Source: Candidatus Sungiibacteriota bacterium (GTDB lineage Bacteria > Patescibacteriota > Minisyncoccia > Sungbacterales > HO2-52-23). Taken from it: DNA of 39,579 nt. This document shows positions 1-39,579 of this stretch, piece by piece (positions within the stretch are counted from its first letter, which is position 1; the number at the start of each line of letters is the position of its first letter). The translations under genes and the position numbers were made by a program. The DNA is taken from assembly GCA_016186095.1 (NCBI GenBank), contig JACPMG010000021.1, forward strand, positions 1 to 39,579, written 5' to 3'. The notes below the pieces were generated by a model. It saw only the letters and a list, made by a program, of their open reading frames with translations. It was not told where the DNA came from and searched no databases.

Positions 1-44
1 AGGCTCGCTTCGCCCGCAGGGCGAGCGGCCCGCACTCTATTTTA

Positions 45-284
45 ATGTATTTTGTTTACATTCTTTTGAGCTCAAAGGATGGGCGTACATATACTGGTTA
101 TACAAAAGATTTAAATAATCGATTACAGAAACATAATAATGGCGAAGTAAAAGCGACAAAATATAGACGGCCGCTAAAAGTCCTACTATCCGAAAAATTT
201 ACAAACTCACAAGAGGCCAAAAAACGGGAGTTGTGGTGGAAAAGTAGTTCTGGCAGAAAAAAGTTGAAAGAGTTTTTTAAATAA
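45..284 (+). CDS. GIY-YIG nuclease domain protein, 79 aa
   Basis: Small single-domain GIY-YIG protein of the UPF0213/YhbQ-like type. The N-terminus carries the paired motif YFVYIL...TYTGYT, where the second half is Y-T-G instead of Y-I-G. It is followed by the conserved Arg in NNRLQKH and a Glu in KKRELWW, then SSSGRKKLK at the C-terminus. The family folds as a nuclease that cuts DNA with one divalent metal; the cellular role of these tiny stand-alone versions is unknown. It starts at an ATG with no clear Shine-Dalgarno. Upstream bases 3-26 form a GC-rich hairpin. It is one of three GIY-YIG genes in the window; the other two abut tRNA genes, this one does not within the visible sequence. Confidence 0.85.
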   Translation: MYFVYILLSSKDGRTYTGYTKDLNNRLQKHNNGEVKATKYRRPLKVLLSEKFTNSQEAKKRELWWKSSSGRKKLKEFFK

Positions 285-481
285 TCAGTCGCCCTTTCTA
301 TTTCACAAATCTCAGAGGTTCTAACATTGTCTAATTGCCCGTATGGGGAAATGGAAGTTTTTATTGTTGAATAATAAAATTTTCTGAAAAAGAAACGGTT
401 TTTGGGGAGTTATGAGGAGGTTCTAACAAAAAAGCGGCTTGATGTTATCTTACCGCTCGAAATGTGTAATGTGTGTGGACT

Positions 482-706
482 TTAGTTGTCCTCGTCTTCG
501 TCGTTTTCCTTTTCGGTTGCAACGAACTCGTGATCACACTTTGGACAATGTGTTTTAACAGACGTAGGTCTTGTAGAAAACAAGAACAGAAGACCCAAAA
601 ATGCCCACAAACTATGAGTAAACCAAAGAGCAAATCCGACCAATGCAACTACGCCTAAGTTCATCACGGCCCATGCCCACATATTGCCGCCTTTTCTCTG
701 TGCCAT
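482..706 (-). CDS. Small membrane protein with C-terminal zinc-ribbon half-motif
   Basis: 74-aa protein with a short basic N-terminus (MAQRKGG), then two hydrophobic stretches (about residues 9-28 and 30-43) and a C-terminal CPKCDHEF knuckle followed by an acidic tail ending in EDEDN. It is probably a two-pass inner-membrane protein with a cytoplasmic metal knuckle; only one CxxC is present, so metal binding would need a dimer or partner. The start is well supported by a strong AGGAGGGG Shine-Dalgarno six bases upstream. A promoter with a perfect -35 lies just upstream. No family recognised. Confidence 0.7.
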   Translation of the reverse strand: MAQRKGGNMWAWAVMNLGVVALVGFALWFTHSLWAFLGLLFLFSTRPTSVKTHCPKCDHEFVATEKENDEDEDN

Positions 707-735
707 TTTACCCCTCCTGACAGGATTCGATTCTA

Positions 736-770
736 AATAACATGTTATTATCTAATAGGTTTGGTGTCAA
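736..770 (-). promoter_or_regulatory. Promoter of the small membrane protein, with palindrome over the -10
   Basis: On the minus strand TTGACA (765-770) and TAACAT (742-747) are separated by 17 bp. A perfect 14-nt palindrome AATAACATGTTATT (736-749) covers the -10 box and could be an operator. It reads toward the gene starting at 706. Confidence 0.65.
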
Positions 771-780
771 TAGCGCTCTA

Positions 781-813
781 AGAGAGGTTCTAACGTCGTC
801 TATAAAAGTGCAC
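781..813 (+). repeat. 33-bp exact direct repeat, copy 1
   Basis: This 33-bp block contains GAGGTTCTAAC followed by GTCGTCTATAAAAGTGCAC and is identical to 2034-2066. Identity ends abruptly on both sides. Confidence 0.9.
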
Positions 814-892
814 AAAGATGAAACCATACGACGATATCATCATCAGCTATATGTATTTCATTATCTTATGTAAAATATTACCCTAATTCTTA

Positions 893-1606
893 TTGGATCT
901 GACGGCTAAAGTGAGTAAAGTTAAACCCAAGTTTATGAAAGAAGGTCCATACAACATTAAACAAGGTGAAAAACTTGGTCGTGGAATGGATAAAGAAGTT
1001 TATATTGATCCAGAAAATCTGGAGCGGGTGTTCAAATTTTTTACAAATGAACCGGCAAAAGAAAAATTCAGAAGCCATGTTAAAGCCCGTTTCTACTTTC
1101 ACAAGATTCTTCACTTAATTTTCCCCAAAATGGTTCCCGACATATACTTTTCTTCCTCAGAGCCAAATATGTTGAAAATGCAAAGAATAAATTTAGATGA
1201 GCGGCATGTTGCTATCCAGCGCGCATCTGAATATTATTTCAATAATCAAAAACCTCCGGAGGATGTGGTTGCAAAAGAAAAACGGGCGAGTCGTGATATA
1301 ATCACTGATCCAGGATGGAAGGATTTTAGAGACGCTATGGAAGCACTTGATATTGAAAGTGACCTGAATGCCATCAACTTTAGCTCCGATGAGCAAGGGA
1401 ACCTTGTTTATTTAGACGATTTTGATCCGTGGATTATTTCAGAGTACGGAGATCATATAGAAAACTCATTTAATATGGACAAACTGAAAGCAAAAATAGA
1501 AACCCTTGACCGCGAAAAGAGAGAAAATGCGTCATCTTTTTTGTATAGGTTAGAAGAACTTAGAAAAGAGGCAAATGATGAATTTAAACACGGAGAAGTA
1601 AAATAG
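893..1606 (+). CDS. Kinase-like orphan protein
   Basis: 237-aa protein without a firm family. The N-terminal part, GRGMDKEVY around residues 29-37 followed by RVFKFF, resembles a glycine-rich nucleotide loop followed by the beta-3 Lys of protein-kinase-like folds. The stretch GNLVYLDDFDPW near residues 170-181 resembles the metal-binding DFG region in a small-molecule-kinase-like C-lobe. A canonical HRD motif is not evident, so catalytic activity is uncertain. The long frame opens with TTG at 893; GTG at 911 and ATG at 935 are in-frame alternatives and none has a good Shine-Dalgarno. The C-terminal 40 residues are highly charged and helical. Its stop codon overlaps copy 4 of the GAGGTTCTAAC repeat. 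Confidence 0.6.
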   Translation: MDLTAKVSKVKPKFMKEGPYNIKQGEKLGRGMDKEVYIDPENLERVFKFFTNEPAKEKFRSHVKARFYFHKILHLIFPKMVPDIYFSSSEPNMLKMQRINLDERHVAIQRASEYYFNNQKPPEDVVAKEKRASRDIITDPGWKDFRDAMEALDIESDLNAINFSSDEQGNLVYLDDFDPWIISEYGDHIENSFNMDKLKAKIETLDREKRENASSFLYRLEELRKEANDEFKHGEVK

Positions 1607-1697
1607 AGGTTCTAACAAAAATCGTATAATTTGCAAATATTTCATCGGCATGCTACTTTGATTGTAGTTCCAAAATCCTTTTACAGGAGAGGTTTAA

Positions 1698-1982
1698 ATG
1701 ATAACAGTAAAGGGAGAAGCATACGGTCATAGTTACGATTATAAATGTGAGCTTGTGTCACGAACAAAAGAAGAAGCGGTGTTTGAAACAAAATCAGAAC
1801 CAAAACACCGGATTAAAATAACTCCGCGTTACGTTGGGTCAAATGTGGGAAGCGCGGATTTTATTGATAATCGCGGCCGCCCCACCACAGTATGCGCCTT
1901 CTTTTTTAATGAGGAGTATGTTGCCCTTGCTTTGTTTTCGGAAGAAAACGGAAATATGGAAATCATTCCGCATGAATATTAA
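1698..1982 (+). CDS. Hypothetical 94-aa protein
   Basis: Soluble 94-aa protein, mostly beta-strand by residue pattern (alternating hydrophobic/charged ITVKGEAYGHSYDYKCEL), with no signal peptide, no membrane segment and no recognised motif. The ATG start has an AGGAGAGG Shine-Dalgarno at good spacing. TATAAT at 1625-1630 lies about 70 bp upstream and is a plausible -10, though no -35 is obvious. It sits alone between repeat copies at 1606 and 2037. Function not inferred. Confidence 0.6.
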   Translation: MITVKGEAYGHSYDYKCELVSRTKEEAVFETKSEPKHRIKITPRYVGSNVGSADFIDNRGRPTTVCAFFFNEEYVALALFSEENGNMEIIPHEY

Positions 1983-2033
1983 TCATGTGGAATTTTTATT
2001 GAAACTTGAAACGAACAACCTGCCATATTAGTC

Positions 2034-2066
2034 AGAGAGGTTCTAACGTCGTCTATAAAAGTGCAC
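2034..2066 (+). repeat. 33-bp exact direct repeat, copy 2
   Basis: Identical over 33 bp to 781-813, including the GAGGTTCTAAC core and the following 19 bp. Confidence 0.9.
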
Positions 2067-2330
2067 TTTATGAGACTTTTTATATTCTAGCCGTGCTGGA
2101 AATATTTAGATTTCAGAAATCCCGAAGGTCCTCCTCCTTCGCTCTACGAGCTTCGGCGGACGCAGTAACATCGTTCTGTTGCCCGCTTGCCCTGCCGCAG
2201 CTTTACTGTGTCCACCGTAGCTTCAGCGAAGGTGGAGCGAAGGCGGGTATAGGGAATTGGAATTTTTTTGTGCAGGAAAACGAAATCTTCTTTACGGGTT
2301 TTGGTCAGTTTGGTGGAGGTTCTAACAAAT

Positions 2331-2359
2331 TTGACTTTTTTATGTAGTAGTGTTAATCT
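2331..2359 (+). promoter_or_regulatory. Sigma-70-like promoter of the M18 aminopeptidase
   Basis: TTGACT (2331-2336) and TAATCT (2354-2359) are 17 bp apart, placing a start of transcription near 2366, about 30 bp before the ATG at 2396. The -35 box begins five bases after repeat copy 6. Confidence 0.65.
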
Positions 2360-2395
2360 TTCTTCAGAATTTTTCCAATCCGGGAGGTAGCAGAG

Positions 2396-3736
2396 ATGCG
2401 ACCGACTAAGAACTCTCTTGCTTCAGCTGAGAATCTTCTGCGGTTTATTGACAAAAGTCCGACGCCCTTCCATGCGGTAGCGGAGATGAAAAAGTTGTTG
2501 GTCCACGTTGGTTTCCGGGTTCTTGCAGAAAACGATTCGTGGAAATTGGAAAAGGGCGGCTGTTACATTGTTACCCGTAATGATTCCACTCTCGCGGCGT
2601 TTATGGTCGGCAGTGAGCCACTCCCTCAATCAGGATTTCGAATTATCGGAGCGCACAGCGATAGTCCAAATCTTCGTTTGAAGCCCAATCCCGTGTATGA
2701 CAAAAATGGCTTCATGCAGTTTGGTATTGAGCCATATGGTGGAGTGCTTCTTGCGAGTTGGTTAAATCGAGATCTTTCAATTGCCGGACGCGTAATTGTA
2801 CGGTCAAAGAACGGCACTTTGTTACCCAAGTATGTGATGCTCCGTGAACCCGTGGTGTCAATTCCGCAATTGGCGATTCATCTCAACCCTAAAGTAAATG
2901 ATGAGGGGCTTATCGTAAACAAACAAACGCACCTCCCACCACTTGTGGCGTTGACAGATACTGAAATCAGCTCAGCCGATCGTCTTCATAAGCTCCTTCA
3001 AGAAAATCTGGGACTTTCGTCAAAAGAATCTATCATCGGGACGGATCTCTCACTCTACGATACCCTACCAAGTTCTTTGGGGGGGATCGATCAGGAGTTC
3101 GTATACGCACCACGTTTGGACAACCTAGCTTCTTGTCATGCAGGTATAACCGCACTGGCTGCAACTGTTGACCCAATATGTAGTTGTGTTGTGGTCTGTT
3201 ACGACAACGAGGAGGTTGGAAGTCTGACGGCTCAGGGCGCGCAATCTTCATTTCTAAGAGATGTTCTTGAGCGGATTGCTTTCGCCACGTCTGCCGAAAG
3301 GACTTCTGAGAATTTGAGACGTGCCATAGCTTGCTCATTGTGTATATCTGCTGATATGGCACATGCGGTGCATCCTAACTACGCAGACAAGCATGACCCA
3401 CACCACATGCCCTTGATTGGCCGAGGCCCCGTCATCAAAACCAACGTCAACCAAAGATACGCGAGCGATGCCCGTTCGAGTGCCTACTTTATGGAGCTGT
3501 GCAGGCAAGCTGGAATTTCGTACCAACAATTCGTGAGTCGTTCAGATCTTGCATGCGGGACGACTATTGGCCCGATTACCGCCGCAGAGCTAGGTGTCTG
3601 TACGGTGGATGTGGGTAATCCGATGCTCTCAATGCATTCCGTGCGCGAACAAGCTGGTGTTGCTGACCATATTGCTATGATTGACGTATTCAGCAAATTT
3701 TTTGACAAGGTCACCTCAAACCTTTTGATTGGCTAA
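2396..3736 (+). CDS. apeB: M18 family aminopeptidase (aspartyl aminopeptidase type)
   Basis: 446-aa cytosolic zinc aminopeptidase of family M18, which removes N-terminal acidic or neutral residues from peptides. Visible family signatures are GAHSDSPNLRLKP with metal ligand His87, EPYGGVLLASWLNRDLSIAG (residues about 117-136), DNEEVGS (catalytic/metal Glu pair), DMAHAVHPNYADKHDP with a further His/Asp set, GTTIGPI, and the closing VDVGNPMLSMHSVRE. Length is normal for the family. The ATG is preceded by GGGAGG, and a promoter lies 30-65 bp upstream. A simple terminator follows, so it is monocistronic. In a CPR cell it would serve peptide scavenging. Confidence 0.95.
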   Translation: MRPTKNSLASAENLLRFIDKSPTPFHAVAEMKKLLVHVGFRVLAENDSWKLEKGGCYIVTRNDSTLAAFMVGSEPLPQSGFRIIGAHSDSPNLRLKPNPVYDKNGFMQFGIEPYGGVLLASWLNRDLSIAGRVIVRSKNGTLLPKYVMLREPVVSIPQLAIHLNPKVNDEGLIVNKQTHLPPLVALTDTEISSADRLHKLLQENLGLSSKESIIGTDLSLYDTLPSSLGGIDQEFVYAPRLDNLASCHAGITALAATVDPICSCVVVCYDNEEVGSLTAQGAQSSFLRDVLERIAFATSAERTSENLRRAIACSLCISADMAHAVHPNYADKHDPHHMPLIGRGPVIKTNVNQRYASDARSSAYFMELCRQAGISYQQFVSRSDLACGTTIGPITAAELGVCTVDVGNPMLSMHSVREQAGVADHIAMIDVFSKFFDKVTSNLLIG

Positions 3737-3743
3737 AATTGCG

Positions 3744-3772
3744 CCCCGCATGTCTTTGTGCGGGGATTTTTT
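3744..3772 (+). terminator. Rho-independent terminator after the M18 aminopeptidase
   Basis: Stem CCCCGCA/TGCGGGG (3744-3750 with 3759-3765), 8-nt loop, then A and TTTTTT. Confidence 0.85.
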
Positions 3773-3888
3773 ATAAGTGAACATTATGCGGCTTAGCTTT
3801 GGTTCCAGTCAAAAGGCGGCGTGGTATCGCGCGAAGATACCTGCTTATGAAGCGGGCAATTCTAGTTTCGTTTAGTGGGAGGCATTAA

Positions 3889-3930
3889 ATGCAAAATCCG
3901 TCCTGATTTGAATCGGAGCGGACTTTGCAT
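3889..3930 (+). other. Imperfect hairpin with five-codon leader ORF
   Basis: ATGCAAAATCCG (3889-3900) pairs with CGGACTTTGCAT (3919-3930) except for one A-C mismatch, and the inner CCTGATT/AATCGG adds more pairs. The 5' arm is itself an ORF, ATG-CAA-AAT-CCG-TCC-TGA, preceded by GGGAGG. There is no T-run, so it is not a terminator. It lies 63 bp before the patatin gene and could be a leader structure; this is weak inference. Confidence 0.35.
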
Positions 3931-3992
3931 TTGTGAAGAATTTGCAGTAAGAAGAAAGTAGTTGCCTTGAAATAAATCATCGGGAGACGAAT

Positions 3993-5027
3993 ATGGCCAC
4001 GGCGGCTCTGGTTCTGGCCGGGGGCGGACTGAAATGCGCCGCCCAGGTTTGGTGGTGTGAAGAGTTGATCCCCGCATTAATACGTAAGCACATCGATGTT
4101 AAAGTGCTTGCCGGTTCATCCGGCGGCGGCATAAACGCCGCCAAACTTGCCGAGGGCGAAACCGACGACGAACTTCTGCAAGCGCTTGAGGATCTGGCTT
4201 CGATCTGGCTCGCCATTGATAAAATAGGGTCGGAGGTCATCTTCCCAATAAATGTTCTTACTCCTGTTACGCACGCGTTTAGCTCCGCCTTTTTGGACGG
4301 GACAACCCTCTGGGGGTTGGTGGATGGAAGCCTTTTCCGCCACCGGCCGCTGGACGCAGCTAAAATTGCGAGATCAGTACGTGAGCTTGATATCTTCGTA
4401 CGAAATAAGATTACACGCAAACAGGAGATCATTTCCAATCGCGACCAAGCCGCGCAACAAGATCCTTCGTTGCTTCTGAAGGCGGTAGTCGCGTCAGCCA
4501 GCAGACATCCGTTTTTCCCGCAGGTAACGATCAACGGAGTTCCTTATGGCGATGGAGAGGCCATTTCGCTTAGTAAAATATTTCAGGCCGATTGCGACTT
4601 TATTTTTATACTGCTTCCTTATAAAAAGAATCATGTGGAGACGCCGGGAGACGATTGGTTCTCAAAACATTTTAAAATAAGCGTAGAGGCATTCATCACG
4701 ATAATCATGCAGATACAGGAGGCCGAGCAAAAAGAGATCGAGCGGGCGGTGGAAAGAGCCAATGATGTAAAAACGCTGGAAGCGTTATGCCGGGAAGAAC
4801 AGACACGCTACTGGAGATCCTCTGGTAAAAGAGCCGTTGAGGAAAGGTTTCGGGCGGCAGGGTTTACTTTCCGGGGTAATAGAGCTCCCCGTATAATCCC
4901 TGTTTATCTTGAATACCAGCCTCTCAAGCTTAGGACTCATCACTCCGAAAGAGGAGACTTACTCCGGCTTAGGGAGCCGTGCCGGGTCCAGATGCGAGAC
5001 GTTTTGGCCGGACTGGGGCTTTACTAA
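3993..5027 (+). CDS. Patatin-like phospholipase
   Basis: 344-aa cytoplasmic patatin-family lipid acyl hydrolase. It begins with the oxyanion-hole segment LVLAGGGLK (residues 6-14), has the nucleophile motif GSSGG with Ser43, and the Asp of the Ser-Asp dyad in YGDGEA (Asp187). There is no signal peptide or membrane segment. The family cleaves acyl chains from phospholipids. The C-terminal third (about residues 230-344) is charged, partly coiled-coil-like, and not conserved. The start ATG follows CGGGAGA. It is followed directly by a bidirectional terminator. A second, divergent patatin gene lies at 19.2 kb. Confidence 0.88.
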   Translation: MATAALVLAGGGLKCAAQVWWCEELIPALIRKHIDVKVLAGSSGGGINAAKLAEGETDDELLQALEDLASIWLAIDKIGSEVIFPINVLTPVTHAFSSAFLDGTTLWGLVDGSLFRHRPLDAAKIARSVRELDIFVRNKITRKQEIISNRDQAAQQDPSLLLKAVVASASRHPFFPQVTINGVPYGDGEAISLSKIFQADCDFIFILLPYKKNHVETPGDDWFSKHFKISVEAFITIIMQIQEAEQKEIERAVERANDVKTLEALCREEQTRYWRSSGKRAVEERFRAAGFTFRGNRAPRIIPVYLEYQPLKLRTHHSERGDLLRLREPCRVQMRDVLAGLGLY

Positions 5028-5034
5028 CTAACGA

Positions 5035-5062
5035 AAAACCACGGGCAATCCGTGGCTTTTAA
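5035..5062. terminator. Bidirectional terminator
   Basis: AAAAA-CCACGG-GCAAT-CCGTGG-C-TTTT; six-bp stem with an A-run and a T-run on either side, separating the patatin gene from the minus-strand tRNA-Leu. Confidence 0.8.
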
Positions 5063-5086
5063 AATAGGCGAGATGAGAATTGAAAA

Positions 5087-5170
5087 TGCCGGGGGCGAGA
5101 ATCGAACTCGCACGCTCTTTCGAGCAAGGGATTTTAAGTCCCTCGTGGCTGCCTGTTACACCACCCCGGC
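5087..5170 (-). tRNA. tRNA-Leu (anticodon TAA)
   Basis: 84-nt cloverleaf: acceptor GCCGGGG/CCCCGGC, discriminator A, anticodon loop CTTAAAA (TAA), and a long variable arm CTCGAAAGAG as in class II tRNAs. CCA is not encoded. It lies eight bases downstream of the split tRNA-Cys remnant. Confidence 0.95.
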
Positions 5171-5178
5171 ACTAAGAG

Positions 5179-5408
5179 AGGCCATAGTGGGATTTGCACC
5201 CACGAATAGCGGTTTTGTCCCGATGCCAAAATTTTGGAGGCCACGGGCGGAATCGAACCGCCGAATAGGAGTTTTGCAGACTCCTGCCTTAACCACTTGG
5301 CTACGTGGCCATACTCCAAAATTTTGGATCGGGATCCCGACTTCCTTATCTTATTTAATAATGGTGCGTCGGGACAGACCGCTGTGTTAGCTGCTTCACC
5401 ACAGCACC
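5179..5408 (-). pseudogene. Split, decayed tRNA-Cys enclosing an intact tRNA-Cys
   Basis: Minus strand. The 5' half (5408-5375) has a D-arm GTG...CAC and anticodon 5' strand GCGGTCTG. The 3' half (5217-5179) has CAAAACCGC, then CTATTCG and T-arm GTGGG...CCCAC. Joined, they give stem GCGGT/ACCGC with loop CTGCAAA, anticodon GCA, as in the inner gene. The 157-bp insert starts TCCCGA and ends TCGGGA. The copy is decayed: the T-loop is TGCAAAT and the acceptor strands GGTGCTG and TATGGCC have two mismatches plus two wobbles. Confidence 0.7.
5238..5310 (-). tRNA. tRNA-Cys (anticodon GCA)
   Basis: 73-nt cloverleaf: acceptor GGCCACG/CGTGGCC with discriminator T, as usual for Cys; anticodon stem GGAGT/ACTCC around loop CTGCAAA; T-arm GGCGG TTCGATT CCGCC. 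It is flanked on both sides by the palindrome CCAAAATTTTGGA (5226-5238 and 5316-5328) and lies inside the split tRNA-Cys remnant. Confidence 0.95.
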
Positions 5409-5416
5409 ATATCTTA

Positions 5417-5767
5417 TTACAGGCCCCCATCTCGCTTGAGTTTGGCAAGCGATTTCTCGATTTTTTCACGCTCCATCTCCCCCTCGTCAATGGCAAAACT
5501 GATTCTCGGCACCGGACGCATGCGAACCCTCCGGTTGAGAAGTTGCTGCATATTATACACGTTTTTTCTCAAAATTTCCATTATTTTTTCGGTATCCGCG
5601 CCGAGGACGGAAATAAACGCAGTCGCGTAGTATTTATCCGGAGATACTTCGACCTTAGTGATGGTCACCAAGCTCTCATCCGGAAATTCCAATTCGCGGT
5701 CCAAAATCCCGGACAGCTCTTCTTTGAGAAATTCTTTTAATCTTTCAATCCTTTTTTCTGCAGCCAC
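5417..5767 (-). CDS. rbfA: Ribosome-binding factor A
   Basis: 116-aa cytosolic assembly factor that binds the 30S subunit near helix 1 of 16S rRNA late in maturation. The KH-type II fold pattern is clear: an N-terminal helix (RIERLKEFLKEELSGIL), the strand VTITKVEVSPDKYYATAFISVLG, then the helix TEKIMEILRKNVYNMQQLLNRRV and strand RPVPRISFAIDEG. It starts with GTG four bases after the infB stop codon, so the pair is translationally coupled as in the classical nusA-infB-rbfA operon; nusA is absent here. Length is normal for the family. Confidence 0.93.
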   Translation of the reverse strand: MAAEKRIERLKEFLKEELSGILDRELEFPDESLVTITKVEVSPDKYYATAFISVLGADTEKIMEILRKNVYNMQQLLNRRVRMRPVPRISFAIDEGEMEREKIEKSLAKLKRDGGL

Positions 5768-5771
5768 AAAT

Positions 5772-7322
5772 TTATTGGGGGATTCTCTTGGTCAATTCTT
5801 CTTCGTATACTTCCAATATGTCCCCTACCTGAACCGCCGTACCAGAATCAAACATGATCCCGCACTCCATTCCTTTGCTCACCTCCGCTGTTTTCACCTT
5901 TTCCCTTTGTAGTTCGACAATATCGCCGCTGCCTATAGTCTCTTTGGCGCGTTTTATATCTCCTTTTGCCCCCGTCTTTATAACGCCCTCTTCAACCCGT
6001 CCGCCAATAATCTGCCTATTCCCATCCTTTTTTCCGCCCGAGGCGGACCCGCCTTTGGCGGAAAATATCTTCAAAATCTTTATCCTGCCGAGTTCCGTTC
6101 TCCTGATCTCCGGCGGGATCATCTCCATCATTTTTTCTCGTACCCGATCAAGAACATCGTAGATTATCTCCCCGACGACTATGCGAATGTTTGAATTCTC
6201 GGCAAGTTCTTGCGCGGCAGGATCGGTGGCCACCTTAAATCCGACAATAGTAACGAGTTTCGTTGCCTGCGCCATTTTGACGTCGGATTCGTTGATGGCG
6301 CCCAGTCCGCTTTTGATAATATTGATGTCCACAGCCTCGTTTTTTAAATTCTGGAGAGATTCTTCCAGCGCCTCTTGGGATCCGCCGACATCGGCTTTTA
6401 GTATGACATTGAAAACCAGCTGTTCTCCGTCCGTCGCGGCCGAGACGATTTTTTTCTCGGCTGCCATTTCCGGTAAAGACGCCATAAATTCGTCCGCCTC
6501 TTTTTTACTTTCGAATGCGCGGAAGGCGTCTCCCACGGCGGGCATATGGCCGAGCCCGGCAATCAGCACTGGCGAGGATGGTTCCGCTTCTTTTATGGCC
6601 TGGCCGCGGAAATCTTCGAGGATCTTTATCGTATCAACCGATCTTCCAATTACTACCGCGTTTCCGCGCACGAGAGTTCCGTCACGGATAAGGAGGGTTG
6701 CGGTGGTGCCGCGTTGAGGATCGCGGTGCGCCTCAACCACGACTCCTTCCGCCGGCTTTTGAGGATTTGCCTGAAGATTTTCCAACTCCGCAACCAGAAG
6801 GAGCATTTCCAGGAGCGCGTCCATATTTACCCCAGCTTTGGCGCTTATTTCAACGGCCGGCACTTTTCCCCCATAAGATTCCACCAACACGTTTTCCTCG
6901 GCGAGCTGTTGTTTGACGCGCTCTGTATTCGCCTCCGGCTTGTCGATTTTATTTATGGCCACTACAAAGGGGAGATTGTTTTCGCGGATAATTTCAATAG
7001 TTTCTTTGGTCTGCGGTTTCATGCCCTCGTCTGCCGCAATGACCAGGACCGCTATATCCGCAACGCGCGCGCCGCGCGAGCGCATTTTGGAAAAAGCCTC
7101 ATGCCCCGGCGTGTCGATGAAGGTTATCTGTTTGCCTTTGTGTGTTATCTCATACGCGCCGATATGCTGGGTGATGCCGCCTGATTCCTCCTCCACGACT
7201 TTGGTCTTCCGATACCAGTCAAGAATTTTGGTTTTGCCGTGATCAATATGGCCCATCACTACTACGATGGGCGGACGTGTTTCTAGCTTTGTATTTTTCG
7301 TTTCTATCTTTGTACGTACCAT
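5772..7322 (-). CDS. infB: Translation initiation factor IF-2, short form
   Basis: 516-aa GTPase that brings initiator tRNA to the ribosome. Seen: G1 GHIDHGKT (near residue 26), switch I SGGITQHIGAY, G3 DTPGHEAF, G4 NKID, G5 SAKAG, then beta-barrel domain II, domain III and the C-terminal fMet-tRNA-binding domain. The usual N-terminal IF2-N region is missing; only about 20 residues precede the G domain. In domain IV the segment [13 protein letters not shown] (DNA 6031-6064) is a palindromic repeat inserted in frame, nearly identical to one in the sigma-factor gene. The ATG has no clear Shine-Dalgarno, and the leader (7323-7429) is AT-rich. Confidence 0.95.
   Translation of the reverse strand: MVRTKIETKNTKLETRPPIVVVMGHIDHGKTKILDWYRKTKVVEEESGGITQHIGAYEITHKGKQITFIDTPGHEAFSKMRSRGARVADIAVLVIAADEGMKPQTKETIEIIRENNLPFVVAINKIDKPEANTERVKQQLAEENVLVESYGGKVPAVEISAKAGVNMDALLEMLLLVAELENLQANPQKPAEGVVVEAHRDPQRGTTATLLIRDGTLVRGNAVVIGRSVDTIKILEDFRGQAIKEAEPSSPVLIAGLGHMPAVGDAFRAFESKKEADEFMASLPEMAAEKKIVSAATDGEQLVFNVILKADVGGSQEALEESLQNLKNEAVDINIIKSGLGAINESDVKMAQATKLVTIVGFKVATDPAAQELAENSNIRIVVGEIIYDVLDRVREKMMEMIPPEIRRTELGRIKILKIFSAKGGSASGGKKDGNRQIIGGRVEEGVIKTGAKGDIKRAKETIGSGDIVELQREKVKTAEVSKGMECGIMFDSGTAVQVGDILEVYEEELTKRIPQ
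6031..6064. repeat. In-frame palindromic element in infB
   Basis: TTTCCGCCCGAGGCGG followed by ACCCGCCTTTGGCGG. Each half is an inverted repeat (CCGCC...GGCGG). It nearly matches 29525-29558 in the sigma-factor gene, but is read on the opposite strand here. Confidence 0.8.
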
Positions 7323-7429
7323 AAAAAAATTCTAAATTTACAATTTCTAAGGTCTAATTTCTAAGGAAATATCCAATGCTCAAATGTCCGATGTCCAGAA
7401 TCCGGTCATTAGATATTAGAAATTAGACA

Positions 7430-7894
7430 TTAGGAATTTCTAGCTATGGTTTCTTCAAGCACCCCTTTTTCCTCTTCCGACAAGGGATGTTTCGATTTGC
7501 CTCTTTCAATATTTTTGGCATAAACCCGCGCTCCTTCACGGGCGTAAAGCGATGAGATGAGGACGCCATTATCTTCTCGGTCAAGCATGGTCAAAATAAA
7601 ACTTTGGTCGCCGCCGGTATCCTGGAAAGGATTGAAACGGAGAAATCCTACTTTCTGGACGCTTATTTTAGAAATGGTCTCAAGCAGAGATATGCGCGGC
7701 TCGAGTTCCTCCAGCTTGGCCTCAACTTTCATAAGTCTTTTCAGAACGTCGCGGATAATATCTCCTTCTTTGGCCGGTTTGAGGCCTCCAAAAAGCATGC
7801 CCACCTTTTTTCTTAAATCAAATCCGAGCCAAATAAAAACAGCGGTGGCCAGGATGGAAATTATAGATAAAATAATTGGAAAAAGTGTGGTCAT
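7430..7894 (-). CDS. DUF4446 family protein
   Basis: 154-aa protein with one N-terminal membrane helix (residues 5-24), a coiled-coil-like helix VLKRLMKVEAKLEELEPRI, and the DUF4446 core: KVGFLRFNPFQDTGGDQSF, then LDREDNGVLISSLYAREGARVYAK and a C-terminal LSEEEKGVLEE. The family is widespread in Firmicutes and CPR and its function is unknown; predicted topology is a membrane anchor with a cytoplasmic domain. Its ATG overlaps the stop of the upstream gene as ATGA, indicating coupling. Downstream, an AT-rich gap of about 100 bp with ATTAGAAATTAG-type short repeats separates it from infB. Confidence 0.9.
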   Translation of the reverse strand: MTTLFPIILSIISILATAVFIWLGFDLRKKVGMLFGGLKPAKEGDIIRDVLKRLMKVEAKLEELEPRISLLETISKISVQKVGFLRFNPFQDTGGDQSFILTMLDREDNGVLISSLYAREGARVYAKNIERGKSKHPLSEEEKGVLEETIARNS

Positions 7895-8241
7895 TTTTTA
7901 GACTTAGACGCCCGAAGCCTCATTACGGCTTCTTTCAGACTCGGCTTTTCAAGCTCCGGAAAAAACCTTTGTACTGCTTCCACCGCTTCTTCAACTGCGG
8001 CATTTTTCTCTTTACCCGTTTTATCTATCGGGATGTCGCCAGAATTTCTTGGAATATATTGGGTAACTTCTTCTCCAGTTTTCAGAGGAACGCGAATGCG
8101 GAAAAATTCAAGGTCATGGTCAATTGATCCTTTGATGCCTTCTTCTTTGATACGTTCCTCCGCACGCTCCAAAATACCGCGATCAACTTCACGCATTTCT
8201 TCGGGGATATTCGGCCTAAATTTTATTTGCTCTCTGGACAT
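7891..8241 (-). CDS. Hypothetical 116-aa protein immediately downstream of tRNA-Ser
   Basis: Charged, soluble, mostly helical protein with no recognised family; MSREQIKFRPNIPEE at the start and a basic RLRASKSKK tail. A longer frame extends to 8316 but would translate the tRNA-Ser gene, so ATG at 8241 is the likely start. That ATG begins two bases after the tRNA 3' end (8244), leaving no Shine-Dalgarno; processing of the tRNA 3' end would yield an essentially leaderless message. It overlaps the DUF4446 gene by ATGA, so the two form an operon. Confidence 0.65.
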   Translation of the reverse strand: MSREQIKFRPNIPEEMREVDRGILERAEERIKEEGIKGSIDHDLEFFRIRVPLKTGEEVTQYIPRNSGDIPIDKTGKEKNAAVEEAVEAVQRFFPELEKPSLKEAVMRLRASKSKK

Positions 8242-8243
8242 AA

Positions 8244-8330
8244 CGGCGGGAGGAGGATTCGAACCTCCGATACGGTTTCCCGTATAACGGTTTTCGAGAC
8301 CGCCCCATTCAACCACTCTGGCATCCCGCC
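8244..8330 (-). tRNA. tRNA-Ser (anticodon CGA)
   Basis: 87-nt class II cloverleaf: acceptor GGCGGGA/TCCCGCC, discriminator G, anticodon stem GCGGT/ACCGT with loop CTCGAAA (CGA), variable arm ATACGGGAAACCGTAT, T-arm GGAGG TTCGAAT CCTCC. No encoded CCA. Confidence 0.95.
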
Positions 8331-8451
8331 AAATTTTAAATGTCTCGGCGGAGCCTCGATCAAAAATTTGAGCCTCCGTGGTCGCCGGGGCGGCTTTTGC
8401 CGCCCGCTGAATGTTGCGTCACTCGCATTCAGCCCACTCCGGCATCCCGCC
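8331..8451 (-). repeat. Duplicated tRNA-Ser 5' end followed by hairpins
   Basis: On the minus strand 8451-8434 repeats the first 18 nt of the tRNA-Ser gene with one difference (17/18) and stops in the D-loop. Then follow hairpins GCTGAATG...CATTCAGC (8 bp), GGGCGGC-AAAA-GCCGCCC (7 bp) and GGAGGCTC...GAGGCTCC (7 bp with a G-G mismatch), ending just before the intact tRNA. Confidence 0.75.
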
Positions 8452-8518
8452 GTACATCTCAATATAGTATCATTTTTTCTCCGCCTTTTCAAATTAAAAT
8501 GGATGGATTGCTCCATCC

Positions 8519-9349
8519 TTACCTGATTTTGTCGATGCCCCGGTTGAGCCCTCCGGTGACCGCGTCCGTTATGAAACCGCCCGGACACAAGAGAAATGCT
8601 TTTTCCTGTTTGGGCAAATTTATCGGGCCACCCTTGATGTTGCGTTTGAAAACTCGTTCGCCGCGCCAGAGAATGACAAATGTGCGATCATCGCCTATCT
8701 CCGACGTGTCCCGCGTATTTATACAGAAGCGATCGGTGACGCGCTGTATGTCTTTTTCTGAATACTCCTCTGCGTAGAACTGGGCCATATATTCTATATA
8801 CGTCCTGATCTCTTCTGGATTTTTGGCCGGAGGGGGACTGACCGCCATCCCAATCGCAGTCAGCGCATCGTTGCCGTAAAGCGCTCTCGTGTTCTGCCGC
8901 CGTACTTTGCCCGCCTGATCCATAAAAATCGTAAATCCTTTTTTCCGTACTTGTTCTTTGGTGTCGCCGAGAATCCCTTTGGTTTCATCGGTCTCCTGAA
9001 TGCTCATGAAGGCCTCTGCCATTTCTTCCATATTGGTAGCGCTGCACTGGTTTACGGTCCTGTTAAATTTTGCCTTCTGTTCTTCGGGCTTTGATCTTAG
9101 CCACGAGGTTGCCTTTGAGAAAAACCCCTTTGTGGGTTTCTGCGCGTCTTTCAGGGCAGCTTTTTCAGCGTCCTCCTTTTCCCGGCACGGTTTCTGGAAA
9201 AGATTGGTAGTGGTGTAGTCGTAGGAGTACTTGGTGATAATTGATAGTTCTTTTGAGCGCGCGGCGGGTTTGCCGGTCGCTGTCGAGCAACTGGCGAACG
9301 CGATTAGCATGGATGTAAACAGCGCAACATTCTTTACGCTTATGCGCAT
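8519..9349 (-). CDS. Hypothetical lipoprotein
   Basis: 276-aa protein with a lipoprotein signal peptide: basic MRISVK, hydrophobic core, lipobox FASC with Cys22. The mature part is hydrophilic and helical, with four more Cys residues (PCREKEDAEKA, NQCSATN, RFCINTR, LLCPGG) that could form disulfides outside the membrane. No known domain recognised. A good Shine-Dalgarno (AGGGAGA) precedes the ATG, and a promoter with a perfect -35 lies upstream at 9391-9418. It follows a second lipoprotein gene, but a terminator between them suggests separate transcription. Confidence 0.75.
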   Translation of the reverse strand: MRISVKNVALFTSMLIAFASCSTATGKPAARSKELSIITKYSYDYTTTNLFQKPCREKEDAEKAALKDAQKPTKGFFSKATSWLRSKPEEQKAKFNRTVNQCSATNMEEMAEAFMSIQETDETKGILGDTKEQVRKKGFTIFMDQAGKVRRQNTRALYGNDALTAIGMAVSPPPAKNPEEIRTYIEYMAQFYAEEYSEKDIQRVTDRFCINTRDTSEIGDDRTFVILWRGERVFKRNIKGGPINLPKQEKAFLLCPGGFITDAVTGGLNRGIDKIR

Positions 9350-9390
9350 GTGAAGCTATCTCCCTGTAAATAAAGGTACTTAGTACTTAA

Positions 9391-9418
9391 TACGTAGCGC
9401 TTTGGCGGGTTTTGTCAA
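9391..9418 (-). promoter_or_regulatory. Promoter of the hypothetical lipoprotein gene
   Basis: Minus strand: TTGACA (9413-9418), 16-bp spacer, TACGTA (9391-9396). A short direct repeat TACTTAGTACTTA lies just downstream, in the transcribed leader. Confidence 0.55.
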
Positions 9419-9439
9419 TCGGCGTCTTCCCGGCAGGAC

Positions 9440-9463
9440 GTAAAAGAACTGCCCTTGGGCAGT
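9440..9463 (-). terminator. Rho-independent terminator after the alpha/beta hydrolase
   Basis: Minus strand ACTGCCC-AA-GGGCAGT followed by TCTTTT. Confidence 0.7.
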
Positions 9464-9478
9464 CCGATATATACGAAG

Positions 9479-10504
9479 CTACAGCTTCTCTCTAAAAAAT
9501 TCTGCGACTTCTCGGTCAAGATAATTGAAACTCAAGATGGTCATAGAAACCAGAAACGCAATTTTATGGCTGTAAGGTAGGATTATTCTCCGAGGTTTTC
9601 CCAGCGCGTTCCAAAAAGAGCTTCTTGCTTCTTCCGGAATAAAACGGTCATATTTGGCCTCAAATATCAGCGTCCGCGAAGCAGCAATACGGCCTAGGAA
9701 TTTGACGGGATTTATGTCCGAGAAAAGCGGTTCCAGTATTTTTTCAAATTCATCCCGATTTTTCCCAAAAAGTTCCAAACCGTGGCTTCTTACTTTGTTT
9801 AGGAAGCCGGCCTTGCCTCGGGCAAAAATTTTATGAGGATCTCCACCGCCCATAGCCAAAACTTCTGCTGCGATCCGTTCGTCCACGCCGGCCACCGCAG
9901 CCGCGATCATCGCTCCGATGCTGAAGCCGACAATGCCGATGCGCTTCTGATCAATCTCCGGTTTGGTTTCGGCCCAATCGAGCAGCCGTCGGATATCGAT
10001 TACGGTGTTCTTGATTTTTACGACTGACTCTCGCAGAGAGATCAAAAAACTTTCCGGCGTCGAGGTTCTGCCAAGAAAATCCCAGTCGACCAGATCGCGT
10101 TCGCCAAAGACTAAGAGTACATTCGTATCGTGCTCAGGGTTCCACTCGGTCAGATCTTTGGCGACCATTTCTGGCGGAAAAGTAGAACTGCCGTAGATCG
10201 GGAGTATGATCACGAGCTTCTTTTTGCCCGAAGTTTTGCTGGTAATATATCTCCAGGTGACGAGATTTCCTTCCTGCCCGTTCTCTCCGACCGAGGGCAT
10301 GCTCATATAAAAACTGCTGTATAAATTCGTTTCCAGCGATTTTTCTTCACTGCTGGCCGGCAGGATAGCCTTTTTCTGATAAGAAAATTCCGCATACTGC
10401 CGTTTGAAGCTTGCCGGGGGCGACACCGCCTCTGGGGTAATGATTACGCCCGCACAGCCGGAGAGGGCGGCGCAGGTTATAAGCAGGGTAGTGAATCGCC
10501 GCAC
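9479..10504 (-). CDS. Alpha/beta hydrolase lipoprotein
   Basis: 341-aa exported lipoprotein: signal peptide MRRFTTLLITCAALSGC with lipobox LSGC, then an alpha/beta-hydrolase domain. Visible elements are the strand KLVIILPIYGSS, the nucleophile elbow GFSIG with its Ser, the acid in EAKYDRFIP, and the His in YSHKIAF. Substrate cannot be told; dienelactone-hydrolase- or esterase-like by topology. It starts with GTG after a strong AAGGAGGG Shine-Dalgarno. It is anchored outside the cytoplasmic membrane, where it could cleave esters from scavenged lipids or envelope material. Confidence 0.85.
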   Translation of the reverse strand: MRRFTTLLITCAALSGCAGVIITPEAVSPPASFKRQYAEFSYQKKAILPASSEEKSLETNLYSSFYMSMPSVGENGQEGNLVTWRYITSKTSGKKKLVIILPIYGSSTFPPEMVAKDLTEWNPEHDTNVLLVFGERDLVDWDFLGRTSTPESFLISLRESVVKIKNTVIDIRRLLDWAETKPEIDQKRIGIVGFSIGAMIAAAVAGVDERIAAEVLAMGGGDPHKIFARGKAGFLNKVRSHGLELFGKNRDEFEKILEPLFSDINPVKFLGRIAASRTLIFEAKYDRFIPEEARSSFWNALGKPRRIILPYSHKIAFLVSMTILSFNYLDREVAEFFREKL

Positions 10505-10597
10505 CGCGCCCTCCTTGATTTATAGAAGTGCTATTTTCAAGGTAGCAGGTTTGCTGTACCTGTTCAAATGGTTCAACCGGCTGGTAGGAGAGAAAAA

Positions 10598-10669
10598 TGG
10601 GCACTGGGGGGATCGAACCCTCGACCTACTGTGTGTAAAACAGTCGCTCTACCACTGAGCTAAGTGCCC
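10598..10669 (-). tRNA. tRNA-Val (anticodon TAC)
   Basis: 72-nt cloverleaf: acceptor GGGCACT/AGTGCCC, discriminator A, anticodon stem ACTGT/ACAGT with loop TTTACAC (TAC). CCA is not encoded. On its 5' side lies a structured repeat region beginning with a truncated tRNA 5' end. Confidence 0.95.
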
Positions 10670-10906
10670 TTGTATATCTAACGGGGTGAATAAACGAGTT
10701 GCTGTTTCGCCCCCTCGGCGAAACCCAGAGAAATTTTTTACGCTCACACGTGCTTCGCACGGCTCGCTAAATTTCTCGCGAGAGCAAAGAAATTTGCTCT
10801 CGCCCAAGCCGACGTATTCTCCGACGGTGCCGTCGGAGTCCCGGTCGGCTCCCCGACTGCTCAATTATAAATTTTATAACGTGCGTCGGGGCTGAGCTAA
10901 ACGCCC
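10670..10906 (-). repeat. Truncated tRNA 5' end plus structured repeats before tRNA-Val(TAC)
   Basis: Minus strand 10906-10892 reads GGGCGTTTAGCTCAG, like the tRNA-Val(TAC) 5' end (13 of 15), and stops in the D-loop. It is followed by CCCCGACGCAC (10891-10881), a hairpin closed by GTCGGGG, further hairpins such as GACTCCGACGGCACCGTCGGAG-type stems, and the 102-bp element at 10704-10805. The same AGCTCAG-CCCCGACGCAC junction occurs at 22990-23007. Confidence 0.75.
10704..10805 (+). repeat. 102-bp covarying structured element, copy 1
   Basis: Aligns without gaps to 11630-11731; I count 83 of 102 identical positions. It contains hairpin GTTTCGCC/GGCGAAAC, an outer pair GAGAAATTT/AAATTTCTC, and the stem GCGAGAGCAAA/TTTGCTCTCGC. 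In copy 2 that last stem is GCACGAGCAAA/TTTGCTCGTGC, so two base pairs changed on both arms together. Confidence 0.85.
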
Positions 10907-10972
10907 TTATTCATGCGCCCATGAAGGATCGAACTTCAGACCTTTCGCATGTCAAGCGAACGCTCTACTTCA

Positions 10973-11073
10973 CCCCGCCACTTGGGCATGTGGGCAATAC
11001 AGGGATCGAACCTGTGGCCTTCACAATGTCAATGTGACGCTCTACCACTGAGCTAATTGCCCAAGTGGCGGGG
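10973..11073. repeat. 16-bp perfect inverted repeats framing tRNA-Val(GAC)
   Basis: CCCCGCCACTTGGGCA at 10973-10988 and its exact reverse complement at 11058-11073; the second arm overlaps the first bases of the inner tRNA. Confidence 0.9.
10991..11062 (-). tRNA. tRNA-Val (anticodon GAC)
   Basis: 72-nt cloverleaf: acceptor GGGCAAT/ATTGCCC, discriminator A, D-arm GCTCAGTGGTAGAGC, anticodon stem TCACA/TGTGA with loop TTGACAT (GAC), T-arm ACAGG TTCGATC CCTGT. It lies in the D-loop of a second, degenerate tRNA-Val with the same anticodon. Confidence 0.95.
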
Positions 11074-11094
11074 CAAGCTGAGCTAACCGCGCTC

Positions 11095-11331
11095 TTAAAA
11101 TAAATGCTTTTTCAAAAATGCTCTACCGGATCCTGATTTCAGATATTTTTCGAAATTAAAAGCTGTATATTTATTTTTGAATGCAAAGTAGCAAATTAGT
11201 TCGACTGGCAGTCGGTCTTTTGCCGCGGGGACCCTCCCACTACTATGTCTTACTAGTCGCTCTTGGATATCCTCGGTACAGCCGGTATACGGCAGACCAT
11301 CAATACAATTCAACAAGTAAACATAATGCAT
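11095..11331 (-). CDS. GIY-YIG nuclease domain protein in the tRNA cluster, 78 aa
   Basis: Single-domain GIY-YIG protein: HYVYLL...PYTGCTED, the Arg in QERLVRH, the Glu in NFEKYLKSGSGRAFL. A GGAGAG Shine-Dalgarno precedes the ATG. On the same strand it lies between the 3' end of the split tRNA-Glu (11397) and the 5' end of the split tRNA-Val (11092); its TAA stop ends two bases from that tRNA start, so it is very likely co-transcribed with the tRNAs. The family includes homing endonucleases, but stand-alone proteins this small have no assigned role. Confidence 0.88.
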   Translation of the reverse strand: MHYVYLLNCIDGLPYTGCTEDIQERLVRHSSGRVPAAKDRLPVELICYFAFKNKYTAFNFEKYLKSGSGRAFLKKHLF

Positions 11332-11340
11332 AATGTGTCT

Positions 11341-11396
11341 CTCCTTCGCGATCTACTCGGCCTTCGGCCGTCGTAGCTCGCTACGGCGAGCGAAGA
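11341..11396. repeat. GC-rich palindromic repeat block
   Basis: Contains GGCCTTCGGCC (palindrome) and CGTAGCTCGCTACGGCGAGC-type stems; resembles the block near 2211-2250. It lies between the GIY-YIG gene and the split tRNA-Glu. Confidence 0.6.
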
Positions 11397-11475
11397 CGGC
11401 CCCACCGGGAATCGAACCCGCCTTCGCAGGCCGACACCCGCTTCGGCGGACGAAGGCCCGACTTGCCACATCTTG

Positions 11476-11611
11476 CCCCTCACTTAACTTCGATCATGCT
11501 TCGCCCCCAATGGGATTCGAACCCATGTACCGGGCTTGAAAAGCCCGTGTCCTGGGCCTCTAGACGATAGGGGCAGTATTTTATCTCATTTTTTCGAAGT
11601 TAAGTGAGGGG
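11476..11611. repeat. 18-bp perfect inverted repeats framing tRNA-Glu
   Basis: CCCCTCACTTAACTTCGA at 11476-11493 and its exact reverse complement at 11594-11611. The CCCTCACTTAAC core resembles the inverted repeat at 23237-23339. Confidence 0.9.
11502..11574 (-). tRNA. tRNA-Glu (anticodon TTC)
   Basis: 73-nt cloverleaf: acceptor GCCCCTA/TGGGGGC, discriminator G, anticodon stem CGGGC/GCCCG with loop TTTTCAA (TTC), T-arm ATGGG TTCGAAT CCCAT. Confidence 0.95.
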
Positions 11612-11629
11612 TGAAAAAGCGTGGCGTCC

Positions 11630-11731
11630 GTTTCGCCTCCTCGGCGAAACCCGGGGAAATCCTTAACGTTCGCATCTGCTCCGCACGGCTCACTAGATTT
11701 CCCGCACGAGCAAAGCAATTTGCTCGTGCCC
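11630..11731 (+). repeat. 102-bp covarying structured element, copy 2
   Basis: Gap-free homologue of 10704-10805. It starts one base from the 5' piece of the split tRNA-Glu. Stem GCACGAGCAAA/TTTGCTCGTGC shows paired changes relative to copy 1. Confidence 0.85.
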
Positions 11732-11800
11732 GCTAGACGATGGGGCCAAAATAGCTGATTTGCTTTTATAAGTTTATCAGAAACACGGAAAATTTCAATT

Positions 11801-11829
11801 TTGACAGAGGAGGCTTGTGGTAGTACGTT
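11801..11829 (+). promoter_or_regulatory. Promoter of the HtrA-like protease
   Basis: Perfect -35 TTGACA (11801-11806), 17-bp spacer, TACGTT (11824-11829). It implies transcription starts near 11836, downstream of the GTG at 11817, and so supports the ATG at 11865. Confidence 0.6.
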
Positions 11830-11864
11830 TTGGGATAGCGATCCACTTTCCAGAGGTGTATGAA

Positions 11865-12962
11865 ATGTGGAAGAGCAGCTGCGCACATTTTGTCCTGATC
11901 GCAATCCTTGCTATCGGTTTCGTAGGCTACGATGCGGTGGGGGCGGGCGCGGAATATAAGCCCCTTGACATACAAAATCTTCCTGATTTTACCGGTCCTT
12001 TTGAGGGGGTAGTGGATAAAATTGTTTGGATCAAGACTTATAGACGCGAGAGAATTGATTCCGAAGACGGTGATTATATCGTTCCGAAGATTACAGGGGG
12101 ACTCGGAAGCGGAGTGATTATTTCTTCGGAAAAACTGGCGGATGAAAGATTTGAGTCCAAAATCATTACTAATCAGCATGTTATAGACGGCGCGGAGAAA
12201 ATCAACGTCTTTCTATATTTTTCTCAGTGGAAAGCGTTTAAAGCCGAGCTCATCGGTTTTGATGATCTCCGTGATTTGGCGCTGCTTCGTATTATAACGC
12301 CCCGCAAACTTTCTCCGGCAGCCTTCGGCGACACGGATAGGTTAAAGATCGGCGAAGTAGTTTACATGGTAGGAAATCCAGCTAAATCGGCGTGGTCTCT
12401 TTCCGTCGGATTTGTAGGTAATTTGGGCAGGGATGTTTTACTTGAAACTATTCAGTTCAACGGTGCTACCAATTCCGGCAATTCGGGGGGAGGACTTTTT
12501 AACACTAAGCGGGAACTCATCGGGGTTATAACTACTGCAGCTGTTAACGGCACAATCGGGTTTGCCACATCGGTAAATGTGATTAGGAAAATATTGCCGG
12601 CTCTCGAGAAAGGCGGTCGAGTACTCAACGGCTATCTGGGGGCAAGGGTGGAAGAGATGGAAAGAGATGGGCTGTCGGAGGATATGGCGAAAGAATGGGG
12701 CGTTCCGTACCCGTTACCCAAAGAATCCGCGGTCGTAGTTATGGGCGTTACCAAAGGTACGAGCGCGGAAAGGGCAGGAGTTGCCGTAGGCGATATCATA
12801 CTCGAATTTAACGGCCGGGAAATCCTGCACCCGCGCTATTTGGAGAAATTAGTGGCCGAAAGTGAGATTGGAAAGGAGGTTCCGATAAGAGTCCTTCGCG
12901 GCAGTACGGAAATAGTTTTACAAATCACTCCGATGGAGAGGCCGGTTCTGACTATAGAATGA
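11865..12962 (+). CDS. HtrA/DegP-like serine protease
   Basis: 365-aa exported trypsin-like protease with one PDZ domain, expected to degrade misfolded envelope proteins. Signal peptide or anchor at MWKSSCAHFVLIAILAIGF. Catalytic triad: His105 in TNQHVIDGA, Asp137 in LRDLALL, Ser207 in GNSGGG (usually GNSGGP). PDZ domain from about residue 240, with GVTKGTSAERAGVAVGDIIL. ATG at 11865 is chosen because it gives a clean signal peptide, has AGAGG eight bases upstream, and the upstream GTG (11817, with a tightly spaced GGAGG) would precede the predicted transcription start. A terminator follows. Confidence 0.9.
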   Translation: MWKSSCAHFVLIAILAIGFVGYDAVGAGAEYKPLDIQNLPDFTGPFEGVVDKIVWIKTYRRERIDSEDGDYIVPKITGGLGSGVIISSEKLADERFESKIITNQHVIDGAEKINVFLYFSQWKAFKAELIGFDDLRDLALLRIITPRKLSPAAFGDTDRLKIGEVVYMVGNPAKSAWSLSVGFVGNLGRDVLLETIQFNGATNSGNSGGGLFNTKRELIGVITTAAVNGTIGFATSVNVIRKILPALEKGGRVLNGYLGARVEEMERDGLSEDMAKEWGVPYPLPKESAVVVMGVTKGTSAERAGVAVGDIILEFNGREILHPRYLEKLVAESEIGKEVPIRVLRGSTEIVLQITPMERPVLTIE

Positions 12963-12968
12963 GGACCT

Positions 12969-12998
12969 ATCCCCATTATCATCCTGATGGGGATTTTT
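12969..12998 (+). terminator. Rho-independent terminator after the HtrA gene
   Basis: ATCCCCAT...ATGGGGAT eight-bp stem followed by TTTTT and a second T-run. Confidence 0.8.
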
Positions 12999-13076
12999 AA
13001 TTTTTTGCGAAACTTACGTCTGGCCGCAAAGGTTCTAGAAGTAGTTATTTCTTGTTTTTCTGGGGGAGCTTTACAG

Positions 13077-13247
13077 ATGGATAAAACCCTTTTGTGCCAG
13101 GCCGTAATTGTTGCTCTACAAATATCAGATTTTGATCCGGAGCGCATGGATGAGGAGTTGAGGGAAAGAGTGAGGGGTCATCTTTCGGAGTGTACGTTGT
13201 GTAGCGATAAATACCAAAGGGGCATTTATACTGATCTTGGAGGGTAA
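13077..13247 (+). CDS. Small anti-sigma-like (ZAS-type) zinc-binding protein
   Basis: 56-aa protein; ATG at 13077 is preceded by GGGGGAG at good spacing. The longer frame from 12987 would begin inside the upstream terminator, so it is rejected. The sequence RVRGHLSECTLC gives a His-x3-Cys-x2-Cys pattern as in zinc-binding anti-sigma domains and zf-HC2 proteins, preceded by an amphipathic helix. No membrane segment is present. No sigma gene adjoins it; whether it binds a sigma factor is unknown. A terminator follows immediately. Confidence 0.55.
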   Translation: MDKTLLCQAVIVALQISDFDPERMDEELRERVRGHLSECTLCSDKYQRGIYTDLGG

Positions 13248-13250
13248 ACC

Positions 13251-13278
13251 GGCCGCAGCCGTTCAGGGCGGCCTTTTT
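13251..13278 (+). terminator. Rho-independent terminator
   Basis: GGCCGC...GCGGCC six-bp stem followed by TTTTT. Confidence 0.8.
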
Positions 13279-13308
13279 CAATTACCCAAAATATGTTAGT
13301 TTTTTCTT

Positions 13309-14184
13309 ATGCGATACGAACCAGTAATTGGGCTTGAGATTCATGCGGAACTCAGAACTAAAACGAAGATGTTTTGTTATTCCCCGAACGATCCTGACGA
13401 GAGACATCCTAATATTAATGTTTGCCCGGTGTGTATGGGGCATCCGGGAACGTTGCCGGTAATCAACGAGGAGGCGGTAAAAAAAGTGGTTAAGGTAGGG
13501 CTTGCCCTGGGCGGGGAGATACCGGAGTTTTCCCAGTTTGACCGCAAAAATTATTTTTACCCCGATCTTCCCAAGGGATATCAGATCTCCCAGTATAAAT
13601 ATCCTCTTGTGCAGGGCGGGCATCTTGAAATTCTTGGAAAGAAAATCAGAATTACGAGAGTGCATCTTGAGGAAGACACCGGGCGGCTGATCCATGAAAG
13701 AGGTCCTTCGACGGGCTCAGGACGACAAGCTACGCTTGTCGATTTTAACCGGGCGGGGATTCCCTTGATGGAATTGGTTACCGAGCCGGATTTGCGTTCG
13801 GGCGAAGAGGTAAAGAAATTCGGTGAGGAATTGCAAAAGATTCTTCGTTATATCGGAGCATCGGACGCGGATATGGAGAAAGGACAGATGAGAGTGGAGG
13901 TGAATATCAGTTTGCGGCAAATCGCAAATGGCAAATCGCCAATGGCGGATAAATTAGGAACAAAAGTGGAAGTAAAAAATATAAATTCGTTCAAGTTTGC
14001 CGCAGACGCCGTTGATTATGAGATCAAACGACAGGCGGAAGCTCTGGATCGCGGAGAAAAAATAGTGCAGGAAACGCGGGGCTGGAACGCCTTTGAAGTT
14101 TTCCGCAGATTTTGTGGAAAAGCTTCGAGCCGAGCTCCCCGAACTTCCCGCAGTCAAGCGCGGCAGATTTATAAAAGAATATAA
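13309..14184 (+). CDS. gatB: GatB amidotransferase subunit, N-terminal part (broken gene)
   Basis: Aspartyl/glutamyl-tRNA amidotransferase subunit B, which with GatA and GatC converts misacylated Glu-tRNA(Gln) or Asp-tRNA(Asn). Seen: PVIGLEIHAEL, NVCPVCMGHPGTLP with zinc-type Cys residues, FDRKNYFYPDLPKGYQISQY, VHLEEDTGRL, FNRAGIPLMELVTEPD, DMEKGQMRVEVN and ETRGW. After ETRGWN (about 14088) the frame leaves GatB and ends in a spurious basic tail. The segment normally carrying SQRxKEEAHDYRYFPEPDLP is missing. An in-frame palindrome insert encodes GPSTGSGRQAT (near 13702-13735), and a short AAATCGC/AAATGGC repeat encodes QIANGKSPMAD. gatA and gatC are not adjacent. Confidence 0.85.
   Translation: MRYEPVIGLEIHAELRTKTKMFCYSPNDPDERHPNINVCPVCMGHPGTLPVINEEAVKKVVKVGLALGGEIPEFSQFDRKNYFYPDLPKGYQISQYKYPLVQGGHLEILGKKIRITRVHLEEDTGRLIHERGPSTGSGRQATLVDFNRAGIPLMELVTEPDLRSGEEVKKFGEELQKILRYIGASDADMEKGQMRVEVNISLRQIANGKSPMADKLGTKVEVKNINSFKFAADAVDYEIKRQAEALDRGEKIVQETRGWNAFEVFRRFCGKASSRAPRTSRSQARQIYKRI
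13702..13741. repeat. In-frame palindromic insert in gatB
   Basis: Two adjacent inverted repeats: GTCCT...AGGAC around TCGACGGGCTC, then CGACAAGC-TAC-GCTTGTCG. The first is a variant of the GTCCTTCGACAAGCTCAGGA repeat found after tRNA-Gln (26629). Confidence 0.75.
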
Positions 14185-14719
14185 TCTAGAACCTGGGATG
14201 GCGGAAATCTTGGTACGCGATAAATCTCTGGCCGATTATTTTGAGGCGGTTGTCAGTGAATTGAAACAGCACGACCGTGAGACCAAAGAGAAGCCCCGAA
14301 AACCGCTTCCGGCTCTCGCGGCCGCGCATCTTACCGGAGAATTTTTGCGGATACTGGCCGCCTCGTCGGCAGGGGCCGGAGACACGCGCGTAAATCCGGA
14401 GAATTTCGCCGAATTGGTGCTTTATGTCGCGGAGGAAAAGATCTCCAATTTAGTCGCCAAAGAGATTCTGGAAGAAATGTTCCAAACTGGCGATGACCCG
14501 TCCGATATTATAGAAAGAAAGGGCCTCTGGCAGCTCTCGGATATGGGCGATCTTGAAAATATCGTACGCCATGTTGTTGAGGAAAATCCTTCCGCCGTTG
14601 AGGATTATAAAAATGGCAAGGAGGCCGCACTTCAATTTTTAGTCGGACAGGTGATGAAAGAATCGCGCGGTAAGGCCAATCCCAAAAAAGTGGGCGGTAT
14701 TTTAAAAAAAATAATATAA
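14093..14719 (+). CDS. gatB: GatB C-terminal part, out of frame with the N-terminal part
   Basis: Continues GatB in another frame: PLKFSADFVEKLRAELPELP, helical linker, then the YqeY-like tail domain with LVAKEILEEMFQTGDDPSDIIERKGL and the closing GKANPKKVGGILKK. The codons just upstream in this frame read Pro-Leu-Lys-Phe, as after PDLPPL in intact GatB. The junction therefore looks like a deletion of roughly 30 residues with a frame change. The frame opens at TTG 14093 without a Shine-Dalgarno, so independent translation is doubtful. Either a true pseudogene or an assembly error. Confidence 0.8.
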   Translation: MKFSADFVEKLRAELPELPAVKRGRFIKEYNLEPGMAEILVRDKSLADYFEAVVSELKQHDRETKEKPRKPLPALAAAHLTGEFLRILAASSAGAGDTRVNPENFAELVLYVAEEKISNLVAKEILEEMFQTGDDPSDIIERKGLWQLSDMGDLENIVRHVVEENPSAVEDYKNGKEAALQFLVGQVMKESRGKANPKKVGGILKKII

Positions 14720-14725
14720 ATTTGT

Positions 14726-15331
14726 ATGCTGGCCGTTATACTTTTACCTCTTGACTCGGAAGCAGCGCTTTATCTGGTGCTTTTTGGAATCTTGTTTTTT
14801 TCCGGAGTAGGGCTACCCGTCCCCGAAGAAGTCACTTTGCTTCTGGGAGGATATCTCGCCTATCTTGAATTCATAGATTTTTGGATTACGACCTATGTTC
14901 TCATCGCGGGCATTGTGGCCGCTGATATTTTGGGATATTTTTTGGGAAGGTACGCTGGTCAGTGGTTAACAGATAGAATTTCACGCTGGGACCGGGCAGT
15001 TTTAGTACTTGAGTGGGGTAAAAAATATTTTGTGAGGCACGGAGAGAAGGTTGTACTTTTTTCTCGTCCGCTTCTTGGAGTGAGGGTTGCCGTACCCATA
15101 ATGGCCGGGCACTTCCGGATGAATTTTGTAAAATTCCTCCTTTTGGATACAATAGCCGCGATTCCTTGGACTTTTTTATTGGTTTTTTTAAGTTTTTATC
15201 TTGGCTCCGGCCTTGATCTCATCACCGAGGCCCGCGAGATTAAACATATTATGTTCGGCATTGTTTTAGCGGTGGTAGCCGTTTTGGCGGTGCGCTTCAT
15301 CCGCAAATATCCGGCGCGCGAAACTAAATAA
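14726..15331 (+). CDS. DedA family membrane protein
   Basis: 201-aa polytopic membrane protein of the DedA/VTT family, whose members act in lipid flipping or in keeping membrane homeostasis. Seen: the re-entrant motif SGVGLPVPEEVTLLLGG near residues 26-42, the basic segment GKKYFVRHGEKVVLFSRPLLGVRVAVPIMAGHFRM with the conserved Arg/Pro signature, and C-terminal helices. About five hydrophobic segments. It follows gatB by seven bases, so it is probably co-transcribed. A second DedA gene is at 35.2 kb. Confidence 0.9.
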   Translation: MLAVILLPLDSEAALYLVLFGILFFSGVGLPVPEEVTLLLGGYLAYLEFIDFWITTYVLIAGIVAADILGYFLGRYAGQWLTDRISRWDRAVLVLEWGKKYFVRHGEKVVLFSRPLLGVRVAVPIMAGHFRMNFVKFLLLDTIAAIPWTFLLVFLSFYLGSGLDLITEAREIKHIMFGIVLAVVAVLAVRFIRKYPARETK

Positions 15332-15491
15332 ATTTTGCGGGATTCGTATAGTGGGCGAAAACTGAAGGCTTTCGCGGGAAATTTAGCGAGCCGGGGAACC
15401 CGCGCGAGCGTCAAAAATTTCCCGGGGGAGCGCTGACGGGAGCGCGACTAGCGAGCTTCCCAAGCCCAGTAAGACAACTTTGACAATACTT
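15332..15491 (+). repeat. Truncated tRNA-Gly 5' end plus structured repeats before tRNA-Gly
   Basis: GCGGGATTCGTATAGTGG (15337-15354) is a tRNA-Gly-like 5' end stopping in the D-loop. It is followed by hairpin GCGAAAACTGAAGGCTTTCGC, then an inverted copy of the core of the 102-bp element (15376-15423; outer arms GGGAAATTT/AAATTTCCC), the hairpin GCGCT...AGCGC, and CTTCCCAAG, which mimics the Gly(CCC) anticodon loop. The intact tRNA-Gly follows. Confidence 0.7.
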
Positions 15492-15563
15492 GCGGGCGTA
15501 GTTCAGCGGTAGAATGTCTGCTTCCCAAGCAGAAGATCGCCGGTTCGAATCCGGTCGCCCGCT
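15492..15563 (+). tRNA. tRNA-Gly (anticodon CCC)
   Basis: 72-nt cloverleaf: acceptor GCGGGCG/CGCCCGC, discriminator T, anticodon stem TCTGC/GCAGA with loop TTCCCAA (CCC), T-arm GCCGG TTCGAAT CCGGT. Confidence 0.95.
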
Positions 15564-15573
15564 TTGCGATGAT

Positions 15574-15602
15574 AAAAGCCCTTCACTCGTGAAGGACTTT
15601 TC
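15574..15602. terminator. Bidirectional terminator between tRNA-Gly and the PBP gene
   Basis: AAAAGC-CCTTCA-CTCG-TGAAGG-ACTTTT; serves the plus-strand tRNA-Gly and the converging minus-strand PBP gene. Confidence 0.75.
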
Positions 15603-17682
15603 AATTTTTGACATCTTCCGCGGCTTCCAATCTCTTAAGTTCTTCCAGTTCTTTCTGAAAAAGATCGGGGATTTGCTGGAATTCTTTCCAGTCTTTGGAT
15701 TCTTCCTGAAATGGATGCGGGTCTTGTCCGCGGTACCAGTTCTCGATTACATGTTTTATGGCGACGGCTCCTCGCGCGCCAAATTCTTTGTCTCCCAGGG
15801 ACTTCTTGGCATTTTCGGGATAGCCCATCCAGACGCCCATGGTTATATCGGGAGTAAAACAGAAAAGAAGGGCATCGGTGAAATTATCGGTAGTTCCAGT
15901 TTTGCAGGCTAGCGGCTGGTTTAGTCCGGAAAGCGCGGAGGCGGTTCCTGATTTTACCGCTTCGCGCAGGGCGGCAAGCATTGTTTTAGTCCAAGAAGCA
16001 GAAATCATCTCTGGGACGACTCTTCGGGCCGGTTCCCAAAAAGATTTTTTGAAATATTCGCGTCCGTCGGCAGCGGTGATCTCCGAGATTATATAGTTTT
16101 GCCGCCAAAACCCTCCGGACGGAAAAACGGAGTAAGCGCGCGTCATCTCCAGAAGCGAGTGTGATGAAGCGCCCAGGGCCGAAGGAAGATAAGGTGGGAT
16201 ATTGGTGAGTCCAAACTTTTTAGCAAGGGCAATCACTCTGGGGTTAAGTCCGCAATTGCCGACTCTGCCGGTGTGCACCGCCGGCAAGTTGACAGATTTT
16301 GCTATGGCCAAACGCCGGGTATAGTAGGGTTTAGAATATTTTTCCGGATCGTAATTCTTCGGCACCCACCAATCATCGGGGTTATTGGGATTTGCTCCAA
16401 ACTTTCTCGGGCAGCGGATTCTTGCATTGGATACGCGTTCTTCCAGAATTTTGTCCGGATCAGCCTGGCGTTCCAGAAGTTCTTGTTCAAACTTCGCCGC
16501 ATAGACAAACGGCTTGAAAGCGGATCCCACTTGCCTGTTGCCCTTGGTGGCATGGTTGAACTGGCGTCTGGAGTAGTCGGCTCCGCCGACCGAGGCAAGG
16601 ATCGCCCCTGTCCCATTTTCAATAATAACCATGGCTCCTTCGGCATCTACCGCCAGAGGTCCCTGTCGGGCGTGATATTCTTTGAGCATGATTTTGATAC
16701 CCTCCTGTGCCAGCTGCTGCAGCGACCAATCAATCGTGGTGACGACTCTTAAGCCGAGCCAGGCAGGATTAGTGCCCGCTAGGTCGAAAACAAGTTTATA
16801 TGTTTTTTTCATGTCCTCGCGTATATCATCAACGGCGTGTTTCACTCTCCGGCACGATTCTTCAAAATCATTGCGCGTGTTTAGCAGCTCCCCGCGCGCT
16901 CTCTTAAGTTCGTCCCGAGTGATCTTTTGTGCCGACGGTTTCGTTCGGTATTCTTGGTATGCCATTTCAAGAATCTCGTTGCGTTTGGACAGGGCGCGTT
17001 CCGGATGCTTTTTGGGTGAAAGGGTTTCTGGAGATTTTAGGATGCCGGCCAGAGTTGCCGCTTCTCCAAGCGAGAGTTCGGAGGCGCGTTTATTGAAGTA
17101 ATAGCGCGCCGCGGCCTCGACCCCGCGAGTTTGATGGCCGAGATATACCTCATTGAGATAGAGTGCGAGGATTTCTTCTTTAGTGCGCCTCCGGATCAGA
17201 TTTTCCGCCAGTACGAACTCCCTTATTTTTCTGGCCACATTGCGTTGTGCCTGTTCTTGCGGCGGCAGGAGTTGTTTTACAACCTGCATGGGTATGGTGG
17301 AGCCGCCCTCAACTATTTTCAGATGTCTGACATTGGTAAACAGCGCCCGTACAAAGGCCCGAAAATCTATTTCGGGCAACAGATCCCTTTCCCAGTATCT
17401 TTTATCTTCCGCGGCGATGACTAATCCGGAAATGAGCAGATTTTTTACATCCTCGGGACGGACGACCACTTTCCATTCCCCATTGGAGGTGGGCACACAA
17501 TTGATTACCGCGCCGTATCTATCGTAGAAATATGAAGTTTGCTGCGGGCGGTAGTCCTCGTAAGCGCTAAGGGCGGGCAGATCTTTGATGAGCCATCCGA
17601 TCCAAAGTCCGATCCCGATGGCGGAAGCGGTTATCAGTGAACAAAGACTGATGGCAACCATATGGAAAGTATCTTCCCGCAT
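15601..17682 (-). CDS. Bifunctional penicillin-binding protein, class A (PBP1A-like)
   Basis: 693-aa peptidoglycan synthase with glycosyltransferase and transpeptidase activities. One N-terminal membrane anchor (about residues 8-30). GT51 domain: AAEDKRYWERD with the catalytic Glu, GGSTIPMQVVKQLL, KIREFVLAENLIRRRTKEEILALYLNEVYLG. Transpeptidase domain: SxxK motif GSAFKPF, SxN motif AKSVN, and KTG motif CKTGTTDNFTDAL. Length is normal for the class. The region upstream of the ATG has AAGGGTGGTGAG as ribosome-binding site. It shows that the cell builds its own peptidoglycan. Confidence 0.95.
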   Translation of the reverse strand: MREDTFHMVAISLCSLITASAIGIGLWIGWLIKDLPALSAYEDYRPQQTSYFYDRYGAVINCVPTSNGEWKVVVRPEDVKNLLISGLVIAAEDKRYWERDLLPEIDFRAFVRALFTNVRHLKIVEGGSTIPMQVVKQLLPPQEQAQRNVARKIREFVLAENLIRRRTKEEILALYLNEVYLGHQTRGVEAAARYYFNKRASELSLGEAATLAGILKSPETLSPKKHPERALSKRNEILEMAYQEYRTKPSAQKITRDELKRARGELLNTRNDFEESCRRVKHAVDDIREDMKKTYKLVFDLAGTNPAWLGLRVVTTIDWSLQQLAQEGIKIMLKEYHARQGPLAVDAEGAMVIIENGTGAILASVGGADYSRRQFNHATKGNRQVGSAFKPFVYAAKFEQELLERQADPDKILEERVSNARIRCPRKFGANPNNPDDWWVPKNYDPEKYSKPYYTRRLAIAKSVNLPAVHTGRVGNCGLNPRVIALAKKFGLTNIPPYLPSALGASSHSLLEMTRAYSVFPSGGFWRQNYIISEITAADGREYFKKSFWEPARRVVPEMISASWTKTMLAALREAVKSGTASALSGLNQPLACKTGTTDNFTDALLFCFTPDITMGVWMGYPENAKKSLGDKEFGARGAVAIKHVIENWYRGQDPHPFQEESKDWKEFQQIPDLFQKELEELKRLEAAEDVKN

Positions 17683-17840
17683 CTTAGCTCACCACCCTTC
17701 CCATATTGCGTTTTCAAAGTCCCTATTCTCTATCTTGAAAAATAACTCCGAATAGCACGATAAGTCAAAAATTAAGATTTGCGTCCGATGGTTTTTTGAT
17801 ATATTAATTAGGTATGTCCTAGCAGTTAGGAGGGTTTCTA

Positions 17841-19145
17841 ATGCCAAAATTTCTTTTCGGATTTGTAATCGCGTCTGTCGCCGGAGCCGCCATCGTGGGC
17901 TCGCTTTCCTATCTTCCCGCGTTTATAGCCGACCTTTCACAATCAGAGGCGGGAACGCCCGCGAGAGTAGAGCATCAGAAAACCAAAGAAGAGTTAATTG
18001 CCGAGGCGCTGGAGAAATCGAGCAAAATCAAGGGACTTTATATGACGGATAGTATTGCCAATTACGCGCTTAAACGCCGGTCGGAACTCGTGCGTCTTGC
18101 TGAAAATACCAAGATCAATGCCTTTGTGATTGACGTAAAAGAAGTCTGCGGGCCGGAGTATGACGAGAAAAGATTGAAAGAGTTTTTGGCCGATTTGAAA
18201 TCAAAGAACATCTGGCCGATTGCCAGGATCGTTACGATCAAAGATGCGTCGCAGAGAAAAGCGCATCCGGAGTGGTATCTTACGCGTAAAACTCCCAAGG
18301 CTCCTGCGGAATACGAATGCGCCAAGAAGGAAAATCTGGTGGTTAGGGGGCCCGAGCCGCAAGTTAATTTCTGGAGGGATAAAAAAGGAGGGTACTGGCT
18401 TGATCCGGCTCATCCGGAAGTGCGGCAATACCTTCTGGATTTTGGCAAAAAAATGATTGACCTCGGATTTTCAGAGCTTCAGTTTGACTACATCCGGTTT
18501 CCATCCGATGGCATCACCAAAAACGATGTTTTTAATGCGATTTATCCGGCTTGGGACGGGAAAATATCTAAGTGCGCCGCGATGAAAGGTCTCTTTGAAT
18601 TTTTAAGCAAAGGATTAAGAGAGTATAAACCAGATATTATTCTGTCAGCTGACCTTTTCGGATACGCGGCCGTAGGACTCGATACCGGGATAGGACAATG
18701 TCTTGAGGATTTGGGCGATAACTTCGACTATATTTCTTTCATGCTTTACGGATCGCACTATTACAACGGTTTCGCCCAAAAAGTGTATCCGGCCAGAAAT
18801 CTTCCGGCCATAAATTTTACGGCCTCGCAGGCGCGGGCCAATCCGGACGTGGTGGTGGAGCGATCGTTGATTTTTGCCAGAGATTTTTTTGACGGGCTCA
18901 TTGGTTTGCCCAAAGCCACCTCCACCATAATCGCGACTACGACCAATCCAATGCCCCGCTCGCGCGCTCGTCTCCGGCCTTGGTTGGAAGATTTCTTTCA
19001 TGATCAAGATAAAGCCTCCGGCCGTCCGTATGGAGAAACAAAGGTGCGCATGCAAATTGACGCCGCCGAGCGCGCGACTCCTTATGGCTGGCTATTATGG
19101 AACGCCGCCAATATCTATACGGAAGCCGCACTAGATAAGAAGTAA
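17841..19145 (+). CDS. DUF4015 putative glycoside hydrolase
   Basis: 434-aa exported or membrane-anchored protein: hydrophobic N-terminus MPKFLFGFVIASVAGAAIVG, linker, then a TIM-barrel-like DUF4015 domain starting at KIKGLYMTDSIAN. Typical elements are NAFVIDVKE, IWPIARIVTIKD, YWLDPAHPEVRQYLLDFGKKMIDLGF, ELQFDYIRFPSDG and LSADLFGY, then DYISFMLYGSHY. The acidic residues in FDYIRFP and LSADLFG are likely active-site positions. The family is only predicted to cleave glycans; substrate unknown. An AGGAGGG Shine-Dalgarno precedes the ATG. A weak promoter (TTGCGT 17779, TATTAA 17802) lies upstream, divergent from the PBP gene. Confidence 0.88.
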   Translation: MPKFLFGFVIASVAGAAIVGSLSYLPAFIADLSQSEAGTPARVEHQKTKEELIAEALEKSSKIKGLYMTDSIANYALKRRSELVRLAENTKINAFVIDVKEVCGPEYDEKRLKEFLADLKSKNIWPIARIVTIKDASQRKAHPEWYLTRKTPKAPAEYECAKKENLVVRGPEPQVNFWRDKKGGYWLDPAHPEVRQYLLDFGKKMIDLGFSELQFDYIRFPSDGITKNDVFNAIYPAWDGKISKCAAMKGLFEFLSKGLREYKPDIILSADLFGYAAVGLDTGIGQCLEDLGDNFDYISFMLYGSHYYNGFAQKVYPARNLPAINFTASQARANPDVVVERSLIFARDFFDGLIGLPKATSTIIATTTNPMPRSRARLRPWLEDFFHDQDKASGRPYGETKVRMQIDAAERATPYGWLLWNAANIYTEAALDKK

Positions 19146-19148
19146 AAT

Positions 19149-19171
19149 GAGTCCCGCCAAGGACTCTTTTT
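19149..19171 (+). terminator. Rho-independent terminator after the DUF4015 gene
   Basis: GAGTCC-CGCCAA-GGACTC followed by TTTTT. Confidence 0.75.
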
Positions 19172-19199
19172 CTGTTGGACTAAAAATGAGGAAGCGTGG

Positions 19200-19205
19200 T
19201 AATAT
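19200..19205 (+). promoter_or_regulatory. Extended -10 promoter of the lipid operon
   Basis: TGG-TAATAT is an extended -10 (TGn plus hexamer). A start near 19212 would make the ATG at 19216 nearly leaderless. No convincing -35. Confidence 0.4.
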
Positions 19206-19215
19206 ACGAAAAATC

Positions 19216-20037
19216 ATGCATCCGGTAATTGAACATATTTTAGAACGTAAACAAAAACGGGTGCCAACAAACGACGGAAGAAAAATAGCGTTGGTACTGC
19301 ACGGAGGATTGATGACCGGCATTCGGGGGGCGGGGGCTATGATTGCGCTTGAAGAATTGGGACTCTCGCGTGTATTTGATGTTATTTACTCCGTCTCTGC
19401 TGGACTTGGGAATGCATCTTATTTTATTACTGAACAAGCAGTCCTTGGAACCTCGGTATATTATGACGATTTATCGGGAAATAAGTTTATAAACTTTTGG
19501 AGACCCTGGAAAATTGCTGATGTTGATCAAGTTATCCATGCGGTGAAAGATATAAAATCGCTTGACGTGGAAAAAATTTGGGAGTCAAAGACAAAGCTAT
19601 TTGTTCGACTGTTAAATCCAAAAGCTCATAGAGCGGAGTATCTCGAAATCCATTCTTTCCCATCGAAAATGTATTATACGCTTCTTAGGGCAGCAATTTA
19701 TATTCAATATGCCGTGCCTGGTTCTGTAAAAATAAACGGGAGATCTTATATGGACGGAGAGTTTACCTTAAGAGATGGTCTTGAACACGATAGGAGCGCA
19801 GTTGAATCAGACGCAACCGATATTTTAATTATTTACAATCGTCGGAACCAACTTAGAGAAGAGATACGGGAAAATGGTAGAGTATGTATTATTGCTCCGG
19901 ACTCTGCCTGGAATTTGAGCCGATTTGAGACACGGACCGATGTATTGAAACAAGCTGCTATCCAGACGGGAACGTTAGTGAAGAAAGTATTTGGAGATAA
20001 TAACCCGATTCACCTTGATTACCATGGTCGGTATTGA
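19216..20037 (+). CDS. Patatin-like phospholipase, second copy
   Basis: 273-aa cytoplasmic patatin-fold protein. Oxyanion segment LVLHGGLMTGIRGAG, nucleophile region YSVSAGLGNAS with Ser61 (the first Gly of GxSxG is replaced by Ser), and Asp180 in YMDGEF. The frame extends upstream to ATG 19147, but that codon lies at the start of the preceding terminator; ATG 19186 is another option. I prefer 19216, just after an extended -10 box. It overlaps acpS by 14 bp and heads an operon with acpS and the ligase/acyltransferase fusion, suggesting release and reuse of acyl chains. Confidence 0.8.
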   Translation: MHPVIEHILERKQKRVPTNDGRKIALVLHGGLMTGIRGAGAMIALEELGLSRVFDVIYSVSAGLGNASYFITEQAVLGTSVYYDDLSGNKFINFWRPWKIADVDQVIHAVKDIKSLDVEKIWESKTKLFVRLLNPKAHRAEYLEIHSFPSKMYYTLLRAAIYIQYAVPGSVKINGRSYMDGEFTLRDGLEHDRSAVESDATDILIIYNRRNQLREEIRENGRVCIIAPDSAWNLSRFETRTDVLKQAAIQTGTLVKKVFGDNNPIHLDYHGRY

Positions 20038-20341
20038 TTTAGTATTCATGCCGGAATTTAAAAAAAGACTTGAGACAGTTGATCTCCATACTATTCTCCT
20101 TGATTCTGAACTTCGCGAAAATCGTTTGATAGAAAGCTTGGCCGGGCTCTTTGCCGCCAAAGAAGCGTTTTTCAAGGCCTTAGGCAGGAAAGCTGATTGG
20201 CATGAGGTGTGGATTGAGAAAGATAAAGAAGGCAAACCGCGCCTTCAATCTTTACTCTTACCTGCCGGCTCACACGCGGAAGTCTCTATTGCTCATTCCG
20301 GAGATTACGCCGTAGCCGTGGTGATATTAAATTTCTTATGA
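20024..20341 (+). CDS. acpS: Holo-[acyl-carrier-protein] synthase
   Basis: 105-aa 4'-phosphopantetheinyl transferase that moves the CoA arm onto a carrier Ser. Motifs: MVGIDLV at the start with the metal-binding Asp, SLAGLFAAKEAFFKALG with the catalytic Glu/Lys region, and VSIAHSGDYAVAVVI. ATG 20024 is chosen because MVGIDLV is the family's N-terminus; the longer frame adds 11 unrelated residues. It overlaps the patatin gene by 14 bp and the next gene by ATGA, so all three are translationally coupled. The obvious client is the carrier domain encoded by the next gene. Confidence 0.92.
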   Translation: MVGIDLVFMPEFKKRLETVDLHTILLDSELRENRLIESLAGLFAAKEAFFKALGRKADWHEVWIEKDKEGKPRLQSLLLPAGSHAEVSIAHSGDYAVAVVILNFL

Positions 20342-22809
20342 CAACACTTCTTGATCTGTTGAAATCTTTTCAAGATCGCGGCGGCAAGACCGCTTTTGTG
20401 TATCGCACCGGCGTGCGGCGATTTACTTATTCCTACGGAGATCTTTACCAACTGTCTCTTAAGATGTCGCACTGGCTCCATTCCCAAGGAATTCAAGAAG
20501 GAGATCGCGTGGTTTTGTGGGCGCCCAATAGTCCTTGGTGGGCTGTGGCTTACTGGGGGATTTTGGCGCGGGGTGCGATTGTAGTGCCGGTTGATTTTGT
20601 TTCAGGCAAGGATCGGGCTTTGAGTATTGCCGATGCTTCGGAGAGTAAATTTATCATTCAGAGTCAGCAAAAGTTGGAAAAAGTTGATGCGGAAAACGCG
20701 GTCTTTATAGAGGACTTGGAGTATTTGATAAAAGATTTTCCGGAAACAGGGGAAGAAGTTAAAAAAACTCCGGAAGATATTGCCGAGATTGTTTTTACCT
20801 CCGGCACGACCGGAGATCCCAAAGGAGTCGTTTTGACTCACAAAAATATTCTTGCCAACATAGCGCAGCTTGAAAAACATATTTATTTTGATGAGCAATA
20901 TAATTTTCTTTCCGTCCTTCCGTTATCCCACATGTTTGAGCAGATGGCAGGATTTCTTGTGTCGCTTAGTCAAGGGGCAAAAATTGTCTATTTGCGAGTG
21001 CTGAAACCATCCGCGCTCATGGCGGCCCTGGCAGAGGAGGACATTTATACTCTTATTCTTGTGCCGCGTTTGCTTCTTGCTCTGAAAAATTCTATAGAGC
21101 GCAAATTTGAGAGCGCGCATTTGGGATCCATTTTCAGATGGTTGCAAAAGTTTGCACGTGGTAAGCCCGAATTTTTGCAAAAAATAATTTTTTATCCGGT
21201 GCGAAGAAGTTTCGGGAAAAACTTTAAATTTTTTGTATCGGGGGGCGCGGCGCTTGATCCGGAGCTTTTCAGCTTTTGGCAAAATATGGGTTTTTTGGCG
21301 CTGGAAGGATACGGGCTTACTGAGTGCTCCCCGGTGCTGGCCGCCAACCCGCTTGAGACACAAGTTGCCGGATCGGTGGGAAAACCGCTTGAAGGTATTG
21401 AGCTTAAAATTCTTGACGGGGAAATTTTTGCGCGAGGAGATAATATATTTCAAGGATATTGGCGAAACGCAAATGCCACACGCGAGATTTTTACCAAGGA
21501 TCGTTGGTTTAAAACCGGAGATCTGGGGACTATGGATAAAGAGGGCAACCTCTATATCAAAGGAAGAAGCAAAGATTTAATTGTGACCGGAGCCGGGGTA
21601 AATGTGTATCCTGACGACGTGGAAAATATTTTGAATAAAATTGAGGGAGTACAGGAGTCCTGCGTCCTTGGCATGGATACCGGCGAGGGCGAGGAGGTGC
21701 ATGCGGCGCTGTTGTTAAAACCCGGAGCGCCGAAGCCCGAAGATATAATTTTGCAGGCCAATGAGAGGCTGGACCCTACCCAGCGCATCACCGGATTTAG
21801 CGTTTGGCCCAAATTTGAATTTCCCAAGACCGCGACCATGAAAATTCAGAAATTTAGAGTAAAAGAGTTTCTCCAGACCAAGAGAGCGGCGCGCTTTCTC
21901 GGAGACGTTGATCATCTGATTGCCTTGATAGGTAAAGTAACCGCAAAAAATGCGGAAGAAATAAAAGAGGATTCACTTCTCGTTACTGATCTAGGCCTCA
22001 CCTCAATCGGTAGACTCGAGCTTGCGGGTTATATTGAGCAGGAGTTCCGGCTTGATTTGGAGGATACCGCTATCAAACAAAATACTAGCGTAGGCGATCT
22101 TCGCAAAATAATTCAGAAGCGCGAACGCTACGAAGAAAAAGATCACTTGAGAATGTGGACTAACTCACTCCCGATCAGAATTATTAGGACGATCGTGGAC
22201 TACTGTCTCCATATTCCGGTAAGGAAGTTTCTTATGGATACGACCATTGAGGGGGCCAAGGGCCTAGAAGAACTCAAGGGTCCGGCACTTTTTATTTCCA
22301 ACCATGTAAGCTTTTTTGACGCGGGAGTAATTATGTATGCGTTACCGTTTAAGATAAGGAGTCGGTTCGCCACCGCAGCGTGGGAAGAATTTTATTTTGC
22401 CAATGCGAAGACAATATTCCAAAAAACTCTTAAGCGGCTTCTATTTGAACATCACACCATTTTTTTTAACGCATTTATGATTTCGCAAGTAAGAGGTTTC
22501 AAAAAAACGCTGGAGTTTATGGGTAAATTGATCGACCGGAAAATAAACATCCTTTATTTTCCCGAAGGATCGCGGACGTGGGATGATAAGATGCTGCCGT
22601 TTGAGGCCGGGCTCGGCATCGTGGTAAAAGAATTAAAAGTGCCCGTGGTGCCGATAAAACTAAAAGGTCTCGAGAAAGTGCTTCCGCGGGGAGCGGCTTG
22701 GCCAAAGCGCGGGAGAGTATCGGTGACTTTTGGCCCGCCACTTTATTTCACCAAAGAGTCGCCGAGTCAAATTAACGAAATTTCGCGAAAGGCGGTTTTA
22801 AAGTTATAA
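20338..22809 (+). CDS. Trifunctional fusion: acyl-AMP ligase, acyl carrier domain, PlsC-type acyltransferase
   Basis: 823-aa fusion. Residues about 1-510: AMP-forming acyl ligase with P-loop TSGTTGDPKG (from residue 154), GYGLTECSPV, KTGDLG and GRSKDLIV...VYPDDVE. Residues about 525-600: carrier domain with LGLTSIGRLEL, Ser556 as the phosphopantetheine site. Residues about 610-823: glycerolipid acyltransferase with NHVSFFD (His656, Asp661) and FPEGSRT (near 741). The design would activate a fatty acid, load it on the built-in carrier and transfer it to an acceptor, resembling E. coli Aas extended by a carrier domain. No transmembrane transporter domain is present. Coupled to acpS by ATGA. Confidence 0.9.
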   Translation: MTTLLDLLKSFQDRGGKTAFVYRTGVRRFTYSYGDLYQLSLKMSHWLHSQGIQEGDRVVLWAPNSPWWAVAYWGILARGAIVVPVDFVSGKDRALSIADASESKFIIQSQQKLEKVDAENAVFIEDLEYLIKDFPETGEEVKKTPEDIAEIVFTSGTTGDPKGVVLTHKNILANIAQLEKHIYFDEQYNFLSVLPLSHMFEQMAGFLVSLSQGAKIVYLRVLKPSALMAALAEEDIYTLILVPRLLLALKNSIERKFESAHLGSIFRWLQKFARGKPEFLQKIIFYPVRRSFGKNFKFFVSGGAALDPELFSFWQNMGFLALEGYGLTECSPVLAANPLETQVAGSVGKPLEGIELKILDGEIFARGDNIFQGYWRNANATREIFTKDRWFKTGDLGTMDKEGNLYIKGRSKDLIVTGAGVNVYPDDVENILNKIEGVQESCVLGMDTGEGEEVHAALLLKPGAPKPEDIILQANERLDPTQRITGFSVWPKFEFPKTATMKIQKFRVKEFLQTKRAARFLGDVDHLIALIGKVTAKNAEEIKEDSLLVTDLGLTSIGRLELAGYIEQEFRLDLEDTAIKQNTSVGDLRKIIQKRERYEEKDHLRMWTNSLPIRIIRTIVDYCLHIPVRKFLMDTTIEGAKGLEELKGPALFISNHVSFFDAGVIMYALPFKIRSRFATAAWEEFYFANAKTIFQKTLKRLLFEHHTIFFNAFMISQVRGFKKTLEFMGKLIDRKINILYFPEGSRTWDDKMLPFEAGLGIVVKELKVPVVPIKLKGLEKVLPRGAAWPKRGRVSVTFGPPLYFTKESPSQINEISRKAVLKL

Positions 22810-22981
22810 ATTCATGGATTCCGTTAGGGGCCGCGGTTGCGTTATTTAAATAAAGATTTTATTTCGGGAAAAGGTCAATTTAAATCATATTGTAATATAG
22901 CTAACCGTGGGTTAATATAGGAGGAGTTCGTCTATGGGCTCTTTTATTTTTTTTTAAAATATCAGTAGGTACTCATTTTTC
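22810..22981. other. Intergenic region with seven-codon ORF
   Basis: AT-rich. A strong AGGAGGAG precedes ATG 22934 and a seven-residue ORF, MGSFIFF, ending in TAA within a nine-T run at 22957. It could be a leader peptide or a gene cut by an indel in the homopolymer. Nothing else recognisable. Confidence 0.35.
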
Positions 22982-23065
22982 GCCGGAGTAGCTCAGCCCC
23001 GACGCACTGCTGTATAATTTAAAAAGGTGAAGTCGGGGCTCCGACTAAACGTCGGAGCGGTAGAA

Positions 23066-23173
23066 CCTGCCCGCCATAGCCCGAGCCCCTTTAGTTCAGT
23101 GGCAGAACAGCGGTATCGTAAACCGCATACGTCAGTTCGATTCTGACAGGGGGCTAAGGCGATGGCAGGCGGG
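23066..23173. repeat. Inverted repeats framing tRNA-Thr
   Basis: CCTGCCCGCCATAGCC (23066-23081) and GGCGATGGCAGGCGGG (23158-23173) are complementary at 13 of 16 positions. Confidence 0.7.
23085..23155 (+). tRNA. tRNA-Thr (anticodon CGT)
   Basis: 71-nt cloverleaf: acceptor GCCCCTT/AGGGGGC, discriminator T, D-arm GTTC...GAAC, anticodon stem GCGGT/ACCGC with loop ATCGTAA (CGT), T-arm GTCAG TTCGATT CTGAC. Confidence 0.93.
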
Positions 23174-23236
23174 GCAACTCTTTCGTAAACATGTAAACAG
23201 TAGGTCGGTGGTTCAAATCCACTCTCCGGCTATTTC

Positions 23237-23339
23237 ATCCCTCACATAACTATGTGCATAATTCCCAGAGGATTCTCCTGTTCGTAGATTTTTTGGGCGA
23301 TATAAACAACAGAGATGTGCACAAGGTTATGTGAGGGAT
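23237..23339. repeat. 14-bp perfect inverted repeats upstream of prfB
   Basis: ATCCCTCACATAAC (23237-23250) and its exact reverse complement (23326-23339), with ATGTGCAT/ATGTGCAC continuing inward, enclose about 75 bp without a gene. The same CCCTCACWTAAC core frames tRNA-Glu at 11476-11611. Confidence 0.8.
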
Positions 23340-23372
23340 TCATTTTTTCCGTCAATGTGTTATACTCATTAT

Positions 23373-24468
23373 ATGGACGAATTGCGCGAGAAATTGCAGG
23401 CGTTGGAGAATAAAATCCGCGAGCTCGCGGACCGTCTTTGATATTGCAAAAAAGCGCGCGGAAATTTTAAGAATTGAGAGCGAGATGGCTTCCTCCGGCT
23501 TCTGGGAGGATAAAGCAAGAGCCGCCGGTCTTAGTCAGGAGCTCGCGCAGATGAAAAAGGAAGTAGAGCGCTGGAGCAAATTGGCCGAGGAGGCCAAGAT
23601 GCTGACCGAACTCATGCTGGCCGCCGCCGAAGATGAAGATTTGAGCCAAGAGATCAACGAGCGGGCGGATTTTTTAGAAAGAGAAATAAAGACGGTTGAA
23701 TTTGAGCTTTTTTTCTCCGGCAAGTACGATAAGGGCAACGCGGTTTTGTCGGTTTACGCCGGAGCCGGGGGTAAAGACGCTGAAGACTGGGCCGCGCTTT
23801 TATTGAGAATGTACAGCCGGTTTGGCGAAAATAAGGGATGGAAGACCAAAATTATTCATGAGCACTGGGGCGAATATAACGGGCCTGCGGGGTGGGGAAT
23901 TAAGAACGCCACTATCTTAATAGAAGCGCCTCACGCCTATGGGTATTTAAAAAAAGAGTCAGGAGTGCATAGATTAGTACGAATTTCACCATTTTCTTCG
24001 CAATCGCTCCGTCATACCTCTTTTGTTTTGGTTGATGTGATGCCGGAGTTTGTGGCTCCCGAGGAAGTAGAAATAAAACCGGAAGATTTAAAAATTGATT
24101 TTTTCCGCTCCTCTGGTCCGGGAGGGCAAAATGTAAACAAACGTGAGACTGCGGTACGCATTACCCATCTTCCCACCGGAATTCAGGTTGCCTCGCAGGT
24201 TGAGCGTACGCAGGAGCGCAATCGCGAACTGGCCCTGGAGCTTTTGCGCTCAAGGATATATAGATTTAAACTTGAGCAACAGGAAAAAGAGCGACAAGGC
24301 GTGCGGAAAGAAAAAGTCGCGATTGAATGGGGATCGCAAATCCGTTCCTACGTCATGCATCCCTACCAGATGGTAAAAGACCACCGCACCGAAATTGAAA
24401 CTTCTAATATAGATGCGGTACTGGACGGGGAGTTGGATGAATTTATTGAAGCAGAAATAAAGGTATAA
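23373..24468 (+). CDS. prfB: Peptide chain release factor 2 with programmed +1 frameshift
   Basis: RF2 reads UAA and UGA stops. ATG 23373 opens a 22-codon frame ending CGT-CTT-TGA (TGA at 23439-23441). A +1 shift at CTT-T gives DIAKKRAEILRIESEM and the rest of RF2, for 364 residues in total, the family's usual length. Seen: the SPF stop-recognition motif in RISPFSSQS and GGQ in SGPGGQNVNKRETAVR. The classical AGGGGG stimulator upstream of CTTTGA is not obvious. A -10-like TATACT (23361) precedes the ATG. The frameshift autoregulates RF2 and shows that UGA is a stop codon in this organism. Confidence 0.93.
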
Positions 24469-24890
24469 GTTATAGGGTATAAGTTATCAGTTTGTGGCTA
24501 ACTTTACGGATCTTAAAGTATGGCAAGCAGCACATAGATTTATTCTGGCCGTTTATCAAATAACCAGAAAGTTTCCAATCGATGAAAAGTATGCCTTGGT
24601 TCAGCAACTGCGACGTGCCGCTGTATCAGTGGCTGCGAATATCGCTGAGGGTAGCAAACGGCGCTCTCTGAAGGATAAGATCCATTTTTACAACATTTCA
24701 GACACTTCTTTAGAAGAGGTTAAGTATTACTTGATTTTGAGCCGTGATCTTTCCTACTATTCTATGAGCGAGTACGAAACTTTAATTAAAGACGCGGAGG
24801 AGGTGGGCCGAATGCTCTCAGGACTAATTGGCTCGCTTAGGAAGTAAAGTTTTCGGTTAGAACTTATACCTTAAATCTTATAACTTATAT
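24463..24890. repeat. AT-rich inverted repeats flanking the four-helix-bundle gene
   Basis: Left TATAAGTTATAGGGTATAAG (24463-24482) and right AACTTATACC...TTATAACTTATA (24861-24889) are inverted relative to each other. They frame the 117-aa gene between prfB and ftsE. Confidence 0.6.
24494..24847 (+). CDS. Four-helix-bundle protein (S23 / 23S rRNA intervening-sequence type)
   Basis: 117-aa cytosolic protein: FTDLKVWQAAHRFILAVY at the start, FPIDEKYALVQQLRRAAVSVAANIAEGS in the middle (family signature) and SLEEVKYYLILSRDL. Members were first found inside 23S rRNA intervening sequences and are also common as stand-alone genes, often near mobile DNA; function unknown. It starts with GTG without a visible Shine-Dalgarno. 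The gene is framed by AT-rich inverted repeats and interrupts the prfB-ftsEX order, which suggests insertion. Confidence 0.9.
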   Translation: MANFTDLKVWQAAHRFILAVYQITRKFPIDEKYALVQQLRRAAVSVAANIAEGSKRRSLKDKIHFYNISDTSLEEVKYYLILSRDLSYYSMSEYETLIKDAEEVGRMLSGLIGSLRK

Positions 24891-24895
24891 CTGAT

Positions 24896-25576
24896 ATGAT
24901 TTTTTTCGATAACATCTCCAAAATCTATAATCATAGTTCCGTGGCGTTGAAAAACGTCACCCTTCGCATAAAGCCTAAAGAATTTATCTCACTAGTGGGT
25001 TCATCCGGCGCGGGCAAAACAACGCTTCTGAAACTTCTCATCCGTGAGGAGGAGCCGAGCGACGGCCGTATTTTTCTTGACGGGCTGGAGGTGACCGCAG
25101 TACCCAAAGAAAATCTCCACCATCTGCGGCGCAGGATCGGCACCGTGTTCCAAGATTATAAACTGCTTCCCCTGAAAACGGCTTTTGAGAATGTGGCGTT
25201 TGCCATGGAAGCATCCGGCAGACGCGATGATGAGATACAAGAAGACGTTCCGCAGGTGCTAAGCCTGGTTGGACTTGGGGATAAGATCAATAATTTTCCG
25301 CATCAGCTCTCCGGTGGGGAAAAACAGAGAGTGGCTATTGCACGCGCCCTAGTCAATCGGCCCGATGTCATTCTGGCCGATGAGCCTACGGGCAATCTTG
25401 ACCCCATCAATACGTGGGAGATCATAAAACTTCTGCAAAAAATAAATGAGCTGGGGACGATTGTGGTTTTGGCCACGCATGACAAAGAAATAATTAACGC
25501 CATTGATAAGAGGGTGATAGTGCTGGACAATGGGGCGATTATTAGCGATAAAGAAAAGGGGAAATATTTGGTCTAG
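24896..25576 (+). CDS. ftsE: Cell division ATP-binding protein FtsE
   Basis: 226-aa ABC ATPase that, with FtsX, activates septal peptidoglycan hydrolysis during division. Walker [14 protein letters not shown] (residues about 37-49), Q-loop [10 protein letters not shown], signature [15 protein letters not shown], Walker [14 protein letters not shown], switch His ATHD. The start ATG lacks a clear Shine-Dalgarno and follows the AT-rich repeat. The ftsX ATG comes 12 bp after its stop, so the two form an operon. Confidence 0.95.
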
Positions 25577-25588
25577 GCGGCTACTTAC

Positions 25589-26497
25589 ATGTTAAAAATT
25601 ACACTGAAGCGCATTGTAAAATACGGCTATCTAAGTTTTCAGAGAAATGGTTGGCTTTCCACCGCCACGATTTTGGTGATGTCTTTGGCGCTTTTTGTTC
25701 TGGGAAATTTAATATTTTTGGGGGCGTTGGCTAATACCGTTCTTGTCGCGTTGGAGTCGAAGATAGACATGAGCGTCTATTTCATGCCGGATGCCGAAGA
25801 GCAGAATATTTTCGCGGTCAAAAAAGAAATCGAATCGCTCGCCGATGTCGCGGAGGTCTCTTATGTTTCCAAGAACGAGGCCTTGACGGATTTTCGAGCG
25901 CGACATAGCGCCAATGCCGTCATCGTCAGTGCCCTTGAGGAGCTTGATGGAAATCCTTTGGAGGCAAGCTTAAATATCAAGGCGCGCGACCCGTCCAATT
26001 ACGCGTCTATCAGTAATTTTCTTTTGGATAAAAATTATCCGGTCGTGGACAAGATAAATTATTTTGAGAATCAAAAAGTGATTGATCGCCTCGGCGCGGT
26101 GTTGGGGACGGTGCGCGGATCCGGAGTCCTACTCGCAGTTTTTCTGGCCTTCGTAGCTATACTGGTGGCCTTCAACACGGTGCGTCTGGCAATCTACACC
26201 ATGCGGGAGGAGATTGGGATCATGCGTCTGGTGGGTGCTGCGCAATGGTTTATACGCGGGCCGTTTTTGGTGAGCGGAGTAATATATGGAAGTATTGCCG
26301 CCGCGGCGGTTACCTTATTTTTTTTCCCGCTCGCTTGGTTTGCTTCACCCAGACTAACTTTGCTTGTGCCAAACTTTGATCTCTTTCAGTACTTTCTCTC
26401 AAACTTTTTTGAGTTTTTCCTTATAATGCTTTTTTCCGGCGTGGCCCTGGGCGTTGTTTCCAGCTTAATAGCCATCCGGAGGTATTTGAAAATATAA
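25589..26497 (+). CDS. ftsX: Cell division permease-like protein FtsX
   Basis: 302-aa membrane protein: cytoplasmic N-terminus, TM1 (about residues 22-48), a large extracellular loop (about 50-165), and three C-terminal membrane segments (about 175-200, 220-245 and 265-290). The motif TMREEIGIMRLVGA is typical for the FtsX/MacB permease fold. Partner of FtsE; the loop recruits peptidoglycan hydrolases or their adaptors. A terminator follows. Confidence 0.94.
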   Translation: MLKITLKRIVKYGYLSFQRNGWLSTATILVMSLALFVLGNLIFLGALANTVLVALESKIDMSVYFMPDAEEQNIFAVKKEIESLADVAEVSYVSKNEALTDFRARHSANAVIVSALEELDGNPLEASLNIKARDPSNYASISNFLLDKNYPVVDKINYFENQKVIDRLGAVLGTVRGSGVLLAVFLAFVAILVAFNTVRLAIYTMREEIGIMRLVGAAQWFIRGPFLVSGVIYGSIAAAAVTLFFFPLAWFASPRLTLLVPNFDLFQYFLSNFFEFFLIMLFSGVALGVVSSLIAIRRYLKI

Positions 26498-26527
26498 GCT
26501 TGATTTTTCTCAATTTTGCGCTATGAT

Positions 26528-26551
26528 AAAAACGCCTGATAGGGCGTTTTT
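26528..26551 (+). terminator. Rho-independent terminator after ftsX
   Basis: AAAAACGCC-TGATAG-GGCGTTTTT, nine-bp stem; tRNA-Gln starts seven bases later. Confidence 0.85.
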
Positions 26552-26558
26552 AAGTTAT

Positions 26559-26629
26559 TCCGGGGTCTGCTAATGGTAGGCATCGTGACTCTGAATCACG
26601 CAATCTTGGTTCGAATCCAAGCCCCGGAG
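26559..26629 (+). tRNA. tRNA-Gln (anticodon CTG)
   Basis: 71-nt cloverleaf: acceptor TCCGGGG/CCCCGGA, discriminator G, anticodon stem CGTGA/TCACG with loop CTCTGAA (CTG), T-arm CTTGG TTCGAAT CCAAG. The 3' end continues into the repeat GTCCTTCGACAAGCTCAGGA. Confidence 0.94.
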
Positions 26630-26667
26630 TCCTTCGACAAGCTCAGGACCCCCTAGTGAAAAATATT

Positions 26668-26940
26668 ATGTATTATGTCTATATTCTTCTTTGCGACCAG
26701 AAAACTTTTTATGTGGGAATGACGGATAATCTGGAAAGAAGATTATTGCAGCATCAAAGAAAAGAGTCCCCATATACCAAAAAGTTTTCTGAAGCTGTAG
26801 TTGTATACAAAGAGAATTTTACTAATTTTGTTAGTGCCGAAAATAGGGAACTGCAGCTGAAGAAATGGAGTATCGCAAAGAAGAAGGCTTTGATATCCGG
26901 TAATATAAATTTGTTACGTAGGTTAAGTAGGGGGTCCTGA
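26668..26940 (+). CDS. GIY-YIG nuclease domain protein, 90 aa
   Basis: Single-domain GIY-YIG protein: MYYVYILLCDQKTFYVGMTDN with Y-V-G as second motif, the Arg in LERRLLQH, the Glu in AENRELQLKKW. ATG 26668 is preferred over GTG 26656 because the family starts with M-Y-Y-V-Y. Its last codons and stop lie within the right inverted repeat of the unit. It lies between the intact tRNA-Gln and a shortened tRNA-Gln copy. Confidence 0.88.
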   Translation: MYYVYILLCDQKTFYVGMTDNLERRLLQHQRKESPYTKKFSEAVVVYKENFTNFVSAENRELQLKKWSIAKKKALISGNINLLRRLSRGS

Positions 26941-26955
26941 GATTGGCGATGATAG

Positions 26956-27006
26956 TCCGGGATGGGTGAAAATGGTGAGCTTGCCGAATCCATCCAAGTC
27001 CCGGAG
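26956..27006 (+). pseudogene. Shortened tRNA-Gln-like sequence, 51 nt
   Basis: Acceptor strands TCCGGGA (26956-26962) and TCCCGGA (26999-27005) plus G pair perfectly. A D-arm-like GGGTGAAAATGGTGAGC leads directly to a T-arm-like CCGAATCCATCC. The anticodon arm is missing. Confidence 0.6.
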
Positions 27007-27067
27007 TCCTTCGACAAGGCTACGGAATAGTAAATTATGCATTAGGATATAATAAATTCATCTTCTT

Positions 27068-27649
27068 ATGAAACGTAGATTATGGCTGGGGTTAGCGCTG
27101 GGACTTGTGGTGACCGCGCTCTATATTGTACGCCGTCCGCTGCAGGAAGTAGGCGTTCCTTTTGATCCTTATGTCGCCGCGCTCATCGCGATTCCGGTTG
27201 TTTTGCTTACGCTCCGGAAAATCTCTTTGGCGGATATGGGGATTATCAGTTTAGGGAGCCCGGCGTACGGACTATTTTTCGTGTTGCTTCTCCCGGGCAT
27301 TTTATATCTGCGCCTACGGCTTATGGGAATACCGTTTGAGTTGGCGCCATACGCCTCCTCACTCGTCATCGGCTCTTTGGCGGAGGAATTTTTCTTCCGG
27401 GGATATCTGCAGAAAGATTTTGAAAAGGATTCCAATAGAGCGGTGAGCTTTATCCTTACGAACGTACTTTTTACTTTGGTTCACATTGTGAAAGGTTATA
27501 GTTTGCTCCCGTCGTTGGTGATCTTCGTCGTAGGATTTTATTTCAGCTTTGCGCGTCATGAAAAAGGTGGCGGCGCGCTTGTCTATCCGATGGCAGCCCA
27601 TGTCCTCTACAATATTGTTGTTTCTTCAATGCCGCGAGTGGGCAGCTAG
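27068..27649 (+). CDS. CPBP family intramembrane glutamic endopeptidase
   Basis: 193-aa polytopic membrane protease (CAAX/Abi family). Motif 1 LAEEFFFRGYLQ (EExxxR), motif 2 FTLVHI (FxxxH), motif 3 MAAHVLYNIV (HxxxN). Six or so hydrophobic segments. Bacterial members take part in peptide maturation, bacteriocin self-immunity or regulated proteolysis; the substrate here is unknown. No Shine-Dalgarno is evident at the ATG. Confidence 0.9.
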   Translation: MKRRLWLGLALGLVVTALYIVRRPLQEVGVPFDPYVAALIAIPVVLLTLRKISLADMGIISLGSPAYGLFFVLLLPGILYLRLRLMGIPFELAPYASSLVIGSLAEEFFFRGYLQKDFEKDSNRAVSFILTNVLFTLVHIVKGYSLLPSLVIFVVGFYFSFARHEKGGGALVYPMAAHVLYNIVVSSMPRVGS

Positions 27650-27735
27650 TCCGTTCAGAGCGTTTTTATTGAGTTTAGGGATTGAACCAGGTAAGATTTA
27701 TAAGATATAAATTAAGATATCTATAAATAAACATT

Positions 27736-28215
27736 ATGAAATATCTTGTTATCGTTACCATATTAACAATAGTTGTCGGCGTAATAGTATTTTGGAGTCG
27801 ATCAGAAACATCGGTCGAAAAAGGGCCGGAGAAGGATCAGGTCCTTGGCCACGAAGAGCCAAAGAAAGAGGTTGAAATGTCCATAAAAACGTCCAGCGGT
27901 TTGTTAATAGAAGATATAAAAGTGGGAAGCGGAGCGGAAGCGAAGCCCGGAAACATCATCTCGGCGCACTACACGGGTACATTAGTAGACGGGACCAAAT
28001 TTGACAGCTCCGTAGATCGCGGCGAGCCGCTGTCATTTACTTTGGGTGTGGGGCAGGTGATTAAAGGTTGGGATGAAGGGATTGTAGGAATGAAAGTTGG
28101 AGGAAAAAGAAAGCTTATCATACCGCCGGAACTCGCGTATGGCGCGCGCGCCATCGGATCAATTCCGCCCAACTCCACTTTGATTTTTGAAGTAGAGCTT
28201 ATGGGAGTTAAATAA
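27736..28215 (+). CDS. FKBP-type peptidyl-prolyl isomerase, membrane anchored
   Basis: 159-aa protein with an N-terminal membrane anchor ([18 protein letters not shown]), a charged linker and a full FKBP domain: [72 protein letters not shown]. The active-site pattern (Tyr, Phe-Asp, Val-Ile, Trp) is intact. It should catalyse proline isomerisation on the outer face of the membrane. It is followed five bases later by msrA and msrB, giving a protein-repair group. Confidence 0.94.
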
Positions 28216-28219
28216 TTTT

Positions 28220-28765
28220 ATGAAAGAAATTGCTGTTTTCGGAGGTGGTTGTTTTTGGTGCACCGAGGCGGTGTTTGGAGAACTTCGCGGAGTAATTTCG
28301 GTTATGCCCGGATACGCGGGCGGGACAAAAACAAATCCGACCTATGAGGAAGTATGCTCTGGTAAAACCGGACATGCGGAAGTCATAAAAATTGAATACG
28401 ACCCCGGGAGAATCAAATTTACCGATCTGCTCACGGTGTTTTTCGCGACCCACGATCCTTCAACTCCGAATCGGCAGGGTAATGACGTTGGGACGCAGTA
28501 CCGTTCGATAATTTTGTATACAAATACGGAGCAGAAAAAACAGGCGGAAGAATTTATAAAGAAATTGAACGAATCAAGTCCGGAAGGCAAGCCGATAGTT
28601 ACCGAAATTAAACCTCTGGAAAAATTCTATGAGGCCGAAGAATACCATCGTGAGTATTATAAGAAAAATTCCGCACAACCTTATTGCCAGATAGTAATCA
28701 ACCCTAAACTTGAGAAATTGCAAAAAGAGTTTGCCGATTTATTAAAATCACATGCCAGAGGATAA
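28220..28765 (+). CDS. msrA: Peptide methionine (S)-S-oxide reductase
   Basis: 181-aa cytosolic repair enzyme for oxidised methionine. The catalytic motif [12 protein letters not shown] has Cys11 as nucleophile; [18 protein letters not shown] and [13 protein letters not shown] are the typical following blocks. No C-terminal resolving Cys motif is obvious beyond AQPYCQIV. Overlaps msrB by 14 bp. Confidence 0.96.
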
Positions 28766-29195
28766 CATTAAAAAAGACGACCTGCCTCCTGCCCGCGCAG
28801 GCGGGGCGCAGGCAGGAGAATTAGACCCTGAACTTCACCGGGTAGCGCGGGAGAAAGGAACTGAAGCGCCGTTTAGCGGAAAGTACGTAAATACGCATGA
28901 CAAAGGGATGTATAAGTGCGCCATTTGCGGGGCAGAACTTTTCTCATCGGACACTAAGTTTGATTCCGGAACCGGCTGGCCTAGTTTTTCCGAACCGGTT
29001 AACTTGGAAAATATTGAGCTGCGAGAAGATTTAAGCCAAGGCGTGAGAAGAACCGAAGTTTTGTGCAAAAAATGCGGAGCGCATTTGGGACATGTTTTTG
29101 ATGATGGGCCGGAAGATAGGCGCCTGCCTGCCGGCAGGCAGGGCAAAAGATACTGTATAAATTCGGTATGTCTGGAGCTTGAAAAGCATGATTAA
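28752..29195 (+). CDS. msrB: Peptide methionine (R)-S-oxide reductase
   Basis: 147-aa enzyme reducing the R epimer of methionine sulfoxide. Zinc Cys pairs YKCAICGAE and [13 protein letters not shown], substrate loop GTGWPSF, catalytic Cys135 in RYCINS. Two segments foreign to the family coincide with DNA palindromes: [12 protein letters not shown] near residues 11-22 (DNA 28781-28820) and RLPAGRQG near residues 124-131 (centre 29121-29142). Both lie in loops, so activity is probably kept. Overlaps msrA, so the two are coupled. Confidence 0.95.
29121..29142. repeat. Palindromic insert in msrB
   Basis: The perfect 20-nt palindrome CCTGCCTGCCGGCAGGCAGG lies inside msrB and encodes LPAGRQ in the reading frame. 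Confidence 0.8.
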
Positions 29196-29829
29196 ACGGG
29201 TAAAGTTAAATAGGATGGATTATAGAGAAGATCAAAAATTGGTCGCGGACTATCTCGCGGGCGACAAAGAAGCGCTGGAAATTTTAATTAGCCGATATCT
29301 ACGTTCAATTTATAGATTTTTATATAGATACGCGGGTAACGTACACGATGCAGAGGATCTTACTCAGGAAGTTTTCGTAAAAATATGGAGAAATCTAAAA
29401 AGATTTGATCAGGACAAAGGATTTAAAACTTGGATTTTTTCAATTGCCAAAAACACGGCCATCGATTTTCTCAAAAAGTCCCGATCCGCCTCTGGCGGGA
29501 AGAAAACTATTCTGTTTTCTGAATTTTCCGCCCGAGGCGGATCCGCCTTTGGCGGAGAAAACGAAGAGGGAGAAAACGTATTTTTAAGTATTCTGCATGA
29601 TAAAGCCCCGTTGCCGGATGAGCTGGCGGCGCGCAAGAATATAGGTAAAATGCTTGAGGACGCGTTAAACCTCTTGTCTCCGAGATATAGCGTTGTTTTC
29701 AATATGCATTATGACAACGGGCTTACCTTCCGGGAAATAGCGGAATCGTTGCAGGAACCGCTTCATACTGTAAAGTCGCGGTACCGACGAGCTCTCGCCC
29801 TGCTTAAAAATTTGCTTTCAGAGTCCTAA
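29188..29829 (+). CDS. ECF-type RNA polymerase sigma factor
   Basis: About 213-aa sigma-70 family factor with only regions 2 and 4. Region 2: [39 protein letters not shown] and [22 protein letters not shown]. Region 4: [42 protein letters not shown]. The linker contains palindromic-element peptides RSASGGKK and [16 protein letters not shown] 29179, ATG 29188 and ATG 29215 are possible starts; 29188 has GGAG ten bases upstream. Three hairpins follow, then a membrane protein that may be its partner and an efflux operon. Confidence 0.92.
29481..29561. repeat. Two in-frame palindromic elements in the sigma-factor gene
   Basis: CCGATCCGCCTCTGGCGGGA (29481-29500), and TTTCCGCCCGAGGCGG joined to ATCCGCCTTTGGCGG (29525-29555). 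The second nearly matches the infB element at 6031-6064. Confidence 0.8.
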
Positions 29830-29847
29830 AACGTTCCAAGCTCGGTC

Positions 29848-29889
29848 AAACAACATTCTCATATTCTTAAGAATATGAGAATGTTGTTT
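29848..29889. repeat. 42-nt perfect palindrome downstream of the sigma gene
   Basis: A 21-bp perfect inverted repeat with no spacer; the centre is ATATTCTTAAGAATAT. Not followed by a long T-run. It shares its centre (one base differs) with the palindrome at 33410-33449. Confidence 0.9.
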
Positions 29890-29895
29890 AGCTGA

Positions 29896-29925
29896 TTCAA
29901 TACGCCACCCGGGTGGCGTATTGAA
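29896..29925. repeat. 30-nt perfect palindrome
   Basis: Fifteen-bp arms around CACCCGGGTG, six bases after the preceding palindrome. Confidence 0.85.
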
Positions 29926-29935
29926 GAATCGTTCC

Positions 29936-29975
29936 AAAAACATCCTTATAAACTGGAGTTTGTAGGGGTGTTTTT
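29936..29975 (+). terminator. Strong terminator-like hairpin before the anti-sigma candidate
   Basis: AAAAACATCCTTATAAACT pairs with AGTTTGTAGGGGTGTTTTT over 19 positions, counting G-T pairs, around a GG loop; ends in TTTTT. Confidence 0.75.
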
Positions 29976-30013
29976 ATTGCACCAAAGTGCACCCTTTTGT
30001 CGTATTAGATAGT

Positions 30014-30424
30014 ATGGGACGAGATTTTGAGAAGCCTTTTTCTCATCTTGAACCGCCGGAGCCGCCGGCAGGGCTTTTAGTAAAAGTTATGGATCGCATC
30101 CGTCGGGAGGAATCTTTGCTCATGCGTAGACGGCTGATCCTTTTTTCGGCGGCCGTCCTGTCCTCCGCCGGCGCGAGCGCTTGGGCGCTCAATTCCTTTT
30201 GGGCCGAATTTGTACAATCCGGGTTCGCCCAGTTCCTGTCTTTATTTTTTTCCGACTTTGGATTGGCGTTTGCGAACTGGCAGGATTTTGGGTTCGCCCT
30301 TGCCGAGTCAATGCCGGCCACGATCATAACCGCGTTTTTGGCGCCTCTGCTGGTTTTCTTGTGGTCGCTCAAAAACTTTGCTCAAGCAGTGAACCCGGTG
30401 AGTAGTATCGGACGCGATAACTAA
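30014..30424 (+). CDS. Membrane protein, candidate anti-sigma partner
   Basis: 136-aa protein from ATG 30014 (a GTG at 29987 would add nine residues). N-terminal cytoplasmic part with FSHLEPPEPPAGLLVKVMDRIRREE, resembling the short cytoplasmic start of CPR anti-sigma-like proteins, then hydrophobic segments (about residues 38-58, 68-86 and 102-120). No zinc-binding HxxxCxxC is present. Its place directly after an ECF sigma gene suggests it may hold the factor at the membrane; this is inference from position only. Confidence 0.6.
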   Translation: MGRDFEKPFSHLEPPEPPAGLLVKVMDRIRREESLLMRRRLILFSAAVLSSAGASAWALNSFWAEFVQSGFAQFLSLFFSDFGLAFANWQDFGFALAESMPATIITAFLAPLLVFLWSLKNFAQAVNPVSSIGRDN

Positions 30425-30434
30425 AGATAATAAT

Positions 30435-30920
30435 ATGGATTTTAGCAAACTGTTCCGATCAAAAGTTTTTACCGTAGTCCTTTTGGGTCTGGGAGCGTTT
30501 ATAATATTATTGGTTATTTTTAAGGCGGGCGTGGCCGTGGGTTTTAAGAAAGCCGGTTTTTCCTACCGATGGGGAGAAAATTATCACCGCAATTTTGCCG
30601 GTCCGCGCGGCGGTTTCTTGAAAGATTTGCGCGATCAGGATTTTATGGAGGCTCATGGCACATTCGGCAGTATTCTAAAAATAGACGGATTGACGATTGT
30701 AATAAGCGGTAAAGACGGCACGGAGAAAACAATTTTGGCCAACGACAATACCGTAGTGAGGAGATTCCGCGATGAGATTAAATTGTCCGATCTAAAAGAG
30801 GGAGATTATATCGTGGTTATAGGATCCCCGAACGATGCCGGACAGATTGAAGCCAAGCTCATAAGAGTTATGCCCGCTCCTTTGGGAGGATCGCGGCCGT
30901 TTAAATATAAGAAAATATGA
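30435..30920 (+). CDS. DUF5666-like membrane-anchored protein
   Basis: 161-aa protein: one N-terminal membrane helix (about residues 12-32), a flexible Gly/Arg-rich segment (RGGFLKDL), then a small beta domain of DUF5666/OB type, GTFGSILKIDGLTIVISG...KTILANDNTVVRR...LSDLKEGDYIVVIG...EAKLIRVMP. The domain would lie outside the membrane. It overlaps the next gene by ATGA, so it is part of the efflux operon. A second protein of the same plan is encoded at 34.7 kb. Confidence 0.8.
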   Translation: MDFSKLFRSKVFTVVLLGLGAFIILLVIFKAGVAVGFKKAGFSYRWGENYHRNFAGPRGGFLKDLRDQDFMEAHGTFGSILKIDGLTIVISGKDGTEKTILANDNTVVRRFRDEIKLSDLKEGDYIVVIGSPNDAGQIEAKLIRVMPAPLGGSRPFKYKKI

Positions 30921-32638
30921 TCCGGATGATCACCAAGTTTTTTAGCAGACATGTATTTTTGGCGGGATTCATCGCTTTGATTATAGTCGGAGGCAGCTAT
31001 GGGATTTATAGGACGTATGCCGGAGAGGGCGAGGAGTCAAGGTATATTCTGGCCGAAGTGGTCAGAGGCACCATTATTTCTTCCGTATCCGGGAGCGGGC
31101 AGGTGTCGGCCACCAGCCAGGTTGACGTTAAGGCCAAAGCATCCGGCGATGTAGTTTATGTTGGCGTGCAAGCCGGCCAGTGGGTTGAGGAAGGAAAGTT
31201 GCTGGTGGAGCTTGACGCGCGCGATGCTCAAAAATCGGTGCGCGACGCCCAGATAAATTTGGAGAGCGCCAAAATTAATCTTGAAAAGACAAAAGGCCGC
31301 CAAAGTGGTGAGTATGTTCTGCGGAGTTCCAAGGAAAAAGCCGAGGATGATCTTAAAAAAGCATACGATGACGGTTTTAACACGGTAGCCAACGCTTTTC
31401 TCGATTTGCCCGGGATCATATCCGGCCTTAAAAATCTGCTCTTGGGAGAAGATTTTGGCGGGAGCCAGTGGAATATGGATTACTATTCCAATGCCGCCAA
31501 AGAGTATGATCCCAAAGTAGTTTCGTTCAAAACAAGCGCCTACAGCGCTTATCAGGACGCGCGCCAAAAGTACGACGACACTTTTGCCGAGTATAAAGCA
31601 ACGTCCCGCTTTTCCCCGCCGGAGGATTTGGAGGCTTTGATCAATGGTTCTTACGAGACCACCAAATCCATGGCCGAGGCGGTAAAGAGCGCCGATAACC
31701 TGATACAGTTTTATAAAGATATTTTTGCGCAAAAAAATCTTAAGCCAACCGCTCTGGCTGACACGCATCTGAACTCCCTTTCCGGCTACACCGATAAGAC
31801 CAATAAACATCTTTTAAATCTTCTTTCCGCCAAAAATACCATCCAGACCGATAAGGAGGCCGTAGCCGGCTCGGATTTGGATTTGGCCTCCCAGGAGCTT
31901 ACGGTGAAACAGAAAGAGAACGCGCTTCTGGATGCTCAAGAAAGATTAGCCGATTATTTCGTACGCGCGCCTTTTACCGGAACGGTGGCGAAAGTAAATG
32001 TGAAGAAAGGCGAATCTATTTCCGGCAGCGCGATAGCCGCGACCATAATCACCGCCAAACGTACTGCCGAAATTTCTCTTAACGAAGTGGATATAGCGCA
32101 AGTGAAAATCGGCCAAAAAAGCACTCTTACTTTTGACGCGGTGCCGGGTCTTGGTATCGCGGGGGAAACCGCGGAAGTAGATACCATCGGCACCGTCTCG
32201 CAAGGCGTTGTTTCCTATACCGTCAAAATATTTTTTGACACGCAAGACGAGCGGGTTCGCCCCGGCATGAGTGTCGCAGCCGCCATCATCACTGACGCTA
32301 AACCGGATGTGCTTATGGTCCCTAATTCGGCTGTGAAGCAACAGGGAGAAAATCAGTATGTTGAAATGCCTGATGATTCGGATTTAAACGGGCTGCAAAA
32401 TGTCAGGAGTTCTTTTGGGGTTACGTTTGCAAAATCTCTGCGTCGCCAGATGGTCGAGGTCGGGGTTTCCAATGATGAATTTACGGAGATTCTCTCCGGA
32501 CTTGAAGAGGGAGATATCGTGGTATCCAACACCATCGCCGTTCAAAAAACCGCAGCCAGCGCCCAGCAGCAAAATTCTTCGTTCAGGATCCCCGGACTTC
32601 CCGGAGGCGGAGGTGGCGGTGGAGGATTTAGACGGTAA
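30917..32638 (+). CDS. MacA-like periplasmic adaptor (HlyD/RND adaptor family)
   Basis: 573-aa adaptor: N-terminal membrane helix, lipoyl/barrel-sandwich half VDVKAKASGDVVYVGVQAGQWVEEGKLLVELD, a long helical hairpin (about residues 100-340, larger than usual MacA), second half YFVRAPFTGTVAKVNVKKGESI, then beta-barrel EISLNEVDIAQVKIGQ and membrane-proximal domain. The C-terminus ends with a polyglycine run and FRR. In didermic bacteria the adaptor links MacB to TolC; a CPR cell has no evident outer membrane, so here it probably regulates or shapes the ABC exporter. Confidence 0.9.
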   Translation: MIRMITKFFSRHVFLAGFIALIIVGGSYGIYRTYAGEGEESRYILAEVVRGTIISSVSGSGQVSATSQVDVKAKASGDVVYVGVQAGQWVEEGKLLVELDARDAQKSVRDAQINLESAKINLEKTKGRQSGEYVLRSSKEKAEDDLKKAYDDGFNTVANAFLDLPGIISGLKNLLLGEDFGGSQWNMDYYSNAAKEYDPKVVSFKTSAYSAYQDARQKYDDTFAEYKATSRFSPPEDLEALINGSYETTKSMAEAVKSADNLIQFYKDIFAQKNLKPTALADTHLNSLSGYTDKTNKHLLNLLSAKNTIQTDKEAVAGSDLDLASQELTVKQKENALLDAQERLADYFVRAPFTGTVAKVNVKKGESISGSAIAATIITAKRTAEISLNEVDIAQVKIGQKSTLTFDAVPGLGIAGETAEVDTIGTVSQGVVSYTVKIFFDTQDERVRPGMSVAAAIITDAKPDVLMVPNSAVKQQGENQYVEMPDDSDLNGLQNVRSSFGVTFAKSLRRQMVEVGVSNDEFTEILSGLEEGDIVVSNTIAVQKTAASAQQQNSSFRIPGLPGGGGGGGGFRR

Positions 32639-32673
32639 ATTCGAAGCACGAAGCACGAAATCCGAAACAAACC

Positions 32674-33393
32674 ATGATTGAATGTGAAAACATAGTTAAA
32701 ATTTACCAGAACGGAGAAATAGAAACTCAAGCGCTCAAAAATATTTCGTTCAAAATCAACGATGGAGAATTTATCGCGATTATGGGGCCGTCTGGTTCCG
32801 GCAAGTCCACGCTCATGCATATTTTGGGGTGTCTTGATACGCCGACTAGCGGTACGTATTTTTTAGACGACAATGATGTGTCCAAGCTTTCTGATGATGA
32901 ATTGGCCGAGATCCGCAACCGCAAAATAGGATTTGTATTTCAGGCCTTTAATCTTCTGCCGCGCTCATCCGTCCTCCGCAATGTGGCGCTTCCGCTTGTT
33001 TATGCGGGAGAGAAAAAAGACAGGCGCGAGGAATATGCGGTTGCGGCTCTCAAGGCCTCTGCTTTCCCCGAAAAATTCTGGCAGCATTTTCCTAATCAGC
33101 TGTCAGGAGGCATGATGCAGCGGGTGGCGATCGCGCGGGCGCTGGTCAATAATCCCTCGTTAATTTTAGCCGACGAGCCTACTGGAAATTTGGATACTAA
33201 AACCGGCGAGATCGTGCTGGATACTTTTCAAAGACTTCATCAGGAGCAAGGCCGCACTATTGTTCTAATCACCCATGAGCCGTATGTTGCCGAGCATGCC
33301 CAGCGTATTATCCATATCCGCGACGGGGAGATTGTGGAAGATGGCAAAAATCATCATCGCCGCGTGGTAAATTATGATAGTCAAGAAGTATAA
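32674..33393 (+). CDS. MacB/LolD-type ABC transporter ATP-binding protein
   Basis: 239-aa ATPase: Walker [19 protein letters not shown] (from about residue 35), Q-loop [18 protein letters not shown], signature [15 protein letters not shown], Walker [13 protein letters not shown], switch His LITHE. This is the typical form for MacB-like exporters where ATPase and permease are separate chains. It lies between the adaptor and permease genes. Confidence 0.94.
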
Positions 33394-33409
33394 GAAATAC
33401 CACAGAGGA

Positions 33410-33449
33410 TATTCTATTCCAATATTCTTGAGAATATTGGAATAGAATA
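33410..33449. repeat. Long palindrome between the ABC ATPase and permease genes
   Basis: Nineteen-bp perfect arms (33410-33428 and 33431-33449) around TG; centre ATATTCTTGAGAATAT, nearly the same as at 29848-29889. No T-run follows. Confidence 0.9.
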
Positions 33450-33464
33450 AGAGCATCGCGTGCT

Positions 33465-34682
33465 ATGAACGTACAAGACATACTTCAGGAGACATATATG
33501 GCGCTTTTGGCCAATAAAGTGCGGTCAGGCCTTACTATTCTTGGAATTGTTATCGGTATTGCTTCGGTAATCGCTATGGTCTCCATTGGTCAAGGCGCGC
33601 AGGGCGCGATTCAATCAAGCATTGAGGGACTGGGGTCCAATCTCCTTACGATAATCCCCGGATTTATACAGCCCGGACGAGGCATCGTGTCTTCCGGCCG
33701 TGGAGCCGCGCAAACCTTAAAAAATGAAGATATTGAAGTGCTTAAGCAAGTACCCGGTACGGTTTCCGTATCGCCGGAATTCAGCCGCCGTTTTCAAATC
33801 ACTTCTACGGCAGGCAATAACACCAACTCCACGGTCATTGGCGTGGTGCCGGAGTATCAATCGGCGCGTAATGTCTCCACGGCCCAAGGGTCTTTTATCA
33901 CCGACGGGCAGTTAAGAAGTTTGAGCCGCGTGGCTGTGCTGGGGCCGACGGTGGCAGAAGATCTTTTCGGAGATACGGAGCCTTTGGGAAAGACCATCCG
34001 CATCAACAAAGTGAATTTTAAGGTTATTGGCATCTTGCAGACCAAGGGTAGCGCGGGCTTTTTTAACCCGGATGATACCCTTTTTGTTCCGCTTACCACC
34101 ATGCAAAAAATTCTTGCCGGTGTGGATTATCTTTCTACGATCTCCATAAGTGTTGAGGATAAGGATCGGATGACCGAAGTGCAGGATGAGGTTACGGCCG
34201 CGCTAGTTGCCAAACATCGCGTTGATCCGCAAAGCCCTGATTTTTCTGTGGTATCGCAAGCCGATATTTTGGGAACGCTCACGGCAGTCACCACCACCTT
34301 TACCATTTTTTTGGCATCCATTGCGGGAATTTCGCTGCTGGTGGGCGGCATCGGAATTATGAATATGATGCTTACCACCGTTACCGAGCGCACTCGCGAG
34401 ATCGGACTTCGCAAAGCCATAGGCGCCAAAAGCCGCCATATCTCCATTCAGTTTCTTGCCGAAGCGGTCATGCTTACGTTTCTTGGCGGAGTAGCGGGGA
34501 TAGTTTTGGGTTGGGCGATTTCGCTTGCGGTTTCGCAGTTCGCCGGCAGTACCACTAAGGTGTCGCTGCAATCCATCGTTCTGGCTTTCGGAGTGTCGGC
34601 GGGGATCGGAATAATTTTTGGATATTATCCCGCCCGCCGCGCTGCCTCGCTAAATCCTATTGAAGCATTACGTTACGAATAA
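33465..34682 (+). CDS. MacB-like ABC transporter permease
   Basis: 405-aa permease: N-terminal NVQDILQETYMALLANKVRSGLTILGIVIGIASVIAMVSIGQG with TM1, a large extracytoplasmic MacB_PCD domain (about residues 50-260), and an FtsX-type C-terminal domain with three TMs including GIGIMNMMLTTVTERTREIGLRKAIGAK and the end motif YPARRAASLNPIEALRYE. Works with the ATPase and adaptor encoded upstream. Substrate (peptide, lipid or antibiotic) cannot be read from sequence. Confidence 0.94.
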   Translation: MNVQDILQETYMALLANKVRSGLTILGIVIGIASVIAMVSIGQGAQGAIQSSIEGLGSNLLTIIPGFIQPGRGIVSSGRGAAQTLKNEDIEVLKQVPGTVSVSPEFSRRFQITSTAGNNTNSTVIGVVPEYQSARNVSTAQGSFITDGQLRSLSRVAVLGPTVAEDLFGDTEPLGKTIRINKVNFKVIGILQTKGSAGFFNPDDTLFVPLTTMQKILAGVDYLSTISISVEDKDRMTEVQDEVTAALVAKHRVDPQSPDFSVVSQADILGTLTAVTTTFTIFLASIAGISLLVGGIGIMNMMLTTVTERTREIGLRKAIGAKSRHISIQFLAEAVMLTFLGGVAGIVLGWAISLAVSQFAGSTTKVSLQSIVLAFGVSAGIGIIFGYYPARRAASLNPIEALRYE

Positions 34683-34707
34683 TTATTAGTTAAAACACAA
34701 AGGGCAT

Positions 34708-35163
34708 ATGCAAAAAACATTAATGGCTATTTTGTTGACTGCAGTAGTAGTTGGAGGCGGATCGTTTTGGGGTGGGATCAAATACGGGCAAAGCGCAAAA
34801 TCCGCGGCTGGGCGAGGAGGGGTTGCCAATTTATCTTCTGAAGAACGGCAACAGCGGCTCCAAGAGTTAGGCGCTGGTGTCGGCGGCTTCCGCGGAGGAA
34901 GAGGTGGAGGACAAGGAGGTAGCGGCTTTACTTCCGGAGAAGTTATCTCCAAAGACGACAAGTCAGTTACCATTAAACTTCGTGATGGCGGCTCGAAGAT
35001 AGTTTTCTTGTCTGGTTCCACAGAAGTTTCAAGATTTGTGGAAGGTACGTTGAGCGATCTTGAGATCGGCAAAAATATTTCGGTAGACGGCACCGTGAAT
35101 TCGGACGGAAGCGTTACGGCGCAGACGGTTCAATTAAGACCAGTACCGAATCGCGCTCAGTAA
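34708..35163 (+). CDS. Second DUF5666-like protein of the efflux operon
   Basis: 151-aa protein: signal or anchor MQKTLMAILLTAVVVGGGSFWGG, a Gly/Arg-rich linker (GAGVGGFRGGRGGGQGG), then a DUF5666-type beta domain GEVISKDDKSVTIKLRDGGSKIVFLSGSTEVSRF...LSDLEIGKNISVDGTVNSDGSVTAQTVQL. Same layout as the protein at 30435-30920. Terminator follows, closing the operon. Confidence 0.8.
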   Translation: MQKTLMAILLTAVVVGGGSFWGGIKYGQSAKSAAGRGGVANLSSEERQQRLQELGAGVGGFRGGRGGGQGGSGFTSGEVISKDDKSVTIKLRDGGSKIVFLSGSTEVSRFVEGTLSDLEIGKNISVDGTVNSDGSVTAQTVQLRPVPNRAQ

Positions 35164-35186
35164 TGTTTTCTGCAGCACTCGTTCTA

Positions 35187-35218
35187 AAAAACGGCCAGCA
35201 ATTTTGCTGGCCGTTTTT
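35187..35218. terminator. Terminator closing the efflux operon
   Basis: AAAAACGGCCAGCAA-TT-TTGCTGGCCGTTTTT; 15-bp stem with A-run and T-run. Confidence 0.9.
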
Positions 35219-35248
35219 AATCGTGGAACATTATGGTATAAATAGTTA

Positions 35249-35860
35249 ATGGAATTTTTGGGTTTTGACCTCATATCTCTTATCCGCGCCGCCGGATATC
35301 TGGGGCTTTTCGGAATCATTTTCGCCGAATCCGGTCTCTTCCTTGGGCTCTTTCTTCCGGGCGACTCGCTGCTTTTCACAGCCGGGCTTCTGGCCTCACA
35401 AGGATATTTCAATATCGCGCTTCTTATCGCATGGTGTTTTGTCGGCGCGGTTTTGGGCGTGAGTTTCGGCTACTTTTTTGGACAAAAGATAGGGCCGAGG
35501 ATTTTTGCCAAAGAGGACTCGCTACTATTTCATAAGAGTCATCTTGAGCGGGCAAAGAATTTTTACGAAAAATACGGCGGCATCACCATTGTGCTGGCCC
35601 GTTTTATTCCGGTCGTGAGAACCTTTGTACCGATTCTTGCCGGAGTGGGCAGGATGCGTTACTCCTCTTTTCTCTTTTACAACATTGTTGGCGGAGCGCT
35701 TTGGGTGGCGGGGTTAATATTACTAGGTTATTATTTAGGCACTTTTATACCGAGCATTGATCGCTATCTTCTACCCATTGTTTCTGGCATTATTATTCTT
35801 TCCGTGCTTCCTCCGTTGATAGGCGTCTTGCGCGCGCGGAGTAAAAATAGTTATGAGTGA
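35249..35860 (+). CDS. DedA family membrane protein, second copy
   Basis: 203-aa polytopic protein: ESGLFLGLFLPGDSLLFTAG re-entrant motif near residues 27-46, then GKxYG-type segment NFYEKYGGITIVLARFIPVVRTFVPILAGVGRM with the conserved Arg and Pro residues, and C-terminal helices. Likely a lipid flippase-like protein. Overlaps the MFS gene by eight bases. Confidence 0.92.
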   Translation: MEFLGFDLISLIRAAGYLGLFGIIFAESGLFLGLFLPGDSLLFTAGLLASQGYFNIALLIAWCFVGAVLGVSFGYFFGQKIGPRIFAKEDSLLFHKSHLERAKNFYEKYGGITIVLARFIPVVRTFVPILAGVGRMRYSSFLFYNIVGGALWVAGLILLGYYLGTFIPSIDRYLLPIVSGIIILSVLPPLIGVLRARSKNSYE

Positions 35861-37076
35861 TAACGACGCAAAAAAACCTACGAAATTTTTCGGGCTATCG
35901 CGAAACGTGATTTCCATGGGCGCGGTGAGTTTCTTGAACGATCTCTCCTCGGATATGATTTTTCCCTTCATACCGATTTTTCTCACCTCGGTTCTGGGAG
36001 CGACGGCTACTTTCGTGGGACTGGTGGAGGGAATCGCGGATGCCACTGCGAGTGTTCTGAAAATTGTTTCCGGCAGGTTATCTGATCGTTGGAAAGTGCG
36101 AAAGCCCTTTGCGGTTTTTGGTTATAGCCTCTCGGCCATCGCCAAGCCAGTGCTCGCTTTAGCAACCCTTCCCTGGCACGTTTTGGCAGTACGATTTATT
36201 GACCGGGTGGGCAAAGGCACGCGCGATGCACCCCGCGATGCCCTGATTAGTTTCTCAACCGAGAAAAAAAACGTGGGGCGAGCGTTTGGCTTTCATCGTG
36301 GAGCGGATACTTTGGGCGCGGCACTCGGGCCTTTGGTCGCTTTTGCGATTCTGCCGTTCCTCGGCGGAGCGACCGCATCAGGGCTCCGCTCGCTTTTCCT
36401 CCTGTCTTTTGTGGCGAGCCTATTTGCCGTGCTTATACTTCAATTTTCAGTGCGTGAAATAAAAAATCACGACGTTGCGGAAGCAAGACCTAAATTTGAA
36501 TTTCGTTATCTCGGCCTGCCCTTCATTATTTTTCTTATTGCCGCCACCATCTTTGCTCTTGGCAGGGCCTCGGAGGCGTTTTTGCTTCTTCGGGCAAGGG
36601 ATTTGGGCGTGGCCTTGGCGCTTCTGCCCATTATTTATTTTGTGTACAATATCACTTTGGCTGTTTTTGCCACGCCCGCGGGAATACTTTCGGACAAAAT
36701 CGGACACCGCAATACGTATATGATCGGCATGCTTATTTTCTCGGGCACCTACTTCTTATTCGCTCAAGCAACATCGCTTTGGGTGATCTGGGCGCTTTTC
36801 GCTATGTACGGATTTTATAGTGCGTTTACCGAAGGCGTGGGTCGCGCGATTGTAGCGGATTTGATTGAGGAGCGTTGGCGCGCGACGGCCTACGGGATGT
36901 ATAACGCCTTCACGGGCTTTGCTCTTCTGCCCGCCAGTCTGGTCTTTGGATTTTTATGGGATCGCTGGGGACCGGCATTTTCTTTTCGCTATGGCGCGAT
37001 TTTGGGCCTGGCGGCATTTGCGATTTTTCTTTTTTTGAGAGTTGGAAATCACACGAGGTCGCGTTTGTCATCATAG
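35853..37076 (+). CDS. MFS transporter
   Basis: 407-aa, twelve-TM major facilitator. N-terminal half with VSFLNDLSSDMIFPFIPIFL, the loop 2-3 motif GRLSDRWKVRKPF and DRVGKGTRDAPRDALI; C-terminal half with GILSDKIGHRNTYMIG and YSAFTEGVGRAIVADLI. It resembles a subgroup of uncharacterised efflux-type MFS proteins. Translationally coupled to the DedA gene. Confidence 0.9.
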   Translation: MSDNDAKKPTKFFGLSRNVISMGAVSFLNDLSSDMIFPFIPIFLTSVLGATATFVGLVEGIADATASVLKIVSGRLSDRWKVRKPFAVFGYSLSAIAKPVLALATLPWHVLAVRFIDRVGKGTRDAPRDALISFSTEKKNVGRAFGFHRGADTLGAALGPLVAFAILPFLGGATASGLRSLFLLSFVASLFAVLILQFSVREIKNHDVAEARPKFEFRYLGLPFIIFLIAATIFALGRASEAFLLLRARDLGVALALLPIIYFVYNITLAVFATPAGILSDKIGHRNTYMIGMLIFSGTYFLFAQATSLWVIWALFAMYGFYSAFTEGVGRAIVADLIEERWRATAYGMYNAFTGFALLPASLVFGFLWDRWGPAFSFRYGAILGLAAFAIFLFLRVGNHTRSRLSS

Positions 37077-37104
37077 TTCCAGATACAATTAAGAGAAAAT
37101 AATA

Positions 37105-37131
37105 AAGACATCAAGCGTTGCTTGATGTCTT
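37105..37131. terminator. Bidirectional hairpin terminator
   Basis: GACATCAAGC-GTT-GCTTGATGTC with A-rich and T-rich flanks; lies between converging genes and touches the stop codon of the minus-strand gene. Confidence 0.75.
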
Positions 37132-37534
37132 ATCTTCCTTGCCCTGTTTTTTGGAATCTTGCTTGCGCTATCGCGAGAGCGGCATTCAGAAAGCGTTTTG
37201 TCGGCTCATCAAGTGCTTCAAAGTGTTGTGACCATAATTCCGCTATATTTTTCGGCAAATTCCATTCTTCATAGCGCGGGCTTGTCGTTTCCACGCAACC
37301 CGTAGTACAAAGGGCGTTTAAGAACTCTTCGAGTGCTTGGCATTTAGGGTATAGCCTGTCCCAGTCAAAGAAAAGGTCATGAAGGAATCTCGGCTTATCT
37401 GCTATTTCTGGTGTCTCCTTTAGGTCATAAAACGCGAGATGCCACTGATAATGTTTTCGGAAAGAAAATGGCACGCCGTTTCTATGTAGCAGGAGGAGGA
37501 GGTACCTAACGCAATCGCCAAGCCCTAGCTCCAT
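37130..37534 (-). CDS. Hypothetical 134-aa protein
   Basis: Soluble helical protein rich in aromatic residues: MELGLGDCVRYLLLLLHRNGVPFSF, then LHDLFFDWDRLYPKCQALEEFLNAL and a C-terminal KRFLNAALAIAQARFQ. No family recognised. A strong GGAGGAA Shine-Dalgarno at ideal spacing before the ATG makes it a real gene. Orientation opposite to its neighbours and lack of a partner suggest an accessory gene. Confidence 0.65.
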   Translation of the reverse strand: MELGLGDCVRYLLLLLHRNGVPFSFRKHYQWHLAFYDLKETPEIADKPRFLHDLFFDWDRLYPKCQALEEFLNALCTTGCVETTSPRYEEWNLPKNIAELWSQHFEALDEPTKRFLNAALAIAQARFQKTGQGR

Positions 37535-37642
37535 TTTATTCCTCCGTTTCTGTGCTCTTTATTTAAGAATTACTACATTTGTCAGTTGATTGCAACAGGG
37601 GACTCTACAAAAATTTTACAACGGGATATACTTAAAGTAGGG

Positions 37643-38647
37643 ATGAAAGAGAACGGCTTTGGACTCATTGAAATTGTTGTTGTAACCGCGATAGTTACCA
37701 CGGCGCTTTTTGCGTTTCTGCAAGCGGGTACTTTGGCCGTCAGGCTCTTGCGTGCCGAGAAAGAAAATTTGGAAGCCATCCTTCTTGCTCAAGAATCCGT
37801 GGAGGCGGCACGTCTGCTTCGCGATGAATCGTGGAGCGCCAATATCGCGTCTTTGGCCAACGCCGCGAATTATTATCCGGTATTTGAAAACGGCAAGTGG
37901 AAGCTTTCCTCAATTTCTCCGGGCCTTGTAAACGGAAAGTATACGCGGCTGGTGATTTTGGACGAAGTGCGCCGTGACGCGCAGGATAAAATAAGTTCTT
38001 CGGGAAGTGTTGATACCAACACCAGAAAAGTTACCGCGCGCGTTAGCTGGAGTACAAAACAAACTGAACTGGTGACTTATATTGCTAATTTCCCGGCATC
38101 GCTTTCCTGGCCGCAGGAGACAAAGACCATTTTTTTTGAAGATGCCACTACGGACGCAGACCTTGCTAATTTCCCTTCCAATAACTCCGGCAATGGTGAT
38201 CCCGCGCAGGGGTTTACCACCGCGGGCAGCATAAAAGTAACTAAAGTTGAACTTTATTTACGGCGTACGACTTCTGCTCCCTCCAATATTTACGCGGAGC
38301 TTAGGGCATCTCCTACGGGCACAATTTTGGGCACTTCCAATGCGATCACCTCATCTACCGTATCCACCAGCAGTCAGGCCTGGGTTGAGTTCAGATTCCC
38401 GGACCAGGTTTTGCTTTCAGCTTCTACCAAGTACTATATTCGTCTGCGAAGCGCTCCATCATCCACCGATGCCGGAAGCGGGTCGCAAGGAATTCTGAAT
38501 TGGGGGTATGCGCAGTCATCCGGCAGTCCTTACGGAGGGCATGGGAATGAAGCGCGCCGTTACATCGGACGTCTTTCCAATCCCAATGATACGGGGCAGG
38601 AGCTTGATCAGTATGATTTTGGGTTTCGCATATTTGCCTTGCAATGA
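37643..38647 (+). CDS. Type IV pilin-like protein with large C-terminal beta domain
   Basis: 334-aa pseudopilin-like protein. Prepilin cleavage motif KENG|FGLIEIVVVTAIVTTALFAFL with the +5 Glu, a long hydrophobic alpha helix, then a PilV/PulI-like part up to about residue 160, and a beta-rich C-terminal domain with SIKVTKVELYLRRTTSAPSNIYAELRAS and RLRSAPSSTDAG of jelly-roll or adhesin appearance. ATG 37643 gives the short basic leader; the upstream frame start (37586) would add 19 residues. Part of a row of three pilin-type genes; may act at the pilus tip. Confidence 0.88.
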   Translation: MKENGFGLIEIVVVTAIVTTALFAFLQAGTLAVRLLRAEKENLEAILLAQESVEAARLLRDESWSANIASLANAANYYPVFENGKWKLSSISPGLVNGKYTRLVILDEVRRDAQDKISSSGSVDTNTRKVTARVSWSTKQTELVTYIANFPASLSWPQETKTIFFEDATTDADLANFPSNNSGNGDPAQGFTTAGSIKVTKVELYLRRTTSAPSNIYAELRASPTGTILGTSNAITSSTVSTSSQAWVEFRFPDQVLLSASTKYYIRLRSAPSSTDAGSGSQGILNWGYAQSSGSPYGGHGNEARRYIGRLSNPNDTGQELDQYDFGFRIFALQ

Positions 38648-38728
38648 CTACGAATAACGAATCTTTACGAATGTACGAACAATTCGTAAATTCGTACATT
38701 TCGTAATTCGTAGTAGGAATTGATTTTT
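38648..38728. repeat. TTCGTA-rich hairpin repeat
   Basis: Alternating ACGAAT/ATTCGT units form a hairpin (TACGAATGTACGAA with TTCGTACATTTCGTA). Similar units recur at 39252-39340, within the start of the next pilin-type gene. Confidence 0.6.
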
Positions 38729-39247
38729 ATGAAATGGAATAAAGGGATGACTTTAATCGAAATCCTCGTCTATGTGGCCCTTTTGGGCATGATCGCGGTT
38801 TTTGTTTCCAACTCTCTGATACAGCTCTCTGATGTTTACCAAAGAGCGCGAGCCGATCGGGAAGTTATTTCCAACGCTCGGCTCGTGCTGGAGGCGGTAA
38901 ATAAATCCGTGGCGCAGGCGCAGGAAATTTACACGCCAACCAGCAGATTTAATACAAATCTGGGCCAGCTCTCGCTAGCCACCGCTATAGGAGCTGACGC
39001 GAATCACGCATCGGCTTATGCGGATTTTTATGTTGATAACGGCAGGTTTTTCACGCGCCAGGAAGGACAAGGAGAAGCACCCATTTCGGCGTCTTCAGTA
39101 AAAGTGGACCAATTTTTGCTGGAGCGCGTATCTATGGGAGTGGGCCGTGACGCGGTGAAAATTACGCTGGTTGTCTCTTCCTCCAGAGGTAAATTTTCTT
39201 CGTCCACGACTTTGAATTCGACGACGGTGGTAAAGGGAAATTACTAG
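38729..39247 (+). CDS. Type IV prepilin-like protein (PulJ/PilW-like)
   Basis: 172-aa minor pseudopilin: leader MKWNKG then MTLIEILVYVALLGMIAVFVSN with the +5 Glu, followed by the helical VISNARLVLEAVNKSVAQA segment and a beta-rich C-terminus. ATG 38729 is preferred over the TTG nine bases before it. The segment NARLVLEAV resembles the conserved helix of minor pilins that prime pilus assembly. Confidence 0.87.
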   Translation: MKWNKGMTLIEILVYVALLGMIAVFVSNSLIQLSDVYQRARADREVISNARLVLEAVNKSVAQAQEIYTPTSRFNTNLGQLSLATAIGADANHASAYADFYVDNGRFFTRQEGQGEAPISASSVKVDQFLLERVSMGVGRDAVKITLVVSSSRGKFSSSTTLNSTTVVKGNY

Positions 39248-39248
39248 T

Positions 39249-39579
39249 ATGTCTACGAAATACGAATTTATTATGAAATTACGAAAAAAGATAAAAAATA
39301 TTTTCGTATTTTCGTACTTTTTAGTATTTCGTAGCCAAGAAGGCTATGCTGCCCTGACCCTTACTATTATTACCGTGATGGCGTCCCTCACCATAATCGG
39401 CGGATTTACTTTTTTTGCTTTTCAGGAAGTTAATACCAATCGGGCATTCACCAAATCTATAGAATCGCATTATATTTCCGAAGGCGGAATTGAGGACGCG
39501 GTATACCGGATAGCCGCGGGAAAGCAGATCGGCTCGTCGGAGACGCTTACGGTGGGCAGTGGAGTCGCGACCATTTTGG
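39249..39579 (+). CDS. PilX-like pilus assembly protein, cut by the window end
   Basis: Open frame of 110 codons that runs off the window. After a basic leader encoded by TTCGTA-type repeat DNA it has SQEGYAALTLTIITVMASLTIIGGFTFFAF, a PilX-like N-terminal helix, and the typical helical SHYISEGGIEDAVYRIAAG. The start could be ATG 39249 (AAGGG upstream) or ATG 39273. Third member of the pilin-type gene row. Confidence 0.8.
   Translation, partial: MSTKYEFIMKLRKKIKNIFVFSYFLVFRSQEGYAALTLTIITVMASLTIIGGFTFFAFQEVNTNRAFTKSIESHYISEGGIEDAVYRIAAGKQIGSSETLTVGSGVATIL

Follow-up and report, generated by a model that had tools for sequence, protein, structure and literature searches.

tRNA genes are regarded as conserved and mostly vertically inherited. 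They also provide attachment sites for integrative elements, which are aimed at the parts around the anticodon and the T loop and rebuild the resident gene at its 3' end. Short palindromic repeats are known from the genes and spacers of bacteria, as in the Rickettsia palindromic elements and the REP/BIME sequences with their RAYT transposases. The double-hairpin elements of fungal mitochondrial DNA and the repetitive hairpin-forming elements of sponge mitochondria are likewise small, palindromic, apparently mobile and gene-less, and they are found between genes as well as inside RNA genes, where they are tolerated outside structurally important parts (PMC2800124).

Here we describe a tRNA-Cys gene that is split by an insert holding both a hairpin and a second, complete tRNA-Cys gene. 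It lies in a stretch of 39,579 nucleotides (the window), which is one contig (C12) of the 0.68 Mb draft genome of a Candidatus Sungiibacteriota bacterium (G000). The original prediction placed a tRNA-Cys within the anticodon loop of another tRNA-Cys, and all of its elements lie where they had been placed, on the minus strand; our analysis extends it to other isotypes in the window, multi-level nesting elsewhere, a dispersed repeat family within the insert and the foreign type of the inner gene.

Anatomy of the split tRNA-Cys gene

On the minus strand, 157 bp (5218-5374) split the outer tRNA-Cys (5375-5408 and 5179-5217) exactly between G34 and C35, with GGTGCTGTGGTGAAGCAGCTAACACAGCGGTCTG on one side of the insert and CAAAACCGCTATTCGTGGGTGCAAATCCCACTATGGCCT on the other (Table 1). 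As proposed originally, the insert starts with TCCCGA and finishes with TCGGGA, and its removal restores the stem GCGGT/ACCGC and the loop CTGCAAA, followed by CTATTCG. Within the insert, an H1 hairpin is followed by a left arm, a complete tRNA-Cys with encoded CCA, and a right arm. The two copies of CCAAAATTTTGGA that had been noted around the inner gene do bracket it; however, they are not a simple direct repeat but a palindrome within longer inverted arms (TCCCGATCCAAAATTTTGGAG and CTCCAAAATTTTGGcATCGGGA), which flank the inner gene and include its 3' TCCA. In the predicted fold of the whole stretch, the outer anticodon stem is joined by the H1 hairpin and a long arm-arm helix with the inner cloverleaf at its tip, and the folding energy of the whole transcript is far lower than that of shuffled sequences (z -8.2).

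Only the inner tRNA-Cys looks functional, in agreement with the original prediction: it is recognized by both ARAGORN and Rfam (Table 1), and the acceptor of the outer gene is damaged. The outer gene is nevertheless better preserved than had been thought. Its T loop, which was described as lost, is not, since the T stem (GTGGG/CCCAC) is unbroken and T loops of the UGCAAAU type are also seen in intact tRNA-Cys genes of relatives (L035, L039, and L085), while its acceptor pairing is damaged rather than lost, with three Watson-Crick and two wobble pairs among seven and two mismatches. The inner gene is also not a simple recent duplicate, as had been argued from its stems, being 93% identical to the tRNA-Cys of another genome (G046) versus 65% to its own outer gene. 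The two outer halves together are 85% identical to an uninterrupted tRNA-Cys in a relative (G041/L084).

Table 1. Positions of nested and interrupted tRNA genes and their parts in the window.
Feature	Position	Strand	Basis or remark
Outer tRNA-Cys, 5' half, ends at G34, GGTGCTGTGGTGAAGCAGCTAACACAGCGGTCTG	5375-5408	-	sequence
H1 hairpin TCCCGACGC..GAAGTCGGGA, opens insert, kin to dispersed copies	5335-5374	-	alignment, covariance-model matches
Left arm TCCCGATCCAAAATTTTGGAG of inverted repeat flanking inner tRNA	5314-5334	-	repeat search, predicted fold
Inner intact tRNA-Cys(GCA), CCA encoded	5235-5310	-	ARAGORN; Rfam 67.7 bits
Right arm CTCCAAAATTTTGGCATCGGGA, overlaps final bases and CCA of inner tRNA	5218-5239	-	repeat search, predicted fold
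Outer tRNA-Cys, 3' half, begins at C35, CAAAACCGCTATTCG..TATGGCCT	5179-5217	-	sequence
Dead tRNA-Ser, 5' part	8330-8451	-	hairpin in D loop
Intact tRNA-Ser(CGA), preceded by dead tRNA-Ser part	8243-8331	-	
Intact tRNA-Val(UAC), preceded by third Val-like 5' end	10598-10669	-	
Third Val-like region	10700-10906	-	dead 5' end 10892-10906; D loop holds H1 10851-10891 and Rep2 10701-10807
Nested tRNA-Val, insertion in D loop	10914-11092	-	
Nested Val, outer 5' end	11078-11092	-	
Nested Val, left arm	11061-11077	-	
Nested Val, inner tRNA-Val(GAC)	10990-11062	-	
Nested Val, right arm	10968-10986	-	
Nested Val, outer 3' part	10914-10967	-	
Nested tRNA-Glu	11398-11747	-	
Nested Glu, outer 5' end	11733-11747	-	Rep2 in D loop, 11627-11733
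Nested Glu, arms	11594-11611 / 11476-11493	-	18 bp perfect
Nested Glu, inner tRNA-Glu(UUC)	11501-11575	-	
Nested Glu, outer 3' end	11398-11422	-	acceptor 7/7
Dead tRNA-Gly, 5' part	15337-15480	+	Rep2 in D loop, 15351-15451
Intact tRNA-Gly(CCC), preceded by dead tRNA-Gly part	15492-15563	+	
Nested tRNA-Thr	22982-23232	+	
Nested Thr, outer 5' end	22982-22996	+	double hairpin H1H2 in D loop, 22997-23057
Nested Thr, arms	23067-23081 / 23158-23173	+	
Nested Thr, inner tRNA-Thr(CGU)	23084-23156	+	
Nested Thr, outer 3' end	23203-23231	+	acceptor 7/7

Recurrence of the split in other genomes

A DNA search for the Cys locus among 93 related genomes recovered the outer gene, uninterrupted and in the same neighbourhood, in two of them (G009/L035 and G006/L039), where an rbfA-like gene precedes the tRNA-Cys and a tRNA-Leu(UAA) follows it, and G041/L084 has an uninterrupted outer-type tRNA-Cys adjoining a tRNA-Leu. 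The search for such a gene in relatives, which had been suggested as a check on the original prediction, was therefore successful: the two flanking pieces adjoin as one gene in G009 and G041 and do not occur independently of each other. Interrupted tRNA-Cys genes with a complete tRNA-Cys inside are present in G050, G003, G076, G052, G019, G015, and G022, and G043 has a degenerate interrupted copy. Strict sequence patterns missed most interrupted cases; a covariance-model search adds those of G130 and G136, and a scan by sequence pattern across 84,980 species genomes added Komeilibacteria, Buchananbacteria, Gottesmanbacteria, Levybacteria, Giovannonibacteria, other Patescibacteria, and two Omnitrophota, the named loci with the nested-Cys pattern being mostly Parcubacteria/Patescibacteria. 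Insertion at the same base is found at about 20 Patescibacteria loci and two Omnitrophota loci, the insertion point lying everywhere between CTG and CAAA, or at the anticodon-loop equivalent with one point change. The two Omnitrophota loci (L104 and L134) carry the nested tRNA-Cys arrangement beyond Patescibacteria.

The outer genes are in various states. Many are damaged or truncated (e.g., the window, L050, L086, and L259), the 3' half being gone in G002 (L050), and those of L036, L041, and L042 are intact save for the insert. A third, older Cys level is present at L062/L122 and L094, and third-level remains were found at L119 and L125. Across the insert, the outer anticodon stems of 15 Cys loci form 65 of 75 possible Watson-Crick pairs, compared to a mean of 46.6 and a maximum of 59 in 20000 permutations of partners; this null was used instead of an earlier one with swapped flanks, which was inflated by the ends common to all Cys inserts. 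The corresponding comparison of the arm helices gave a modest difference (mean 9.3 vs. 6.2, with swaps reaching up to 12). Chance is excluded by the uninterrupted outer genes in relatives, the same-base split in independent genomes and the pairing across the insert, and an assembly error is unlikely, because the pattern occurs in independent assemblies, a one-contig genome among them.

At 14 of these 15 loci, the inner gene is nearer to the tRNA-Cys of another genome than to its own outer gene, with identities that are usually 90-96% to the former and usually about 53-78% to the latter, several of the latter values understating the similarity because the outer gene carries additional inserts. 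The D stem is GCG/CGC in the outer genes vs. GCC/GGC in the inner ones in most cases from the host's class (Paceibacteria-type), and L112 is the exception in which inner and outer genes are of one type. Being close to the tRNA-Cys of other genomes and distant from its own outer gene, the inner tRNA-Cys looks imported.

Nested tRNA genes of other isotypes

Nested tRNA-Val, tRNA-Glu, and tRNA-Thr in the same window (Table 1) rule out an element specific to Cys. Both ARAGORN and Rfam (29.8 bits) call a second tRNA-Val(GAC) on the minus strand (10915-10988), but this call is an artefact, composed of the right arm together with the broken outer gene's 3' part. Outside the window, G000 contains nested Lys, Thr(UGU), and Val(CAC), and probably nested Gln, while the single contig of G003 contains nested Arg, Ile(UAU), Met, Ile(GAU), Thr (three loci), Tyr, Trp, and Val, with three levels for Met and four for Ile(GAU) when read by eye. 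One arm sequence, CCCCCACCTATT with its near variants, flanks the inner Arg, Ile, and Met genes of G003. Same-isotype nesting thus extends to at least nine amino-acid families, and the inner isotype equals the outer one wherever both can be assigned.

An automatic test, which looks for a T-arm and acceptor remnant to the right of an intact tRNA and a complementary acceptor with similar positions 8-13 to its left, detected nesting at 3 of 37 tRNAs in G000 (0.21 expected from swapped flanks) and at 7 of 58 in G003 (0.37 expected), both counts being lower bounds, since outer genes that are interrupted in the T loop or whose acceptors are damaged escape the test, the Cys case among them. This acceptor-pairing test replaced an ARAGORN peel test that was confounded by tRNA clusters and degenerate outer genes.

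Other arrangements of tRNA genes were observed in the same two genomes. The outer tRNA-Thr genes around the CGU inner gene (22982-23057 of the window) and the UGU inner gene (L336) have a D-loop double hairpin in common, which suggests that a tRNA-Thr already bearing the hairpin was duplicated prior to the arrival of the inner genes. Three separate tRNA-Pro genes of G000 (L326, L330, and L337) each stand behind a similar GC-rich inverted repeat that ends in CGAAGG directly at the gene start. In G003 (0.92 Mb), more than 20 tRNA genes are crowded into about 3 kb (L316, G003:C1:439820-442715), and many of its isotypes are also present elsewhere in that genome.

Dispersed hairpin families

The hairpin that opens the Cys insert belongs to a dispersed family. 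H1 consists of TCCCGACGC, about 25 AT-rich bases and AAGGAAGTCGGGATCCCG, with a second, variable hairpin after it. It occurs without a tRNA at L002 of G000, with copies in G003, G010, G013, G015, G019, G034, G058, and G084, and a covariance model finds it in 50 of 383 genomes of the class. Among 20 loci fetched from an unselected model search and classified by eye, eight are located in sequence of tRNA origin (Cys, Cys, Phe, Ile, Ala, Ala-like, Thr, and Ser); tRNA genes make up well under 1% of these genomes. A double hairpin also lies at the 3' end of fusA in G003 (L075) and G015 (L077), with the final ~65 bp of fusA repeated on the far side of the hairpin (81 and 89% identity, respectively), as if the insertion had restored the gene, and two H1 double hairpins are inside group I introns of G003 rRNA genes (L193 and L223). 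The second family, Rep2, whose hairpins covary, is present in 29 of 93 relatives, often in the D or T loops of dead tRNA copies and otherwise in spacers. One hairpin family is thus found at unrelated sites (tRNA, rRNA-intron, fusA, and intergenic) with empty sites in relatives, as would be expected of a mobile palindromic element.

At L193 and L223, the 23S and 16S rRNA genes carry group I and group II introns together with LAGLIDADG genes. A homing-endonuclease origin was rejected, as the two H1 copies near LAGLIDADG are peripheral inserts in the rRNA group I introns; PF00961 had no match in G000. A RAYT/REP origin was rejected as well: these genomes commonly carry Y1 transposase genes, but H1, Rep2, and the arm motifs occur at none of 30 Y1_Tnp loci. 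Carriage by phages was also discarded, the matches to viral contigs (1 for one pattern and 21 for another) having no tRNA-Cys at the match.

Origin of the nested genes

On balance, we hypothesize that palindromic mobile elements enter the loops of tRNA genes, that only insertions with a same-isotype cargo survive, and that the outer genes then decay, a reading to which we give somewhat more credence than doubt. At the Cys locus, a small palindromic mobile element, carrying a complete foreign tRNA-Cys between its inverted-repeat arms and moving as a single unit, would have killed the resident (outer) tRNA-Cys by entering its anticodon loop, leaving the inner gene to do the work and the outer one presumably not expressed as a functional tRNA. 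The machinery would favour tRNA-gene loops, namely the anticodon loop between TG and CA here and the D and T loops elsewhere. Insertion into a single-copy tRNA gene would be lethal unless the cargo was of the same isotype, so that survival would account for the isotype matching, the survivors being genes nested like dolls of one isotype. Because each new inner gene would again be a fresh, intact target, rounds could repeat to three or more levels while the outer genes decay. That these units form a new class of mobile elements in Patescibacteria and Omnitrophota, which insert in tRNA-gene loops with a tRNA cargo and break the resident gene while supplying a foreign same-isotype substitute, is a serious possibility that we advance tentatively.

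Some observations count against such elements. No transposase, integrase or nuclease could be tied to them, the 30 Y1 loci included, and an unsystematic look revealed few armed tRNA cassettes outside a same-isotype outer gene, which free movement predicts. Where outer genes bear hairpins in a D or T loop, their stems are spared, which could reflect past selection on those RNAs. Furthermore, the intact copy differs little or hardly at all from the broken one at L112, L374, L375, and L388, the last three being young events in which the copies are identical in their remaining parts, and local duplication or gene-restoring insertion may therefore also act.

These four loci indeed look like local duplicates, as would be expected if ordinary horizontal transfer or duplication had supplied a new tRNA gene in place of the old one and the redundant copy had later been invaded by unrelated palindromic repeats, with nesting as a by-product. 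Hairpin-bearing dead copies that lie beside, rather than around, an intact gene for Gly, Ser, Phe, and others are also consistent with this scenario. However, it leaves unexplained the order of intact within broken genes, the use of the same base in many lineages and the matched inverted arms, and we consider it unlikely.

Alternatively, the insert might be a true intron, which also holds a second tRNA and is spliced from the outer tRNA by itself or by proteins, the arm helix joining the splice sites. The fixed site in the anticodon loop, an insert closed by a helix, the unusually stable predicted fold, the covarying Rep2 hairpins and the fully intact outer genes of L036, L041, and L042 all fit splicing, and the last of these weigh to that extent against mobile elements. 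However, the tRNA intron endonuclease (PF01974) is absent from G000, G003, G050, G076, and G052, with archaeal controls positive, and RtcB (PF01139) is absent from four of these five interrupted genomes, including G000, being present in G052. Even with permissive E-values, Rfam detects neither a group I nor a group II intron at 5171-5425, and the insert cannot house the core of either type, since only about 81 nt remain besides the tRNA. Many outer genes are mismatched or truncated, the outer gene is redundant given the inner one, and the complete genome of G003 has an intact tRNA gene for each amino acid. By the features tested, the nested unit is not a member of the intron families; splicing of the outer tRNA-Cys is disfavoured on these genomic grounds, and an intron seems quite improbable.

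Two or more gene-restoring insertions by site-specific recombinases, leaving a displaced 5' piece and a displaced 3' piece around one intact gene, would match the direct repeats of tRNA ends beside an intact gene at G003 Asp, G003 Ser, and L388 and the repeated fusA end of G003 and G015, but are hardly to be expected at the Cys locus, where the 5' and 3' remnants meet at G34 and C35 with no gap or overlap and pair with each other rather than with the inner gene, whose acceptor and D stem differ.

If palindromic elements with a tRNA cargo do break and replace resident tRNA genes, they would represent a natural break-and-rescue system that turns over the tRNA set of its host and leaves stacked fossil layers behind. 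The Cys locus would then document how foreign versions replaced an essential tRNA gene one after another, each within its predecessor, and nested loci in general would preserve, layer by layer, the turnover of tRNA genes in reduced genomes, accounting for tRNA-like fragments near their tRNA genes. Such a mechanism implies a mobilising activity aimed at the loops of RNA genes. The nested loci also call for caution in tRNA annotation, in which both false and interrupted genes may appear.

Comparison with known systems

We found no earlier report of tRNA genes nested in same-isotype tRNA genes in the open-access literature that we searched. The H1 part behaves, as far as the descriptions go, like the mitochondrial hairpin elements (PMC2800124); by contrast, the elements here are bacterial, often lie in tRNA loops and come with a complete replacement tRNA gene. 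Unlike the Rickettsia palindromic and REP-RAYT elements, they hold tRNA genes, and H1 is not beside Y1 transposase genes. Archaeal and eukaryotic tRNA introns and the bacterial group I introns in tRNA genes are likewise anticodon-loop insertions closed by a helix (PMC4090602, PMC3984707), whereas no ribozyme or endonuclease was found here and the insert holds its own tRNA of the same isotype. The 157-bp insert contains no integrase gene and is too small for one. Like integrative elements, the nested units target tRNA genes and offset the damage that they cause; however, rather than the 3' end of the resident gene being restored, a whole foreign gene substitutes for it, and both old halves stay in place.

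Follow-up and report, generated by a model that had tools for sequence, protein, structure and literature searches.

Why does a complete tRNA-Val(GAC) gene lie in the D-loop of another tRNA-Val(GAC) gene, and which of the two serves the cell? The arrangement is found on the minus strand of a 39,579-nucleotide stretch of DNA (the window) from a Candidatus Sungiibacteriota bacterium. It is proposed here, with a probability of about 0.6, that the locus is a tRNA-replacement cassette, in which the inner tRNA would be the working gene and the outer one an inactivated native gene.

Anatomy and predicted folding of the nested locus

The outer gene (11092-10914, minus strand) is split in its D-loop, directly after ...TAGCTCAG, by a 105-bp insert that is bounded by a perfect 16-bp inverted repeat and holds the complete inner gene. 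The parts of the locus are as follows.

11092-11078, minus: outer tRNA-Val(GAC) 5' half GCGCGGTTAGCTCAG (acceptor GCGCGGT, TA, D-stem GCTC, AG)
11077-10973, minus: whole insert, CTTGCCCC...GGCGGGG, 105 bp
11058-11077, minus: left end of the insert, CTTG followed by the 16-nt left arm CCCCGCCACTTGGGCA; the CTTGCCCC end recurs in other loci
10991-11062, minus: inner intact tRNA-Val(GAC), found by Rfam and ARAGORN
10968-10988, minus: right arm TGCCCAAGTGGCGGGG followed by TGAAG, right end of the insert; GGGGTGAAGTAGAGC is conserved in other loci
10914-10972, minus: outer tRNA-Val(GAC) 3' half, from TGAAGTAGAGC (D-stem GAGC, anticodon arm GAC, T-arm, acceptor TGGGCGC, A73), whose first five nucleotides, TGAAG, are counted as insert end

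An earlier note on this DNA had recognised one tRNA-Val(GAC) within the D-loop of another and a 105-bp insert ending in GGCGGGG with perfect 16-bp arms, and both are confirmed: the left (11073-11058) and right (10988-10973) arms are 100% complementary, and the inner copy is detected by Rfam with 75 bits (E 7.9e-15) and also called by ARAGORN. The outer gene yields only a 29.8-bit match, which both programs mis-parse as 10915-10988. Neither an endonuclease gene nor an integrase is found within the 105-bp insert.

The arms were also said to frame the inner tRNA. The inverted repeat is real, but five of its 16 bp belong to the inner tRNA itself, as the last five nucleotides of the left arm (GGGCA) double as the 5' strand of the inner acceptor, and repeat and acceptor therefore compete. 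In the predicted ensemble the arms pair with probabilities of 0.8-1.0 and the inner acceptor with a probability of 0.0, because the repeat takes the five acceptor bases and the unconstrained fold breaks the inner cloverleaf. Forcing this cloverleaf costs about 10 kcal/mol (-71.7 vs -81.9). The strand folds far better than its shuffles (z = -5.8) with its arms paired, but the inner cloverleaf is not favoured, and the long stem capped by it that had been envisaged does not form in the prediction. Co-transcriptional folding could let the inner cloverleaf form first.

The strong predicted stem speaks for a reading at the RNA level, whereby the insert is an intron that is spliced out, the exons are joined and both tRNAs are derived from one transcript, with the stem holding the outer halves. 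The earlier note had stated that excision restores the D-arm and that the outer tRNA could fold around the insert. Removal of the insert does restore the D-stem GCTC/GAGC, but no excision restores a D-loop with G18-G19, and the outer acceptor (GCGCGGT/TGGGCGC) is broken, with 4/7 pairs. If RNase P and RNase Z mature the inner tRNA, the outer one would be severed into two pieces. Furthermore, across this genome and 20 relatives RtcB (PF01139) exceeds the cut-off in 0/21 genomes and the tRNA splicing endonuclease tRNA_int_endo (PF01974) is found in 0/21, while RNA_ligase (PF09414) is sporadic (3/21) and not present in this genome. The same PF01974 and RtcB counts led to the rejection of an archaeal-type (BHB) tRNA intron.

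Recurrence, synteny and the state of the outer genes

The insert ends CAG/CTTGCCCC...GGGGTGAAG/TAGAGC (slashes mark the insert boundaries) recur in the D-loops of Val, Ile, Thr, Ala, Phe, Met and Gly tRNA genes of Patescibacteria. The searches comprised a DNA search with the window locus, a scan of 384 genomes from the class with a 14-base pattern and one of 84,980 species genomes with a 19-base pattern. AGYTYAGCTTGCCC is present in 23 of the 384 genomes (26 places listed), while the reversed control gives three matches, and its recurrence is beyond chance. The insert end is found in tRNA D-loops of Nomura-, Sung-, Portnoy-, Zambryski-, Wolfe-, Terry-, Falkow- and Berkelbacteria and others, and a related insert type, ../CCCCG...CGGGGCAA(G)/.., occupies anticodon loops. 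Pattern matches outside Patescibacteria have no tRNA nearby, with the sole exception of L202 (Kiritimatiellia). Near 6480-6498 of this locus a Val 5' half with a D-loop hairpin is followed by a complete tRNA-Val(GAC), which could be due to transfer or mis-binning.

The host assembly (680 kb, 32 contigs, 92% complete) is of a kind in which an assembly artefact or chance might be suspected, and the earlier note had held that absence of the arrangement from close relatives would point to an artefact. This does not apply here: the syntenic gene is uninterrupted in relatives, yet the architecture is present in many independent genomes, including a triple nest in the single contig of G003 (L025/L058), and artefact or chance is refuted by this recurrence.

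Sixteen distinct compact inserts of 96-125 bp could be parsed from loci selected for the left insert end together with a right arm that matched it, and the inner tRNA is intact in 16/16. Their arms are paired at 187/192 positions, a count that leans towards pairing because of this choice of loci. With changes on both sides and several pair types per position, the arm sequences indicate covariation. Outer and inner anticodons are identical in all 11 loci with a readable outer anticodon. The outer acceptor stem is perfect in 7/12 readable loci, which is compatible with recent insertion and also with a functional outer tRNA. Nesting can be repeated, as in a four-level nest of tRNA-Thr(TGT) in G217 (L052), where the second- and third-level acceptor stems read as intact, and in L056 (the same place as L027), where one D-loop and one anticodon-loop insert each carry a tRNA-Ile. 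Wherever a D-loop hairpin without a tRNA was seen (L197 aside), it adjoined or terminated a locus in which an intact tRNA has the same anticodon. A strict automated search for outer pairs retrieved 4/37 and 4/70 tRNAs against about 0.2% at random, counts that are lower bounds because decayed or multiply interrupted outer genes such as that of the window are missed. Within the open-licence literature no earlier account of one tRNA gene nested in another was found, an absence that is weak evidence.

On the minus strand the gene order of the window is Glu(TTC), a GIY-YIG ORF, Val(GAC), Val(TAC) and Ser(CGA). Relatives have the Glu-Val(GAC)-Val(TAC)-Ser locus without interruptions, and three members of the family (L040, L021 and L034) have a single uninterrupted Val(GAC) gene at the same syntenic position. 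The outer gene of the window shares 0.81-0.87 identity with these syntenic genes (0.80-0.86 over its 3' 50 nt) vs 0.71-0.78 for the inner gene. Inner and outer copies are 77% identical to each other, and the inner copy is 93% identical to a tRNA-Val(GAC) of another family (G017, L002), which is nested in an anticodon loop.

These values bear on the possibility of a local duplication, in which a tandem tRNA-Val copy arose and an inversion or template switching made the palindrome with no mobile element involved. Outer and inner genes have identical 3' halves in L050 and L214, and in several loci the inverted repeat overlaps the inner tRNA by a few bases, which a fold-back copy would produce. 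Such an origin is nevertheless improbable, given that the same end sequences occur in many genera and isotypes and that the window's inner gene is closer to a tRNA that occupies a different site in a different family than to its own outer gene.

Across the loci the outer gene ranges from perfect to lost while the inner one is intact everywhere. The outer 3' half of a Thr(GGT) gene is kept in G012 (L060) and lost in G009 of the same genus (L061), both of which retain the inner tRNA; L043 and L048 have also lost an outer 3' half. The single-contig G003 has uninterrupted, intact tRNAs for each of the 20 amino acids, so that no interrupted gene is needed there. An intron at the RNA level would be in keeping with the covarying arms, the 7/12 intact outer acceptors and outer genes such as that of the window's tRNA-Glu, which keep their stems despite inserts in more than one loop. 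Set against these are the lost 3' halves, one of them in a sister genome, and the fact that no solitary intact tRNA interrupted by the hairpin only was seen; together with the broken acceptor, the incomplete D-loop and the missing splicing enzymes they render this intron unlikely. Of the earlier note, the account of the anatomy is correct and the functional reading is not supported, which leaves its interpretation as a whole partly supported.

Three further candidates were rejected. A dispersed palindromic element (RPE, REP or MITE) does not account for the D-loop hairpin, as CTTGCCCC..GGGGTGAAG occurs once in G000, in a tRNA; this D-element is rare per genome. A group I intron or other Rfam RNA was dismissed after both gathering and relaxed thresholds returned tRNA only, bar a sub-threshold chance match, and a phage carrier after no exact match was found in viral contigs.

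GIY-YIG ORFs and the proposed replacement of tRNA genes

A candidate for the mobilising enzyme of such elements lies next to the locus.

11095-11331, minus: GIY-YIG endonuclease ORF, 78 aa (Pfam PF01541, E 1.2e-10)

This ORF is situated between the nested Glu and Val(GAC) tRNAs, and 2 nt separate its stop codon from the outer Val gene. It is outside the insert and may be unrelated to it. Fuller cassettes that combine a tRNA with a GIY-YIG ORF are found at four loci, L226, L220, L214 and L224. L226 is composed of the outer Val 5' half, a D-arm hairpin, a complete Val(GAC), the GIY-YIG ORF, the D-arm hairpin once more and the outer 3' half, and its outer acceptor forms 7/7 pairs. The ORF begins at the 3' end of the tRNA and closes with LAQLAPPSSGGVK and a stop codon, a stretch that is the D-arm and hairpin read in frame. 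The other three loci are arranged like L226, and in all four the ORF tail, LAQLAPP.. (..GGVK in three), is encoded by the D-arm and hairpin. GIY-YIG ORFs neighbour tRNAs more often than expected by chance in this genome and G003, where 6/15 are no more than 200 bp away, against 3-4% for random windows (p about 1e-5); such an excess is also seen in a further small set.

The D-arm hairpin might instead be a site-specific recombination site (arms CTTGCCCCGCC / GGCGGGGTGAAG with a short spacer) at which a recombinase integrates the cassettes, with the GIY-YIG ORF as a passenger. Tyrosine-recombinase core sites have an arm-spacer-arm layout of this sort, and in L226 and L220 the D-arm and hairpin form direct repeats with identical 7-nt loops at the left and right ends. 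This is an unlikely solution, since the compact form has its tRNA inside the palindrome and not between two sites, and it leaves unexplained why the GIY-YIG tail is encoded in the hairpin.

In the replacement reading, a small palindromic element with the ends CTTGCCCC...GGGGTGAAG would have entered the D-loop of the native tRNA-Val(GAC) and inactivated the gene, bringing with it a complete tRNA-Val(GAC) that now supplies the cell. The inner gene would be expressed and processed as an ordinary tRNA and the outer halves, non-functional in the window, would be relics, of which the upstream one may be retained owing to its position behind the promoter. The match in isotype could be understood if only those cassettes survive that supply the tRNA they destroy. 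The elements are likely to move, and it is presumed that the endonuclease cuts tRNA genes and that the cassette spreads by recombinational repair, as for SegB in T-even phages. Homing cassettes with a replacement tRNA are favoured because of the L226-type cassettes, the association of GIY-YIG ORFs with tRNAs and the parallel with SegB, and by analogy with the latter, cutting by GIY-YIG enzymes may drive the spread. Compact inserts such as that of the window are probably endonuclease-less forms of the fuller cassettes, moved in trans or worn down; the two could also be separate elements.

SegB is a free-standing GIY-YIG homing endonuclease that is encoded beside tRNA genes and cuts inside them (PMC13096335; PMC2988022), and the tRNA-segB unit duplicates via microhomology that the 5' end of the tRNA shares with the 3' end of segB (PMC13096335). 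The likeness consists in the GIY-YIG gene beside tRNA genes and in the unit of tRNA and endonuclease. The present elements differ in that they occur in bacterial genomes, insert inside the tRNA gene and carry a complete tRNA of the same anticodon, that the endonuclease tail is encoded by the D-arm hairpin and that compact forms have no endonuclease. Bacterial tRNA genes are also interrupted by group I introns, often with homing endonucleases (PMC3984707), whereas here there is no match to a group I core, the site is the D-loop and the insert of ~100 bp consists of arms and a tRNA. Archaeal tRNA introns and split tRNAs involve inserts that move between tRNA genes, as stated in PMC10714607, citing Fujishima 2010; the inserts described here, in contrast, hold a whole tRNA of the same anticodon, and neither tRNA_int_endo nor RtcB was found in the 21 genomes. 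A case within the same bacterial group is that of the CPR rRNA-gene insertion sequences, likewise homing-endonuclease inserts (predominantly LAGLIDADG) in structural RNA genes, for which the source deals with rRNA genes only and does not contain the term tRNA (PMC11270868).

Islands and phages that integrate into tRNA genes offer another comparison, as they make good the function of the tRNA gene that they disrupt. Such elements restore one end of the gene via an att site, whereas in the present case the two halves enclose an entire second tRNA and the insert has no integrase.

More tentatively, these loci may represent an undescribed class of Patescibacteria mobile elements that inactivate a host tRNA gene, take over with their own tRNA and do so in repeated nested rounds, such that a sizeable share of the tRNAs of some genomes would be element-borne. 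If so, essential tRNA genes would be open to invasion and replacement by selfish cassettes that carry a substitute, the single-domain GIY-YIG ORFs beside Patescibacteria tRNA genes would have a suggested role, and tRNA annotation in these genomes would mix working genes with interrupted relics. The nested loci offer a testable system for how elements escape the cost of breaking an essential gene.

Other nested tRNAs and repeats in the window and genome

Four more interrupted tRNA loci are present in the window.

11397-11747, minus: nested tRNA-Glu, outer acceptor GGCCCCA/TGGGGCC, interrupted in the D-loop and the anticodon loop, with a palindrome inserted close to the T-arm
11501-11575, minus: inner Glu(TTC), flanked by an 18-bp perfect inverted repeat
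10598-10906, minus: outer tRNA 5' half GGGCGTTTAGCTCAG with palindromic inserts, then an intact tRNA-Val(TAC) at 10598-10669
22982-23231, plus: nested tRNA-Thr(CGT), outer GCCGGAG/CTCCGGC with 7/7 pairs, inner at 23084-23156
5180-5408, minus: nested tRNA-Cys(GCA), outer gene interrupted in its anticodon loop, inner at 5235-5310

No outer 3' half was found at the Val(TAC) locus (10598-10906). Outside the window, Val(CAC), Thr(TGT) and Lys(CTT) are also nested in this genome.

A palindromic repeat, GGGCGAGAGC..GCGAGAAATTTAGCGAGCC.., is found at 10700-10830 (minus), 11630-11731 (minus) and 15368-15440 (plus) of the window. Copies of this structured repeat occupy D-loops of outer tRNAs or lie upstream of Gly(CCC), and it is also present outside tRNAs (G000 C26:11718-11817) and in relatives; the copies at 10700-10830 and 11630-11731 have no Rfam match. 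A further insert, CCCCGACGCAC..GTCGGGG, with a TATAAT-like centre, is located upstream of the inner tRNA in the outer Thr, Val(TAC) and Cys genes (22997-23057, 10880-10891 and 5363-5374, respectively) and could supply a promoter.

GIY-YIG ORFs also follow tRNA-Gln(CTG) and tRNA-Asn at a distance of 27-36 bp (window 26668-26940, plus; G000 C32:46799-46999), and another at 45-284 of the window has no tRNA near. At about 25,600-26,000 of G000 C17 (minus) an HNH-like ORF lies between a tRNA-Tyr and a T-arm with acceptor 3' end (CCTGCCCA), which is possibly an HNH version of the cassette. Finally, G003 contains an array of about 21 tRNA genes (G003:C1:439820-442718), possibly of phage origin.

Follow-up and report, generated by a model that had tools for sequence, protein, structure and literature searches.

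In these ultra-small bacteria, working tRNA genes are found repeatedly within what is left of an older tRNA gene that served the same amino acid, and the pattern is systematic. The stretch of DNA analyzed here (the window) comprises positions 1 to 39,579 of the forward strand of contig JACPMG010000021.1, from a Candidatus Sungiibacteriota bacterium. It holds an intact tRNA-Glu gene enclosed in a broken one, and the tRNA genes for Val(GAC), Val(TAC), Thr(CGT), Cys and Gly(CCC) are arranged in the same manner.

The Broken tRNA-Glu Gene

The initial annotation described a dead, split tRNA-Glu-type gene around an intact tRNA-Glu. This is borne out, and the anatomy is larger than first described: 351 bp of the minus strand (11747-11397) contain one nearly whole tRNA-Glu-type gene, in pieces, with three unrelated hairpin inserts.

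11730-11747, minus strand: outer tRNA-Glu, 5' piece with acceptor and D-arm to G18G19, GGCCCCATCGTCTAGCGG, matching the tRNA-Glu D-arm
11630-11729, minus strand: type-B element, 100 nt, three hairpins, in the outer D-loop immediately 3' of GG (homologues mainly in tRNA loops of relatives; fold z -4.7)
11612-11629, minus strand: outer tRNA-Glu, middle piece with D-stem 3' strand, anticodon 5' stem and loop, GGACGCCACGCTTTTTCA
11476-11611, minus strand: type-A cassette with an 18-bp perfect inverted repeat (CCCC..GGGG ends) and a whole tRNA inside
11501-11575, minus strand: intact inner tRNA-Glu(TTC) (ARAGORN; Rfam RF00005, 60.3 bits)
11461-11475, minus strand: outer tRNA-Glu, anticodon 3' stem and variable region, CAAGATGTGGCAAGT
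11421-11460, minus strand: palindromic repeat in the outer T-stem, opening with CGGG, which is repeated after the palindrome
11397-11420, minus strand: outer tRNA-Glu, T-arm, acceptor 3' strand and discriminator G

Both acceptor strands, GGCCCCA (11747-11741) and TGGGGCC (11404-11398), are present, as are the outer T-arm CGGGTTCGATTCCCGG and the discriminator G; the 7-bp acceptor match is weak evidence if taken alone. When the three inserts are removed, ARAGORN folds the outer gene into a cloverleaf whose acceptor stem is complete. Its rejoined anticodon loop has surplus bases and TTC is not readable there, and so the outer copy is dead. A Glu anticodon (TTC or CTC) had been expected, and TTTTTCA, the sequence at the split, is consistent with TTC.

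The type-A cassette splits the outer gene in the anticodon loop. Its 18-bp inverted repeat (11476-11493/11594-11611) and the intact tRNA-Glu(TTC) were found as initially annotated, and so was an element between the outer pieces, which measures 100 nt (11729-11630) and not 102 bp. A palindrome had been thought to replace the outer anticodon arm. The arm is present, with its 5' side at 11629-11612 and its 3' side at 11475-11461, and the palindrome (11460-11421), standing between two CGGG copies, is a separate third insertion at the junction of variable loop and T-stem. Membership of the GGCCCC piece in an unrelated repeat was looked for as a refutation, which failed, while the suggested search of relatives for an unbroken counterpart recovered uninterrupted Glu(TTC) genes at the same locus, beside gatB and Val(GAC). 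The first reading had seen the two ends of the outer gene and overlooked its anticodon pieces, the other nests and the adjoining GIY-YIG gene.

Insert Families

Hairpins of several unrelated families are inserted in tRNA loops. Type-B copies stand at 14 places among the loci examined, for the most part in T/variable loops or after GG in the D-loops of tRNAs. D-loop inserts directly after TAGCTCAG are also found beyond the Sungbacteria-like genomes (L236, L241-L243). Cassettes typically end in CTTG(T)CCCC..GGGG(A)TGAAG or near variants, in both orientations and usually as long perfect inverted repeats. A short form, CTTGCCC-N(8-38)-GGGTGAAG, gave few matches across 113 relatives, so that the cassettes are mostly not of this form. 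Insert boundaries were drawn by hand; the ends are variable, and target duplications are clear in few cases only. With regard to a possible RNA insulator role of the inverted repeat, the outcome was mixed: scrambling the arms reduced native folding of the inner tRNA in the Ile and Met nests, and slightly in Tyr and Glu, and left it unchanged in Val and Thr.

Other Nests in the Window

10915-11092, minus strand: second nest, outer tRNA-Val(GAC) with its 5' piece at 11092-11078 and its 3' piece at 10967-10915
10968-11077, minus strand: cassette CTTGCCCC..GGGGTGAAG in the outer Val(GAC) D-loop, carrying an intact tRNA-Val(GAC) (11062-10990)
10598-10906, minus strand: third nest, consisting of outer pieces GGGCGTTTAGCTCAG (10906-10892) and AGCAACTCGTTTA (10703-10691), a second type-B copy (10804-10704) and, downstream of the outer pieces, an intact tRNA-Val(TAC) (10669-10598)
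22982-23232, plus strand: tRNA-Thr(CGT) (23084-23156) within an outer Thr (GCCGGAG..CTCCGGC)
5179-5408, minus strand: tRNA-Cys (5235-5310) within an outer Cys whose break is between positions 34 and 35
15337-15563, plus strand: tRNA-Gly(CCC) (15492-15563), accompanied by a type-B copy and outer 5' pieces

ARAGORN also calls a tRNA-Val(GAC) at 10915-10988 (29.8 bits), which overlaps the 3' piece of the outer Val and cassette sequence and is likely a false call. The Cys insertion site (34/35) was used independently in the relative G003. Some nests are old, since the relative G007 has the same left flank as the Gly(CCC) nest.

Survey of tRNA Genes

The survey covered 215 intact tRNAs, most of them from the window's genome (680 kb in 32 contigs) and four relatives, that is five Sungbacteria-like genomes, together with three extra loci. 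The regions read were the surroundings of tRNAs and search hits, and most of the genomes are incomplete assemblies. For each tRNA, the 5' part of a tRNA was sought in the left flank and the 3' part in the right, with reversed flanks and the opposite strand as controls. The outer Glu pieces scored 52 in this comparison, the control maxima being 41 (reversed flanks, 215 tRNAs) and 38 (opposite strand). Altogether 31 of the 215 are enclosed in, or adjoin, a broken tRNA copy that scores above every control, with both halves present in 26, and all 31 are co-oriented with the outer copy (none on the opposite strand). In 25 of the 31 nests the amino acid of the best-matching tRNA is also that of the inner tRNA (permuted mean 2.7, maximum 10 in 20,000 permutations); in the six others the expected amino acid is usually close behind. 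In 18 nests the best-matching tRNA agrees with the inner one in anticodon as well. Nests range from 14 in G003, where nearly all tRNAs bearing inverted repeats are nested, to none in G005, which is rated 100% complete. Layers accumulate, three being seen in the Gly of L084 and three in the Ser of G003. Assembly error is an unlikely source, because nests occur in independent assemblies, including the one-contig G003.

Resident and Incoming Copies

In 29 of the 31 nests the outer copy matches a tRNA of another genome better than the inner copy does, a best-of-many comparison that somewhat favors this outcome. The outer copy is the resident, and the inner one is of a different lineage. The Thr(CGT) gene near prfB is single and uninterrupted in G001, G005, G006, G008 and G011 (relatives' loci L164-L167 and L169) and nested in the window's genome, G004 and G007. 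Near gatB, L081 has intact genes for Glu(TTC), Val(GAC) and Val(TAC) one after the other, and Glu-Val is intact in G007. The outer Tyr of G003 rejoins to a perfect tRNA-Tyr, which is closest to the uninterrupted Tyr of the window's genome. Thr alleles have replaced each other both ways: the GCCGGAG type lies inside the GCCACCT type in G004 and G007, and the reverse is found in L084. G003, a single contig, has intact copies of nearly all isoacceptors, and therefore no broken copy needs to function. Displacement by insertion is well supported.

GIY-YIG Endonuclease Genes

11095-11331, minus strand: GIY-YIG endonuclease ORF of 78 aa that separates the Glu nest from the Val nest (PF01541, 41.9 bits; PDB relative 1zg2, UPF0213)
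26558-27018, plus strand: tRNA-Gln(CTG) followed by a GIY-YIG gene (26656-26940) whose bounds are a 27-nt inverted repeat (85%) and a second copy, 27 bp long (96%), of the 3' end of tRNA-Gln

The second of these units looks like a complete element. As in free-standing homing elements, a GIY-YIG nuclease domain is encoded (PF01541), with matches above the cut-off at 11095-11331 and 26656-26940 of the window and in L044, L243 and L190. Such elements also lie next to their presumed target genes, and 12 of 23 small GIY-YIG genes in five genomes are within 500 bp of a tRNA, all on the strand of the tRNA (P about 5e-10). The other 11 were not found within that distance, some being at contig ends or on contigs without known tRNAs, and many nests have no GIY-YIG gene nearby.

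Cassettes with tRNA cargo and with GIY-YIG cargo have identical ends in three cases. In G009, an element CTTGTCCCCCACCTAT..ATAGGTGGGGGATGAAG with a GIY-YIG gene occupies the D-loop of an outer Phe, which also encloses an intact Phe; the same ends carry tRNA-Ile and tRNA-Met instead in G003. The Ser nest of G003 has two GIY-YIG genes inside, and at the Asn of the window's genome a tRNA and a GIY-YIG gene lie between two copies of an Asn T-loop repeat. L253, which shares CCCCCACCTATCAAGG, has no GIY-YIG frame by eye.

At the contig end (45-284, plus strand) the window contains a GIY-YIG gene whose counterpart in G009 is located downstream of tRNA-Gly(CCC); the left end of the window probably adjoins tRNA-Gly. 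The gene was mobile recently: its product is 98.7% identical to that of G009 at the amino acid level, compared with 70% for prfB between the two genomes, and G007 lacks the gene at the Gly locus. This locus accordingly combines an element-free orthologous allele with recent horizontal spread.

In G005 (L220, approximately 2050-2650) there are tandem Lys relics with a CCGTCAGCCGACGG palindrome, and a GIY-YIG gene lies between relic and intact Lys. Short ORFs that look HNH-like by eye are found beside tRNAs, after Tyr in L038 and before His in L059; one 40-aa piece was checked and gave no Pfam hit.

Origin of the Nests

We think it rather probable that cassettes bounded by hairpins and linked to GIY-YIG endonucleases invade tRNA genes and bring along a cognate tRNA as replacement, in a natural form of insert-and-rescue. 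From the linkage to tRNAs, the shared ends and the mobility we infer that the GIY-YIG enzymes would be the drivers. The endonuclease would cut the loops of a tRNA gene that lacks the element, and repair would copy the element in, with the endonuclease, the tRNA or both inside the inverted repeats. Because the target is essential, the survivors would be those insertions that bring a tRNA for the same amino acid in the same orientation, read from the same promoter. The endonuclease gene may later be lost, leaving the hairpin ends and the inner tRNA in place while the outer halves decay. At the Glu locus, a resident tRNA-Glu would have been invaded in its anticodon loop by a hairpin-bounded cassette with another complete tRNA-Glu(TTC); the inner gene would now do the work, and the dead outer one would have gained two further hairpin elements. 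The inserts need not all share one mechanism, since the type-B and palindromic inserts have no ORF. A fuller version of this proposal holds that the process is selfish and operates in bacterial chromosomes, tRNA-cutting GIY-YIG enzymes driving hairpin-ended elements that bring same-amino-acid replacements of different lineage, so that the tRNA set of such streamlined bacteria is overwritten repeatedly, layer in layer; for it we see about even chances.

It is possible, if rather unlikely, that displacement by insertion is real and the cassettes move by hairpin transposition, RAYT-type transposases or transformation with short-homology repair, the GIY-YIG genes being unrelated hitch-hikers at tRNA loci. 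That most cassettes are without an ORF, that the loops are occupied by several unrelated hairpin families and that the genome encodes three RAYT-like Y1 transposases would all fit. The GIY-YIG-tRNA linkage, however, is far above chance, and the ends shared by tRNA-carrying and GIY-YIG-carrying cassettes in three cases also argue against it. RAYT as the mover was rejected, as the palindromes belonging to the three Y1_Tnp genes are unlike the elements in tRNA loops.

It is very improbable that the inserts are introns, the outer tRNAs being spliced and functional and the inner ones intron-encoded. The anticodon loop does hold many of the inserts, in some cases precisely between positions 34 and 35, and their excision can restore a perfect tRNA, as in the Tyr of G003. 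However, as many as three unrelated inserts can be present in one tRNA, spread over D-, anticodon and T-loops, and a search of the window with Rfam gave no group I or group II intron core at gathering score. Mismatched acceptor stems or missing arms are seen in several outer copies, and inner and outer copies normally serve the same amino acid, which would make splicing redundant. The intron reading was rejected for the outer decay, the multiple unrelated inserts and the redundancy in the complete G003, with nearly all isoacceptors intact.

Tandem duplication of tRNA genes followed by decay, with palindromic repeats inserted by chance, has very little probability. It would suit those relics that stand beside and not around the intact copy (L236, L243) and the few cases in which inner and outer copies are partly near identical (Asn of the window's genome, Thr of G007), but simple tandem duplication cannot yield the order 5' half, whole tRNA, 3' half that is seen in 26 of 31 nests, nor does it fit the nesting of nearly all repeat-bearing tRNAs of G003. 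Local duplication was rejected on the greater closeness of outer copies to the tRNAs of other genomes. Finally, it is hardly credible that a benefit to the cell drives the displacement, foreign tRNAs resisting tRNA-cutting toxins or phage systems and hairpins inactivating the old sensitive copy: anticodon loops are a favored target, tRNA-cutting defense is known and SegB-linked tRNA amplification aids evasion by phage T6 (PMC13096335), but D- and T-loops are also targeted, isoacceptors of all kinds are affected and the Thr alleles (GCCGGAG and GCCACCT types) were replaced in both directions.

Relation to Known Systems

The nearest documented relative of the displacing elements is the phage enzyme SegB, a free-standing GIY-YIG homing endonuclease of T-even phages that cuts within tRNA genes at a T-loop-like motif, RAWTSGAAC (PMC13096335). 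It is frequently tRNA-linked across phages (PMC13096335) and is listed at tRNA-Arg/tRNA-Ile (PMC2988022). In both systems a small GIY-YIG gene lies among tRNA genes. SegB amplifies or spreads phage tRNA clusters, whereas the nests are in bacterial chromosomes and have the resident tRNA physically broken, with a same-amino-acid tRNA within it between inverted repeats. The rRNA genes of CPR bacteria contain LAGLIDADG and GIY-YIG insertions, and non-intron GIY-YIG and short ORF-less inserts occur at the tops or bases of stem-loops; tRNA is not mentioned in that work (PMC11270868). These inserts are in the same kind of bacteria and are likewise both non-intron GIY-YIG and ORF-less, but the target is rRNA and no replacement gene copy is brought.

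Elements of the integrase type insert at the tRNA 3' end, restore the tRNA and have an integrase gene, whereas the inserts described here break the tRNA in its D-, anticodon and T-loops, the 27-bp tRNA-Gln 3' duplication of the window being a partial exception. In Allomyces mitochondria, a homing endonuclease gene (HEG) element contains a replacement for the 3' part of atp6, and mitochondrial double-hairpin elements are mobile hairpins of organelle genomes. The atp6 element similarly combines an endonuclease gene with replacement coding sequence in an essential gene, but it concerns a protein gene, fungal mitochondria and a partial replacement. Rickettsia palindromic elements are short palindromes found genome-wide, also inside genes. 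Short palindromes are similarly spread through genomes by REP/RAYT systems, but the RAYT palindromes of the window's genome differ from the tRNA-loop elements, and we know of no tRNA cargo or cognate replacement in either REP/RAYT or Rickettsia palindromes. No description of nested same-amino-acid tRNA displacement, or of such Sungbacteria tRNAs, was found in the open-licence PMC literature.

Disruptive insertions are usually considered no threat to essential tRNA genes that exist in a single copy. Here such genes are hit again and again, because the function that is lost is provided by the invader. If the proposed displacement is correct, it would be a natural counterpart of cleave-and-rescue gene drives and a route for horizontal tRNA replacement in minimal genomes, and it would explain tRNA relics and doubtful calls such as the tRNA-Val that ARAGORN places at 10915.

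Other tRNA Arrangements

Three tRNA-Pro genes (L040 at 5132, L045 at 7974 and L046 at 7634) have the same palindrome (..GCCCGYCGWAG..CGAAGG) abutting their first base, and so has the Pro(GGG) of G003. In addition to its dispersed set, G003 has a dense array of 21 tRNAs (C1, 439820-442718; L065), many with encoded CCA, which looks like a mobile or phage-type tRNA array.

Follow-up and report, generated by a model that had tools for sequence, protein, structure and literature searches.

REP and BIME sequences are short, palindromic, non-coding, dispersed elements (REP background, PMC3733652). The literature that we searched, among which subscription journals and preprints were few, holds no description of nested tRNAs, of tRNA-carrying palindromes or of tRNA insertions in Patescibacteria. 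To our knowledge, no REP holds a tRNA inside a cognate one, and we know of no tRNA cargo in Rickettsia palindromic elements (RPE). Integrative elements that use tRNA genes as target sites encode an integrase and restore one end of the gene that they enter.

Here we analyse a 39,579-nt stretch of DNA (hereafter the window) from a 680-kb Patescibacteria genome (G000; G and L numbers label genomes and loci). Several families of palindromic elements with fixed ends occur across Paceibacteria-type Patescibacteria, and some of them hold an intact tRNA in the hairpin loop and lie in relics of the cognate tRNA gene. We consider it fairly probable that the Thr locus of the window is a fossil tRNA-Thr, broken and functionally replaced by a mobile palindromic cassette of ~110 bases carrying tRNA-Thr(CGT), with only cognate insertions surviving.

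Interrupted tRNA genes in the source genome

Positions 22982-23231 of the window (+ strand) contain a dead tRNA-Thr(CGT) interrupted by two inserts, which belong to different element families. The 5' acceptor strand and D-arm of the outer gene (GCCGGAGTAGCTCAG, 22982-22996, pairing 7/7 with CTCCGGC at the 3' end) are followed by a double-hairpin element without tRNA in the D-loop (CCCCGAC..GTCGGGG plus CTCCGAC..GTCGGAG, 22997-23057), the remainder of the D-arm (CGGTAGAA, 23058-23065), a 108-base palindromic cassette of the type designated below as type 2 (CCTGCCCGC...GGCAGGCGGG, 23066-23173), and the 3' part of the outer gene, comprising the CGT anticodon arm, T-arm and acceptor strand (23174-23231). 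Inside the cassette lies an intact tRNA-Thr(CGT) (23085-23155, Rfam 62.3 bits), presumed to be the working gene. Despite its 7/7 acceptor pairing, the outer tRNA-Thr is a relic: eight bases of its anticodon loop are tandemly duplicated (GTAAACATGTAAACA), and an extra A precedes the cassette. The original prediction of a second insert holding an intact tRNA-Thr of the same anticodon between 13/16 complementary arms is confirmed (shuffle p < 0.005 for the arms); its picture of two inserts also stands, but it missed the cognate match found everywhere, the existence of two element families and the relic status of the outer gene. Relative to shuffled sequences, folding lies 6.2 sd lower for the 250-nt unit and 4.5 sd lower for the 108-base cassette by itself, and an Rfam scan of the window returned tRNA matches only, with no intron family or group I/II intron core in the insert. 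The tRNA-less hairpin in the D-loop probably entered later than the cassette. Orthology between G000 and G012 at the Thr locus is not supported, as the neighbouring genes show no synteny. Two other features lie 3' of the Thr locus: a palindromic element of ~100 bases (CCCTCACATAAC..GGTTATGTGAGGG, 23238-23338), with a similar copy on contig C1 (L187, ~443-545), and the start of prfB (release factor 2; 23370-23450), with a CTTTGA programmed-frameshift-like site, in keeping with a bacterial genome.

The junction AGCTCAG-CCCCGACGCAC, reported at 22990-23007 (+) and 10898-10881 (-), is exact in both places, and a search of the whole genome adds a single third copy (C17:26402, -; one mismatch), which interrupts the D-loop of a dead tRNA-Thr that encloses an intact tRNA-Thr(TGT). 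A predominance of the junction outside tRNA-like context is not seen, although AGCTCAG belongs to tRNA sequence and makes this test circular in part. Searched for by itself, the hairpin (YCCCGACGCAC) has three copies in the window where 0.03 would be expected: one in the tRNA-Thr, one in the dead tRNA-Val fragment and one in a broken tRNA-Cys, within its anticodon loop. Related genomes hold members of this hairpin family in tRNAs, in 23S rRNA (L029) and, in a shorter form, in-frame in rpoB (L030) and a polX-like gene (L038). The proposal of a specific insertion site therefore holds for the cassettes, where type 1 replaces TGG and type 2 precedes G, but is too narrow for the shared D-loop hairpin, because the latter also occurs in anticodon, variable and T loops, in rRNA and in protein genes; it is a general palindromic element, not a D-loop-specific one. 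At L029 (G003 C1:82773-85828), where the genome is a single contig, the copy in the 23S rRNA gene is a double-hairpin element.

Three further loci on the minus strand of the window show the same arrangement. At the Val locus, the 5' part (11078-11092) and 3' part (10914-10967) of an outer tRNA-Val(GAC) flank a type-1 cassette (CTTGCCCC...GGGGTGAAG, 10968-11077) that replaces the TGG of the D-loop and holds an intact tRNA-Val(GAC) (10990-11062). The junction lies there as described, but it follows a separate dead tRNA-Val 5' piece (10892-10906), joined to the first hairpin of the double-hairpin element (10851-10891; together 10851-10906) just upstream of an intact tRNA-Val(TAC) (10598-10669), and the nested tRNA-Val(GAC) belongs to the different cassette that adjoins this piece. 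The outer 3' part is an annotation trap, in that ARAGORN calls it a second tRNA-Val: the ARAGORN and Rfam call at 10915-10988 (29.8 bits, just over the cut-off) consists of the 3' relic and a cassette arm. A tRNA-Glu relic (11733-11747 and 11397-11419; locus 11397-11747) surrounds an intact tRNA-Glu(TTC) (11501-11575) with 18-bp perfect arms (11594-11611 / 11476-11493). The outer tRNA-Cys (5375-5408 and 5178-5217; locus 5178-5408) is interrupted at TCTG|CAAAA; the insert is a double-hairpin element composed of one hairpin (5335-5374) and a second one, with arms 5316-5334 / 5218-5237, that holds an intact tRNA-Cys (5235-5310).

A census of the whole genome, based on 37 Rfam tRNA places and a T-arm pattern, identified nine of the 37 tRNAs (Glu TTC, Val GAC, Asn, Thr TGT, Gln TTG, Val CAC, Lys CTT, Cys and Thr CGT) with strongly complementary leader and trailer arms, unmatched by any shuffle. 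At least seven of the nine (Glu, Val GAC, Val CAC, Lys, Cys, Thr TGT and Thr CGT) are nested in broken tRNAs of matching identity, and the tRNA-Asn has a hairpin-riddled dead copy directly upstream, with near-identical bodies. The T-arm scan of this genome revealed no relic with a recognisable T-arm that lacks an intact cognate neighbour. A Met/Glu/Gln tRNA cluster on contig C9 (6.1-7.6 kb, L011) is of a different style, with two genes ending in an encoded CCA-like sequence, and may belong to a prophage or a foreign contig.

tRNA-filled cassettes across the class

Two cassette types, with ends CTTGCCCC/GGGGTGAAG (type 1) and CCTGCCCGC/GGCAGGCGGG (type 2), were traced through 383 genomes of the class. 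Type-1 ends gave 24 matches in 19 of these genomes, against one for the reversed control, and about 21 of the 24 hold a tRNA (21 distinct loci); another type-1 tRNA cassette, detected outside the class among ~260 genomes searched (G612, L313), brings the distinct type-1 loci to 22. Type-2 ends (CCTGCCCGC...GGCAGGCGGGG) gave 33 matches in 20 genomes of the class set and none for the reversed control, with a tRNA at 18 distinct loci among those read. The resulting 39 distinct tRNA-filled cassettes in the class, or 40 with the one from another class, measure about 100-123 bases and carry Thr, Pro, Arg, Val, Ile, Gln or Gly tRNAs.

All 40 lie in the relic of a cognate tRNA, as far as the relic is readable. 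We identified the outer tRNAs by inspection instead of with an automatic caller, and the outer anticodon, readable by eye in roughly 30 loci, is the same as that of the cargo with the exception of L313 (a single base, TAT for TAC); it is unreadable in relics that are truncated (L041, L058, L217) or too decayed (L044, L047, L051, L059, L201), among which L051 may be a sister isoacceptor. Chance would yield 3.4 cognate matches out of 40 at the anticodon level and 7.9 at the amino acid level, with a permutation maximum of 20 in 20,000. No tRNA-carrying cassette outside a tRNA gene was found among the type-1 and type-2 matches. As a control, the type-1 pattern was run on other genomes, and a tRNA is present in one of the 80 chance matches listed, in Ca. 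Giovannonibacteria RIFCSPLOWO2_02_FULL_45_28, the named counterpart of G062. Carriage of cassettes by phages was rejected, since none of the 88 type-1 and four type-2 pattern matches on viral contigs holds a tRNA.

Elements with the same ends also occur without tRNA. Those of type 2 are AT-rich, span ~100 bases and sit mostly in non-tRNA sites, or in dead tRNAs. One genome (G221) holds multiple tRNA-less type-2 copies of ~100 bases, several of them near-identical, in different intergenic places (L192, L210, L215, L218, L219). Empty type-1 hairpins are rare (five in 142 genomes); one lies in the D-loop of a tRNA-Ile(TAT), and two (L183, L186) in the loop of a hairpin. In a genome of another class (G579), type-1 elements with non-tRNA cargo lie in the D-loops of dead tRNAs followed by an intact tRNA (L312, L314), which at L312 is a tRNA-Val, cognate by eye.

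The insertion points are characteristic of each type. Type 1 replaces TGG, either at G18G19 of the D-loop (CAG-TGG-TAGAGC) or as the anticodon itself in tRNA-Pro(TGG), and type 2 enters cleanly just before a G. The arms, which often continue directly into the acceptor stem, differ among loci and pair within each locus, at 7.7 of 8 positions versus 4.3 with partners swapped (maximum 5.5 of 2000). Three-level nests are present in G282 (Thr TGT), G012 (Thr CGT) and G176 (Pro), and one outer tRNA-Ile contains two tRNA-Ile cassettes (L052, in G019).

The conserved gene order infB-rbfA-tRNA-Cys-tRNA-Leu(TAA) provides empty sites for comparison. A plain, uninterrupted tRNA-Cys follows rbfA in five genomes of the same family as the source genome (G001, G006, G007, G009, G011), the gene is split at exactly TCTG|CAAAA around an intact tRNA-Cys in G000, G003, G050 and G052, and one half is kept at the rbfA/tRNA-Cys position of G002, G048 and G013. 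The palindromes at this site are of the double-hairpin type in G000 and G050, and of other kinds in G003 and G052. The outer tRNA-Cys of G000 scores 0.77-0.80 against the residents of G006, G009 and G011 and 0.65 against its own inner tRNA, and that of G002 scores 0.79 and 0.61, respectively; the comparison for G050 and G052 is not decisive. By these similarities, the inner tRNA-Cys of G000 is of a different sequence type, and the outer one resembles the family residents. Across 32 cassettes, the outer gene scores 30.9 against its own cargo and 26.8 against same-anticodon cargo of other genomes, being closer to its own in 18 of 32, and four outer genes (L054, L043, L193, L212) match the cargo of another genome better than their own. 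Because outer genes are hardly closer to their own cargo, and because the outer tRNA-Cys of G000 and G002 are nearer to residents, the cargo is usually foreign and in general not a copy of its victim. Near-identical outer and inner bodies at a few loci (Asn, and L048, in which the outer 3' half is identical to the inner) suggest conversion or local copying in those cases.

Origin of the cognate match

In the reading that we prefer, a cassette would insert into one of the loops of a tRNA gene, with loss of TGG for type 1 and ahead of a G for type 2. A cell receiving non-cognate cargo would die, and one receiving cognate cargo would live on the cargo tRNA, whose release presumably relies on the ordinary RNase P and 3'-end processing steps. 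The element, carrying the only working copy, would then be fixed and could no longer be lost, while the outer halves would decay and gather neutral hairpins, and new cassettes could again replace the functional inner copy, generating three-level nests. Selection of this kind is supported by the cognate nesting in 40 of 40 loci, as far as readable, against 7.9 expected, by the mostly non-tRNA sites of same-ended elements lacking a tRNA, by arms that vary yet pair within a locus, and by the empty Cys sites, the foreign cargo, the three-level nests and the absence of an orphan T-arm relic in G000. Several observations count against it: at L052, the outer tRNA-Ile was already dead after the first insertion, so that a match was no longer required for the second; a pure selective filter does not demand that tRNA cassettes be absent outside tRNA genes; and conversion or local copying is suggested at L048 and Asn. 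In addition, the essentiality of the struck tRNAs is presumed, and tRNA-Thr(CGT) and tRNA-Val(CAC) are dispensable in other bacteria. The eight relics with unreadable anticodons, the one-base difference at L313 and the failure to link a transposase to the cassettes, with Y1_Tnp and RVT_1 each missing from many carriers, weigh on the same side.

The serious rival is homology-guided insertion, in which cassette DNA pairs with a related resident tRNA gene, through strand invasion or through recombination of the tRNA halves that flank the cassette in the nested locus of a donor, and lands by sequence, not by survival. Although we judge it unlikely as the main explanation, the double insertion into an already dead tRNA-Ile and the lack of tRNA cassettes outside tRNA genes among the matches favour some homology guidance, and the agreement of anticodons, seen even where the isoacceptor may not be essential, together with the identical 3' half at L048, points the same way. 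The insertion points, on the other hand, are specific to the element (TGG replaced, or before G) and similar for tRNA-less type-2 copies in unrelated DNA, so recombination between tRNA sequences is not needed to account for the junctions, and the similarity of outer genes to their own cargo barely exceeds that of other same-anticodon pairs. The presence of element-specific junctions in tRNA-less copies too leads us to favour transposition followed by selection.

In situ duplication, whereby template switching would place a copy of the resident tRNA within the loop of a palindromic insert, would make the identity match trivial and could explain the near-identical bodies at Asn and the identical 3' half of L048. 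It is already disfavoured, and we regard it as very improbable: at L039 and L045 the inner and outer stems differ while each is internally paired, the outer tRNA-Cys of G000 and G002 are nearer to residents of relatives than to their own inner tRNA, and the outer genes of L054, L043, L193 and L212 are better matched by cargo from another genome. Least probable, and only marginally credible, is that the inserts are introns and both tRNAs are made, the outer one being restored in RNA by splicing or by trans-joining of halves that the stable arms would keep together, for although the outer genes of L039 and L043 are still recognised as tRNAs once a triplet replaces the cassette, the removal of TGG (G18G19, or the tRNA-Pro anticodon) by type 1 means that excision cannot restore the tRNA, many outer genes have lost a whole half (L041, L051, L200, L201, L217), the outer tRNA-Thr of the window has extra bases in its D-arm and anticodon loop, and Rfam finds no intron family in the window.

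A broader and more tentative proposal, which we hold to be possible but doubtful, is a new kind of minimal selfish element: a protein-free DNA hairpin of ~110 bases, with an essential tRNA as its sole cargo, would home to the cognate gene in other cells by homology and not by survival alone, destroy it, become irreplaceable and cause tRNA genes to be replaced horizontally time and again across Patescibacteria. If the replacement of tRNA genes by mobile cassettes is true, a hairpin and a tRNA would be enough for mobile DNA to spread, by disrupting an essential gene and providing its spare. It would explain the relic-littered tRNA loci of Patescibacteria, with tRNA genes replaced horizontally one isoacceptor at a time, and tRNA callers would be reporting relics as extra genes, as in one tRNA-Val call of the window. 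The nests would constitute an ordered record of successive replacements, making recurrent replacement of essential RNA genes testable by genome comparison.

Relation to known mobile elements

Candidate movers were sought among known enzymes. A Y1/RAYT transposase was rejected, since the Y1 genes of G000 are associated with other palindromes and six of 12 cassette-rich genomes (G221, G282, G176, G231, G058, G190) lack Y1_Tnp. None of the 20 Y1_Tnp loci in cassette genomes is flanked by cassette ends, apart from a solitary CCTGCCCGC that lies several hundred bases away from a Y1 gene. The three Y1_Tnp genes of G000 (L187, L188 and L189, on C1, C4 and C28) each have their own palindrome family (GTACCGGACTTAGTCCGGTAC, CTTGGACGCGGAGCGTCCAAG and TTACGAGGCCGGGCCTCGTAA, respectively), in classic RAYT/REP-like arrangements unrelated to the tRNA cassettes. 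A retroelement or other retro-mechanism was likewise rejected, RVT_1 being absent from seven of 13 carriers, including G000.

The interruption of tRNA genes between complementary arms recalls the intron-containing, split and permuted tRNA genes of archaea, but here the outer gene is a relic that excision cannot restore, and the insert holds the presumed working tRNA. IStrons and self-splicing introns are also mobile DNA harmless to the interrupted gene; the harmlessness of the cassette, in contrast, would stem from the spare gene in the element and not from RNA splicing. Integrative elements at tRNA sites share the targeting of a tRNA gene and compensation for the damage, whereas a cassette is a whole divergent cognate tRNA within a permanently broken one, in ~110 bases, and no integrase gene is present in the cassettes, which span only about 100-123 bases. 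The double-hairpin element, and it alone, resembles RPE in lying in-frame within proteins (rpoB, L030; polX-like, L038) as well as in RNA genes, a likeness of arrangement, whereas RPE are not known to carry tRNA cargo. Cassettes have terminal inverted repeats, as do MITEs (derivatives of DDE transposons), but show no target-site duplication: type 1 loses TGG, and neither type 2 nor the Cys site (TCTG|CAAAA) has any.

REP/RAYT systems are, like the cassettes, short, palindromic, non-coding and dispersed, with fixed ends and no obvious target duplication. They differ in that the Y1-linked palindromes of G000 are other sequences and cassette-rich genomes can lack Y1_Tnp, and the GTAG or CGTC tag of REP/RAYT is absent from the cassette ends read. 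The cassettes may yet prove to form a REP-like family that depends on a transposase. Since defining features of REP/RAYT and MITEs are missing here and the literature searched yielded no description, we regard cognate tRNAs nested in broken tRNAs as a new arrangement, the parts of which have known analogues in REP, RPE, MITEs and tRNA-site integration.

Follow-up and report, generated by a model that had tools for sequence, protein, structure and literature searches.

A candidate mobile element of about 360 bp with a single GIY-YIG nuclease gene at the 3' end of a tRNA-Gln gene in Sungbacteria

In a Candidatus Sungiibacteriota genome, the 3' end of a tRNA-Gln gene is followed by a very short GIY-YIG gene set among repeats, and the locus raises the question of whether so small an arrangement constitutes a mobile element and, if so, how it could have entered a tRNA gene with only a nuclease of about 90 amino acids at its disposal. 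The window analyzed here is the whole stretch of 39,579 nucleotides, which forms part of a 680-kb assembly that is 92% complete. A preliminary description of the locus had proposed a small GIY-YIG element at the 3' end of tRNA-Gln with an att-like duplication, and both the PF01541 match of the gene product and the repeats agree with that outline. The features of the locus are as follows.

26558..26632, plus strand: intact tRNA-Gln(CTG), with T-loop TTCGAAT at 26610-26616 and base 73 at G26629 (ARAGORN; Rfam RF00005, 55.5 bits; sequence)
26615..26630, plus strand: duplicated tRNA 3' end, left copy ATCCAAGCCCCGGAGT (repeat search, duplication tests)
26629..26649, plus strand: left palindrome GTCC-TTCGACAAGCTCA-GGAC, its 5' arm starting at tRNA base 73 (kept in 20 related loci, covarying)
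26642..26655, plus strand: left arm CTCAGGACCCCCTA of the 14-nt inverted repeat of the preliminary description (repeat search)
26656..26940, plus strand: GIY-YIG nuclease ORF, either 94 aa (start GTG 26656) or 90 aa (start ATG 26668) (Pfam PF01541, alignments, AlphaFold2)
26928..26949, plus strand: inverted copy of the left palindrome, TAGGGGGTCCTGAGATTGGCGA, with the stop codon inside (repeat search, comparison of loci)
26957..26965, plus strand: segment CCGGGATGG, complement of the duplicated tRNA 3' end (fold, cognate-complementarity test)
26971..26994, plus strand: right hairpin AATGGTGAGCTTGCCGAATCCATC, family consensus AATGGTGAGCCTGTCGAACCATCC (locus comparison, fold)
26992..27007, plus strand: duplicated tRNA 3' end, right copy ATCCAAGTCCCGGAGT (repeat search, duplication tests)
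27008..27030, plus strand: right flank CCTTCGACAAGGCTACGGAATAG, which stretches the direct repeat to 27 nt and occurs in degenerate form in the related locus L012 (alignment)

The 19-bp direct repeat CCCGGAGTCCTTCGACAAG, first noticed for including the tRNA 3' end, is exact at 26623-26641 and 27000-27018, an event with a chance of the order of 1e-5 in about 1.8 kb by a simple estimate, and it reaches 27 nt with one mismatch (26/27) between 26615-26641 and 26992-27018. Only some 16-17 nt of this repeat duplicate the tRNA; the remaining TCCTTCGACAAG on the right is flanking DNA, and the alignment places TATCCTTCATTAAAGCTACGG at this position in the orthologous site of a same-order genome (G013, locus L012). 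The duplication therefore stands, whereas the 19-mer does not hold as its unit, which, judging from the comparison of loci, appears to be a stretch of about 16 nt running from the T-loop to base 73/74 (ATCCAAGCCCCGGAGT and ATCCAAGTCCCGGAGT in the window). The 14-nt inverted repeat CTCAGGACCCCCTA is likewise perfect (26642-26655 and 26928-26941), can be extended to 27 nt at 85% identity, and contains in its right arm the TGA stop codon of the gene (26938-26940), just as reported. Its arms, however, are the inner half of a longer palindrome starting on tRNA base 73, and not element ends in their own right. Their candidacy as transposon ends was rejected because CTCAGGACCCCCTA has no copies in the whole genome beyond these two, even at up to two mismatches (reversed-pattern control, 0), and because the unit conserved in relatives is the longer palindrome. 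The element is, in sum, about 360 bp long, carries one gene and is placed exactly at the tRNA-Gln 3' end. Of the two possible starts of that gene, ATG 26668 seems likelier than GTG 26656, to judge by the starts of the nearest homologues.

The product belongs to the GIY-YIG nuclease superfamily. Its reading frame matches PF01541 in Pfam (E=7.5e-13), the motif tyrosines Y9 and Y19, G21, the arginine R29 and the metal-binding glutamate E65 are invariant across 17 aligned homologues, and a confident AlphaFold2 model (mean pLDDT 91.6) comprises a single GIY-YIG domain. The nearest solved structures, by sequence and by fold, are the UPF0213 proteins BH0048 (PDB 1zg2, E 2e-10) and EF2693 (1ywl, E 1e-9), both "hypothetical" in their PDB entries, and Slx1 comes next. 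The protein has no PHROG match, its best phage matches, mostly from Rhizobium phages, lie at about 35% identity, and no relatives of the element were found in the viral contigs scanned. With regard to other enzymes, PF00589 yielded no match to a tyrosine integrase in the 680-kb assembly, with a positive control in 14/14 genomes, and no integrase ORF lies within the element, in keeping with the original suggestion that the GIY-YIG protein is the only candidate enzyme. As an integrase-type tRNA element, the locus displays the 3' duplication but not the tyrosine integrase, and this assignment was set aside. The same applies to membership in REP/RAYT or IS200/IS605, since the sole gene of the element is the GIY-YIG gene and a Y1 HUH transposase gene is absent from it, and to a group I intron with a GIY-YIG ORF, since no intron RNA was found in the window or at 20 homologue loci (E up to 0.5), where the search for structured RNA was likewise negative. 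A cmscan of the window at gathering thresholds returned tRNAs only.

A profile built from five close homologues and searched with protein alone retrieved 30 loci in named genomes, so that the DNA surrounding these genes constitutes an independent observation. Most of the loci belong to Sungbacteria, Liptonbacteria, Portnoybacteria, Yonathbacteria, Brennerbacteria, Gottesmanbacteria, Woesebacteria, WWE3, Andersenbacteria and Levybacteria, and one to the Planctomycetales; the weakest profile matches come from other phyla and lack the element architecture. The nearest relatives include a Sungbacteria locus (L071) with an element sequence identical to that of L012. An intact tRNA gene lies on the same strand 33-150 nt upstream in 16 of the 22 clade members scored; at L078 a tRNA-His-like gene was missed by ARAGORN, and L088 is truncated at the edge of its contig. 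The identification of tRNA-Gln as the target consequently holds for the window but not for the family, whose targets comprise tRNA-Gln(ctg), Gln(ttg), Asn, Asp, Lys(ctt), Lys(ttt), Glu, Ser(gct) and Ser(cga), with His added from visual inspection. Loci with a legible left side usually begin with the tRNA and continue with palindrome, ORF, inverted palindrome directly behind it, second hairpin AATGGTGAGCCTGTCGAACCATCC and tRNA 3' piece, and the left palindrome of the family reads GYCC-TTCGACAAGCTCA-GGRC, with tRNA base 73 as the first base of its stem. Palindromes and a tRNA-like right end are found without an intact left tRNA at L082, L084/L102, L089 and L103, and in-frame stops mark L081, L082 and L089 as apparently decayed copies.

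If the repeats derive from the target, the right-hand copy should resemble the tRNA of its own locus. When the 18 nt preceding the left palindrome were compared with the 200 nt following the ORF at 15 loci, the mean match was 15.3/18 within a locus, 11.5/18 for the same isotype at other loci and 10.2 for other isotypes, and the observed sum was reached in 0/20,000 permutations. At two of the 15 loci, L072 and L075, a degenerate or shortened right end accounts for a poor match, and at L085 the right copy matches an idiosyncratic local tRNA at 18/18 positions. An independent local-alignment test located the duplicate between the T-loop (ATCC) and base 73/74 in nearly every significant case in the clade. 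Furthermore, a duplicate of at least 14/16 accompanies 17 of the 41 tRNAs with a GIY-YIG gene no more than 250 nt downstream, versus 7 of the 76 without one. Across these comparisons the duplicate appears to follow the cognate tRNA and not other tRNAs.

The ends of the element also vary with the host tRNA. The left palindrome is paired in 95% of cells, versus 80% in shuffled controls and at most 44% when the partner is slid (16 distinct sequences), and substitutions occur in both of its arms, among them at bases 73 and 74, which come from the host: an A at base 73 pairs with an inner T, a G at base 73 with an inner C (or, as a wobble, T), and a T at base 74 goes with an inner A at two loci, that of the window among them. 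This covariation is good evidence but not decisive, given the small sample and the changes that related loci have in common. On the right, the segment preceding the hairpin complements the duplicated tRNA end with a mean of 5.38, versus 4.30 for non-cognate tRNAs (0/20,000 permutations); in the predicted folds this takes the form of CCGGGATGG/CCATCC..TCCCGG in the window and of CGACCGGA/TCCGGTCG at the tRNA-Asp of L081. It is conceivable, if on balance unlikely, that the GIY-YIG nuclease is the sole transposase of a target-adapting system without known relative, in which the target tRNA would contribute half of each terminal stem-loop (bases 73-75 at the left end, T-stem plus acceptor strand at the right end) and the element the other half, with guide arms rewritten for each tRNA.

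Whether the element moves can be approached through its distribution. On a maximum-likelihood tree of the protein, the deep branches of which are poorly resolved, 10 changes of tRNA type are counted across the 21 labelled rows, and the hosts, distant groups of Patescibacteria and a member of the Planctomycetales, are intermixed. The tRNA-Gln(ctg) gene that follows ftsX has no GIY-YIG gene in nine other genomes of the same family, in accordance with the expectation of empty sites in relatives, and in one further genome (G012, L047) the site carries a different GIY-YIG gene. L049, L055 and L058 have no GIY-YIG gene but keep a second tRNA 3' end at the tRNA-Gln site in a scar-like fashion. L234 likewise has a second tRNA 3' end without a GIY-YIG gene (TATCTAACGGGGTGAAAATCCAAGTCCCGCAG is an example among these four loci), and such sites are possible scars or non-autonomous copies. 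The empty sites are of family level; each species is represented by one genome, no second genome of the genus under study came to light, and no strain-level empty sites were found for G087 and G013, the genomes of the same genus or family being limited to these two and G016. In G013 (L063/L012), an orthologous gene occupies the ftsX-tRNA-Gln position and is accompanied by the tRNA duplication as well as by the inverted palindrome, and a gene at the same place without either repeat, named in the preliminary description as the observation that would contradict it, was not encountered there. The alignment of the window with L012 reveals flanking sequence in common beyond the duplication, suggesting that the window copy may be old, shared by descent or moved together with its flank, and not the product of a recent jump.

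These observations are best explained if the locus is a mobile element of minimal size, about 360 bp, with a GIY-YIG endonuclease of about 90 aa as its sole gene, inserted at the 3' end of tRNA-Gln with a target duplication of about 16 nt, and we consider this reading probable. The doubling of some 16 nt of target would leave the left tRNA whole and a tRNA fragment at the right end, and the presence of relatives at many tRNA genes, each with its last 16 bases duplicated, would apparently place the element among the smallest mobile elements that target tRNA genes. A possible mechanism is suggested by SegB, a freestanding GIY-YIG homing endonuclease of T-even phages which, in the available text of PMC13096335 (citing Brok-Volchanskaya et al.), cuts inside tRNA genes at the motif RAWTSGAAC. 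The reverse complement of this motif, GTTCSAWTY, corresponds to the T-loop of tRNAs and is matched by 13 of 16 clade tRNAs, a weak piece of evidence because most tRNAs have the motif. In the predicted folds, TTCGA is displayed in the loop of the left palindrome (TTCGACAAGCTCA) as well as in the T-arm of the tRNA (5-bp stem, loop TTCGAAT), and the nuclease may recognize a TTCGA stem-loop common to its own palindrome (CCC-TTCGACAAGCTCA-GGG) and the T-arm (GG-TTCGAAT-CC) of almost any tRNA gene. The tRNA gene would then be broken or nicked in the T-loop and near its 3' end or base 73, host repair would set the element between the two copies of the duplicated 16 nt, and selection would keep those copies in which a whole tRNA has been restored. 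The cutting by the GIY-YIG protein, its T-loop site, its strandedness and the repair route are putative steps that we infer. In agreement with a cut there, the T-loop is the exact point of truncation of a tRNA-Gln that neighbors another GIY-YIG gene in G016. A point against the scheme is that the intact left tRNA of the element retains the presumed cut motif and would be open to recutting.

The tRNA-type changes bear on an explanation by strict homing, in which a SegB-like enzyme would act on the same tRNA allele only and spread through double-strand break repair and homologous recombination with co-conversion, with no ectopic insertion or target duplication and with the tRNA 3' copy carried by the element itself. 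SegB provides a precedent for such behavior (PMC13096335, available text), the window and L012 copies sit at the same tRNA-Gln with flanks in common, and several neighbors on the tree have the same tRNA type. Yet the 10 type changes, together with right copies that fit idiosyncratic local tRNAs, such as the 18/18 match of L085, indicate that ectopic insertion is needed at least sometimes, and we place strict homing somewhat short of an even chance. A different emphasis, on the palindromes, leads to an immobile nuclease gene of the Ssn type lying among its own palindromic target repeats and serving as a regulator or filter of DNA uptake, with its proximity to tRNAs reflecting where palindromes land. 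The small single-domain GIY-YIG protein and the inverted palindromes on both sides fit this, as do the ATTCCC-N8/9-GGGAAT palindromes that accompany a gene 45% identical to the query at L027 and, possibly, the dispersal of the palindrome TTCGACAAGCTCAGG, which has three exact copies and five at up to two mismatches in the genome (control, 0) and is present in 40 of 93 relatives. Palindrome counts, however, show no clear correlation with the presence of the clade, and the cognate tRNA duplication and the target changes are left unaccounted for, which makes this explanation a rather unlikely one.

Two further explanations deprive the GIY-YIG protein of any role in placing the element. Duplication of the 3' end starting at the T-loop is typical of tRNA att sites, and on these general grounds the repeats could be attL and attR, generated in trans by a recombinase of the tyrosine or another type, with the GIY-YIG gene as cargo. 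This we judge very unlikely, as no PF00589 protein was detected in the genome and as palindrome, right hairpin and duplication travel with the GIY-YIG clade across many hosts and many tRNAs, whereas integrases are as a rule confined to a single tRNA. Lastly, the repeats are short and GIY-YIG genes are common (82/93 genomes), which might invite an appeal to chance repeats near an ordinary GIY-YIG gene or to degenerate remnants of tRNAs or group I introns. All the permutation tests, the same-strand polarity of the tRNAs and the lack of an intron at the 20 homologue loci speak against this extremely improbable reading, and the chance interpretation is refuted statistically. The preferred reading remains that of a tRNA-targeting mobile element.

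The association of small GIY-YIG genes with tRNAs extends beyond this clade. Among the matches listed, 58 of 138 small GIY-YIG genes of relatives lie no more than 250 nt from a tRNA on the same strand, versus three opposite-strand tRNAs upstream and none downstream, a fraction which may not hold for all GIY-YIG genes because the list consists of those most similar to the query. Half of those genes, again among the matches listed, have the intact tRNA downstream, and many of them have, ahead of the ORF, a tRNA 5' half that starts at base 1 and runs in the direction of the anticodon loop; the corresponding test of 5'-half duplication gave 0/10,000 permutations, with 17 of 28 above the 99th percentile. 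The 5' half often holds a palindrome such as CCTGCCTGCCGGCAGGCAGG in its D-loop, and the whole looks like a second class of elements using the anticodon loop. Loci of this kind include L149, L155, L166 and L184 at tRNA-Leu(caa), L142 and L180 at tRNA-Ala, L161 at tRNA-Tyr, L207 at tRNA-Arg and L208 at tRNA-Cys, and in the majority of them the 5' half extends to the anticodon loop. Double insertions are seen at L081 and at L015 (same locus as L079), where one GIY-YIG gene precedes an intact tRNA and has a 5' half behind it, while another follows the 3' end of a tRNA and is associated with a 3' duplication.

Related arrangements also occur within the genome under study. At L003 (G000:C32:46799), a GIY-YIG gene immediately 3' of tRNA-Asn precedes a degenerate tRNA-Asn 3' end into whose T-loop a palindrome is inserted. 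In the window, a third GIY-YIG gene (10598-11575, minus strand) has tRNA-Glu on one side and two copies of tRNA-Val(gac) on the other; one tRNA-Val copy is degenerate (29.8 bits in Rfam), and more tRNA-like fragments occur nearby. A gene for a 23S rRNA intervening-sequence protein (24494-24847; PF05635, E 5.7e-38) immediately precedes the genes for an ABC-type ATPase and FtsX. Solo copies of TTCGACAAGCTCAGG appear in frame in genes named by eye as dnaK-like (L007, where the copy reads PSTSSGQ), gatB-like (L009) and glycosyltransferase-like (L010). Elsewhere, the inverted palindromes of L027, which belongs to a genome of the same family (G011), resemble the dRS3/NTS repeats of Neisseria, and at L016 (G063) a GIY-YIG domain lies in frame within a restriction/helicase-subunit-like frame of 888 codons, with the same palindrome type on both sides.

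An element of this kind may explain the persistence and spread of small, non-intron GIY-YIG genes in the minimal genomes of the Patescibacteria, and it links three subjects hitherto considered separately, namely palindrome-flanked small GIY-YIG nucleases, freestanding homing enzymes that cut tRNA genes and the use of tRNA genes as insertion sites. If mobile, it would be among the smallest autonomous elements known to us, with one gene of about 90 codons, and would represent integration at a tRNA site without an integrase. The combination of a simple target rule, from T-loop to base 73, with a conserved enzyme makes the mechanism testable in vitro.

Several known systems share part of this organization. 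The Ssn family comprises site-specific single-stranded GIY-YIG nucleases of Neisseria and others, and the element resembles it in the very small GIY-YIG protein, in a gene flanked by palindromes and possibly in the dispersal of such palindromes in the genome; to our knowledge, its members neither target tRNA genes nor duplicate their targets. Inverted repeats of at least 12 nt surround 28 of 134 GIY-YIG genes among the matches listed, versus 0.5% of mismatched pairs. REP/RAYT and IS200/IS605 elements are similar in the imperfect palindromes that surround a single gene and also occur solo, and in end sequences that resemble guides in pairing with the target, but they rely on a Y1 transposase, an unrelated nuclease family, and we know of no target duplication in IS200/IS605. 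Islands and satellites with tyrosine integrases share the intact tRNA and the 3' end duplicated at the far side, whereas the present element, in which no integrase gene was found, measures about 360 bp and occurs at many tRNA isotypes within one protein clade. GIY-YIG-encoding insertions without group I or II introns are carried by CPR rRNA genes and, in the available text, are placed by their authors outside homing (PMC11270868); they share with the element a GIY-YIG gene in a conserved RNA gene, yet the target is rRNA and not tRNA, and no duplication is described in that text. SegB is close in that its GIY-YIG gene lies beside tRNA genes of many isotypes and outside introns, just as the gene of the element adjoins a tRNA and lies outside introns and inteins, and differs in being phage-encoded and in that the available text reports no palindromes or tRNA 3' duplication (PMC13096335). 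In a limited literature search, neither tRNA 3' duplication nor target-matched ends were found described for SegB, Ssn or the CPR rRNA insertions. Although neither SegB nor Ssn gives the structure of the element, the best reading, by analogy, is that it would work like the freestanding homing endonuclease SegB, with a palindrome-flanked gene that resembles those of the Ssn family.
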